Assembly (NCBI GenBank): GCA_903908535.1
Contig: CAIVSE010000029.1
Coordinates: forward strand, 1 to 43,121
Source of the DNA: Candidatus Doudnabacteria bacterium
Lineage (GTDB): Bacteria > Patescibacteriota > Doudnabacteria > UBA920
Direction of reading: 5' to 3'
Length of the DNA: 43,121 nt
Below, in pieces: positions 1 through 43,121 of the stretch (its first letter is position 1; the number at the start of each line of letters is the position of its first letter). Below the pieces are notes generated by a model that was not told the origin of the DNA, ran no database searches, and was given only the letters and a program-made list of their open reading frames with translations. A program made the position numbers and the translations under genes.

Positions 1-45
1 CTGAAAAAAGATGGCGAGCGATGGTTGTCGCTCGCCGGATGTTCA

Positions 46-1194
46 CTATACAAACTGTCCGCGCGGGGTAATAAACACCGGCGCGTAACCGGGTTTCAGC
101 GGCGGCATACAGCCCCAGGGGTAACCGGGGTAGTAAGCGTAAAGCGGCAGTTCCGGCGAAACATGCCCGCCGGCCGCCTGCCTGACTTTGGTTTTTACCT
201 CCTGCGGATCCCGGCCCGCAGAAAGAAGCTGCCGGATTTTTGGATCCAATTCCTGGTAGGGGTGATGCCCCCATTCGGCCCTGAGGTACCAGCCGGCAAT
301 GTCCGCAATCTGCCAGGGGGAAATCATGGGCCAGGTATTGAGGTCGCCGGTCAGAACCGTGTCGCCAAACGAAGCATTGCCACGCTCGGCTTTGTCCCAG
401 GCCACTTGCCGCACGTGCGGCGGATCATAAAGCCCGGTATCTACAATACCCGGGCAGAGCTCCACAATTCCCACCGGCGCGTCCACATAATGCCCCGCTT
501 CGCGGGCCCAGGTTTGCAGGAATGTCGACGATACCGCTTTGTGGGCGGCATCGGCAAACAGGTAAGCGGCCGGACGGAAGCTGGCCAGCGCGGTCAGTCC
601 CAATACCCGAAGTTCCTGCTGGCCGCGGCGGATAATAAGGTCGTAAGAAAAGGCGGAGATATTCTGAAAAAACTTAACCCGCCTGTTAATCGCGGCCGCC
701 AGCACCTCGGCGTTTTCTTCCCAGGTGGGTAAAAAAGGCCGGTCTGCATCCGCGGTGTAGGATTCGTAAAGGACAAAGTCTACGCGGGATACGGGCGCAA
801 GATGGCTTAAACAGATTTCCAAATTCTGCAGCCAGTCAATGTTCCCCAGGTCGGCCTGCAGCACGGATATATTTTCGCGGCAGGGGAGAGTATTAATAAG
901 CCTGATGATAATGTCCGCCTGCGCCGAGCTGGCGCACTGGATGATGACGCGTCGTCCCTGGTCTGCCAGGCGCAGGGCTATTGGCAACGAGACGTTGCAA
1001 AGGTACTCATTGTGGCCCGGAAAAAAAGCCTTGGTAGCCGTTCGCGTCATTTTAGAACCGTCGAATTTGGTTACGCTACAGCCGGTAACCAGCGCCACCG
1101 GCTGTCCGGCCGGATCCAGCTTCCATTGGCTGCTTTGGGTTTTTCGGACCTGCTTAATTCCTGTTCCCAGCTCCAAGTCAAAAATTTTCGACAT
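46..1194 (-). CDS. SDR-family (NAD(P)-dependent) oxidoreductase-like protein
   Basis: ORF 46..1218; the ATG at 1194 is preceded by AAGGAGGA, so the real start is likely MSKIFDLELG. N-terminal VALVTGCS and the overall SDR-like layout. Confidence 0.65.
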   Translation of the reverse strand: MSKIFDLELGTGIKQVRKTQSSQWKLDPAGQPVALVTGCSVTKFDGSKMTRTATKAFFPGHNEYLCNVSLPIALRLADQGRRVIIQCASSAQADIIIRLINTLPCRENISVLQADLGNIDWLQNLEICLSHLAPVSRVDFVLYESYTADADRPFLPTWEENAEVLAAAINRRVKFFQNISAFSYDLIIRRGQQELRVLGLTALASFRPAAYLFADAAHKAVSSTFLQTWAREAGHYVDAPVGIVELCPGIVDTGLYDPPHVRQVAWDKAERGNASFGDTVLTGDLNTWPMISPWQIADIAGWYLRAEWGHHPYQELDPKIRQLLSAGRDPQEVKTKVRQAAGGHVSPELPLYAYYPGYPWGCMPPLKPGYAPVFITPRGQFV

Positions 1195-1213
1195 ACGCTT
1201 AGTCCTCCTTAAA

Positions 1214-1229
1214 TGCAATTTAGTCGCAT
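1214..1229. promoter_or_regulatory. Fur-family-like operator candidate, copy 1 (TGCAATTTAGTCGCAT)
   Basis: Exact 16-bp repeat of 1268-1283; imperfect 7-1-7 inverted repeat; lies in the intergenic region upstream of the fur/ZIP operon. Confidence 0.45.
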
Positions 1230-1267
1230 CTGCATATTAGCTTTATTATAGCCTTCTGTCAAGTAGT

Positions 1268-1283
1268 TGCAATTTAGTCGCAT
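1268..1283. promoter_or_regulatory. Fur-family-like operator candidate, copy 2, overlapping the -35/spacer
   Basis: Exact repeat of 1214-1229. Overlaps TTGCAA (1267-1272), 17 bp, TATAAT (1290-1295) upstream of the ATG at 1302. Confidence 0.5.
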
Positions 1284-1301
1284 TTATTATATAATGGTTA
1301 T

Positions 1302-1931
1302 ATGAAAAATTTAATCCTGCTTTCCAGCAGTAAATATTTAGCGGACGGGCTGCCTTTGCCGTTTCCCAAACCTCTGGCCGAAATGCGTCTGGCTTACATA
1401 ACCACAGCCGGCAAACCGGTGGCGGACAAGGTTTATATTGAGCGGACAAAGAACTATTTAGCCAAAACCGGTTGCAGTTTTTTTGAACTGGACCTTGACG
1501 GCCAGAATCCGGACAGTCTTCGGCAGGCGCTGGCTAATGTAGATTTGGTATTTGTGGAAGGCGGCAATGCTTATTATCTTTTAAAATCCATCAGGGACAG
1601 CGGTTTTGAAAGTGTGATAAAAGAGTTATTACCCGGAGGCGTATGGTATGTGTCAGCCTGCGCCGGCACGCATGTTGTCGGACCGGTTATTGACATGGCC
1701 GATTGGAGGCAGCGCCCGGACTATAATCATTTTGGAATTTTAGAGACCTCGGCCATGGGTTTAGTGCCGTTTGTAACAGTCGTCCATTATATTCCGGAAT
1801 TCCATGATCGGCTGAAGCAAAAAATAGCTTCAACCAAATATCCGGTTAAAATACTTTCTGATAAACAGGCTTTGTTTATTCAGGACGACGTGGTAAAATT
1901 AATTGGTGAAGGGAAGGAAATTATTTTGTGA
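1302..1931 (+). CDS. Peptidase E-like (S51) / type 1 glutamine amidotransferase-like protein
   Basis: 209 aa; VFVEGGNAYYLL and YVSACAGTHVVGP nucleophile-elbow-like motif. Confidence 0.7.
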   Translation: MKNLILLSSSKYLADGLPLPFPKPLAEMRLAYITTAGKPVADKVYIERTKNYLAKTGCSFFELDLDGQNPDSLRQALANVDLVFVEGGNAYYLLKSIRDSGFESVIKELLPGGVWYVSACAGTHVVGPVIDMADWRQRPDYNHFGILETSAMGLVPFVTVVHYIPEFHDRLKQKIASTKYPVKILSDKQALFIQDDVVKLIGEGKEIIL

Positions 1932-2356
1932 ATTGTCAACAACATACGGCGGAAATAAAGAATAAGCTGCGGCAAAATAAGCTTAAAGCCACGCCGGCCC
2001 GCTTGGGGCTTTTGGATGTTTTTGAGCACGTCAAAAAACCTTTAAGCGTTGGGGATTTAGCGCAAAAATTGGGCCGTTTGGGTGTGGATAAGGCCACGCT
2101 GTACCGCAACGTAGAATCTTTAGAGGCTTTGGGTTTGCTGAAAAAAATTCGTTTAAGCGGCCGCAGTGAATATTATGAACTGGCTTCCCAAACCCATCAC
2201 CACCATTTAATTTGTAAAAATTGCGGAAGGGTTTCTGATATTGAAGGCTGTAAAGTCGTCGCTAATAACAAAAATCTTTTAAAAAAGTCCGGCTTCGCGG
2301 AAATTAGCGGACATTCTTTGGAGTTTTTTGGAATTTGTAATAACTGCGCAAAATAA
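1928..2356 (+). CDS. Fur-family metalloregulator (Fur/Zur/PerR type)
   Basis: 142 aa; winged helix (ATPARLGLLDVFE...KATLYRNVESLEALGLL), HHHHLICKNCG and CNNC Cys pairs; overlaps its neighbours by 1-4 nt. Confidence 0.88.
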   Translation: MNCQQHTAEIKNKLRQNKLKATPARLGLLDVFEHVKKPLSVGDLAQKLGRLGVDKATLYRNVESLEALGLLKKIRLSGRSEYYELASQTHHHHLICKNCGRVSDIEGCKVVANNKNLLKKSGFAEISGHSLEFFGICNNCAK

Positions 2357-3081
2357 TGGAAGCCATTTTACTTTCCTGCGCCACATTTTTTTCCACCCTG
2401 TTCGGCGGATTGTTTGCGGTTAAATATAAAAACAAGCTCCACTTAATAATGGGCTTCACCGCCGGCGTACTGCTGGGCGTGGTGAGTTTTGATATTTTTC
2501 CGGAAATAATTTCACGCGTAACGGCGGGCGGCTACCGGCCGGTGGAACCCATGGTAGCTTTGGTTATTGGTTTTTTACTGTTCCATATTCTGGAAAAAAG
2601 CATTGTCATCCACCACGCGCACGAAGGCGATTACGCCGACCACAAGCATCCGCAGGTGGGCATACTTTCAGCCCTGGCCCTGGCCGGACACAGCTTTATG
2701 GACGGCGTGGGCATTGGCCTGGGCTTCCAGGTCAACCCGGCCGTGGGACTGCTTGTAGCCATTGCCGTCATCTCCCACGATTTTACCGACGGTATGAACA
2801 CCATTACCCTGATGTTAACCAACAATAATTCCACTAAAAAGTCCAAGATGTTTTTATTGCTGGATGCCTTTACGCCCGTGCTGGGCGCGCTATCCACTTT
2901 GTTGTTCAGGGTTTCGCCGCATTTTTTGGTCTGGTACCTGGGCTTCTTTGCCGGCTTTTTGCTCTACATTGGCGCCAGCGACATTTTGCCGGAAGCGCAT
3001 GCCAAACACAGTTCGGCTAAACTTATTTTCCTCACCATCTTGGGCGTGGTGCTAACCTTTGTAATAACCAGGTTTGCCTAG
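2356..3081 (+). CDS. ZIP-family metal transporter
   Basis: 241 aa polytopic protein; HSFMDGVGIGLGF and HDFTDGMNTITL ZIP motifs; downstream of a Fur-family gene. Confidence 0.85.
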   Translation: MEAILLSCATFFSTLFGGLFAVKYKNKLHLIMGFTAGVLLGVVSFDIFPEIISRVTAGGYRPVEPMVALVIGFLLFHILEKSIVIHHAHEGDYADHKHPQVGILSALALAGHSFMDGVGIGLGFQVNPAVGLLVAIAVISHDFTDGMNTITLMLTNNNSTKKSKMFLLLDAFTPVLGALSTLLFRVSPHFLVWYLGFFAGFLLYIGASDILPEAHAKHSSAKLIFLTILGVVLTFVITRFA

Positions 3082-3090
3082 AAGCTTCAT

Positions 3091-3288
3091 TTTCCCCAAA
3101 TCTGTCGCCGGCTGACTTTTTGGGACACGCTCATGTTTCTCCTGCGGAAACACTCGCTCATAACTTTGTCCAAAAACTTTATTTTGAATCGTCAGAACAA
3201 AATAAAGACCAAGCTTTTTGGCCAAAGTTATGGTCCCAAAAAGCCAATCCGGCTCCTGCTGTATAGGAAAAATTAACGGTCTGGCGGA
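3091..3288. repeat. Structured multi-hairpin intergenic element, copy A
   Basis: Nested inverted repeats (CTTTTTGGGAC/GTCCCAAAAAG; ATAACTTTG/CAAAGTTAT; CTTTATTTTG/CAAAATAAAG). Shares GGACACGCTCR, TCCmAAAAACTTT and AAAGACCARGCTTTTTGG with 31098-31283. Confidence 0.7.
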
Positions 3289-3299
3289 GACTGCATTTA

Positions 3300-3308
3300 T
3301 GCTATAAT
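3300..3308 (+). promoter_or_regulatory. Extended -10 promoter (TGCTATAAT) of pyrD
   Basis: TGCTATAAT about 29 bp upstream of the pyrD start. Confidence 0.6.
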
Positions 3309-3336
3309 GTAACTACAAAGCTAACAAACTTATCCT

Positions 3337-4419
3337 ATGACTACAACTAAGCGGTCTGCCATAGTCCGTTTTTTTTATACCAAAATCGTCAAACCTATTT
3401 TGTTTAAGTTTGATCCCGAAGACGTCCACGACAATATAACCTTGATTGGGCGTTTTTTAGGCAGTAACATAATTACCAGGGGCACTACAAGTTTAATGCT
3501 TAATTACGAAAATCCGGCGCTGGAGCAAAATATTCTGGGCCTTAAATTTAAAAATCCTATAGGTTTGGCCGCGGGTTTTGATAAAGACGCCCGCCTGACC
3601 AAAATTTTGCCTTACGTGGGTTTTGGTTTTGAAGAAGCCGGCTCCATAACCGGCGAGCCCTGCCAAGGCAATCCGCGGCCCAGGCTGTGGCGCCTAAAAG
3701 AACAGCAATCCATGCGGGTTTATTACGGTTTAAAAAATGACGGCTGCGGAGCAATATCTAGACGCCTGCAAAATGCAAATTTTAAATTTATTTTGGGTAC
3801 CAGCATTGCCAAAACCAACAGCCCGCAAACCGTGGACAGGCAAAAAGGGATTGCCGATTATGTCAAAGCTTTTAAGGCCTTTACGGGCATCGGGGATTAT
3901 TACACCGTCAACATTTCCTGCCCCAATGCTTTTGGCGGCCAGCCGTTTACGGACGCGGAAAGTTTCCACCAGCTGATGGCGGAAATAGATAAAGTGGCAA
4001 CCGCAAAACCGGTGTTTGTAAAATTTTCACCGGATTTGCCGCAAACAGAAGTTGACGCCCTTTTGGCAGTGGCGGCCAAACACAGGATCCACGGTTTTGT
4101 TTTGGCTAACCTGACCAAAAAATTCGGGGGCATTGGCGGCCTAAGCGGCAAAGTCCAGGAGAATTTAGCCAATGAACTTATCAGGTACGTTTATAAAAAA
4201 ACCCGCGGCCGCTATATTATAATGGGCGTCGGCGGGGTCTTTAACGCGGAAGATGCCTATAAAAAAATCAGGCTGGGCGCCAGTTTGGTGCAGTTGATTA
4301 CCGGCATGATTTTTGAAGGTCCGCAGTTAATAGGGGAGATAAACCGGGGACTGGCAGGACTGTTAAAGCGGGATGGGTATAAAAATATTGCCGAAGCGGT
4401 GGGGAAAGATAATCGGTAA
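3337..4419 (+). CDS. pyrD: Dihydroorotate dehydrogenase, class 2 (quinone type)
   Basis: 360 aa; NPIGLAAGFDKDA, GFGFEEAGSITGEPCQGNPRPRLWRL, TVNISCPN, IIMGVGGVFNAEDAYKKIRLGASLVQL. Confidence 0.93.
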   Translation: MTTTKRSAIVRFFYTKIVKPILFKFDPEDVHDNITLIGRFLGSNIITRGTTSLMLNYENPALEQNILGLKFKNPIGLAAGFDKDARLTKILPYVGFGFEEAGSITGEPCQGNPRPRLWRLKEQQSMRVYYGLKNDGCGAISRRLQNANFKFILGTSIAKTNSPQTVDRQKGIADYVKAFKAFTGIGDYYTVNISCPNAFGGQPFTDAESFHQLMAEIDKVATAKPVFVKFSPDLPQTEVDALLAVAAKHRIHGFVLANLTKKFGGIGGLSGKVQENLANELIRYVYKKTRGRYIIMGVGGVFNAEDAYKKIRLGASLVQLITGMIFEGPQLIGEINRGLAGLLKRDGYKNIAEAVGKDNR

Positions 4420-4505
4420 GAACATAATCTGGATACTTAGCTACAACTAATAAAAACTATAAAAACAGGCCAAAACCTGGGAATCTCCAAAAAAAGACCA
4501 AAATA

Positions 4506-4514
4506 TGCTATAAT
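4506..4514 (+). promoter_or_regulatory. Extended -10 promoter (TGCTATAAT) upstream of the large secreted protein
   Basis: TGCTATAAT; start codon about 78 nt downstream. Confidence 0.5.
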
Positions 4515-4591
4515 AAAATTAACCAATTTATATGCATATGTATGATTTGCCAAAATTTTCAACAATATAAAAGTTGTTAATTAAAGTTTTT

Positions 4592-7500
4592 ATGATAAAA
4601 CAAAAATTCTTTAAAATCTTGGCGCTTTTGTGCGTATTGGGCTGCATACTTTTTGAAGCTTTCTCCGCCTCCGCCCTAACCTACAACCAAATCGTGTCCG
4701 GGCAAACCGGGGAGGTGCTGGGCGGCTCCACCGTGGCAGTGGACTCTGCCAGTCCAGTCGCGGGTAACAACGTAAAGAATGCTAATCTTACCTACAGCTT
4801 TACCAACACGGCCGGCACGTTGCTAATAGTCTGTGCCACGGCTGGTGACGCTGTCCAGAGCATTAGCGGCGTCACCTACAACGGCGTGGCTATGAGCCCG
4901 GTTGCCAGCGTGCGCAGCCACGACGGGACCACAGGAGCTTACTCCAGTTTGTGGTCTTTGCTTAATCCGGCAACCGGAGCCAATAACGTTGTCGTCACCA
5001 AGAGCGGCAGTAATGCCAGCGGTTACATTATTTCCGGAGCGGTTTCTTTTACCGGTAATGCCGCTACCAATCCTATTGCTCAATCTTTAACTAACAATGC
5101 CACAAGCGGTACCACAGCTTCCGTAACGGTACCAAATACCACAGCGGGCAATATGGTGGTTGACTGTGCGACCAACGGCAGCGCTATGGGCAGCTCTTTG
5201 CAGACGCTGAACTTTGAAAAAAATGTCAATGATTCAGATTATGGCAACAATGCCGCCTCCTCCTATGCCACTGCCGGTGGCAGTGTTACTATGGGTTATA
5301 CCGGTGACGCCAGCGACGGCTGGGGCATTGTAGCCGCGGAAATTAAAGCTAACACAGTTTCTGACACCCAGGCCCCCACCGTTCCCACTAACCTTTCTGC
5401 CACGGCAGTATCTTCATCAGCGATAAATTTAAGTTGGACAGCAAGTACAGATAACGTGGGAGTCACAGGCTATACAATATATAGAGGGGGAGTGCAAATA
5501 GGCACAAGTGCTACTAACAGTTACAGTGACACCGGCCTTACAGCTTCCACCCAGTATACCTATACTGTAGATGCCTATGATGCGGCAGGCAACCATAGCA
5601 GCCAGTCAAGTTCAGCCCAGGCTACCACACAAGCGGCAGCTCTCACTGTTCCTACCATTTCCAGCTTTACCGCTAACCCTACAAGCATTACCTCGGGCAA
5701 TAGCACAACATTATCCTGGTCTGTGACCGGCAATCCTACTCCAACTTTATCCATAAACAACGGAGTTGGTACTGTAAGTGGTTCATCCGTTAATGTTACC
5801 CCGGCCAGTACCACCACCTATACCTTAACTGTCACCAATTCCCAGGGCAATACCACGGCTAATACTACTGTTACGGTTACCGCTCCCGATACCACTCCTC
5901 CCACCGTCCCTACCAACCTTAGCGCTACTGCCGTTTCTTCATCGGGGATTAACCTGAATTGGACAGCTTCTACCGACAATGTAGGAGTAACAGGGTACAA
6001 AATATTCAGAGGGGGAACACAGATAGGAACATCTGCTACTAACAGCTACTCTGACACCGGCCTGACTGCTTCCACCCAATACACTTATACAGTCTCTGCT
6101 TATGATGCGGCGGGAAATAACTCCTCACAGTCAACCAGTGCCAGCGCCACCACGCAGGCGGCTTCGGCCTATTATCAATTGCCAAGCGACCGTATGATAC
6201 CATGGCTAGACGGATCCGACATTTGGAATAACGGCGTGCTGCCGACCTATTCCCAGGTGACCTGCGCCGGCCTGGCGGGGAACGGCACGACCAACGACGG
6301 CCCTGCTATGCAAACTTGCATCAACAATGCCACGGCGAACACGGCGGTCTACATTCCGGCAGGCACGTATTATGTAAATAGTACCGTTCGGCTCAAAAGC
6401 GGTGTGGCGATGCGCGGCGCCGGTTCCGCTACTATTATTAACCTTGGCGCAAGCGGGCAACTTACCACCCAGAACTTCTCGCATTCCACCAATCTTAATC
6501 CCGCAACCAACTACAACCAGATCCCGAGCACTTTTACTCTCTCCGGCAGCCCGCAGAAGGGCGACACCACGGTAACTTGCGCTTCCGGTTGCAGCAATGT
6601 TAGTGTGGGGACATACATAAAGATATTTGGCAACGACGATCCCACGCTGATTTCTGATCCCGGCGGAAGCTGTGACTATTGCGGTGATGATACAGGTGCG
6701 TATTTGATGCAGCAAATTGCTGAAGTTACGGCGATTAATGGCTCGGTGTTCACGCTTAGCAGACCTCTTTACTTCACGCCATACACAGCGGCTGTGCGGC
6801 TTACTGACCCTGCCGGAACCGAACCTGCCGGAGCTAAGTTTAATATCATTAGCTTCACAACCCAAAAAGCCGGTTACGAGTATTTTCATGTTCTGGGCAT
6901 CGGTGATCTTGGGGGTAACCCTATTATCGACATGCAAGGTTGTCTCGACTGCTGGGTAAGGGGCATTGAGTCGCAATACAGCGGCAGCAACAGCGACGGC
7001 GGCCATATTCGCCTGCAGTTTACCTATGGCAATGAGGTTCGTGACAATTACGTCCACGAGGGACGGTCCGGCGCCAGCGGCTCCGGTTATGGCATCTGGT
7101 CAGAATGGGTAAATGGGGATACCAAAATTGAAAACAACATTGTTCGCCATACCCGCCACGGCATTATTTGGGAGGGCGGCGGCGGCGGCGAAGCCGTGCT
7201 CTATAACTACATAGATGACAACTTTACCGATGATATGACATATTTGGGATCGGCCCGTCCGAACCACGGCGCCCAGCCATATATGCAGTTATGGGAAGGC
7301 AATATTGCTTCCCATGTAGCCGAGGATGACCTTCATGGGAGTTCTTCTGACCTGGTGTTCTTCCGCAATAATTTTTGGGGTGATGAAACAGATGATAATG
7401 GCGGCTGCTCGGTGAATGTTACAACCATTAAGGTCGCAGAATCTACCCCGGTTTCCGGCAATTATCCGCTGTGCACGACAATCCCCGGGTTTTCCACATA

Positions 7501-8050
7501 CGAAAGCCAGATGCTTGGCTTTGCGGCAATTGACGTTTTTGACGGCAACAATTACTTGAGCTTTGTTGATAACGTGCTTGGCCGCACCGGAATGCACACA
7601 AACTGGGCCAATGCCACGCTTAGGGCCGATAGCGGCAGCTGCTGCACCGGCACGACCGCGAACCCATACGTTTATGCCATTGCCACTACCGTGATGGGTT
7701 CAACACCGGTTCCAAATTCGACCGTTCTTTTGCACGGTAACTGGGATTTTAAGACTAACGGAGTCGCATATTGGGATGGCGGGTCGAACCATGCTTTTGC
7801 CAATTCCTGGTATTACACTTCTGAACCAAGTTTCCTGGCCAACGCCGGTGTGCCATGGCCGGCTATCGGCGGTGATGTTGCGGGCGGCAACCTTTCGGGA
7901 ACTTCCGGCCGAGTCAACACAAATGCTGCTTATGATTGCTATTGGAATGTCCTTCATGCAAATGGGGTTTTTGATGCTCAATCTTGCTTCGCTGGTAACT
8001 CTTCCGATACCACCCCTCCAGCCCCTCCCACGGGAGTGAGCGTGAATTAA
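4592..8050 (+). CDS. Large secreted protein: signal peptide, N-terminal beta-sandwich domain, two FN3 domains, pectate-lyase-like right-handed beta-helix
   Basis: ORF 4574..8050, likely start MIKQKFFKILALLC. Two DTxxPTVPTNLSATAVSSS..NWTASTDNVGVTGY FN3 repeats; GNGTTNDGPAMQTCINNA..VYIPAGTYYVNSTVRLKSGVAMRGAG resembles Pectate_lyase_3. Confidence 0.85.
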   Translation: MIKQKFFKILALLCVLGCILFEAFSASALTYNQIVSGQTGEVLGGSTVAVDSASPVAGNNVKNANLTYSFTNTAGTLLIVCATAGDAVQSISGVTYNGVAMSPVASVRSHDGTTGAYSSLWSLLNPATGANNVVVTKSGSNASGYIISGAVSFTGNAATNPIAQSLTNNATSGTTASVTVPNTTAGNMVVDCATNGSAMGSSLQTLNFEKNVNDSDYGNNAASSYATAGGSVTMGYTGDASDGWGIVAAEIKANTVSDTQAPTVPTNLSATAVSSSAINLSWTASTDNVGVTGYTIYRGGVQIGTSATNSYSDTGLTASTQYTYTVDAYDAAGNHSSQSSSAQATTQAAALTVPTISSFTANPTSITSGNSTTLSWSVTGNPTPTLSINNGVGTVSGSSVNVTPASTTTYTLTVTNSQGNTTANTTVTVTAPDTTPPTVPTNLSATAVSSSGINLNWTASTDNVGVTGYKIFRGGTQIGTSATNSYSDTGLTASTQYTYTVSAYDAAGNNSSQSTSASATTQAASAYYQLPSDRMIPWLDGSDIWNNGVLPTYSQVTCAGLAGNGTTNDGPAMQTCINNATANTAVYIPAGTYYVNSTVRLKSGVAMRGAGSATIINLGASGQLTTQNFSHSTNLNPATNYNQIPSTFTLSGSPQKGDTTVTCASGCSNVSVGTYIKIFGNDDPTLISDPGGSCDYCGDDTGAYLMQQIAEVTAINGSVFTLSRPLYFTPYTAAVRLTDPAGTEPAGAKFNIISFTTQKAGYEYFHVLGIGDLGGNPIIDMQGCLDCWVRGIESQYSGSNSDGGHIRLQFTYGNEVRDNYVHEGRSGASGSGYGIWSEWVNGDTKIENNIVRHTRHGIIWEGGGGGEAVLYNYIDDNFTDDMTYLGSARPNHGAQPYMQLWEGNIASHVAEDDLHGSSSDLVFFRNNFWGDETDDNGGCSVNVTTIKVAESTPVSGNYPLCTTIPGFSTYESQMLGFAAIDVFDGNNYLSFVDNVLGRTGMHTNWANATLRADSGSCCTGTTANPYVYAIATTVMGSTPVPNSTVLLHGNWDFKTNGVAYWDGGSNHAFANSWYYTSEPSFLANAGVPWPAIGGDVAGGNLSGTSGRVNTNAAYDCYWNVLHANGVFDAQSCFAGNSSDTTPPAPPTGVSVN

Positions 8051-8072
8051 AAATAGATAGTATAATTACTGT

Positions 8073-8933
8073 ATGGCTTGGATAGGTAAACAAAAATTCT
8101 TTAATAGATATTTGCCGTTTGCCTTGAGCGTGATTTTGCTTGTCTCCGCCGCGCTCGTCTATCAATTTTTTATTCAATCGCCGCAGGTGGCCGAGGCGGC
8201 CCCGGCGTTGGTTTCCGGCCAGTCGGCGAGTTGTTCAACCGGAACCGGTTCTTGTACAATTCCTTACCCTTCGCCAAACGTGGCGCATAATTTTTTGGTG
8301 GCCGAATGTGAAGGCATAGGCGGAAGTACATGCAGTCTTACGGATACCGCGGGTAATTCTTGGATTTTAGCTAATCAGGGGGATAATTCCCTAAATTCGC
8401 ATATTTCGATTTTGTATGTTAACGACGCCAAAGGCGGCGCCAATACGGTTACTTGTAATATCAGCAGTAGCGGCGGCTGGCAAACATGTGCTGTAGCGGA
8501 ATTTTCAGGAATTTCCAATGTTTCGCCGCTGGATCAAACTGCTTCGGGCGCAAACAGCTCTACTGTGAATTGGAACGTCACGGCCGGGGGTGCCACCGCA
8601 CAGGCCAGCGAATTAATTATAGGCGCGGGGGGTACTGCAAGTACGGATAATGCTGGTGCTGTATTTAGCGCCGGAAGTAATTTTTTTATTGCCACCAATG
8701 ATAACCCTTGCAGTCAAAGTTGTGCATATCCAAGTCAGGGGACAAGTTATCTTGAATATAGAGCTATTTCTTCACAAGGAACGTATTCGGCGCCGGCAGT
8801 AAATGCTCAAGCGGAAAGCGGTATGTCTTTAATTGCGACCTTTAAAGGCACTGCTGCCAAAACCGGCAACTTTGTCCAGCAAGGCGGCAAGTTTATTCAA
8901 AGAGGGGGAAAGGTAGTGGTTGGGGGTGTGTAA
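8073..8933 (+). CDS. Secreted protein with an adhesin-like beta-sandwich domain
   Basis: Signal peptide/TM at the N-terminus; domain resembles the N-terminal domain of the upstream protein; TATAAT (8061-8066) exactly 6 nt before the ATG. Confidence 0.7.
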   Translation: MAWIGKQKFFNRYLPFALSVILLVSAALVYQFFIQSPQVAEAAPALVSGQSASCSTGTGSCTIPYPSPNVAHNFLVAECEGIGGSTCSLTDTAGNSWILANQGDNSLNSHISILYVNDAKGGANTVTCNISSSGGWQTCAVAEFSGISNVSPLDQTASGANSSTVNWNVTAGGATAQASELIIGAGGTASTDNAGAVFSAGSNFFIATNDNPCSQSCAYPSQGTSYLEYRAISSQGTYSAPAVNAQAESGMSLIATFKGTAAKTGNFVQQGGKFIQRGGKVVVGGV

Positions 8934-8984
8934 GGTACCCATTTCTTTAGACACCGCCTCTTAGGATATTTAAGGTTAATTTAA

Positions 8985-9791
8985 TTATATATGATTCCGC
9001 TGCTGGTCGGCAAATGCTGACGGCGGCATTTTTAATGATGTGTGGATTCTTGTATGGTTATAGCTGTGGATGAGTAGGTAAATTTCGGCTGTTAATTCCC
9101 CTAAGGTTTTAAATCTTCCCGGATCTCCCAGATCAACTTTAAACTGGGAGTAAAAGGATTCTTGGTAGCCGTTCTCCCATGGTGATGATTTATGGCTCAT
9201 GGAAACGGTAATACCAGCTTGCTCAGCCAAGCGGCAGTAGAGCGAGGCTTTGTATTCCGTGCCTTGGTCGGAGTGGAGATAGTTTGCGGCTGAATGTTTT
9301 TCCAGTGCGTCAATTAGAGCCAGTAAAACCAGTTGGGTATTATGGGCGGTCCAGACTGACCAGCCTACGACCTCTCTGGTGAACAAATCCATGATCGTAG
9401 CCAGGTAAATGAATCTGCCTAAAAATGGAATGTAGGTAAAATCGCTGACCCAGACAATTCCTTCATGCTCAGGGAAGGGTATCAGCAGCAACCAATTTTG
9501 GTAGGGAGCGATAATTTGTCCTAAATCCCTGGCTTTCTTGGGCTTTTTACCTCTTCGACGATAGGGCTGAATGCCAAACAGCTTCATTACTCTCTTGGCA
9601 CGGTTCTTGCCTATGCCGAGGGCTGGGCCGATTCGTTTGTGACCATAGCTGGGATGCTCATGGAGCTTTTGTTCAATGCGGATTTTAAGCAGCCAGTCTT
9701 TTTGTGGTAAGCTCGGTTCGTAATACAGGCTAGCCCGGGATATGCCTAAACTTTTGGCCAGTTCTGTCTTAGTTGGATTTTCAAGGTGCAT
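8985..9791 (-). CDS. IS3-family transposase OrfB (rve/DDE integrase core)
   Basis: 268 aa; WVSDFTYIP..YLATIMDLFTREVVGW, HSDQGTEY, SPWENGYQESFYSQFK. Confidence 0.95.
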   Translation of the reverse strand: MHLENPTKTELAKSLGISRASLYYEPSLPQKDWLLKIRIEQKLHEHPSYGHKRIGPALGIGKNRAKRVMKLFGIQPYRRRGKKPKKARDLGQIIAPYQNWLLLIPFPEHEGIVWVSDFTYIPFLGRFIYLATIMDLFTREVVGWSVWTAHNTQLVLLALIDALEKHSAANYLHSDQGTEYKASLYCRLAEQAGITVSMSHKSSPWENGYQESFYSQFKVDLGDPGRFKTLGELTAEIYLLIHSYNHTRIHTSLKMPPSAFADQQRNHI

Positions 9792-9807
9792 AAGGGCGGA
9801 TATCTCT

Positions 9808-10074
9808 CTAACTAAGCTCCTTTTTTCCCGCCAATGACAGTTTGACTGTCAGCCGGCCGATTATTTCATGGAGGGTTTGGTTTTCCCGCTTTAACCTTGA
9901 GACTTCAATCACCGAGGGTGGGGCGGTCACTCCTTTGGCTATCCAACCATATATGGTCTTGTCGGACAGGCCATGTTCGGCCGCTGCTTGTGGCACGCTG
10001 ACACCTTCTTCCTTAATGCGTTTTAAAATTTGCTGCTTAACTTCCTTAGATACTAAATGTTTGCCTTTGGGCAT
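9808..10074 (-). CDS. IS3-family transposase OrfA (HTH)
   Basis: 88 aa; KQQILKRIKEEGVSVPQAAAEHGLSDKTIYGWI plus C-terminal leucine zipper-like helix. Confidence 0.92.
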   Translation of the reverse strand: MPKGKHLVSKEVKQQILKRIKEEGVSVPQAAAEHGLSDKTIYGWIAKGVTAPPSVIEVSRLKRENQTLHEIIGRLTVKLSLAGKKELS

Positions 10075-10136
10075 AGTTAGAAATTCCTTTCTAACCTTAT
10101 TATACCTCAGAGTAAGTGTCTAAGATTTCGGGTACC

Positions 10137-10247
10137 TGCCAAAGACCACCTGCGATTGGTCAGCAAGAGCGTGGATAGAAAATATTCAATTACATCTTGT
10201 GTTTTAGAAACGCCTTTCAGTTTTTTGTAGAATTCAAAATTTTGCAT
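10137..10247 (-). pseudogene. Truncated ORF (probable type II restriction endonuclease N-terminus) cut by the IS element
   Basis: Manual translation MQNFEFYKKLKGVSKTQDVIEYFLSTLLLTNRRWSLA, beginning about 5 nt after the methyltransferase stop and running into the IS end. Confidence 0.5.
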
Positions 10248-10252
10248 TGGTT

Positions 10253-11203
10253 TTAAAATAATTCTTTTTGGGTTATTTGAATTTTATTAATAATTTTAAA
10301 TTCGCTGCCAAGGCGGGGTTTGGCGGTTGGGCTGGGATTTTTAATATCCATAATTTTGTCCATTTCCTGCTTGCGTTTAATGGATAGTTTTAAGTATTTT
10401 TCTTCTAAATCTATTCCAATAAACTTACGGTTAAAAACACTGGCCACAATGCCGGTGGTGGAACTGCCGGTGAACGGATCTAACACAACATCACCCTCAT
10501 TGGTGCTGGCTAAAACTATCCGCTTTAGCAAGTCTATGGGTTTTTGCGTGGGGTGTTTGCCAAACTTTTTTTCAGCCGGTTTGGGTGTACCCATGGACCA
10601 GACGGAACGCATTTGCAAATTCGGTTTCTTTAAAGGGTCTTCCGGCCAGTTGCCGTTTTTCATTAAGTCATAATTAAAAGTATGCTTGGCCTTTTTATCT
10701 TTGCGCGCCCAAATTAAGGTTTCGTGGCTGGCCGTAAAAAAGCGGCAGCTTAGGTTAGGGGAGGCATTGGGCTTAAACCACGAGACATCATTTAAAATAT
10801 GGTAGCCTAAAGATTGCAAAGCATGGCCGCATTGGTAAATGGAATGATAAGTGCCGCTAACCCACAGCGTGCCGTTGGGTTTTAAAACTCTTTGGCAGGC
10901 CTTAAGCCAGTTAAAATGAAAATCATAGTCGTCCTCAAAACCTTTGCTTTTATCCCAGTCGCCTTTGTTAACACTAACCATTCTACCGGCATGAACGCTA
11001 AAGCCGCCGTTAGATAGGTTGTAGGGCGGATCTGCAAATATCATGTCCACGGAATTTTCGGGGAGTTGCTTAAGCAAATTTAAACAGTCGGCTTGGTATA
11101 AAGCAAAGTCGTTTTGAATATAATAGGGTTTTTCCTGTACCCCGGTAAGAATTTTAACGGAAGTTTCCATGGGCTTCTTTTTAGTTTTAGTATCTCTTTT
11201 CAT
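10253..11203 (-). CDS. Site-specific DNA methyltransferase, beta-class (DPPY ... FxGxxT order), DpnA/M.HinfI-like
   Basis: 316 aa; DMIFADPPYNLSNGG..MVSVNKGDWDKSKGF, KHPTQKP, VVLDPFTGSSTTGI. Confidence 0.9.
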   Translation of the reverse strand: MKRDTKTKKKPMETSVKILTGVQEKPYYIQNDFALYQADCLNLLKQLPENSVDMIFADPPYNLSNGGFSVHAGRMVSVNKGDWDKSKGFEDDYDFHFNWLKACQRVLKPNGTLWVSGTYHSIYQCGHALQSLGYHILNDVSWFKPNASPNLSCRFFTASHETLIWARKDKKAKHTFNYDLMKNGNWPEDPLKKPNLQMRSVWSMGTPKPAEKKFGKHPTQKPIDLLKRIVLASTNEGDVVLDPFTGSSTTGIVASVFNRKFIGIDLEEKYLKLSIKRKQEMDKIMDIKNPSPTAKPRLGSEFKIINKIQITQKELF

Positions 11204-11370
11204 ATAGTATACAATCGTTCACCGTCTGTCAATATCTTATTTAACAGGCGTTCTATTTGCTTAATTATAGCATATTACGGGCCTATATTATATGATTTAC
11301 CTACAAGCCCTTACTTACAAACTTGAGTTATCCACTTTACAAGAATTATACAAATTTGGAATTAAATAAG

Positions 11371-11395
11371 ACAAAAACCACCCAACAGGGTGGTT
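11371..11395 (-). terminator. Rho-independent terminator on the minus strand (putative displaced tmRNA terminator)
   Basis: AACCACCC-tgtt-GGGTGGTT followed by TTTTTGT on the minus strand; no minus-strand ORF directly upstream of it. Confidence 0.6.
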
Positions 11396-11741
11396 TAACC
11401 TTTATGTGGTGGCGCCGCAACTTCGTTGCGGCATCCTACCAAAATTAGAAACCTCACAAAGTTTCGGTTTCATTTTGGTGGACAAGACGGGTAATTCGTC
11501 AAACCCCCTGTTTGATTACCTTTCCCGATTTTGGAGGTTTTATAATTCAAGCCCCGTTTTGCAGGAACTGCTTGTAAATGCTAATTAAGGTATTGGTCAG
11601 ATACTCACAAGTGTAGAGTTAAATCAAAAGGGATGAGCAATGCTAGTAACAGCATTAGAACACCATGGAAATTTGATTGGTTTCACGATATTAGCGGTTT
11701 TACAAGTCCATTTCCGCTAATAAGCACTTGTAATAAGTTTG

Positions 11742-11750
11742 TGCTATAAT
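11742..11750 (+). promoter_or_regulatory. Extended -10 promoter (TGCTATAAT) of the protease/beta-flower operon
   Basis: TGCTATAAT, 12 nt before the ATG at 11763. Confidence 0.6.
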
Positions 11751-11762
11751 TTAAATATACTT

Positions 11763-12452
11763 ATGGATTATACCGATATTGTTAAGAAAATTAAACCCAG
11801 CATTGCTTTCATTTTAACTTTTGACGCAGATAATAAGCGGGATAGTACCGGTAGTGGTTTTGTGTTTGGAGAAAAAGGCATATTAGTTACGTGTAACCAT
11901 GTCGTAAAAGATGCTAGCTCAATCTTAATAAAATTCCCTGGCTCAGAGCACATATCAGCAAAAGTTGCTGTTCGTGATGAGGAGCACGACTTAGCATTGC
12001 TTAAATTTGATGATAATAAAAGGGAGCCATTACTATTAGGTGAGTTAAATCAAATTGCTGAAGGTATGGGCGTAATTTTTTCTGGTTACCCTTTAGGTAT
12101 TGAAGATTTAACTACGCACCAAGGAATACTTTCTGCAATAGCTAAAGACCCTACGGGGGTTACTACTTACCTTATTGATGGCACAGTAAATTCTGGCAAT
12201 AGTGGCTGCCCTTTAATGGATACAAATGGCAGTGTCATAGGCGTAGTTAATGCGAAAAGGAGACAACATAACGTGTTATTGGAAAAGGTTGAAAACATGA
12301 CTAATGGAGCTATATCGCTCCATGGTGTGGATTTGGTTAGAATTTACCAAGCTTTAATAAATAATGTACAATTGGGAATAGGTTATGCCGTGCCGGCTTC
12401 CTATATACCCGAACATAAAGGGGCAGAAGAAAATTTAAACGAACAAAAATAA
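11763..12452 (+). CDS. Trypsin-like serine protease (HtrA/S1 type, no PDZ seen)
   Basis: Likely start MDYTDIVKKI. Triad motifs VTCNHVV (His), EHDLALLKF (Asp), GTVNSGNSGCPL (Ser). Confidence 0.85.
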   Translation: MDYTDIVKKIKPSIAFILTFDADNKRDSTGSGFVFGEKGILVTCNHVVKDASSILIKFPGSEHISAKVAVRDEEHDLALLKFDDNKREPLLLGELNQIAEGMGVIFSGYPLGIEDLTTHQGILSAIAKDPTGVTTYLIDGTVNSGNSGCPLMDTNGSVIGVVNAKRRQHNVLLEKVENMTNGAISLHGVDLVRIYQALINNVQLGIGYAVPASYIPEHKGAEENLNEQK

Positions 12453-12453
12453 T

Positions 12454-12759
12454 ATGGAATCAGTTTTTCTTTCTACAGGTCAATATTTAGGTTTTATAAA
12501 TAACGGTTACCTTTTTTCTAGGGACGGTAAGTATCTTGGTTGGATTGAAAGCAGTTTCGTCTGGGATGTTAATGGTAACTTTAGAGGTGTACTGCAGATT
12601 ATAGAAAATCGTAAATATATTATTCTAAATACTTTAACAATACAGCCCATACCTAGGGTGCCCCGTACATCCCCAGTCAATCCTGTCTTACCAAACCCTC
12701 CACCAAATGCTCCCCAAATACAGTTACCGGTTGGTTATAAAGATGGTTTTTCAATTTAA
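12454..12759 (+). CDS. 4-fold beta-flower domain-like protein
   Basis: 101 aa; repeated FLSTGQYLGFINNGYLFSRDGKYLGWIESSFVWDVNGNFRGVL pattern typical of the 4-fold beta-flower fold; 1-nt gap after the protease gene. Confidence 0.65.
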   Translation: MESVFLSTGQYLGFINNGYLFSRDGKYLGWIESSFVWDVNGNFRGVLQIIENRKYIILNTLTIQPIPRVPRTSPVNPVLPNPPPNAPQIQLPVGYKDGFSI

Positions 12760-12763
12760 ATTT

Positions 12764-12790
12764 ACCCGTCTGTCAAAGGCGGGTTTTTTG
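12764..12790 (+). terminator. Rho-independent terminator after the protease/beta-flower pair
   Basis: ACCCG-tctgtcaaagg-CGGGT followed by TTTTT. Confidence 0.7.
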
Positions 12791-12810
12791 CTTAGTGTTT
12801 CTTAGCGATT

Positions 12811-13317
12811 ATGCCCATCTACAAACATAGGAACAAAGCCATATTAAACAGGCTGGAGACAATAGATATTACCGAATACATTGGGAAATTTATAATGCTT
12901 CACCGTAAAGACGGCTGGTGCCTGCCGCCGGCTTTTGGCTCTTTTCAACAGGCGGAAGAGCTTAAAATACTCCTTAACGAGCCAGAAAATACCACCTATA
13001 AGTCCGTACGTGGTTTGGATGGGTTTTATTATTGGGATAAACAGTTGGTTGACTTTGTGCCATCTAACTTAGGCGACGGGCGGGGATACCTGTTTTATTT
13101 TATCTGTAACTGCTGTGGCGGCCGTGTTAAATACTTATACCAATACAGCTATTGCGATTCGCCTCTGTGCCGCACCTGCTGCCATTTAAGCTATAAAACT
13201 CCGTCCCGCAGGGAAAGAAACTTGTCCCGCCTATTTCGTAAACCTCTTATATCAAGTGAATCACGGTATGCCATTGCCCAGTATGCGGGGATTACAGCGG
13301 CAGATTTACCCAGTTAG
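12811..13317 (+). CDS. Uncharacterised zinc-ribbon-containing protein
   Basis: 168 aa; CNCCGGRVKYLYQYSYCDSPLCRTCCHLSYKT, a Cys-rich ribbon often seen in mobile-element cargo proteins. Confidence 0.6.
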   Translation: MPIYKHRNKAILNRLETIDITEYIGKFIMLHRKDGWCLPPAFGSFQQAEELKILLNEPENTTYKSVRGLDGFYYWDKQLVDFVPSNLGDGRGYLFYFICNCCGGRVKYLYQYSYCDSPLCRTCCHLSYKTPSRRERNLSRLFRKPLISSESRYAIAQYAGITAADLPS

Positions 13318-13652
13318 AGCAGGAGTAAAATAATAACCACGACCACAATAATAAACAGTACCCAAAAGGCTTTATTATTGCTTTTAGGGTACTTTAAGGA
13401 GTTGGCCTCGGTTTGAGTTAGTTCGCCTTTGGCAGCTTTTTGGTCTAGTAAGTGATTAACAATTTGCTTTTGTTCCTGTTCAGTTTTTAGTTCCGAATAT
13501 GTAGCAACGGCACCCAGCACCACCAAAGCCCCAAGTAGCCCGTTGCTTTTCTTGGCCTGCTTTTGCTGTAACCGTAAAGACTGGGCGGCAAGATTGTTTT
13601 GCTGCGCTAACAGGGCATTTTGGGTTTTGAGCTGCTGGTTAAAATCGGACAT
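13314..13652 (-). CDS. Small protein with two predicted hydrophobic segments
   Basis: 112 aa; C-terminal TM FWVLFIIVVVVIILLLL and internal GLLGALVVLGAVA; compact minus-strand gene block. Confidence 0.55.
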   Translation of the reverse strand: MSDFNQQLKTQNALLAQQNNLAAQSLRLQQKQAKKSNGLLGALVVLGAVATYSELKTEQEQKQIVNHLLDQKAAKGELTQTEANSLKYPKSNNKAFWVLFIIVVVVIILLLL

Positions 13653-13657
13653 AAAGT

Positions 13658-13993
13658 TTAAAGATTATTTCTTGCTTGGTAAATTTCCCAGGCATAATCA
13701 AACGGCAGTAGGGAACACAGATAATTTCCGTCCTTTTTCTTGGGAGTAAATTCGTCAACAATATCAAGGATAATTGACTCTTCCTCTTCCGTAAGTTCCC
13801 TTTCAATAATCACAGCCAAGTCGCTAAAACGTTGGTCAATAACCGCAATGTTATTTTCAACCCGTAAATCTTCATCCGTGGCGGGTTGGTTTTTTATAAC
13901 CTTACGCTCTTCCATGACCACCCAGAATACATCCTCTAGGGTCATTTTCGGAAGCATGTTATCGTAGGCAAATTTTTGTGATTTTTTCTTCAT
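13658..13993 (-). CDS. Hypothetical protein
   Basis: 111 aa ORF in the compact minus-strand block. Confidence 0.5.
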   Translation of the reverse strand: MKKKSQKFAYDNMLPKMTLEDVFWVVMEERKVIKNQPATDEDLRVENNIAVIDQRFSDLAVIIERELTEEEESIILDIVDEFTPKKKDGNYLCSLLPFDYAWEIYQARNNL

Positions 13994-14376
13994 TGAGAAA
14001 CATTATTTGGAGATTGGCTAAATTCGCCCATTGTGGTGTCGCCCGTATCCGATGAAGTTGTGGCATTTCCCGAATCATTGTTTGCAATATTTGCAAGCGT
14101 TGTTGTGCAGTTATGCTGTACTAATTGGTTGTACCTGATTGTAAGAAAATCGTTTAGTTTCATTGATGGGTAATTGTCCGCATAAAACTTTATAAAGCGG
14201 TAAAGGTAGGCATTATATGCGTCCGAGTTTTGGTTTTCGGGGCAAACAAATTCTTTATTAAGCACTATTTTTTGGTACTGCACGTAAAGGGGATGGTGAT
14301 AAAAATACAAAACTCCGGCGCATAAAACGCAGATTACCAAAATACTAACCGCTATATGTTTTTGACTTTTCCGCAT
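13990..14376 (-). CDS. Hypothetical membrane-anchored protein
   Basis: 128 aa; N-terminal TM IAVSILVICVLCAGVLYFY; 4-nt overlap with the next gene. Confidence 0.5.
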   Translation of the reverse strand: MRKSQKHIAVSILVICVLCAGVLYFYHHPLYVQYQKIVLNKEFVCPENQNSDAYNAYLYRFIKFYADNYPSMKLNDFLTIRYNQLVQHNCTTTLANIANNDSGNATTSSDTGDTTMGEFSQSPNNVSQ

Positions 14377-14381
14377 AAAAT

Positions 14382-15347
14382 TTAAGGGGTTATGCCGTTT
14401 TCACATTCAAGCTGCACAGATTGTATTTGTTGGTTTATAGCTGTTATTTGAGAGTTTGCGGCCGTAAGTAGGGCTTGTTGTATAGCCTCGTTCATTGCTG
14501 CACCGTGTGCCCCATCAGAATCATATGCTTGCTGGGCATAATTCATTTTGATTTGGAAAATTTGCTCGTTTAAGTTATCCATATTATTTTCGCACGTGAT
14601 AGATAAAGTTGTAACTGGCTTGATAAAATCGGCCAAAATAGCATCCTCATATTGGCTTACATATAATCCTTGGTTTGAGTATAAAGCGCATTCCTCTCCC
14701 TCAGCTCCAAATGCGGCTGATGAGCCAGAACAAGTGTTAACTAAATATGCGTTTATACTGCTTGCCTGTGCTTGTAGGGGCTGGATTTCTGCTTGGACTG
14801 CCTGATATTGGGTTTGGTACATTGCCGTTTCTGCCTGTGCTGCGGATTGTGCCGCTTGCTGGGAAGCCTGTTGTTGGGCTGCTTGCTGTGCCTCTTGCGC
14901 TGCCTGCGCCGCTTGTTGCTCTGCGGCTAAATTTGATGCCTGCTGTGCTGGAGAAGTGGGGGAACAATTGCCTTGCCCGTCGCTGTACCATCCGGCAGGT
15001 AATTTGCCGCCGGAAATGTTGTTGCAAACAATTGCAGGCTGTTGTATTTGTGTGGGCGTTGGTTGGGCTATGACAGGATTTTGGGCAATAACTGGTGATG
15101 GAGTTACTTGTTGTGCCTTTGTTTGGCCAACATTTACCTTAACGTTAGATGGGGTTGTTGTCGTTGGTATTGGTGTTGTAGAAGCGATACTTGCCGGTAA
15201 AAAATTTGCCAAATCTGGGCTTGTAATTACCTGCATTGTTGAACTAGAATTTGCAGTTAACGCCGAACTATTCGGTTGGCTGACGGCAGTTTTATCGCAG
15301 CCAGCAGCAAAAAGTAAAAGACTAAAAATAATAACGACTTTTTTCAT
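14382..15347 (-). CDS. Probable lipoprotein with Gln/Ala-rich coiled coil
   Basis: 321 aa; MKKVVIIFSLLLFAAGC lipobox; QQAAQAAQEAQQAAQQQASQQAAQSAAQ. Confidence 0.6.
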   Translation of the reverse strand: MKKVVIIFSLLLFAAGCDKTAVSQPNSSALTANSSSTMQVITSPDLANFLPASIASTTPIPTTTTPSNVKVNVGQTKAQQVTPSPVIAQNPVIAQPTPTQIQQPAIVCNNISGGKLPAGWYSDGQGNCSPTSPAQQASNLAAEQQAAQAAQEAQQAAQQQASQQAAQSAAQAETAMYQTQYQAVQAEIQPLQAQASSINAYLVNTCSGSSAAFGAEGEECALYSNQGLYVSQYEDAILADFIKPVTTLSITCENNMDNLNEQIFQIKMNYAQQAYDSDGAHGAAMNEAIQQALLTAANSQITAINQQIQSVQLECENGITP

Positions 15348-15355
15348 AAAATTAT

Positions 15356-15685
15356 TTATTGATTGCTTGAAGCTGGATATTGCTTAAAACAATTATCTTT
15401 ATCATTCTGTAATTTTGTTTCTAGCCAATTTCTAATATCGTCGGTAACCACGTACATTTTGGAATAAGAATTATAAGTAGCATTGGTATTCCATAGTGAT
15501 GAATAATTTGATTGGGCAATTGCTAGACAAGTAGCTAAAGCGTTCTGATTATTAAGTAAATTATTTGCAGTATCTAATTGTGATTGCAGTTTAGTATTTT
15601 CGTTTTGCAAGGGAGTTAAGTCTCCATAGTTGCACCCGTCTGCCATTAAAATAATTAACGGCAAAAGTAATAGAATTTTTTTCAT
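15356..15685 (-). CDS. Probable small lipoprotein
   Basis: ORF 15356..15799; likely start MKKILLLLPLIILMADGC at 15685, with TACAAT exactly 6 nt upstream on the minus strand. Confidence 0.55.
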   Translation of the reverse strand: MKKILLLLPLIILMADGCNYGDLTPLQNENTKLQSQLDTANNLLNNQNALATCLAIAQSNYSSLWNTNATYNSYSKMYVVTDDIRNWLETKLQNDKDNCFKQYPASSNQ

Positions 15686-15717
15686 AAATACATTGTACCT
15701 TTCCGCAAGCAGACGCA

Positions 15718-15870
15718 AAAAAGGCCACCCGCTTGCTCCGGCCTTCCCTTTCGGGATTGCCCACAGCCTTTCGGCTATGACACTGAAGTATAAAAGCAAG
15801 ACAGATGACCGTCTTTATACTTCAGTGTTTAACGTTGCCGTGCTCACAGCCGAAGCCGTGAGTTTAGGCG
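15718..15870. repeat. Cluster of hairpins in the divergent intergenic region
   Basis: AAGGC..GCCTT, CCCtttcGGG, AGCCtttcGGCT, 14-bp perfect arms CACTGAAGTATAAA (15781-15794)/TTTATACTTCAGTG (15814-15827), CTCAC..GTGAG. Confidence 0.6.
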
Positions 15871-15918
15871 ATTAAATTGTGGCTTTATTATAACATTTTG
15901 TTAAAAGCTTACAAGGTC

Positions 15919-15947
15919 TTGACTTAAATCTTACATTGAGGTATGAT
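15919..15947 (+). promoter_or_regulatory. Promoter of the MerR-like gene (TTGACT-17-TATGAT)
   Basis: TTGACT 15919-15924, TATGAT 15942-15947, ATG at 15954 (6-nt gap). Confidence 0.6.
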
Positions 15948-15953
15948 TTATGC

Positions 15954-16745
15954 ATGAACGATAAACCGTCTAAAAATCCTTTTTTCAGCCAAGTTAGAGC
16001 CGAAAATTTGGAACAGTTCGGGGAGGTTTTTAAAAACAATAGGTTATTTAATGACCGAGAGTATACAGTTGCCAACACAGATGTGTCTTACCGAGTGATA
16101 AATCATTGGGGCAAAAATGACGTTTTGCCAGATGGGTTAAAAAGCTCTAAAGGCTGGCATAAATTTTCCTTTACTGAACTAATATGGCTCCGGTTAGTTA
16201 CGCACCTTAGGAATTTTGGTTTTTCGCTTAAAAGGATTGCAGAGATAAAAAAACAGATTATGGACTATGACAAACAGCATGATGTTTATCCTGTCTTGGA
16301 GTGGCCTGCCGTACAGGCTTGGAATACAGACGTTAGCCCGTGCCTTGTTGTTTTGGCGGATGGTCATGCAGGTTTAGCTGATTCTTTGGAAATTGAACTG
16401 TTGAGATACAAAAAACAGCAAGATATGCTTTTGATACCGCTCAAACAGATTTTTACCGAGATGGGGATTTCCGCCAAAAAAGGTAAATTTCTTATGCCCT
16501 TGCATTTGAACGCAAAAGAATTAAACTTATTGTTTGCCGTTCAAGAGGGCAAGTTCGGTACGATTACAATCAAGTTAAAAAATGGACAGATTGAACGCTT
16601 AGAAAAAACTGAAAATCTAGGGGCATTGGACGAATCTTACGAAAAGGTGCGGGAAATTATTAAAGCTGACGGTTATCAAAGAATTGTCTTGGAAACAGAG
16701 AACGGCAGAACTGTAAATTTAGAAAGAACAATTAAAGAAAAATGA
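15954..16745 (+). CDS. MerR-like DNA-binding protein
   Basis: DVSYRVINHWGKNDVLPDG...FSFTELIWLRLVTHLRNFGFSLKRIAEIKKQI, a MerR-type winged HTH. Confidence 0.7.
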   Translation: MNDKPSKNPFFSQVRAENLEQFGEVFKNNRLFNDREYTVANTDVSYRVINHWGKNDVLPDGLKSSKGWHKFSFTELIWLRLVTHLRNFGFSLKRIAEIKKQIMDYDKQHDVYPVLEWPAVQAWNTDVSPCLVVLADGHAGLADSLEIELLRYKKQQDMLLIPLKQIFTEMGISAKKGKFLMPLHLNAKELNLLFAVQEGKFGTITIKLKNGQIERLEKTENLGALDESYEKVREIIKADGYQRIVLETENGRTVNLERTIKEK

Positions 16746-16820
16746 CATTATTTTATATTATTTTAATGCTATCGGATACCCCGAAGCACTTACAAACTAT
16801 GACAACCGCTATCATAAAAA

Positions 16821-17012
16821 GTGAAGCAATGTCGCAATATTTGCGAGCTAATGTTTGTTACAATAAAGGAATATCGGGAGGTACTTAACGACAACGAGAG
16901 TACCGACGAGCAGATTCAAAAACGCTTAGAGTATTTAGAGGCATTTTGCCGGAATATTATTAGGCAGGAATTAGAGCCAAAGTCATTAAGTCAAAAAAAT
17001 GGACAAAGCTAG
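16821..17012 (+). CDS. Small hypothetical protein preceding the recombinase
   Basis: Likely real start at 16851 (MFVTIKEYREVLNDNEST); 14-nt overlap with the recombinase ORF. Confidence 0.5.
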   Translation: MKQCRNICELMFVTIKEYREVLNDNESTDEQIQKRLEYLEAFCRNIIRQELEPKSLSQKNGQS

Positions 17013-18612
17013 AAAAACCAATCATAAAGGGAAAGATAACGGGGCAACTTACGCCTTGCTTTATTGCCGTGTTTCGTCGGATAGACAGGCCAATGAAGGG
17101 CACGGTTTGGACAGCCAGGAATTGCGGTGCAGACAGTTTATAGAATCGCAAGGCTTGGTTTTTGATAGTCTGTACCAAGACGCCGCTTCCGGCGGTGGTA
17201 ATTACCAAGACCGTGCCGGAATGAATGAGATTATAAAGCACATTGATAAATTTCCTTACAGAAAATTTGTGGTTGTGGTTGATGATTTGTCCCGCTTATC
17301 CCGTGATACCAAAGCCTATTTAACTTTAAAAGAGGCTTTGAAAAACAGGCAGGTGGAGATGATGTCTCCAAATTTCCATTTTGATGACACGCCGGAAGGT
17401 GAATATATTGAGCAGGTTACAATGGCTGGCCATGAGCTGCAAAGGAAGGTAAATCGGCGGCAGGTTATTCAGAAGCAAAAGGCCAGACTGGAATCTGGCT
17501 ATTGGCCTTTTGGGAGTAAAAAGGGCTACACAATTAACAAGGTTGAGGGGCACGGCAAACTGGCAGAACCAAACAAAGAAGGGGATTTGCTCAAAGAAGC
17601 CTTAGAGGGTTTTGCCAGCGGCGTATTTATTCGGAAAATTGACGTCTGCCGTTTTCTATTGGAAAAAGGATTTTGGAAAACCCAAAGAGCAGAAAAATAT
17701 CTTGATAAAGTTACGGCCATATTAAGAGACCCTTTTTATGCTGGATATATTGAATACAGGCCGTGGGAAGTTTCCCGCCGCATAGGCCAGCACAAGAGCA
17801 TAATTTCGTTAGAGACCCACGAGCTAATTCAAAAGCGATTGCGTAAGGTGGATTTGAACGAGCGTGTCCGCATTGACACTTCACCAGATTTTCCGCTTCG
17901 TGGGCTAATAATTCACGACGAGTGCAAAGGCCATATTACCGGAGCTTGGTATAAAGGCAGGAAGGAAAAATACAGAAAATATGTTTGTCATACGGCAGGC
18001 TGCCCAAATTACAATAAACCGTTTGCGGCTAAAGATGTAGAGGGTCGCTTCCAAAAGGTGCTAGAAAAAGGAGCGTTAAAAAAACAAGTGGATGTTTTAG
18101 TAAAAAAGATGTTTGACCGAGTGTGGAGTGATGAAGTTTTAAAAATCAAGACTAGCGAACAAAGTTTAGGACAACAAAAAAGAACCTTAGAAAAAAGGCT
18201 CTCTGACCTTACCAATTTAATGCTGTCTGCTAAGTCGCCAGCCGTAAAGCGTAATTATGAAAAACAGATAGAAACGGCTGCAAATGAGCTTGAAGCAATT
18301 GAGGGTAAATCCATTGCCGGTATAGACTTAAACGTTCCTTATCAAACCGCCCTTGCAAAGGCCACAGGATTGCTAAAAATGCCCCATATAACGTGGAAAA
18401 AGCTCAATGTCCACGAACAGCACGGGCTATTCTTTTTCCTGTTTTTGGAAAAATTATCCTACTCTATAAAAGAGGGTTATCAAACCGCACAAATCCCTTA
18501 CGCAGCAAGGCTTTTTGAAGATTTTGCGGTCAAAGCACCCCAGTTGGTGGAGATGCCGGGAGTTAAACCCGGGTCCAAAACTTCTCAACCTTCTTATTGT
18601 TCACAAGATTAG
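16999..18612 (+). CDS. Large serine recombinase (resolvase + recombinase + zinc-ribbon/coiled coil)
   Basis: 537 aa; YCRVSSDRQANEGHGLDSQELRCRQF, VVDDLSRLSRD, CHTAGCPNYN, C-terminal coiled coil; last ~22 codons overlap the tmRNA gene antisense. Confidence 0.92.
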   Translation: MDKARKTNHKGKDNGATYALLYCRVSSDRQANEGHGLDSQELRCRQFIESQGLVFDSLYQDAASGGGNYQDRAGMNEIIKHIDKFPYRKFVVVVDDLSRLSRDTKAYLTLKEALKNRQVEMMSPNFHFDDTPEGEYIEQVTMAGHELQRKVNRRQVIQKQKARLESGYWPFGSKKGYTINKVEGHGKLAEPNKEGDLLKEALEGFASGVFIRKIDVCRFLLEKGFWKTQRAEKYLDKVTAILRDPFYAGYIEYRPWEVSRRIGQHKSIISLETHELIQKRLRKVDLNERVRIDTSPDFPLRGLIIHDECKGHITGAWYKGRKEKYRKYVCHTAGCPNYNKPFAAKDVEGRFQKVLEKGALKKQVDVLVKKMFDRVWSDEVLKIKTSEQSLGQQKRTLEKRLSDLTNLMLSAKSPAVKRNYEKQIETAANELEAIEGKSIAGIDLNVPYQTALAKATGLLKMPHITWKKLNVHEQHGLFFFLFLEKLSYSIKEGYQTAQIPYAARLFEDFAVKAPQLVEMPGVKPGSKTSQPSYCSQD

Positions 18613-18938
18613 CCGGTTAAATGCTTTGATGAAGTTAACCGGCAACCACATTCATCAAAGTTAATTTACGTTGTCTTAGTTTTGCCGGTGCAAATTAAAC
18701 GGGCAAAAAGCAGCCCCGAATAAACCTATTGCTCTTCAGCGAGGGCGCGCTAAAGGATAGGGTGCAGCTTAATAAATTAAGCTAACACAGGCTGAAGCTG
18801 GTTTGCGTTAGCAAATGCAGCCTGAACCTTAGACCATGCTGTTGCATTGGTGTTTGCCTGGCGGATTTACGAGTCACTTAGGCTTGCTCGTCTTGCATAG
18901 AAAAAGATTTTAAAGTCCTGTCAAAATCCGTCATCCCC
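18545..18938 (-). ncRNA. ssrA: Transfer-messenger RNA (tmRNA)
   Basis: 5' GGGGATGACGGATTTTGACAGGAC... and 3' ...GGACCCGGGTTTAACTCCCGGCATCTCCACCA; acceptor stem GGGGATG/CATCTCC pairs; tag ORF 18857..18777 ANTNATAWSKVQAAFANANQLQPVLA*; stop within hairpin AGCTTAAtttATTAAGCT. Confidence 0.93.
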
Positions 18939-18990
18939 ATAATGTTGTACGGGATAAATCCCATGGTTATTATTGTAGTACAAAAAATAT

Positions 18991-19024
18991 AAAAAAACAA
19001 GAGCGGGTCCGCGGACGCGCTCTT
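18991..19024 (-). terminator. Rho-independent terminator of the PEP-CTERM-like gene
   Basis: Minus strand AAGAGCGcgtccgcggacccgCTCTT followed by GTTTTTTT. Confidence 0.75.
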
Positions 19025-19040
19025 GGGTATGGTTAATGGA

Positions 19041-19625
19041 CTAAACGGTTTCTCTCTTTCTTTTACAGGCCGTCACAACGGCCAAAAGAGCAGTGGCGCC
19101 GATTACCATGGCGCCGGTCTTTGGTTCCGGCGTATTTTCCACCTCCAGGGTCGGCCCCGTAATTAGGCTGTTTGGCCCGCTATAGGGTGCCGAATCGTCA
19201 AATCCGTTGCCTGTTACGCCACCCACCGGAATTGAAATTTGGATACTGCCGGGGCCATCCGTGACGTCGCCGCGGATTTGGAATTCCACGGAGGCGTCCG
19301 AGCCAACAACGTAAGGGAACGTAAATCCGTCCGTGGGGCCGGGGCTGGAAATTATAGTCCCCAGTTCGTAGACGTAGGTGCCGTCGGTCCACAGTTCCAG
19401 ATTTTTCACCAGGACGCCTGTGACATCCAGGTTTATGTTCATGCCGGACAGATTCAGCGTTTCGGCCGCGGGATTGAAGACGTCAATTACGGCCAAAACG
19501 TTATTGGTTGTACCGGGAATAAACGGCCCGGTTGGGGTTAGTGGGTCAAACCCCACGGTAATGCCATTGGCGCTAGCTGTTGTTAAAAAACAAGCCGCCA
19601 GAAAAACTGCCGTTAGTGTTTTCAT
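19041..19625 (-). CDS. Secreted protein with PEP-CTERM-like sorting signal
   Basis: Signal peptide MKTLTAVFLAACFLTTASA; C-terminus TPEPKTGAMVIGATALLAVVTACKRKRETV; SD GGAGGAAGC before the ATG. Confidence 0.65.
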   Translation of the reverse strand: MKTLTAVFLAACFLTTASANGITVGFDPLTPTGPFIPGTTNNVLAVIDVFNPAAETLNLSGMNINLDVTGVLVKNLELWTDGTYVYELGTIISSPGPTDGFTFPYVVGSDASVEFQIRGDVTDGPGSIQISIPVGGVTGNGFDDSAPYSGPNSLITGPTLEVENTPEPKTGAMVIGATALLAVVTACKRKRETV

Positions 19626-19686
19626 GCTTCCTCCAGTTCCAGTTTTATATTATATATAAGGCAGAGATTTATGTCAAGAAGCGCGC

Positions 19687-19727
19687 TAAAAAACCACCCC
19701 GGGTTTTTATTGGGATGGTTTTTTATC
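19687..19727. terminator. Bidirectional-looking terminator hairpin
   Basis: AAACCACCCC...GGGATGGTTTTTT; serves the minus-strand gene at 19742. Confidence 0.6.
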
Positions 19728-19741
19728 TTTTTATGTTCTGT

Positions 19742-19957
19742 TTACATTTCCGGCAGGGCGTCGAACTTTGGCTTAAAATCTTCCATCCATTTTGTAGTTT
19801 GTTCCGGAGTCATTTTTTTTATATTAGCGGCCATTTCCGGATGGGCCTGGGTAACGTGACCCATGCCGTCTTTGACCAGTTCTTCGGCGGTATTACCACT
19901 AAGCATTACGGTGCAATCTGCCGGTCCGCCCATTTGGGCGCATGTCATTTGTTTCAT
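19742..19957 (-). CDS. DUF1059-like small protein
   Basis: 71 aa; MTCAQMGGPADCTVMLSGNTAEELVKDGMGHVTQAHPEM. Confidence 0.65.
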   Translation of the reverse strand: MKQMTCAQMGGPADCTVMLSGNTAEELVKDGMGHVTQAHPEMAANIKKMTPEQTTKWMEDFKPKFDALPEM

Positions 19958-20364
19958 AATATTTTACCTTTCTTTTTCCCGTCCGCTTTCTTTGGGTGGC
20001 GAATGGCGGATGCCGGGCGATTATTTTTTAGTTGTTTGGAAATGTTTTTCCAGTGCCTGCGCATGTCGTCGGCCATGGCCCTAAGATCTGCCGGATTGAC
20101 ATTCTTGAGCTTGCCATACTTTTCTGTAATTTGGCTGACAACTTTTTGGTAGTTTTCCTCGGATAAATCTTTAAGGTTTTCCAGTTTTTCCACCACTTCG
20201 CCTTTGGCTTTTATCATCCAACCTTTCATTTGCCTGCGGTTTTGCGCGGAATGCTTACTGCCGTAAAAGTAGTAGGCGCCCGCTGCCGCGGCAGCCAAAG
20301 CCGCCAGACCCATGCCAAGGCCGGTTTTAGTTTCTGTTGACATCTGCTTGTTGTTTTGTGCCAT
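19954..20364 (-). CDS. YtxH-like membrane-anchored protein
   Basis: 136 aa; GLGMGLAALAAAAAGAYYFYGSK followed by a charged helical region. Confidence 0.55.
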   Translation of the reverse strand: MAQNNKQMSTETKTGLGMGLAALAAAAAGAYYFYGSKHSAQNRRQMKGWMIKAKGEVVEKLENLKDLSEENYQKVVSQITEKYGKLKNVNPADLRAMADDMRRHWKNISKQLKNNRPASAIRHPKKADGKKKGKIL

Positions 20365-20380
20365 AATGACCTTTCTATGA

Positions 20381-20644
20381 TTATTTTTGTGAGCGTTTAT
20401 AAAGGTTGTTAAAAAATTTCACAAAGTAGCGGAGTTTGGCGCCCTGGTGCTTGACGTTGTCACGCAGTTCGCCGATGTCTTCGGCCAAAGCGTCGGCTTC
20501 GGCCCGGGCCTTGCCGGCGATATATTTGATGTCGCGCAGAATTTTGATGCCATAAATTGTGGCAATGGCCAAAATCACAGTTAAGACCACAACCGCAATG
20601 GTGGTTATATAAAAGAAGACGTCCATTTTCATAAAGTCTGTCAT
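20381..20644 (-). CDS. Small membrane protein (DUF948-like)
   Basis: Likely start MTDFMKMDVFFYITT at 20644; TGCTATAAT on the minus strand exactly 6 nt upstream. Confidence 0.5.
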   Translation of the reverse strand: MTDFMKMDVFFYITTIAVVVLTVILAIATIYGIKILRDIKYIAGKARAEADALAEDIGELRDNVKHQGAKLRYFVKFFNNLYKRSQK

Positions 20645-20688
20645 GCGGGTATTATAGCACGGAAACACAATGGGAACCATTGTGCACT

Positions 20689-21228
20689 CTACCGCCCATA
20701 TTTCCTAAACAGTTCCTCCAGAATATTTTGGTACAGTTGACGTGTGCTTTCATCATGTCCGACCTCCAAAACTTCATCATTTATCGTAGTGGCGGCCGAA
20801 GTCCAGTTATAAGATCCCGACGCGTAAATCTGGTCGGTCACCACAGCCTTCATATGCATAATGCCCTGGCTGTTTTGTTCGTACACGGGAATGCCGTGGC
20901 TGCGCAAATCATCAATCAATTTTTTTTGTCCGCTGGCGGTTTGGTACTGCTGGGTATCGGTAATGCCAATCACCGTCACTCCTCTATATTTGGCGGCCAG
21001 CAAAGCGCTTTCAATATCCTGCCGCGTAAAAGTATAGACGGCAAAATACACAAAACTGCGGGCGTTTTGGATGGCGCTGATAATTTCCTTATTCAGTTCG
21101 TGTTCCTGGTTGTAGTAGACTTTAGTTTCGTGTTTTGGTAAGTACTGGCGATAATAATACAGCCCTAAGCAACTAGTGGCAAGGAACGCGATGATCAACA
21201 AATAAGCGGCATCGCGTTTTAACTTCAT
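20689..21228 (-). CDS. Phospholipase D-like (single HKD) protein, Nuc-type
   Basis: 179 aa; N-terminal TM; HMKAVVTDQIYASGSYNWTSAA. Confidence 0.85.
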   Translation of the reverse strand: MKLKRDAAYLLIIAFLATSCLGLYYYRQYLPKHETKVYYNQEHELNKEIISAIQNARSFVYFAVYTFTRQDIESALLAAKYRGVTVIGITDTQQYQTASGQKKLIDDLRSHGIPVYEQNSQGIMHMKAVVTDQIYASGSYNWTSAATTINDEVLEVGHDESTRQLYQNILEELFRKYGR

Positions 21229-21229
21229 T

Positions 21230-21667
21230 TTATTTATTTATATGCTCACGGATTTCCTTTTGGCTTTCCCGTTTTTTTATGTATTCCCGTTTGTCGGTTT
21301 TTTTGCGGGCCTTGCCCAGGCCAACAGTCATTTTAACCAAACCGCGGTGGCCGGCAAAAATTTCCAGGGGGATGATGGTCAAGCCTTTTTCTTTGCCGAT
21401 AAGTTGATTAATCTCCGCTTTGTTTAATAGCAGGAAGCGGCTATGGGTAGGGTTGTAGCTTTCGTTATGGGCGTATTTGTAGGGGCCAATGTGGCAATTA
21501 ATAAGGCTGACCGCGCCGGGGGAAACAGTTACGTAAGCGCCGGCTAAGGAAACATTGCCGGCCTTTACCGATTTAACTTCCGGGCCTGTTAAAACCAGCC
21601 CGGCCGTAAGGACCTGCTTAATATCGTAGTCATAATGCGCGCGCGTGTTTTTGGCGAGTGGCTTCAT
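21230..21667 (-). CDS. smpB: SsrA-binding protein SmpB
   Basis: 145 aa; NTRAHYDYDIKQVLTAGLVLTGPEVKSVKAGNVSLAGAYV. Confidence 0.95.
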   Translation of the reverse strand: MKPLAKNTRAHYDYDIKQVLTAGLVLTGPEVKSVKAGNVSLAGAYVTVSPGAVSLINCHIGPYKYAHNESYNPTHSRFLLLNKAEINQLIGKEKGLTIIPLEIFAGHRGLVKMTVGLGKARKKTDKREYIKKRESQKEIREHINK

Positions 21668-21838
21668 ATATTAATAGTTTAGCAGGGTGTTATTGTTTTT
21701 AACAGAGAGGGTCTTGTCCACCCCATGTGGATAAAAATGTCCCTGTCCCGCGTATTTAAAGGAGGTGAAGATGAAATTGTGTTCATAAAAATGTTATGAT
21801 TTTGTTATCTCGGTTCAATCCCCGGCGGGTCCTCCATA

Positions 21839-21928
21839 TTGACAGACATGTTTAATCTGTTAAAATGTTTATGGTAGGAACGAGCTTAACTAGTGATTCA
21901 TAAACCCCCTGCAAGCGGGGGTTTTGTT
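21839..21928 (+). promoter_or_regulatory. Promoter (TTGACA-16-TAAAAT), 10-codon ORF and terminator upstream of argS
   Basis: TTGACA 21839-21844, TAAAAT 21861-21866, ATG..TAA 21871-21903 (MVGTSLTSDS), hairpin CCCCCtGCaaGCGGGGG then TTTTG. Confidence 0.5.
21904..21926 (+). terminator. Rho-independent terminator
   Basis: ACCCCCTGCaaGCGGGGGTTTTG. Confidence 0.75.
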
Positions 21929-21983
21929 AAATTTGTGAAACGGGAGAAATTATTGTATAATACCAGCACTTATATCCAAAGAA

Positions 21984-23714
21984 ATGACCGGTGAAACACC
22001 TAAAAAATACCTGCAAAAATTGCTCAATTCAGCGCTGGAAGCCTTAGCTTTTCCGGCCGCGAATTTGGAAATTACCGTGCCCGAGTCCAGGTTTGGCGAC
22101 TATGCCAGTAATGCCGCCCTGGTTTTGGCCAAACAGCTGAAGCAAAATCCCAAAGCAATTGCCGCACAAATAATAGAGCAGATGCTCAAACTGGATGTTG
22201 ATAAAAACATTGCCTCGGCGCAGGAAGTCGGCGGGTTTATTAATTTTTCGCTGACGGCCAATTTTTTGGCGGAATCCGCCTGCCAAATGACGGAAGGAAT
22301 AGAAATTGACCAAATCGGTGACGGCCAAAAAGTCGTATTTGAATATTCCAGCCCTAACACCAATAAGCCTTTGCATATTGGCCACACGCGTAACGACGTT
22401 TACGGCATGGCCTGCATAAATTTATTAAAAGCTATCGGTTACAACGTCACTTCCTGCGAAATTATCAACGACCGCGGCATCCATATAATGAAGAGTGTGT
22501 TGATGTACCAAAAGTTTGGCGCCGGCAAAACCCCGGAAACAGAAAAGATTAAGCCCGACCATTTTGTAGGCGATTTTTACGTGATGTTCGCCATGGAAGC
22601 AGCCAAGAGCCCTGAAATAGAAAAACAACTGCTGGCCGAAGCCCAGGAACTGTTACAAAAATGGGAAGCCGGGGACGCGGAAGTCCGAAAAATTTGGGAA
22701 AAGATGAACAGCTGGTTTTACGAAGGCCTTGAGCGAACCTACCAAAAAGAAGGCTCGCGGTTTGATGAAGTTGATTACGAAAGCCAAATTTTTGATAAAG
22801 GGCGCGAAGTTGTGATGCAGGGTTTGGGAAAGGGAATATTTAAAAAAGAAGATGATGGCAGCGTTTACGTGGACTTAACAGATGAAGGTTTGGATAAAAA
22901 ATACCTGCTCCGCAAAGACGGCACGACTTTGTATATTACGCAGGACATATATTTGTGGCAGCAGCGGAACCAAAAATACCATCCGAATGCCGCGGTTGTG
23001 ACCACATCCGCCGAACAGACCTATCATTTTAAAGTTTTAAAAAGGATTTTTGAACTTTTGGAATTTCCCTGGGCGCAAAATTTTCTGCACTTGCCTTATG
23101 AACACGTTTATTTGGGCCAAACTAAAATGTCTTCCCGCGGCGGTAATACGGTTTCGGCTGATGACTTGCTAAAAATGACCAAAGATAAAGTCCGAAATTT
23201 GATGCAGACTTTGGAAAAAGCCAAAGGCAGCAGCATTAACAACGAACTGGTGGAACAAATTGCCTTTGGCGCCATTAAGTACGGCTATTTAAAGTACGAG
23301 CCAAACACCAGAATTTATTTTGATGTTGAGCAGACCATCTCGCTCCAGGGCAATACCGGGCCATACATACAATACGCCTTTGCCCGTGTTAGCAGCATTT
23401 TGCACAAGGCCGGCATGCATGCCAAAGTCCGCATGGACCTGTTAAAGTTACCGGAAGAACTGGGGTTAATTAAGGCCATGCTTAACTATTCCGATGTTGT
23501 GCTTTTGTCCGCCCGGCAGTACAAGCCCAACTTATTGTGCAATTATCTTTACGAATTGGCCGCGGAATTTAACAAATTTTATAACGCGGTGCCGGTACTG
23601 GCCACGGAAGATATTATTATGCGGAACCAACGGCTAACTTTGCTGGACGCGGTTGCCAATGTCTTAAAACACGGTTTAAATTTATTGGGTATAGAAGCGC
23701 CAGAGGAAATGTAG
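21984..23714 (+). CDS. argS: Arginyl-tRNA synthetase
   Basis: 576 aa; EYSSPNTNKPLHIGHTRND (HIGH), TKMSSRGGNTVSADDLL, NTGPYIQYAFARVSSI. Confidence 0.95.
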   Translation: MTGETPKKYLQKLLNSALEALAFPAANLEITVPESRFGDYASNAALVLAKQLKQNPKAIAAQIIEQMLKLDVDKNIASAQEVGGFINFSLTANFLAESACQMTEGIEIDQIGDGQKVVFEYSSPNTNKPLHIGHTRNDVYGMACINLLKAIGYNVTSCEIINDRGIHIMKSVLMYQKFGAGKTPETEKIKPDHFVGDFYVMFAMEAAKSPEIEKQLLAEAQELLQKWEAGDAEVRKIWEKMNSWFYEGLERTYQKEGSRFDEVDYESQIFDKGREVVMQGLGKGIFKKEDDGSVYVDLTDEGLDKKYLLRKDGTTLYITQDIYLWQQRNQKYHPNAAVVTTSAEQTYHFKVLKRIFELLEFPWAQNFLHLPYEHVYLGQTKMSSRGGNTVSADDLLKMTKDKVRNLMQTLEKAKGSSINNELVEQIAFGAIKYGYLKYEPNTRIYFDVEQTISLQGNTGPYIQYAFARVSSILHKAGMHAKVRMDLLKLPEELGLIKAMLNYSDVVLLSARQYKPNLLCNYLYELAAEFNKFYNAVPVLATEDIIMRNQRLTLLDAVANVLKHGLNLLGIEAPEEM

Positions 23715-23744
23715 CACCACAGATAAAAATTAACTAATTTATTT

Positions 23745-26700
23745 ATGGCGGACGAAAAACCACAACAAAGTACCCCGAATTTTAACGACCTGGAAAAAGA
23801 CATTTTAAAGTTTTGGGAAGAGAGTAAAATTTTTGAAAAGTCATTGGAGCAGACCAAAGGCGGCGAGCCGTATATTTTTTACGATGGCCCGCCGTTCGCC
23901 ACGGGTTTGCCGCACTACGGCAGTATTTTGCCGTCGGTGATTAAAGACGCCGTTCCGCGCTATCAGACCATGAAGGGCCGTTTTGTGCGGCGCCGCTGGG
24001 GCTGGGATTGCCACGGCCTGCCCATTGAGAATTTGGTGGAAAAGAATCTAAAAATTTCCGGCAAAAAACAAATAGAAGAAATCGGCGTGGAGCGCTTTAA
24101 CAAAGTTTGCCGCGACAACGTTTTGAATTTCGCCCAGGAGTGGGGCAAGGTTATTAACCGCGTGGCCCGCTGGGTGGATTTTGAAAATTCCTACAAGACC
24201 ATGGACAACACCTACATGGAAAGCGTGTGGTGGGGCTTAAAGCAAACCTGGGACAAAGGTTTAATTTACGAAGACCGCAAAGTTTTGCTGTACTGCTCCC
24301 GCTGCGAAACGCCCATCTCCAACTTTGAAGTCGCCATGGACAATTCCTACCGCGACATTACCGAAGAATCCGTTTACGCTAAATTCCGGCTGGTACCGCG
24401 TCAGCGCATTCGCGATGACCTGATTAATGACAAAACCTTTGCTTTAGCCTGGACCACCACACCGTGGACTTTGCCCGGCAATACCGCTTTGAACGTGGGA
24501 CCGGATATTGCTTATATAATGATTGAGGCCGAAAATGGCGAACGCTATATTTTGGCTAAAGAACGGTTGTCTATAATAGACGGGTCTTACGAAGTTGTTA
24601 TGGAGTTTCCGGCCCGGTCTTTGGAGGGCCTGGAGTATGAACCGTTATACGAAGGCGTTATTCCGGACGCGCACCATGAGGCTCCCGCGGGTTATCCGCC
24701 GTTAGTCGGCGGCAATTTCGCGCGCGCCCACAAAATATATTTGGCTGACTTCGTGACCACCACTGACGGTACCGGCATTGTCCACAACGCGGCCATGTAT
24801 GGCGAAGAAGATTATCAATTAGCTAAGGAAAAAGATTTGCCCCGCGTGGATATGCTGGACCATAAAGGCCAGTATTTGCCCATTGCGCCGGAACATTTGC
24901 GCGGCGTGTTCTTTAAGGATGCCGACAAAATTGTTTTGGCGGATTTGGCGGAAAAGGGTTTAGTCTACAAAATCGAAAACTACACTCACAGCTATCCGCA
25001 TTGTTACCGCTGCGCCACGCCGCTGTTTTATAACGCCCTGCCGGCCTGGTTTATTGGGGTGCAAAAAGTTAAGCAGGACATGCTGGAGCTGAACAAAAAT
25101 ATTAACTGGTATCCGGAGCATTTAAAATTCGGCCGCTTCCAGCAGGGCATAGAAAACGCGCCGGACTGGAATATTTCCCGTAACCGCTATTGGGCCACGG
25201 CTCTGCCATTTTGGAAATGTGAGAATAGGGATTGCCGGCATGTGGTTTGTGTGGAATCGGTTAAGGATTTGCAGGAAAAGTCCGGAAATTTCGCAGAAGT
25301 TTACCCTAATTTTAAAGGCAATGTCTCCAGCCTTGAGGAAATAGATTTACACAAGCCTTACATAGACAATATTGTTTTAAAGTGCGAAAAATGCGGCGGC
25401 GTGCAAAAGCGCGTGCCGGAAGTGGTGGACTGCTGGGTGGAAAGCGGCAGTATGCCGTTCGCGGAACTGCATTACCCGTTTGAAAACCAGGAACAGTTTA
25501 AAAACCGTTTCCCCTCCGATTTTGTGACGGAATATATACCCCAAACCCGGGCCTGGTTTTATGTCATGCATGTTTTGAGCACTGTTTTATTTGGCCAGGC
25601 GCCGTTTAAAAATGTTATGACCACCGGAACCATTTTAGGCGAGGACGGCACTAAAATGTCCAAGTCCAAAGGCAATTATCCGGACGCCAATATTGTCATA
25701 GAAAAATACGGCGCCGACGCCCTGCGTTTTTATCTTTTAACCAGCCCGGTGACGGCCGGGGAAGACATGAATTTTTCCGAGCGCAGCGTCCAGGAAGTTA
25801 ACCGTAAGTTGAGTTTGATTTTGTATAATGTCTGGAGTTTTTACAGGATGTACGAAAAAGGGAAAATTCCAACTGCCAAATATCAAATTTCAAATGACGC
25901 CAACATTTTAGACCGGTGGGTGCTGGCCAAGTTAAACCAGACCGGCGAGGATGTTACAAAGTATTTGGACAACTATGATACCGTGCGCGCCGGCAAAGCC
26001 GTTTTGGATTTCGTCAATGAACTTTCCACCTGGTATGTCAGGCGCAGCCGCGACCGCATGAAGGGCGGCAACGGCGCCGCGGCCCTGCAGACCCTGGGTT
26101 ATGTTTTGGCGGAAACTGCCAAGCTTTTGGCGCCGTTTATGCCGTTTTTGGCTGACTTTATTTACCGCGACGTTACGGAAGCGGAATCGGTCCATTTAGC
26201 GCCGTGGACAGTTTTTGCAGAGCAGGCTGATCAGGCTGTGTTGGAGCAAATGCAAGTCATGCGCGAACTGGTGGAAGTTGGCCTGTCGCTCCGCAAGGAC
26301 AGTGGCCTTAAAGTCCGCCAGCCCCTGGCCGAGCTGGAATATCATTTAAAAAATAACCAGATGCTTTCGCCGGAGCTGGAAAAAGTTTTGGCCGAAGAGA
26401 TGAACGTTAAACTGGTCAGCGGCCGCGGCGACTTTGTGCCCAAAAACGGCTGGGTCTTTAAGGACGCCCAGAATTTTAAACTGGCCTTAAATACCGTACT
26501 GACCGAAGAACTGAAAGCCGAAGGCCTGGCCCGCGAGCTGGAACGCCAGGTCCAGGACCTGCGCAAAAAGAGCGGACTGAAGGTGGGGGATTTGGTGGAT
26601 GTGTATTACAATACCCAAAGTCCCGAGCTGGAGCAGGCTTTGCTGAATTTGCTGGACCGCAAAAAAACCTTTGTCAGCCAAATCTCCAAGAGCTTTGAGG

Positions 26701-26771
26701 TGGAAACGGAGTTTGAGGCTCAAAATGAAATTGAAGGGCAGGGGATTTGGATTGGGATGACAAAAATTTAG
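23745..26771 (+). CDS. ileS: Isoleucyl-tRNA synthetase
   Basis: 1008 aa; [55 protein letters not shown]. Confidence 0.96.
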   Translation: [1008 protein letters not shown]

Positions 26772-26772
26772 T

Positions 26773-27420
26773 ATGGCCAGAGAACAAATTTATCATTCTT
26801 TAATCCTCAAAAAGCAGCCTTACCGCGAAGCTGATGAAATTATCACCCTCTATACTTTGGAGCTTGGCAAGCTGCGGGTGCTGGCCCGCTCCTTGAAGGC
26901 TGCCAAAAGCAAACTCCAGCAATCTTTGCAGTCCCTGTTTTTGGTGGATGTGCGGACGGCCGGCAGCCGGGATTTTCCCCAGGTTATCGGCGCGGAAGTG
27001 GTACAAAGTTTTGCCGGCATCCGCGAAAATTTGCAGGCGGCCAAGTATGCTTTTTATGCCTGCGAGCTGGCTTTAAAATTCAGCCCGGATGAACAAAAAA
27101 ATGAGCCGCTGTATTTTTTGCTTAGGGATTTTTTTGGATTTTTGGACGGCTGCGGCCCAAACGAAGATTTAATGGCCCCGGGACTGGCCAAATTTAAGCT
27201 TGGCCTGCTGGAAGCTGTGGGTTTGGCTGTGCCAATTGCGGGACTGCCGTCCGGAGATTTGAAATTGCTGTTTATGGAGCTTCAGCAAAAACCGTTTGCT
27301 AATTTAATCTTTTTGCCGCAAACGCTGCCCGGCATGCCGGTTTTGCAAAAATATCTTTCGCAATTTATTTTAAAAGAACTGGAGCGGGAGGTAAAATCGG
27401 AAAGTTTAATGGGAATATGA
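26773..27420 (+). CDS. recO: DNA repair protein RecO
   Basis: 215 aa; N-terminal OB-fold KKQPYREADEIITLYTLELGKLRVLARSLKAAKSK. Confidence 0.85.
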   Translation: MAREQIYHSLILKKQPYREADEIITLYTLELGKLRVLARSLKAAKSKLQQSLQSLFLVDVRTAGSRDFPQVIGAEVVQSFAGIRENLQAAKYAFYACELALKFSPDEQKNEPLYFLLRDFFGFLDGCGPNEDLMAPGLAKFKLGLLEAVGLAVPIAGLPSGDLKLLFMELQQKPFANLIFLPQTLPGMPVLQKYLSQFILKELEREVKSESLMGI

Positions 27421-27432
27421 TATACTAATACT

Positions 27433-29286
27433 ATGCCTGAAGACCCTAATTTAAGCAGCCAAAACCCCGAACCCCCTTTTACCACTAAGCCGGTAGACCA
27501 GCCTATTTTAGGCACGGACATGCGCTCGCAAATTTCCCCGCCCGTGGCCCAGGTGCGTTTGTCGTCTTTAGGGGCGGCCGACCGGGGCGATAGTTTTTAT
27601 AAATCCAATAAATGGTACATTTGGGGCGGCTTGGCTGGTTTGGCCGTCATCGCCATCCTGTCTTTTTTGGCTTTCCGCAAACAACCGGCGACCGCCCAGC
27701 AGGCGGCCAATGTGGCCATCCAAATTAGCGCGCCTTCCACAGTGGCCAGCGGCGGGGATGAGACTTATAAAATAGAGATAGACAACAACGACACCCAAAA
27801 ACTGGTCAGTATGCAGCTGGAGCTGGTTTACCCGGACGGACAGACTTACGAGAACAGCAGTCCCAATGCGGTTGATCTTGAGGGCACGACTTTTCCGGTG
27901 CCGGATTTAAATCCCGGGCAGAACGCCGTCATTATTGTTAAAACCAAAGTCGCCGGCAACGTTAACGATACCCAGCAGCTCACCGCCAATTTAAATTACC
28001 AGTACGCCAGTTTTAATTCCCAGTTCACCAAACAGCAAACCTTTACCGTGCGCCTGGCCGCGGCCGGCATCAATTTAAATTTAACCGGCCCGACCAGCGC
28101 GGACAACGGCCAGCTGGTAACTTATAACCTAAGCTACCAAAACAGCAGCAATAGCGCCGCGCCAAACGCCCGCGTGACCTTACAGTACCCCCAGGGCTTT
28201 ACTTTTGCTTCGGCCAACCCCGCGCCGGGCCTGGGCAATAATACCTGGGACATTGGCACCCTGCAAACCAGCGCCACCGGCACCATCCAGATTATTGGCT
28301 CGTTTAACGGCGCGGCGCCCGGCGCCAGCCTGCAGACTGCGGCCAATTTTTTAATTTTGGGTTCCGATGGCACTTACTACACCCAAAATACCGCCTCGCT
28401 TTCCACTGCCATTTCCAACCAGCCGTTGCTGGCGAGCCAAACCGTTTCCGCCGCTTCCACCGTGGTTAACCCCGGCGACAGCTTAACTTATACCTTGACT
28501 TACCAAAATAACGCCACGGTGGCGGCCACAGCCGTTAACGTGGTGGCAACTTTGGATTCGCCGGTTTTTGATTTAACCACCATCCAGGCCCAGGGCGCGC
28601 AGTTTAATAATGACACCATAACCTGGAACGCTTCTTCGGCTTCGCAATTGCAAACCGTGGCGCCCGGGCAAAGCGGCACTTTGCAGTATACCGTGCGCCT
28701 CAAAAACCCGGCCGCCAAAGATTCCTCCACTAATTTGGTGGCATTAACCCATATTAAAATTGGCTCCAACGAGTATTCTACTTTTTTTCCGGGCAGCGAT
28801 TTAAGCCTGCAAATTTCCAGCCCGTCCAGCATTACGGCCGCTTTAAGCTTTGTTTCCGGTCAGAGCCCGCCCAAGGTTGGCACCAACAGCACCTACAATG
28901 TTACCATAACTTTGCGCAACGCCACCAACAATTTTAGCAATGCCATAGTCACCGCTTTTGTCCCGCTGGGCGCCGGCGGTTTTGACCAAAACAGCATCTC
29001 CGCGGCGCAAAAAAATAATGTGACCTTCGACCCTTCGGCCGGCAAGTTAACCTGGAACGTGGGCGCCCTGCCCGCGCATGCCGGACAGTTTGTGGCCGCG
29101 CCGACTTTAAGTTTTAATCTAAATTTAAACCCTTCATCCAACCAGGTCGGCCAGGCGCCAACTTTGCTAAAAACCATAACGCTTAACGCCACGGATAGTT
29201 TTACCCAAGCCGCGGTTATTGATACGGCTAATGATCTCACCACCCAGGACGCGGGAAGCAACGGCGGGGGAGCGGTAAACCAATAG
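27433..29286 (+). CDS. Membrane-anchored surface protein with DUF11-like repeats
   Basis: 617 aa; TM WYIWGGLAGLAVIAILSFLAF; repeated xxVxPGDSLTYTLTYQN-type domains. Confidence 0.75.
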   Translation: MPEDPNLSSQNPEPPFTTKPVDQPILGTDMRSQISPPVAQVRLSSLGAADRGDSFYKSNKWYIWGGLAGLAVIAILSFLAFRKQPATAQQAANVAIQISAPSTVASGGDETYKIEIDNNDTQKLVSMQLELVYPDGQTYENSSPNAVDLEGTTFPVPDLNPGQNAVIIVKTKVAGNVNDTQQLTANLNYQYASFNSQFTKQQTFTVRLAAAGINLNLTGPTSADNGQLVTYNLSYQNSSNSAAPNARVTLQYPQGFTFASANPAPGLGNNTWDIGTLQTSATGTIQIIGSFNGAAPGASLQTAANFLILGSDGTYYTQNTASLSTAISNQPLLASQTVSAASTVVNPGDSLTYTLTYQNNATVAATAVNVVATLDSPVFDLTTIQAQGAQFNNDTITWNASSASQLQTVAPGQSGTLQYTVRLKNPAAKDSSTNLVALTHIKIGSNEYSTFFPGSDLSLQISSPSSITAALSFVSGQSPPKVGTNSTYNVTITLRNATNNFSNAIVTAFVPLGAGGFDQNSISAAQKNNVTFDPSAGKLTWNVGALPAHAGQFVAAPTLSFNLNLNPSSNQVGQAPTLLKTITLNATDSFTQAAVIDTANDLTTQDAGSNGGGAVNQ

Positions 29287-29294
29287 GGGCGATT

Positions 29295-29461
29295 CCGCCA
29301 GACCATTATTTTTTTGGTCTGTGGAACTCGTCCACAATTTACTATAATATATTTTCCTTATTTGCCACACCCTAGGGAACCGTTGGGGGTGTGGCCTTGG
29401 CTTTATAAAGATAAATTGTTACCTCATACAGTCCTCGCCACAAAAAAATAAGGTCTAACGG
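29295..29461 (-). repeat. MITE-like element M, copy M1
   Basis: Reverse complement of 31313-31475 over nearly its whole length; CCGCCAGACCATTATTTTTTTG at one end, CAAAAAAATAAGGTCTAACGG at the other. Confidence 0.85.
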
Positions 29462-29469
29462 ATGGTTAG

Positions 29470-29561
29470 GCTTCATTTTTTCCAGCTATAGAAGGAGCCG
29501 CACTCATTTTGGCAGACCATGACAAAATGAGGTGGCGACGGCTAAAGGGAAAAATCAAAGC
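29470..29561. repeat. Structured hairpin element, copy D (shorter relative of A/B)
   Basis: CTTCATTTTTTCC / GGAAAAATCAAAG outer arms, AGCCG/CGGCT, CTCATTTTG..CAAAATGAG hairpin; adjacent to M1 as B is to M2. Confidence 0.5.
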
Positions 29562-29567
29562 AAAATA

Positions 29568-29590
29568 AAACCCCGACTCGCCGGGGCTTA
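29568..29590 (-). terminator. Rho-independent terminator of the LysM/CHAP gene
   Basis: Minus strand AGCCCCGgcgagtCGGGGTTTTATTTT. Confidence 0.75.
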
Positions 29591-29603
29591 ACTTTTATTA
29601 AGT

Positions 29604-30923
29604 TTAAGGATATATATACCCGCGGATGGCCGGGTCGTGGATGGAGATGACGCGCTGGTCCACGCGGTCAAAGTGGTCGTAGTTCATTTCTGAAACCGTG
29701 ATGGTATCATCGTCAACCGATTCCACGTAAGCCACATGGCCATAGCGGCCGTAACCGTAACCGGTAAAGACTACGGCTGAATGCGGCGCCGGCTGGGAGC
29801 CTGTTACATAGCCGCTGGCCTTGGCATTGGCCAGCCAGTTTCTGGCATTGCCGCCAAAGGTTATTTTCATGCGGCCGGCCACGTAGTAAGTGCAATAGCC
29901 CACCGGGAAAATGTGGTTGACGCCGTCGTAGCCGTCACCCAGGCCGGTGACTTCGTTATAGGAATTGTCCGGGGCTGTATAGTTGGGTTTGGGTTTTGGG
30001 GCGGGAGCCGCGGGTGGCGCCACAATTTCGCCGCCCGGGATGATAATCAAGTCCCCGGGGTTAATGTCTTCTTCGCTGTCCAGGCCGTTGTAGGTCAGCA
30101 TGTTCTGCAAAATTGTGTTGGCCTCGTTCTCGCGGATAGTGGCGTTGGAGTTATATTTTTCCGGGTTGTACTCGTGGGCAATGTCAGGTAAGGTGTCATT
30201 GGGTCCCGCGGTAACCCACATGCCGTTAACAGGTAAAATCACCAGTTGCCAGCCCGGCTGCAGCACGGCATTGGTCAATAAATTGTTGGAATCGGCCAGG
30301 GTTTTTACGGTGATGCCGTTTGCGGCGGCCACCGAAGCTAAGGTATCGCCGGCCACAGTGGTGTAAATTTTAACCTGTTTGGCCACCAGGCCCTTAATGC
30401 TGTCCGGGCTGGGTTGGACCAGGGAGTTGTTGGTAATAATAGAGTCGCCGCCGGAAACGGGCGCGGCCTGGGCCTGGGTGGACAGGCCTTCAAAGTCGTC
30501 AGCCTGGGCCTGGGCAATCAACCCGCCGCTTTCCACCACAGTTTTAATGCTGGTTTGCTCGGCGTAATATTTGTTGTCCAGCTTGGTATGGTTGCCTAAA
30601 AACATAAAAGCGTAGCTGTTGTCCTGTTCGGCAGCGGCCGGGGCGCCGAATTTAAAAAAGCCTATCGTGAACGCGCCCACAAGCACGGCCAGAAAGGCCA
30701 TTAACAATTCGCTGGAAAATTTTAAGGCTAAATCCACCTTGTCTATTTTTTTCAGATGGACGGCGGGAAAAGCGTTGAGGTGCGCCTTTTTTAGCGAGGG
30801 CAGGCGGAGTTTAAAGAGAAAAATAAACTTTTTGGCGTAATATTGTATAAAAAAGGCCAGGCGTTTAACCCGTATTTTGCCTTGTTCCAGCCAATTTTTA
30901 ATCTTTTGTATAGTGTCTCCCAT
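29604..30923 (-). CDS. LysM-domain peptidoglycan hydrolase with C-terminal CHAP domain
   Basis: 439 aa; KIYTTVAGDTLASVAAANGITVKTLADSNNL LysM; FPVGYCTYYVAGRMKITFGGNARNW..HVAYVESVDDDTITVSEMNYDHFD CHAP. Confidence 0.9.
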   Translation of the reverse strand: MGDTIQKIKNWLEQGKIRVKRLAFFIQYYAKKFIFLFKLRLPSLKKAHLNAFPAVHLKKIDKVDLALKFSSELLMAFLAVLVGAFTIGFFKFGAPAAAEQDNSYAFMFLGNHTKLDNKYYAEQTSIKTVVESGGLIAQAQADDFEGLSTQAQAAPVSGGDSIITNNSLVQPSPDSIKGLVAKQVKIYTTVAGDTLASVAAANGITVKTLADSNNLLTNAVLQPGWQLVILPVNGMWVTAGPNDTLPDIAHEYNPEKYNSNATIRENEANTILQNMLTYNGLDSEEDINPGDLIIIPGGEIVAPPAAPAPKPKPNYTAPDNSYNEVTGLGDGYDGVNHIFPVGYCTYYVAGRMKITFGGNARNWLANAKASGYVTGSQPAPHSAVVFTGYGYGRYGHVAYVESVDDDTITVSEMNYDHFDRVDQRVISIHDPAIRGYIYP

Positions 30924-31071
30924 TTACCAATATTTTTGTCTATTTAAGTTTAACAACTGTAGCCAGTAGCGGCAAGGGTTTAATCCACAATTTTAAAAAA
31001 TACTTTATATTTGAGACATAAAAAATAGTAAGTCCCTTATTTATAGGAATAAATTAAACAGCCTGGAGATA

Positions 31072-31080
31072 TGATATAAT
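31072..31080 (+). promoter_or_regulatory. Extended -10 (TGATATAAT) preceding element B
   Basis: TGATATAAT. Confidence 0.5.
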
Positions 31081-31097
31081 AGCCTAAGACAAAGCGG

Positions 31098-31283
31098 CCT
31101 TCATTTTCCCCTCGTTCGTCCGACATCTCATTTTTCCGGACACGCTCGTATCGGCCAGCGCCGATACTTCGCTCGGCAGTTGTCCCAAAAACTTTCCGCC
31201 TTAGGCGGAAAGACCAGGCTTTTTGGGCCAACTGACGGTCCTGAAAAATGAGAGTGCCGTCCCTATGTTAGGGAAAATGAAGG
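31098..31283. repeat. Structured multi-hairpin intergenic element, copy B
   Basis: Perfect outer arms CCTTCATTTTCCC/GGGAAAATGAAGG; inner TCTCATTTTTC/GAAAAATGAGA; TATCGGCcagcGCCGATA; CAGTTG/CAACTG enclosing CTTTCCGCCttaGGCGGAAAG. Confidence 0.8.
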
Positions 31284-31312
31284 ATGACCAAGAACTAGTC
31301 CAAGCTCAACAT

Positions 31313-31475
31313 CCGCCAGACCTTATTTTTTTGAGGCGAGGATTGTTTGAGTACACAATTTATCTTTATAGAGCCAAGGCCATACCCCCAACGGTCCCAG
31401 GGTATGGCAAATAAGTAAAATATTATAGTAAATTGTGAACGAGTTCCGCAGACCAAAAAAATAATGGTCTGGCGG
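31313..31475 (+). repeat. MITE-like element M, copy M2 (complete)
   Basis: 163 bp with terminal inverted repeats CCGCCAGACCTTATTTTTTTG / CAAAAAAATAATGGTCTGGCGG; internal GCCATACCC..GGGTATGGC and CACAATTTA..TAAATTGTG. Confidence 0.88.
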
Positions 31476-31484
31476 TTATACATT

Positions 31485-33638
31485 ATGGATTTATCTTCTT
31501 TAAACAACAAGCAGCTGGAAGCGGTGCAGGCGCCAATGGGGCCGGTTTTGGTATTGGCCGGAGCCGGCAGCGGCAAAACCCGAGCCTTAAGCTACCGCAT
31601 TGCCTGGCTGTGCGGACAAAAGCTGGTGGACGCCGGCAATATTTTGGCTTTAACCTTTACCAACAAAGCGGCCAAGGAAATGGGGGAACGGGTGCGCCGG
31701 CTTTTGGAGGGCGCCCCTGTGGGACACAGGGGCGCCCTCTCCGCTCTGCCAACTTTGGGTACCTTCCATTCCGTTTGCGCCAAAATTTTGCGCCGGGAAA
31801 TTTACCGCCTGGGCTACACGCGGAGCTTCACCATTTACGATGCCGATGACCAGGGCAAAGCCATCAAAGATATTATTGGCGATTTGCATATAGACAAGCG
31901 CTACAGCCCGGGTTTTTTCCGCCATATGATATCTACCGGCAAAAATATTTTACAGACGCCGGACGAATTGGATATTGGCCTGGAGCCGGATTTGCAAAAT
32001 TTGGTTCGTGAAGTCTACAGCCGCTACCAAAATTACCTGTTCCGCCAGAACGGCACGGACTTTGATGACCTGTTAATGCTGACCGTGAAAATTTTCCAGA
32101 GCTTTCCCGAAGTCCTGCAAAAATACCAGGACCAGTTTAAATATATATTAGTAGATGAGTACCAGGATACCAACCACGCGCAATACGTATTTTTGCGTTT
32201 GCTGGCCCACACCCACAAAAACCTGTTTGTGGTCGGCGACGACGCCCAGAGCATTTATGGCTTCCGCGGCAGCAGTATCCGCAATATTTTAAATTTCGAA
32301 GCTGACTATCCGCAGACCGTGGTCATAAAACTGGAGCAAAATTACCGCAGCACGCAAAATATACTGGCCGCGGCGCAAAAGGTTATAGAGCTTAATCCCG
32401 AGCAAAAACCCAAAAAACTGTGGACGCAAAACGCGGCCGGCCGGAAAATCCAGGTAGCGGAACAAATAGATGAAGCGGCCGAAGCCGAATTTGTGGCTAA
32501 AAACATTATCAAACTGTCCTCCAAAAATAATCCGGACGAGGAAGAAATTATTTACGAGCAGGAAGAAAAGCCGTTTTCCATTTTAGACCAGTTTTTAAAA
32601 AAGGCCAAAAGCAACCCGCGGGTAAAAACCACGCTGACGTTTTTGCCGCAGTTGCCCAAACAGCATGCATCCTTAAATGACTTCGCGGTATTGTTCCGCA
32701 CCCATGCCCAGTCGCGGGCTTTGGAAGAAGTTTTTATAGAAAGCGGCATCCCGTACCAAATTGTCGGCGGCTTAAAGTTTTACCAGCGCAAGGAAATAAA
32801 AGATGTCCTGGCCTATTTGCGCCTGGCTTTAAATTATCGCGATTTAATCAGCCTGAAACGGGTGATTAACGAGCCGGCGCGGGGGATTGGGGACAGGAGC
32901 TTCCAGCTCATCCGGGATTTGCTCATGAACGAAAGCCTGGATGAAGCCACGCAGGATTTGGAAAAATTCGGGGCAAAAATTAAAGAGCTTAAGTTCGGGC
33001 CTAAAATTGGCAATGCCGTGGATGAGTTTTTTTTGTTAATCCGGCATCTGTCGGCTTTGCCGGAACAAGAATCGCTGTGCTCTCTTATGCGTTTGGCCGT
33101 CAAGCGGACCAAGTACGAGCAGTGGCTGCGCGACGGCACGGAAATGGGCGAGACGCGCTGGGAAAACGTGGAGGAACTGTTCACGGTGGCGGAAAAGTTC
33201 AGCGGCCTGCCCTGGCGCCGCGGCCTGGAAAGTTTTTTGGAAGAAGTCGCCCTGATTACCGAAATAGACGAACAGGATGACCAAAAGGACTGCGTCACGC
33301 TCATGACCCTGCATTCAGCCAAAGGCCTGGAATTCAACACGGTGTTTTTGGTGGGTTTGGAAGAAGGCGTCTTGCCGCACTCGCGGAGCCTCCTTTCCCC
33401 GGCCGAGCTGTCCGAAGAAGTCCGGCTGGCTTATGTTGGGCTGACCCGCGCCCGACAGAATTTGTTCCTGACTTTTGCCCGCCGGCGCCGCGGTTTTGGC
33501 AGCGTGCAATACAACCAGCCCTCGCGGATTTTACGCGCCTTGCCCCGGGACAATATAGAGTACAAAGGTTCGGCGTTAGGCGAAAGCGGCGGAGTGTATT
33601 ATGATAAAAGTGAAAGCGACGATAACTTGGATTTTTGA
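31485..33638 (+). CDS. UvrD/PcrA-type superfamily 1 DNA helicase
   Basis: ORF 31464..33638, likely start MDLSSLNNKQLEAV. GAGSGKTRALSYRI, TFTNKAAKEM, VDEYQDTN, GDDAQSIYGFRGS, TLMTLHSAKGLEF, VGLTRARQNLFL. Confidence 0.95.
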   Translation: MDLSSLNNKQLEAVQAPMGPVLVLAGAGSGKTRALSYRIAWLCGQKLVDAGNILALTFTNKAAKEMGERVRRLLEGAPVGHRGALSALPTLGTFHSVCAKILRREIYRLGYTRSFTIYDADDQGKAIKDIIGDLHIDKRYSPGFFRHMISTGKNILQTPDELDIGLEPDLQNLVREVYSRYQNYLFRQNGTDFDDLLMLTVKIFQSFPEVLQKYQDQFKYILVDEYQDTNHAQYVFLRLLAHTHKNLFVVGDDAQSIYGFRGSSIRNILNFEADYPQTVVIKLEQNYRSTQNILAAAQKVIELNPEQKPKKLWTQNAAGRKIQVAEQIDEAAEAEFVAKNIIKLSSKNNPDEEEIIYEQEEKPFSILDQFLKKAKSNPRVKTTLTFLPQLPKQHASLNDFAVLFRTHAQSRALEEVFIESGIPYQIVGGLKFYQRKEIKDVLAYLRLALNYRDLISLKRVINEPARGIGDRSFQLIRDLLMNESLDEATQDLEKFGAKIKELKFGPKIGNAVDEFFLLIRHLSALPEQESLCSLMRLAVKRTKYEQWLRDGTEMGETRWENVEELFTVAEKFSGLPWRRGLESFLEEVALITEIDEQDDQKDCVTLMTLHSAKGLEFNTVFLVGLEEGVLPHSRSLLSPAELSEEVRLAYVGLTRARQNLFLTFARRRRGFGSVQYNQPSRILRALPRDNIEYKGSALGESGGVYYDKSESDDNLDF
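31707..31739. repeat. Perfect 15+3+15 palindrome inside the helicase CDS
   Basis: GAGGGCGCCCCTGTG-gga-CACAGGGGCGCCCTC; encodes LEGAPVGHRGALS in frame. Confidence 0.9.
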
Positions 33639-33640
33639 CC

Positions 33641-34483
33641 ATGGACCTTGAGCAGTTAAAAAATTTATTGCGTCATTATAATTTAAAGCCCAACTTTACC
33701 TACGGCCAGAATTTTCTGCTGGATGAAATCGTTTTGGAGGACATAGTCGATGCCGCTGGAATCACCAAGGAAGATGTAGTTTTGGAAATCGGCCCGGGTA
33801 TTGGCAACCTCACGGAAAAATTATGCGCCCGCGCCGGCTTTGTCTTGTCCGTGGAAAAGGATCCCAGGTTTTTTCCCATTCTGAAGTCCGTAAAAAAACA
33901 ATATAAAGATAACTTCCGGTTTGAGATAGGGGATATCCTTGAAGTGGACTTCCAAAAATTATTGCCCGGGGGAAATTACAAAGTTGTGGCCAACATCCCA
34001 TACTATATTACCGGGAAAATTATCCAGACTTTGCTGGCCGCCAAACGCAAACCTACCGCCATAACTATTTTGACGCAAAAAGAAGTGGCGCAAAATATTA
34101 CGGCCGGCCCCGGAAAACTTTCCGTGCTGGCTATCTCGGTGCAGTTGTACGGCGAGCCAAAGCTGCTCCTTAAGGTCCCGGCCAAAAGTTTTTATCCCGC
34201 GCCCAAGGTGGACAGCGCGGTCCTGGAAATAAAATTGTTTGGCAAACCGAAATATAAAATTCATGAAGCTGATTTTTTTAAAATTGTCAAAGCCTGTTTT
34301 GCCGGCAAGCGCAAACAGCTGCACAACACTTTGGTTAACAATTTAAAGTTGCCTGCCGCTGATGTGGAAAAAATATTAGAGCAATTGAAAATAAATTCCG
34401 CGGCGCGTCCGCAGGAACTTTCCATAGAGCAGTGGGTGGAGCTGGCGGGAAAAATTAATCTTACTTGTTTTTCAGAAAAGTGA
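33641..34483 (+). CDS. rsmA: 16S rRNA (adenine1518-N6/adenine1519-N6)-dimethyltransferase
   Basis: FTYGQNFLLDEIVLEDIVDAAG, VLEIGPGIGNLTEKL, VVANIPYYITGKII, SFYPAPKVDSAVLEI. Confidence 0.95.
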   Translation: MDLEQLKNLLRHYNLKPNFTYGQNFLLDEIVLEDIVDAAGITKEDVVLEIGPGIGNLTEKLCARAGFVLSVEKDPRFFPILKSVKKQYKDNFRFEIGDILEVDFQKLLPGGNYKVVANIPYYITGKIIQTLLAAKRKPTAITILTQKEVAQNITAGPGKLSVLAISVQLYGEPKLLLKVPAKSFYPAPKVDSAVLEIKLFGKPKYKIHEADFFKIVKACFAGKRKQLHNTLVNNLKLPAADVEKILEQLKINSAARPQELSIEQWVELAGKINLTCFSEK

Positions 34484-34495
34484 TGCCGTGTGTGA

Positions 34496-34590
34496 CAGAC
34501 CTTATTTTTTTGAGACGAGGATTGTTTGAGGTAATAATTTATCTTTATAAAACTAAGGCCATACCCCCAACGGTTCCCCAGGGTATGGCA
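34496..34590 (+). repeat. MITE-like element M, copy M3 (right part missing)
   Basis: AGACCTTATTTTTTTGAGACGAGGATTGTTTGAGG...GGCCATACCCCCAACGGTTCCCCAGGGTATGGCA, near-identical to M2; ends next to the DUF192 stop codon. Confidence 0.85.
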
Positions 34591-34594
34591 CATA

Positions 34595-35257
34595 TTAATT
34601 GATGAGTGAAACGGCATTGCCTTCAGTGATGCTGTTTTTTTGCGCCCAGCCGGCGTTGACTTCAATGACTTCGTCCACGGGCGAGGGGGGAGGGTAGAGC
34701 GGCAGGTTACTGTCGTTAAAACTGCCGTCGGCATTTTTGGGCGCGGCCGGCGCGTCAGGAGTTATACCCACGATTTTTCCGGAATTAATCCACAAAAAAT
34801 CCAGCGGAAAGTTCATGTCGTTCATCCAGAACTCCGGCATCTGCGGCGTCACAAAATTAAACAGCATGCCCTGGTTTTGTCCCATGCTCACGCGGTCCGA
34901 CAGCCCCAGTTGCATTTGCGCCGGAGTGGTTGCAACGTCAACAAATAAAGTTTGCGGGCCGACTTGTATTTTATGGGCATAGCTTGCGGGTGCCGCAGGC
35001 GCTGGAGTGACAGGCAATGGTTTTACCGCTACAGGTTTGACATACGTAGTTGTGGCAGCTGTCGGCGCTACAGGCGTAGGCACTGCGGGCGATGATGAAG
35101 TAGCCTGTGTAGGCACAACAGGTGAGGGTGTGGCAGTTGTGGACATCGTTGAAGCGGGGATAGGGGACTTTGCCAGTTCCTTGCGCCGCAAAAGGCCGAT
35201 GGTGACACCGGCAAGCACAATTAGAGTTGAAAACACAATAATAACTTTTCGTGGCAT
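34595..35257 (-). CDS. DUF192 family protein (membrane-anchored, Pro/Ala/Thr linker)
   Basis: LSDRVSMGQNQGMLFNFVTPQMPEFWMNDMNFPLDFLWINSGKIVGI..VDEVIEVNAGWAQ; minus-strand TGATATACT exactly 6 nt before the ATG. Confidence 0.85.
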   Translation of the reverse strand: MPRKVIIVFSTLIVLAGVTIGLLRRKELAKSPIPASTMSTTATPSPVVPTQATSSSPAVPTPVAPTAATTTYVKPVAVKPLPVTPAPAAPASYAHKIQVGPQTLFVDVATTPAQMQLGLSDRVSMGQNQGMLFNFVTPQMPEFWMNDMNFPLDFLWINSGKIVGITPDAPAAPKNADGSFNDSNLPLYPPPSPVDEVIEVNAGWAQKNSITEGNAVSLIN

Positions 35258-35296
35258 GAAAATAGTATATCAGCTCTTGCATTTTTTCTCCAGCTA

Positions 35297-35305
35297 TGCT
35301 ATAAT
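35297..35305 (+). promoter_or_regulatory. Extended -10 promoter (TGCTATAAT) with ~120-nt structured leader
   Basis: TGCTATAAT; leader hairpin TCCGAC (35353-35358)/GTCGGA (35374-35379). Confidence 0.5.
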
Positions 35306-35430
35306 ACCTATGTAAGTGAGAGTCGAATCAGCCGAAACAAAAAGAAAATTATTCCGACTTCGCATAAAGCTACGTCGGACGAGAAAAATCCTTTTAAACA
35401 AGCCTATTGGGAGACAGGCCGATTTCGTAT

Positions 35431-35862
35431 ATGGACCGAACTAAACATAAAACCAAAAAAGCCGTGGCTTTAATGCTGGTGGAGTTAGTTGCTGCCTGCG
35501 GCATGGGCGCCTTTGTTTTGAGTAATTTTAATGCTGCCCCTGCGCAGGCCGTAGTTTTTGTACCTTATGGCGGATGGGTGATCAGCGTGGTGCCGCAAAT
35601 TAATCCTCCGGCACCGGCGGCATGCCCCATGCATACTTTAGTATTAAACGTAAACCAGGCAAGTTTCGATCCCATTTTCGGGGTTTATGTTCCCCCGGGA
35701 GGACAGTTCCTGCTTTACAGTTATCAAAATTTATTTACTCCCGGAACGCCTTTGCTCGGAGGTTATGATCCCATACCTTTTCCAACCTGCAATTTGCCGT
35801 ACCCGGTTTTTCCTATTGATTTTAACGCGCCGTTTTTCCTTACCGGCACCGGCGGCCTGTAA
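35431..35862 (+). CDS. Hypothetical secreted/membrane-anchored protein
   Basis: ORF 35407..35862; N-terminal TM AVALMLVELVAACGMGAFVL. Confidence 0.55.
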   Translation: MDRTKHKTKKAVALMLVELVAACGMGAFVLSNFNAAPAQAVVFVPYGGWVISVVPQINPPAPAACPMHTLVLNVNQASFDPIFGVYVPPGGQFLLYSYQNLFTPGTPLLGGYDPIPFPTCNLPYPVFPIDFNAPFFLTGTGGL

Positions 35863-35877
35863 AATAATTTTCAATTT

Positions 35878-36717
35878 ATGAATTCAGCTTCAGAGCAAGT
35901 TCAGGAATCAATCCACTGGGGACATTTCCGCGCCATTTTATTTGTTGCGGTTTTGTTGCTTGGCGTGGCCTGGTTAAAAAATCCGCAGCTGTTTTCTGTT
36001 TTCAGCCGCTCAAAAAATTCCGCGGTAGCCGACGCGGCAAACGTGCCGCAATATTATCCTTATGTGCCTTCACCCGCAGACCAGCAGGCGGAAGTTTTGG
36101 GCGCCAGTATTGCTTCCACCACTGTGCCTTCCGGGCCAATGATAATCAACGAGGATGGCAGCGTGACTCCGGCGTTAACCGACGGCCAGGTTTTGGCGGC
36201 CAGTACCCAGGACGTTACGCTGTCGCTGGACGATGTTAAAGTCAATCAGGTGCCGGACTCGCAGGCGACTATCCAAAATTATGTGACGCAGTCGCAAAAT
36301 GTTGAAGGCAGCTACATTAACAATAATGATTTTGAAGCGGCTCTTGAATCTGGTGACCAAACACAAATTAATACCCAGGCGCAGAAGCTACAAACCATAG
36401 AAGATAATTTGCAGAAACTTACTGTGCCGGCTTCGTTTGTCACGCTACAGAAATTAAAAATTGTCCAGTATCAGGCTGGCGCGGAACTTTTAAATAATTT
36501 TACCCAGGCCAATAACAACCCTGAACTGGTAGGGCAGGAGTTGAACCAGTTTTTAAAAGCCCAGGATGATATGGATACTGAAGCTGCCAACGTGGAAAAG
36601 AAGTTTAATTTAGATTTAGGTTATCCAACCACCGATCCGGACGCGGTGCCAGCCACGGCGCAGGCTTCTTCCGACGACGGCTCGGATACCGGTAATATTT
36701 CCGCTAATGGCCAATAA
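35878..36717 (+). CDS. Hypothetical membrane-anchored protein
   Basis: 279 aa; TM GHFRAILFVAVLLLGVAWL; overlaps the next ORF by 11 nt. Confidence 0.6.
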   Translation: MNSASEQVQESIHWGHFRAILFVAVLLLGVAWLKNPQLFSVFSRSKNSAVADAANVPQYYPYVPSPADQQAEVLGASIASTTVPSGPMIINEDGSVTPALTDGQVLAASTQDVTLSLDDVKVNQVPDSQATIQNYVTQSQNVEGSYINNNDFEAALESGDQTQINTQAQKLQTIEDNLQKLTVPASFVTLQKLKIVQYQAGAELLNNFTQANNNPELVGQELNQFLKAQDDMDTEAANVEKKFNLDLGYPTTDPDAVPATAQASSDDGSDTGNISANGQ

Positions 36718-38644
36718 AAAAATTAAAATTTTAATTTCAATTTTAATCGCCGGACAGCTGGCGGCTTTTCCGTTTTTGGCTTTTGCCCAGGTACTGTCCG
36801 TACCCACGGCGGATATCAACAGTGGCAATTTAACCGGACAGGCTACGGGGATTGCCGCCAACATCGCTGCCACCACGGCCTTAACCGCTGCCGCTCAAGT
36901 CAACCAGGCTTGCGCCACTTTTGAACAGGCTTATTTTAATGGACAATCAGGAGCGCAAGTTACTTCTTTGGGTGGCCTTGACCTCATTTCCGGTGGCACG
37001 GCCATGGATAAGCAGCTCCAGCTTCAAATAGGTGAAATAGATGGCGCGCCACTACCGGTGACTGTTCCCACTCCTTCAGTTATTCAGGGATTAATACCCT
37101 GTCGGCAACAGGCTTTGACCGCTGTTAATGCCGTGGTCGCGATAAATACCTATATTGCAAATCAAAAGCAGACCCTTTATAACACTATAACCGCTTCCAT
37201 TGCCAACTTAAAGGCCCGTGAGCAGTCTTTAAAAAATCAGGATATTATTGCCCAGCAGGGTTTTTGGAAAACTTTAGTTTATAATATTTTAATCAAGACT
37301 ACGCAGTCCGTGTCGACCAGGTTAGTTAGCCAGTTAGTCAGCAATTATAAAATCCAGGATTTCGAAAAATATGCCGGCGCCGTGGCCACCCAGGTTTATG
37401 ATAACGAGTTCATCCAGGATAACGCCAATGGCAGCGCTGCCGACCAGTTAATTTTGCGCTCCATGCTGACCAACCCGGCGGCCCAGAGCACCATCCAGTC
37501 GGCCATTTACCAGCGCAGCAGCACTAATTTGGGCTTTACCCCGTCCACGGTTGATACTTCGGCCAACAACCAGAATTTTTATATGCAAATGGCCACCATT
37601 GCCGCGCCGGCCAACGACCCGTTCGTTACCCAAATGACCATGGCCAATACTGCCATGCAGGCCCACAGTCAGGCCATGACCACGGCCCAGGCCGAAATTG
37701 CCCAAAGCAACGGGCTAAAAACCCCCCGCACCTGCGGCGCCACGCTACAGCAGCAGCAATCCATTGACGCCTCATACAAGGCGGCCAACGACCAGGTGGC
37801 TAACCGCCAGGCTTTGTATAATAGTCTCATCAGCAACCCCAATTCCAAACCCGCGGACCTCGCCCAGGCGCAATCGGATTTGAATGCGGCCACAAAAAAT
37901 TTGCAGGCTGTGCCCAGCAATAGTTTGGACGCCGGCGGCAATGCGGCTATAGACATTTGTACAGCCATTGTTTCGCCTCCCAGCCTAATCAACAAAGGTA
38001 TTAACGACGCTTTAGGCGCTTTTGACCAGAGTCTGGCCACTTACAACAACAACAACCTGCCGTCGTTTATTACCGGCATTACCACGGTGGCTACCGGTTT
38101 AATTAATAACCTAATTTTTGGCGGCAACCAAAGCAGCAGCAACATTTTAAGTGAAACCACGGGCGTCCTGGCCAGCGGCGCGGCCCTGGCCACCAATGTT
38201 GCCTCCTCGCAAGCCCAGGTCCAGCAGAACAATAACCTGGTGGTTACGGCCCAGCGCACCGACGACGGCACTAATAAATCTTCCGCCTCTTATGCCATCC
38301 AGTGGGACGCCACCAATGTTACCGGCGCCACAGGCGTGTCTGTGGCCGGTCCCGGCCTGCCGTCTAATACCAGTGGATTAATTACCACCAACCTTAGTGC
38401 CACCACCCAGGCTACGGTGGGCACCACAGGCAGTTACACCTACACTATTACCGCTTACGGCGCCAGTAAGAGCGACGTTAAGGCCGCTGTCACGTTAATT
38501 ATTTCACCCGCAATTGTAGCGGGCGCCAGCATTTCGCGGCCGATGCAACCTATCCGCGGGCCGGTGCCGACAACCACGGCCAGCGACGCTTCGGCACCGG
38601 CAAGCGTTTATACGCCGATAAATCCCCGCGGCAGTATGGATTAA
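36707..38644 (+). CDS. Hypothetical secreted protein of the VirB6-like gene cluster
   Basis: 645 aa; signal peptide KIKILISILIAGQLAAFPFLAFAQ; co-oriented in the cluster. Confidence 0.6.
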   Translation: MANKKIKILISILIAGQLAAFPFLAFAQVLSVPTADINSGNLTGQATGIAANIAATTALTAAAQVNQACATFEQAYFNGQSGAQVTSLGGLDLISGGTAMDKQLQLQIGEIDGAPLPVTVPTPSVIQGLIPCRQQALTAVNAVVAINTYIANQKQTLYNTITASIANLKAREQSLKNQDIIAQQGFWKTLVYNILIKTTQSVSTRLVSQLVSNYKIQDFEKYAGAVATQVYDNEFIQDNANGSAADQLILRSMLTNPAAQSTIQSAIYQRSSTNLGFTPSTVDTSANNQNFYMQMATIAAPANDPFVTQMTMANTAMQAHSQAMTTAQAEIAQSNGLKTPRTCGATLQQQQSIDASYKAANDQVANRQALYNSLISNPNSKPADLAQAQSDLNAATKNLQAVPSNSLDAGGNAAIDICTAIVSPPSLINKGINDALGAFDQSLATYNNNNLPSFITGITTVATGLINNLIFGGNQSSSNILSETTGVLASGAALATNVASSQAQVQQNNNLVVTAQRTDDGTNKSSASYAIQWDATNVTGATGVSVAGPGLPSNTSGLITTNLSATTQATVGTTGSYTYTITAYGASKSDVKAAVTLIISPAIVAGASISRPMQPIRGPVPTTTASDASAPASVYTPINPRGSMD

Positions 38645-38659
38645 AATATAGATAAAACA

Positions 38660-38695
38660 AAAATCCTGACCAATGTGGCCAGGATTTTTTATTCA
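38660..38695. terminator. Terminator hairpin between convergent genes
   Basis: AAATCCTGaccaatgtggcCAGGATTTTTTATT. Confidence 0.75.
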
Positions 38696-38702
38696 CATTA
38701 AT

Positions 38703-38954
38703 TTAATATTCCAGTTTGAGGTTGGTGTGCTTGGCCAATTGCTCAATATGTTCTTTTGCCTGATCAAACTGGTAAGTATCCACGATTTTATCTTCCGACA
38801 ACTTTTTTACGTCGGTTGCCAGGCTGTCCAAGGTGGTTGTATGCTCACTTAGAGTTTTTTCTACCTCTGTAACTTTTTCTACCAGTTCGTCCAGGCTTTC
38901 TTGTGTGGCCAAAAGTTTGACCGTTTTGTCAAAATGTTCTCGTGTAAGTTCCAT
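38703..38954 (-). CDS. Small coiled-coil protein
   Basis: 83 aa; heptad-like helical sequence (LATQESLDELVEKVTEVEKTLSEHTTTLDSLATDVKKL). Confidence 0.55.
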   Translation of the reverse strand: MELTREHFDKTVKLLATQESLDELVEKVTEVEKTLSEHTTTLDSLATDVKKLSEDKIVDTYQFDQAKEHIEQLAKHTNLKLEY

Positions 38955-39079
38955 AATATTTATGTTAGTTGGTAGGCAATATTTCTTAAGGGGTGTAATG
39001 GCATTTTATACCCAAAAAAATGGCCGGTCAAAGCTGGATAAGGTGGATAAGTTCCGATTTTGAGTTTTAGATAACTTCG

Positions 39080-39088
39080 TGTTATAAT
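39080..39088 (+). promoter_or_regulatory. Extended -10 promoter (TGTTATAAT) with structured leader
   Basis: TGTTATAAT; leader hairpins TTTCAGCT (39101-39108)/AGCTGAAA (39170-39177) and GAAATGATA (39119-39127)/TATCATTTC (39136-39144). Confidence 0.55.
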
Positions 39089-39222
39089 ATTCATAGAATA
39101 TTTCAGCTCCTCGGCTCGGAAATGATAATAAAATATATCATTTCTCTCGCTCTACGTCGCTGATAATAAAGCTGAAATTGAGGCGGGAAAAACCTAAAAA
39201 AATTAAGGATTTTTAATATCTC

Positions 39223-41919
39223 TTGCTCAAGAAATTAAAACAAAAGTTTACAGGGAAATCCAGTTCATATTTGGTTTTTCTGGCATTGGTTGTTTTTTCC
39301 GCCGCCGGATTTTTGGCGCTTCCAAAAAGTGTTTCTGCCACGGTCTATGACCCAAATCAGGTAACTTTTCATCTGGATACGTATATGCCGGATGGCAACG
39401 GAGGGATAAAAACTACTCCTGATAATTTGCTTCAGTTAGGAAAAGATACTATATATAATATTGCCATCCAAGCAGGGGTAACCATTACAGCGCCACCTTC
39501 CGGTCTCCAATTTGGCACCGATACTTTTGATATGAATATTGCCGATACCGAAGCAAACGCGGAAAAGTCCGGCGGCCTAACTTTAAATGGCTTTGGAGCC
39601 GGGGTAGATAAAATGAAAGTGGCCGGAAATGCAAGTGCCGGTGGAGCTAGTTGCACATCCTCAAGCATATGGGTGTTTTCAAAAAAGTCTAATCAACAAT
39701 ACATAAGTTGTAGTTTTGTTGAGGTCGGCGGCGGAGCTGATATTACATCTACCATTCCTGCCGGTCAGTCACAAAAAATGAACATACCATTAAATCAAAA
39801 TGATTTAATAGCCTTAGGTTTAAACCCTAGTAACACTACCACCTTACAATCCTTTATTATTTATCCATTCATAACTTTTACCAGGGCGTTTTCTACCAGA
39901 CAAATGGTTTTTCCGGCCGGTGGATTTGCTGTTTACGTTCAATTTTATGATACGCAAGCCGCTGCCAATGCGGCAATCATAAGTAATCAAAGACCATCAG
40001 GTGTCCCAGGGTATTCCGGTACTACCAGCAGCGGGCAAAGTGGTGATTCAGGCGGCCTGTTTGATCTGGTCACCAGCGTTATTGTCTTCATTGCCAGTGT
40101 TATTAACCAGCTTATTTATTTTTTGTTTTATTGGCTGGTTGCGCCGTTAATCCAGGCCGTGCTTTCCATCCATGTTTATACCGACGCTTTTATTGGCGTA
40201 ATTTACCCGGGTTGGGAAATTGTCCGTAATGTCTGCAATATTTTATTCATAGTTGCCATTATCGCCATGGGCATGGCCACGCTGTTGCGCGTGGAAAGTT
40301 ACCAATGGCGTCATCTGTTGGTGCAATTGGTCATCGCGGCGCTGTTGGTGAATTTTAGTTTGATAATCGGCCAGGCCATTTTGGCTTTGGCTGATACTAT
40401 CCAGAGCCAATTTTTACCCAACAACGTAGATGTTATCCGTTCACTGGCACAGAATTTAATGGTGGCCAATAAAAGTACGCAGTTGGCCCAGAATAGTTTC
40501 GGCGGCCAGGTGAGTTATATTATCCAGTACCTGTTTTTTGTGGCCATGGCCATTGGCAGTTTTATTGTGTTCGCGGCTATTGCCTGTTTTTTGGTCCTGC
40601 GGATGGTGGTGCTATGGGTTTTGTTAATGCTTTCGCCGGTGGCTTACGTGGCTAGGATTTTGCCTGCAACGCAGGCTGCGGCTAAAAAATGGTGGGACGA
40701 GTTTATTAAGTACGCCTTTTTTACGCCGATTATCGCGTTTTTCCTTAACTTGACGGCTGTTATTGCAGCTTCCTTTACTAAGAATCCGGTATTGCAGCAA
40801 ATCCAGGGGGCCAATGGCGCGTTTGCCGGCTCCACCCTGCCGGGTGTGAGCAGTTTTATCTTTATAGTCGGCAGTAATATTATGCTGCTGGTATTTTTGA
40901 TATTAGCCATTAAGGTCGCCAACTGGATGGGGGTGGCCGGCGGCGGCATATTAAGCGATATTGGCGAAAAAGGCATGAAGTGGCCGTTTACTTATACGGG
41001 CAATAAAATTAAAGAAAAAAGTCAGGCCGCCGGCATGTATGTTGACCGAAATACCAGATTAAAATTGGCTGATAAATTAGCGCCAAAGGATAGCGATACT
41101 GGACTACAACGTTTTGGTAAAAGTTTGGGATTTGGCGTATTGGCCCCTGGGGCACAGGGAGCGGCTAAAAAAGAGGCGCGCGAGCATAAATATAAAGAAG
41201 CAAAAGAAATGCTGGCCGCCCATGCGACAGACCTTGTTGATCCAAAAGCCAGGGCGGCAGAAAAACTGAAATTGCAGAGGGAAAATGAAAAAGTAAAAAA
41301 AGCCCACGATACTTATGCCAATGCCTCGGAAGCACAGGTCGTGACGGCCCTTAATAATGCTATTAATAAAGGCGACATCGTGGAGTTTAAGGCGCTTATG
41401 AAAGTGGCGACAGAGGAAAATTACATGGGAGCCGTGGCTCTAGGTGTCGGCGGGGGCGATATAAATGATGTTTACAGAAAAATGGATGGAAAAATGAAAT
41501 CAACAGACGATAAAAATAAAGTGGATCAGACCAGGAAGCAGGTAGACAAAAATGAGGCCGATAAAGGGAGGTACCAGCATATGAGCAATATCCCGACAAC
41601 CGGACCTGGGACAGGCGCGCGTGATCAAAAATTAAATTCTTTGTCCATTGAGGATATGGCCAAAGTTGATAAAGATTTGTATATGACCGGAGGCGTGGCA
41701 TTGACAGGTACGGCCACAACAGTGCTAAAGGATATTGTCACGGCCATGGCCAGCAACCCAGACGTTGCCAGAGATATGATAAAGCAGTTGAAGAAGAAAG
41801 AAAAAATCGCGTTGAGGACCCTGCTAGGAGCCAGGGGTGCGCCGGTGACCGTGCCTGCCGGAGTAAACGCCCTGGACGCGGCAGCCGCCAAAGGCCACTT
41901 TGATACTTATGTGCCATAA
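39223..41919 (+). CDS. VirB6/TrbL-like polytopic membrane protein (type IV secretion-like)
   Basis: 898 aa, TTG start; signal peptide, then a block of TM helices (IVRNVCNILFIVAIIAMGMATLLRVESYQWRHLLVQLVIAALLVNFSLIIGQAIL), then a charged cytosolic C-terminus. Confidence 0.7.
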   Translation: MLKKLKQKFTGKSSSYLVFLALVVFSAAGFLALPKSVSATVYDPNQVTFHLDTYMPDGNGGIKTTPDNLLQLGKDTIYNIAIQAGVTITAPPSGLQFGTDTFDMNIADTEANAEKSGGLTLNGFGAGVDKMKVAGNASAGGASCTSSSIWVFSKKSNQQYISCSFVEVGGGADITSTIPAGQSQKMNIPLNQNDLIALGLNPSNTTTLQSFIIYPFITFTRAFSTRQMVFPAGGFAVYVQFYDTQAAANAAIISNQRPSGVPGYSGTTSSGQSGDSGGLFDLVTSVIVFIASVINQLIYFLFYWLVAPLIQAVLSIHVYTDAFIGVIYPGWEIVRNVCNILFIVAIIAMGMATLLRVESYQWRHLLVQLVIAALLVNFSLIIGQAILALADTIQSQFLPNNVDVIRSLAQNLMVANKSTQLAQNSFGGQVSYIIQYLFFVAMAIGSFIVFAAIACFLVLRMVVLWVLLMLSPVAYVARILPATQAAAKKWWDEFIKYAFFTPIIAFFLNLTAVIAASFTKNPVLQQIQGANGAFAGSTLPGVSSFIFIVGSNIMLLVFLILAIKVANWMGVAGGGILSDIGEKGMKWPFTYTGNKIKEKSQAAGMYVDRNTRLKLADKLAPKDSDTGLQRFGKSLGFGVLAPGAQGAAKKEAREHKYKEAKEMLAAHATDLVDPKARAAEKLKLQRENEKVKKAHDTYANASEAQVVTALNNAINKGDIVEFKALMKVATEENYMGAVALGVGGGDINDVYRKMDGKMKSTDDKNKVDQTRKQVDKNEADKGRYQHMSNIPTTGPGTGARDQKLNSLSIEDMAKVDKDLYMTGGVALTGTATTVLKDIVTAMASNPDVARDMIKQLKKKEKIALRTLLGARGAPVTVPAGVNALDAAAAKGHFDTYVP

Positions 41920-41936
41920 TTTAAGTTTTATTATAA

Positions 41937-42962
41937 ATGCAGCTATCCATTGACCAAATAAAAACAGAAATTACCAACAGCCGTTTGTCTGAAATCCAGA
42001 AGAACGATCTTCTTGGTATTTTGCCTGTGGTCGGGCGGAAAACTTTGGATTTTATTTACAAACGGGTTTCGCGCTCTAGCTTTGGCGAGGAGGCGGAAGA
42101 GGTTTGCTTGCTCCTTCTAAATGAAGCCAAAGTTTATCAGGTTTTAGCCCATGGTGACATTACCGGCGCGGTTGAGTTATTCAAGTCCGCTCCGGATAAT
42201 CCGGATTACGGTTTTGGCGAACTGATCATTCCGTTCGCGCAGGACGTGCGGCAGTATATGCAAACTCATGCTTCGCCGGGGTTTGGTGAAGCCTTAACCG
42301 CCTTAAATAATTTTGAATCCAAGGTTTTTCACTGGTTGCCGGAGACAGAATTAAATGAAATCATTAAAAATGACTTGCTGTATTTTGTCAGGGCTTTAAA
42401 TATTGTCATGGAATTTAAAAGAGTTTATTTGCTGGAGGAGCTTTCCGATGACGGAACCTGGGGGCAGAATTTGCGGATGTCACTGGAGGGCAACGCGGAA
42501 CAACTTGGCGCAAGCGGGTTGGTGCGCGATGAAAAAAACTATCCCCCCACTATCGCTAACTGGCTTAAGGACTATTTTGCTTTTATTAATAAGCCTTTAA
42601 CCGAGCGGGTGGCCTTTGACCAGATACAATATATAGAGCGGGCGCCCAATGTGCAAAGGCTGAATGTTTATGAGCGCAAGGATTTGCTGGAAATTATCAA
42701 ACTCCATGCCTGGCTGATGAATCCGGAAGTGACGGAAGGTGAGATTGAGGCTTATGAGGCGGATTTAGCCGGACAAAGCGCCAAGGCCGCTGTGAAGACT
42801 GTTGCTACTGCGCCGCCGGTTATTCCTAAACCGGCCGCCCCATTCACGGGTGTTAATAAGCCTGACCCCGACGACTGGGTCAGGGTCGCGCAGCAGAGGC
42901 GGGCCGAGGAGCAAAGGAAAATTGACGTCAAACTTAATGAACTAAAAAGCAAAAACAAATGA
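41937..42962 (+). CDS. Hypothetical protein, N-terminal helical domain
   Basis: 341 aa; MQLSIDQIKTEITNSRLSEIQKNDLLGILPVVGRKTLDFIYKRV. Confidence 0.6.
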   Translation: MQLSIDQIKTEITNSRLSEIQKNDLLGILPVVGRKTLDFIYKRVSRSSFGEEAEEVCLLLLNEAKVYQVLAHGDITGAVELFKSAPDNPDYGFGELIIPFAQDVRQYMQTHASPGFGEALTALNNFESKVFHWLPETELNEIIKNDLLYFVRALNIVMEFKRVYLLEELSDDGTWGQNLRMSLEGNAEQLGASGLVRDEKNYPPTIANWLKDYFAFINKPLTERVAFDQIQYIERAPNVQRLNVYERKDLLEIIKLHAWLMNPEVTEGEIEAYEADLAGQSAKAAVKTVATAPPVIPKPAAPFTGVNKPDPDDWVRVAQQRRAEEQRKIDVKLNELKSKNK

Positions 42963-43121
42963 CCGACGAGCAAAAACAGCATCTGACCGGTTTGATAAAA
43001 ACTTCACCTATTCTTAACGCCCAGGAGCGGGAAGAGTGGCTGATGCTCCTTGGTTTGATGAATGACAAACAGGTGGGGGAATTAGAACGTATTTTAACGC
43101 CTGCGCCGCCGGCCGCGGCTC
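42959..43121 (+). CDS. Hypothetical protein, truncated by the window end; related N-terminal motif to the upstream gene
   Basis: ATGA overlap; MTDEQKQHLTGLIKTSPILNAQEREEWLMLLGLMNDKQVGELERILTPAPPAAA. Confidence 0.6.
   Translation, partial: MTDEQKQHLTGLIKTSPILNAQEREEWLMLLGLMNDKQVGELERILTPAPPAAA

Follow-up and report, generated by a model that had tools for sequence, protein, structure and literature searches.

A serine integrase gene predicted to be split from its conserved tail when a Patescibacteria element inserts at a tmRNA gene

We describe what is very probably an integrative element of Patescibacteria, 7,069 bp long, whose own large serine recombinase (LSR, the integrase) placed it at the acceptor end of the host tmRNA gene, an insertion that would split the integrase from its C-terminal tail. 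The element lies in a stretch of 43,121 nucleotides from Candidatus Doudnabacteria, hereafter the window. Self-splitting integrases were previously deemed an oddity of archaeal tyrosine recombinases, and, according to a statement of 2014, tRNA and tmRNA genes were not known as targets of serine integrases. Judged by its sequence, the element is a bacterial serine-recombinase counterpart of the archaeal 'suicidal' integrases; it belongs to a widespread clade of bacterial serine integrases that both split their own gene and target tRNA or tmRNA genes, in a radiation, the Patescibacteria, from which few mobile elements have been characterised so far. The conserved detached tail marks precisely where such elements have their far end and accounts for integrases that close in odd tRNA-derived peptides, and the natural enzyme pairs make the control of serine-integrase direction testable.

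The integrase gene (16999..18612, + strand) encodes an N-terminal Resolvase domain (PF00239) followed by a Recombinase domain (PF07508), both above cut-off, the arrangement that defines LSRs. In the alignment to its relatives, R24, S26, R72, R99 and R102, which comprise the catalytic serine and active-site arginines, are invariant; the nearest NCBIfam model is CcrB, at 66 bits and far below its cut-off. The ORF list and Pfam matches contain no second recombinase in the element. As the earlier note had claimed, the gene ends inside an intact minus-strand tmRNA gene (ssrA, 18545..18938), the integration target: Rfam RF00023 matches it over its full length at 111 bits, the tag peptide, ANTNATAWSKVQAAFANANQLQPVLA, is plausible, and the 3' end is CCACCA. 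This tmRNA was missed by ARAGORN and recovered with RF00023. The final 67 nt of the integrase gene fall within it, and the codons from 18547 onward are tmRNA antisense. In most of the loci examined, related LSRs likewise end antisense within a tmRNA or tRNA gene.

When the ends of the element are joined into the predicted circle, the integrase frame passes through the joint, with no intervening stop codon, into a conserved C-terminal tail (11478..11588, + strand, stop codon included), which is in frame with the integrase only in that form. The same join gives an in-frame tail in one relative, G142, and the two tails resemble each other. A profile built from these two tails only retrieved, at E<1e-5, about 15 more elements with a tail, always at the far end and on the integrase strand. 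Tails are carried by about 40 related elements, nearly all from Patescibacteria, at the end opposite the integrase (38 different tails, with two more found later); the data come mostly from metagenome-assembled contigs. The tails are in frame with the attachment (att) core at a fixed spacing. Where attR is clear, the core, which reads GTGGA, or GTGCA for tRNA-Ile targets, is found at the place expected from protein spacing alone. One position at a constant distance behind the core holds Asn in 35 of 37 tails, with Asp and Glu in the other two, and the C-termini in circle form align well among relatives. For pattern searches, an alignment of 12 LSRs proved too diverse, and one of 4 sequences worked. 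No tail was recognised beside the LSRs of Alphaproteobacterial relatives, within the flanks of at most 10 kb available, nor in the relative G138, which has a different frame at the junction; both count against the reading given here. The split, with its frame, spacing and conservation, is established at the level of sequence.

Frame and spacing also place the boundaries. The attR core TTGGTGGA (18544..18551, + strand) marks the junction of integrase and tmRNA, and its 8-bp match at 11475..11482 (+ strand), the attL core, is the only site that agrees with the frame and core-to-tail spacing conserved in about 37 relatives; the element so delimited is 7,069 bp long. The earlier note had set attL at TGGTGG (11407..11412, + strand), a motif which, as it stated, is present there and at 18545. 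With 46 copies in the 43-kb window, this 6-bp repeat is not significant as an attachment core and is judged a chance match; the better left boundary lies 68 bp further right, and alignment revealed the very thing that the note had named beforehand as grounds for abandoning its reading, a different attL/attR pair (11475-11482 and 18544-18551). That the element would nevertheless start at TGGTGG and extend over 7,138 bp is highly improbable: the repeat exists, shares the frame of the tail and is close to the strong terminator, but besides its abundance it would put 23 extra residues into a spacing that is otherwise constant across about 37 elements, and in the relative G020 the same 'repeat plus terminator' logic landed about 1.1 kb from the tail-defined site.

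As a method to find att sites, taking the longest repeat of the tDNA end that is followed by a terminator was correct for G142 and wrong for G020, and because the tail-defined site of the latter lies elsewhere the method was dropped as sole criterion; the site it gave in G138 is an unconfirmed candidate. The longest common substring alone misplaced several attL sites and was replaced by placement based on spacing. With the 11475-11482 boundary, the crossover would fall within TTGGTGGA, most likely at TGGA, which is complementary to the end of the acceptor stem together with the discriminator base, and the tmRNA would therefore retain its full sequence and CCA. At 8 bp the attachment core is short, which counts against the proposed element.

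The arrangement of terminators bears on the insertion as well. The tmRNA has no terminator of its own within 110 nt downstream, and a strong minus-strand terminator (11375..11396; fold of -15.8 kcal/mol) stands at the left end, both as previously described; this host terminator would have been parted from the tmRNA by the element, and tmRNA transcripts may now read antisense into the integrase gene. Among 38 tail-defined left ends, a terminator is found just outside the element at 17, versus 3 on the inside. These counts, together with the relatives' loci, lend good support to the original proposal that the serine recombinase integrated the element at the 3' end of the tmRNA and that host terminators stayed behind at its far end. 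The earlier interpretation as a whole is partly supported, its left boundary being off by 68 bp. In the predicted empty site, after the corrected join, the first terminator-like signal past the tmRNA is a weak hairpin followed by a T-rich tract (11448..11471, - strand), a weakness that counts against the reading given here, and the strong terminator is about 80 nt from the CCA.

In the mechanism that we propose, attP would lie inside the integrase coding sequence, in the linker preceding a C-terminal helix, and the free circle would have the integrase translated with its conserved tail. Because the gene spans the circle joint, integration would sever this end piece and substitute a host-encoded one: the tail codons would be shifted 7 kb off, the gene would close in tmRNA-antisense codons, and the tail would therefore be swapped for a tmRNA-antisense peptide. 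Excision would rebuild the tailed gene. Tails fused to a different LSR occur naturally (L171 3625-5427 and G004, and probably also L083 and L169), as tandem arrays should yield, in which a tail is joined to a neighbour's integrase. In the AlphaFold2 model of the natural LSR-plus-tail protein from L169, the junction falls in a low-confidence linker ahead of a helix.

These fusions argue against the quite unlikely alternative that the tail is a separate small gene at the left end, such as a directionality factor, with a GTG or TTG start in the core, so that its frame would match that of the integrase merely through this start codon. GTG, a possible start codon, is often within the core, and small proteins are common near attachment sites; but the core of G142 has no GTG, the integrated tail could not receive a ribosome-binding site from the element because its upstream side is host DNA, and since no stop precedes the tail in the joined circle the integrase would necessarily be read into it. 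We also consider it very unlikely that the element is a decayed, immobile remnant in which tail and integrase were kept merely through recent descent. No relatives or circles were found in the viral contigs searched, and neither these contigs nor the Pfam annotation revealed a circle, an empty site or transfer genes, as such a remnant would have it, and the lack of a circle or empty site weighs against the main reading too; against the remnant, the integrase ORF is intact with conserved catalytic residues, purifying selection acts on the tails in hosts that are distant from each other (dN/dS of 0.08-0.55 for all pairs whose dS was usable), and the same integrase-tail module is found with different cargo and in different hosts.

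If integration indeed splits the gene, we infer that the full-length enzyme would drive integration and that the tail-less form would be inactive or altered, the gene structure being a switch set by the state of the element. More tentatively, the split may act as a built-in state sensor, a reading that we find almost as likely as not: only the circle would produce full-length integrase, whose C-terminal helix would be needed for integration or confine the enzyme to this reaction; the chromosomal form, with its tmRNA- or tRNA-antisense end, would behave differently until joined to a neighbour's tail; and tandem arrays would swap tails between the integrases of different elements, so that mobile elements sharing a tRNA or tmRNA gene would engage in crosstalk throughout Patescibacteria.

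In Dehalococcoides, ssrA-specific islands with DsiB, a CcrB-like serine recombinase, integrate at the tmRNA 3' end; the DsiB gene overlaps the tmRNA and has its stop codon outside the island, and its authors suggested that dsiB might reach full function only as part of the circle, or beside an island bearing the missing 3' piece (PMC3146451). The window element is alike in having a CcrB-related serine recombinase (its CcrB match being below cut-off) at the tmRNA 3' end. It differs in its 8-bp core and acceptor-end insertion, whereas the islands have a 20-bp repeat and T-loop insertion; it has neither a second recombinase, DsiA in the islands, nor their six-gene RecF/ParB/Mom-like module; and it carries a MerR protein, a small ORF and a LOOT RNA, as well as a conserved detached tail that was actually found. 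Archaeal suicidal (SSV-type) integrases are tyrosine recombinases that target tRNA genes and are reported to be exclusive to archaea (2021 review, PMC8371274). An attP within the integrase gene, splitting by integration and restoration by excision are features that the sequences of about 40 elements here would share. However, SSV-type integrases lose the link to the catalytic domain, while the bacterial LSR, which has serine recombinase domains only, would retain the catalytic, DNA-binding and coiled-coil parts, a C-terminal helix being all that it loses. Among the tRNA/tmRNA islands of Islander, tyrosine integrases alone were counted as tDNA-targeting (PMC4383910). Like these, the window element has an intact tDNA, the tmRNA, beside its integrase and, at the opposite end, a short repeat of the tDNA, the core at 11475, but the displaced fragment of 8 bp is far shorter than usual and the integrase is of the serine type.

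The remaining genes include a small conserved ORF (16851..17012, + strand) that overlaps the integrase start, has homologues that directly precede the LSR gene in many relatives and no NCBIfam match, and is a candidate directionality factor. Upstream of the integrase, a MerR-type DNA-binding protein (15936..16745, + strand; PF13411) has homologues in the corresponding position of about ten elements. The cargo comprises an HtrA-like trypsin-fold protease domain (11739..12452, + strand; PF13365, with HtrA-type NCBIfam models below cut-off), a beta-flower protein (12454..12759, + strand; PF21784) and an operon of five ORFs without Pfam match, encoding lipoprotein-like and membrane-type proteins (13314..15686, - strand). 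A further small protein (12811..13317, + strand) is common to other such elements (L170, L201, L211 and L224).

A LOOT RNA (15740..15870, - strand) is situated 54 nt upstream of the ATG of the lipoprotein-like gene and matches Rfam RF03000 in sequence and structure at 47.7 bits, above the gathering cut-off of 46.4; the first two genes of the operon also adjoin a LOOT in G021. LOOTs cluster at LSR elements, mostly about 50 nt ahead of a start codon, and this clustering and spacing give them the look of 5' leaders. This links the RNA to these elements, probably as a 5' leader of their genes, unlike its classification in RF03000 as an sRNA gene. A DNA structure was considered for LOOT and rejected: in LOOT-strand helices G-U pairs far exceed A-C pairs and the loops are GNRA- or UNCG-like, so that RNA is favoured.

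The window is one of 93 contigs of a 1.04-Mb genome whose relatives are Patescibacteria/CPR. Its large serine recombinase (LSR) gene (16999-18612, plus strand; Resolvase and Recombinase domains, catalytic residues conserved) is directed at a full-length minus-strand tmRNA gene (18545-18938) with a readable tag and a CCACCA end, and ends inside it with an overlap of 67 nt, as the earlier note had described. Its reading of the terminators was also confirmed: none follows the tmRNA within 110 nt of its 3' end, and a strong minus-strand terminator is present at the opposite end of the element, at 11375-11396. To the left of the element lie a CcrM-like adenine methyltransferase gene (10253-11203, minus strand) and what we take to be an IS3-like transposase pair (8985-10074, minus strand). 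Further LSRs of the same genome, on contigs C57 and C33 (loci L002 and L003), end antisense within tRNA-Lys and tRNA-Leu genes.

By sequence, the integrase is split by integration. When the element ends were joined by script, the integrase frame stayed open across the junction and read on into a C-terminal tail, YLSRFWRFYNSSPVLQELLVNAN in the window (11478-11588, plus strand) and the similar YLSKFWEFYQTCPNLQKALESAK in genome G142, whose LSR is 50% identical to that of the window. A profile of these two tails, compared to six-frame translations of all fetched loci, detected about 15 more (E<1e-5), all of them upstream of an LSR, on the same strand and at the end of the element opposite the LSR. 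In these, a fixed codon count back from the motif YLxRFW leads to GTGGA (GTGCA where the target is tRNA-Ile), which is also the sequence where LSR and tDNA (a tRNA or tmRNA gene) meet in the element concerned. Since this first profile was built without core residues, the core-to-tail spacing is independent evidence for its hits; later profiles contained core residues. The wider profiles revealed further tail subtypes, again with the core in frame, for a total of 38 distinct tails and two more afterwards. An Asn occupies a fixed position 3' of the core in 35 of 37 tails, the C-termini joined in silico as in the circle align well among elements, and tail dN/dS is 0.08-0.55 in all cases with estimable dS. 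Target, core, frame, split, conservation and tandem fusion are established here at the level of sequence.

The constant core-to-tail spacing, together with the tail frame, places attL of the window at 11475-11482 and attR at 18544-18551, both TTGGTGGA, and gives an element of 7,069 bp. Of the element of about 7.14 kb proposed earlier, integration at the tmRNA 3' end therefore stands and the left boundary moves: TGGTGG at 11407 was rejected as att core, as it would add 23 residues to the otherwise constant spacing, and the motif is common in the window. Comparison of the window core TTGGTGGA with the G142 core TGGAGATGGCGGG would narrow the crossover to TGGA. In the predicted empty site, the first host signal 3' of the tmRNA is a weak hairpin (11448-11471), and the strong terminator comes next, about 80 nt past the CCA. 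Across elements, terminators at tail-defined ends are on the host side in 17 of 38 cases and on the element side in 3.

Among relatives, a terminator directly follows the CCA of many tmRNA genes that lack an LSR; none was found after those entered by LSRs close to that of the window. In genomes G005 and G018, a more distant LSR type occupies the same place, and a terminator-like hairpin follows the tmRNA. In the fetched loci, LSR genes very often have their 3' ends antisense within a tmRNA gene or a gene for tRNA-Ala, Lys, Glu, Ile, Met, Leu, Ser, Asn or Gly. Searching GTDB genomes for the closest LSRs yielded 80 loci, about 40 from Patescibacteria and the remainder mostly from Alphaproteobacteria, of which about 60 carry a tRNA or tmRNA (ARAGORN call) at the LSR 3' end; judged from these loci, integration at tDNA 3' ends is therefore a property of the whole LSR clade.

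LSR genes in frame with the apparent tail of a neighbouring element occur at loci L171 (3625-5427), L065 (4641-5834), L083 (3-335) and L169 (9947-11641). At L171, a tail of the same type continues a different LSR in frame, the join falling precisely at the core; in genome G004, the tmRNA element has its left end, again in frame, inside the terminus of another LSR, a truncated one, and the L083 and L169 fusions look similar. Such fusions are as expected if recombination between tandem elements swapped tails between integrases, and they show the predicted tail in place as an LSR end. In the AlphaFold2 model of the natural LSR-plus-tail protein of L169 (mean pLDDT 82, pTM 0.40), a long coiled coil and a last subdomain are followed by a linker of low confidence (523-529) beside the junction, and the tail forms a helix (532-553). 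At L078 (~3673-3840, minus strand; genome G002), where a tmRNA is followed by its own terminator and has no LSR beside it, a tail and att core lie about 0.5 kb downstream, likely the scar of a lost element; genomes G032 and G033 have possible degraded tails near the tmRNA. At L183 (9923-12223), the LSR frame runs on at the junction into an unrelated ORF for about 240 residues, and a tRNA-Ala lies about 5.4 kb beyond; this is perhaps a nested or tandem element.

We propose that the full-length integrase, with its tail, would be active in the circle and that the integrated form would be altered; tmRNA transcription would run antisense through the integrated gene. The integrase start is overlapped by a small ORF, present upstream of many LSRs, which may encode a directionality factor. 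The authors of a Dehalococcoides study suggested that an ssrA-overlapping integrase is possibly complete only in the circle (PMC3146451); here the missing piece has been located and its conservation demonstrated. Recombinases disrupting their own gene have been described as confined to archaea (PMC8371274), and tyrosine integrases as the only known tDNA-targeting ones (Islander, PMC4383910). Our literature scope was open-access PubMed Central, and an earlier description elsewhere is possible.

About ten elements encode a MerR-type protein. Cargo varies among elements. The window element carries an HtrA-like protease domain, a beta-flower protein and lipoprotein-like genes; no replication or transfer genes were recognised within it. 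It also includes a LOOT RNA (RF03000; 15740-15870, minus strand), a family found in 35 of the 145 relatives searched. Roughly half of about 60 LOOT sites in relatives have an LSR no more than 8 kb away; at the density of Recombinase-domain hits in these genomes, only about 2.5 per Mb, about 4% would be expected by chance. In the GTDB set, about 27 of 41 LSR loci from Patescibacteria carry a LOOT, versus 0 of 22 other loci searched, and it always lies between attL and LSR where attL is known (23/23). A same-strand ATG follows the LOOT 3' end by 25-90 nt (median ~52) in 66 of 81 cases, with 13 on the diverging side, and the adjoining gene has a hydrophobic N-terminus in 45 same-strand cases versus none on the diverging side. 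Because its 3' ends lie about 50 nt before start codons, often of such genes, LOOT is likely a 5' leader and not an sRNA, the class assigned by Rfam. Finally, a LOOT RNA forms the 121-bp terminal direct repeat of a 3,658-bp contig (L145, G139:C25); given the repeat, this contig is probably a circle of 3.5 kb. Other contigs of genome G139 likewise end in LOOT.
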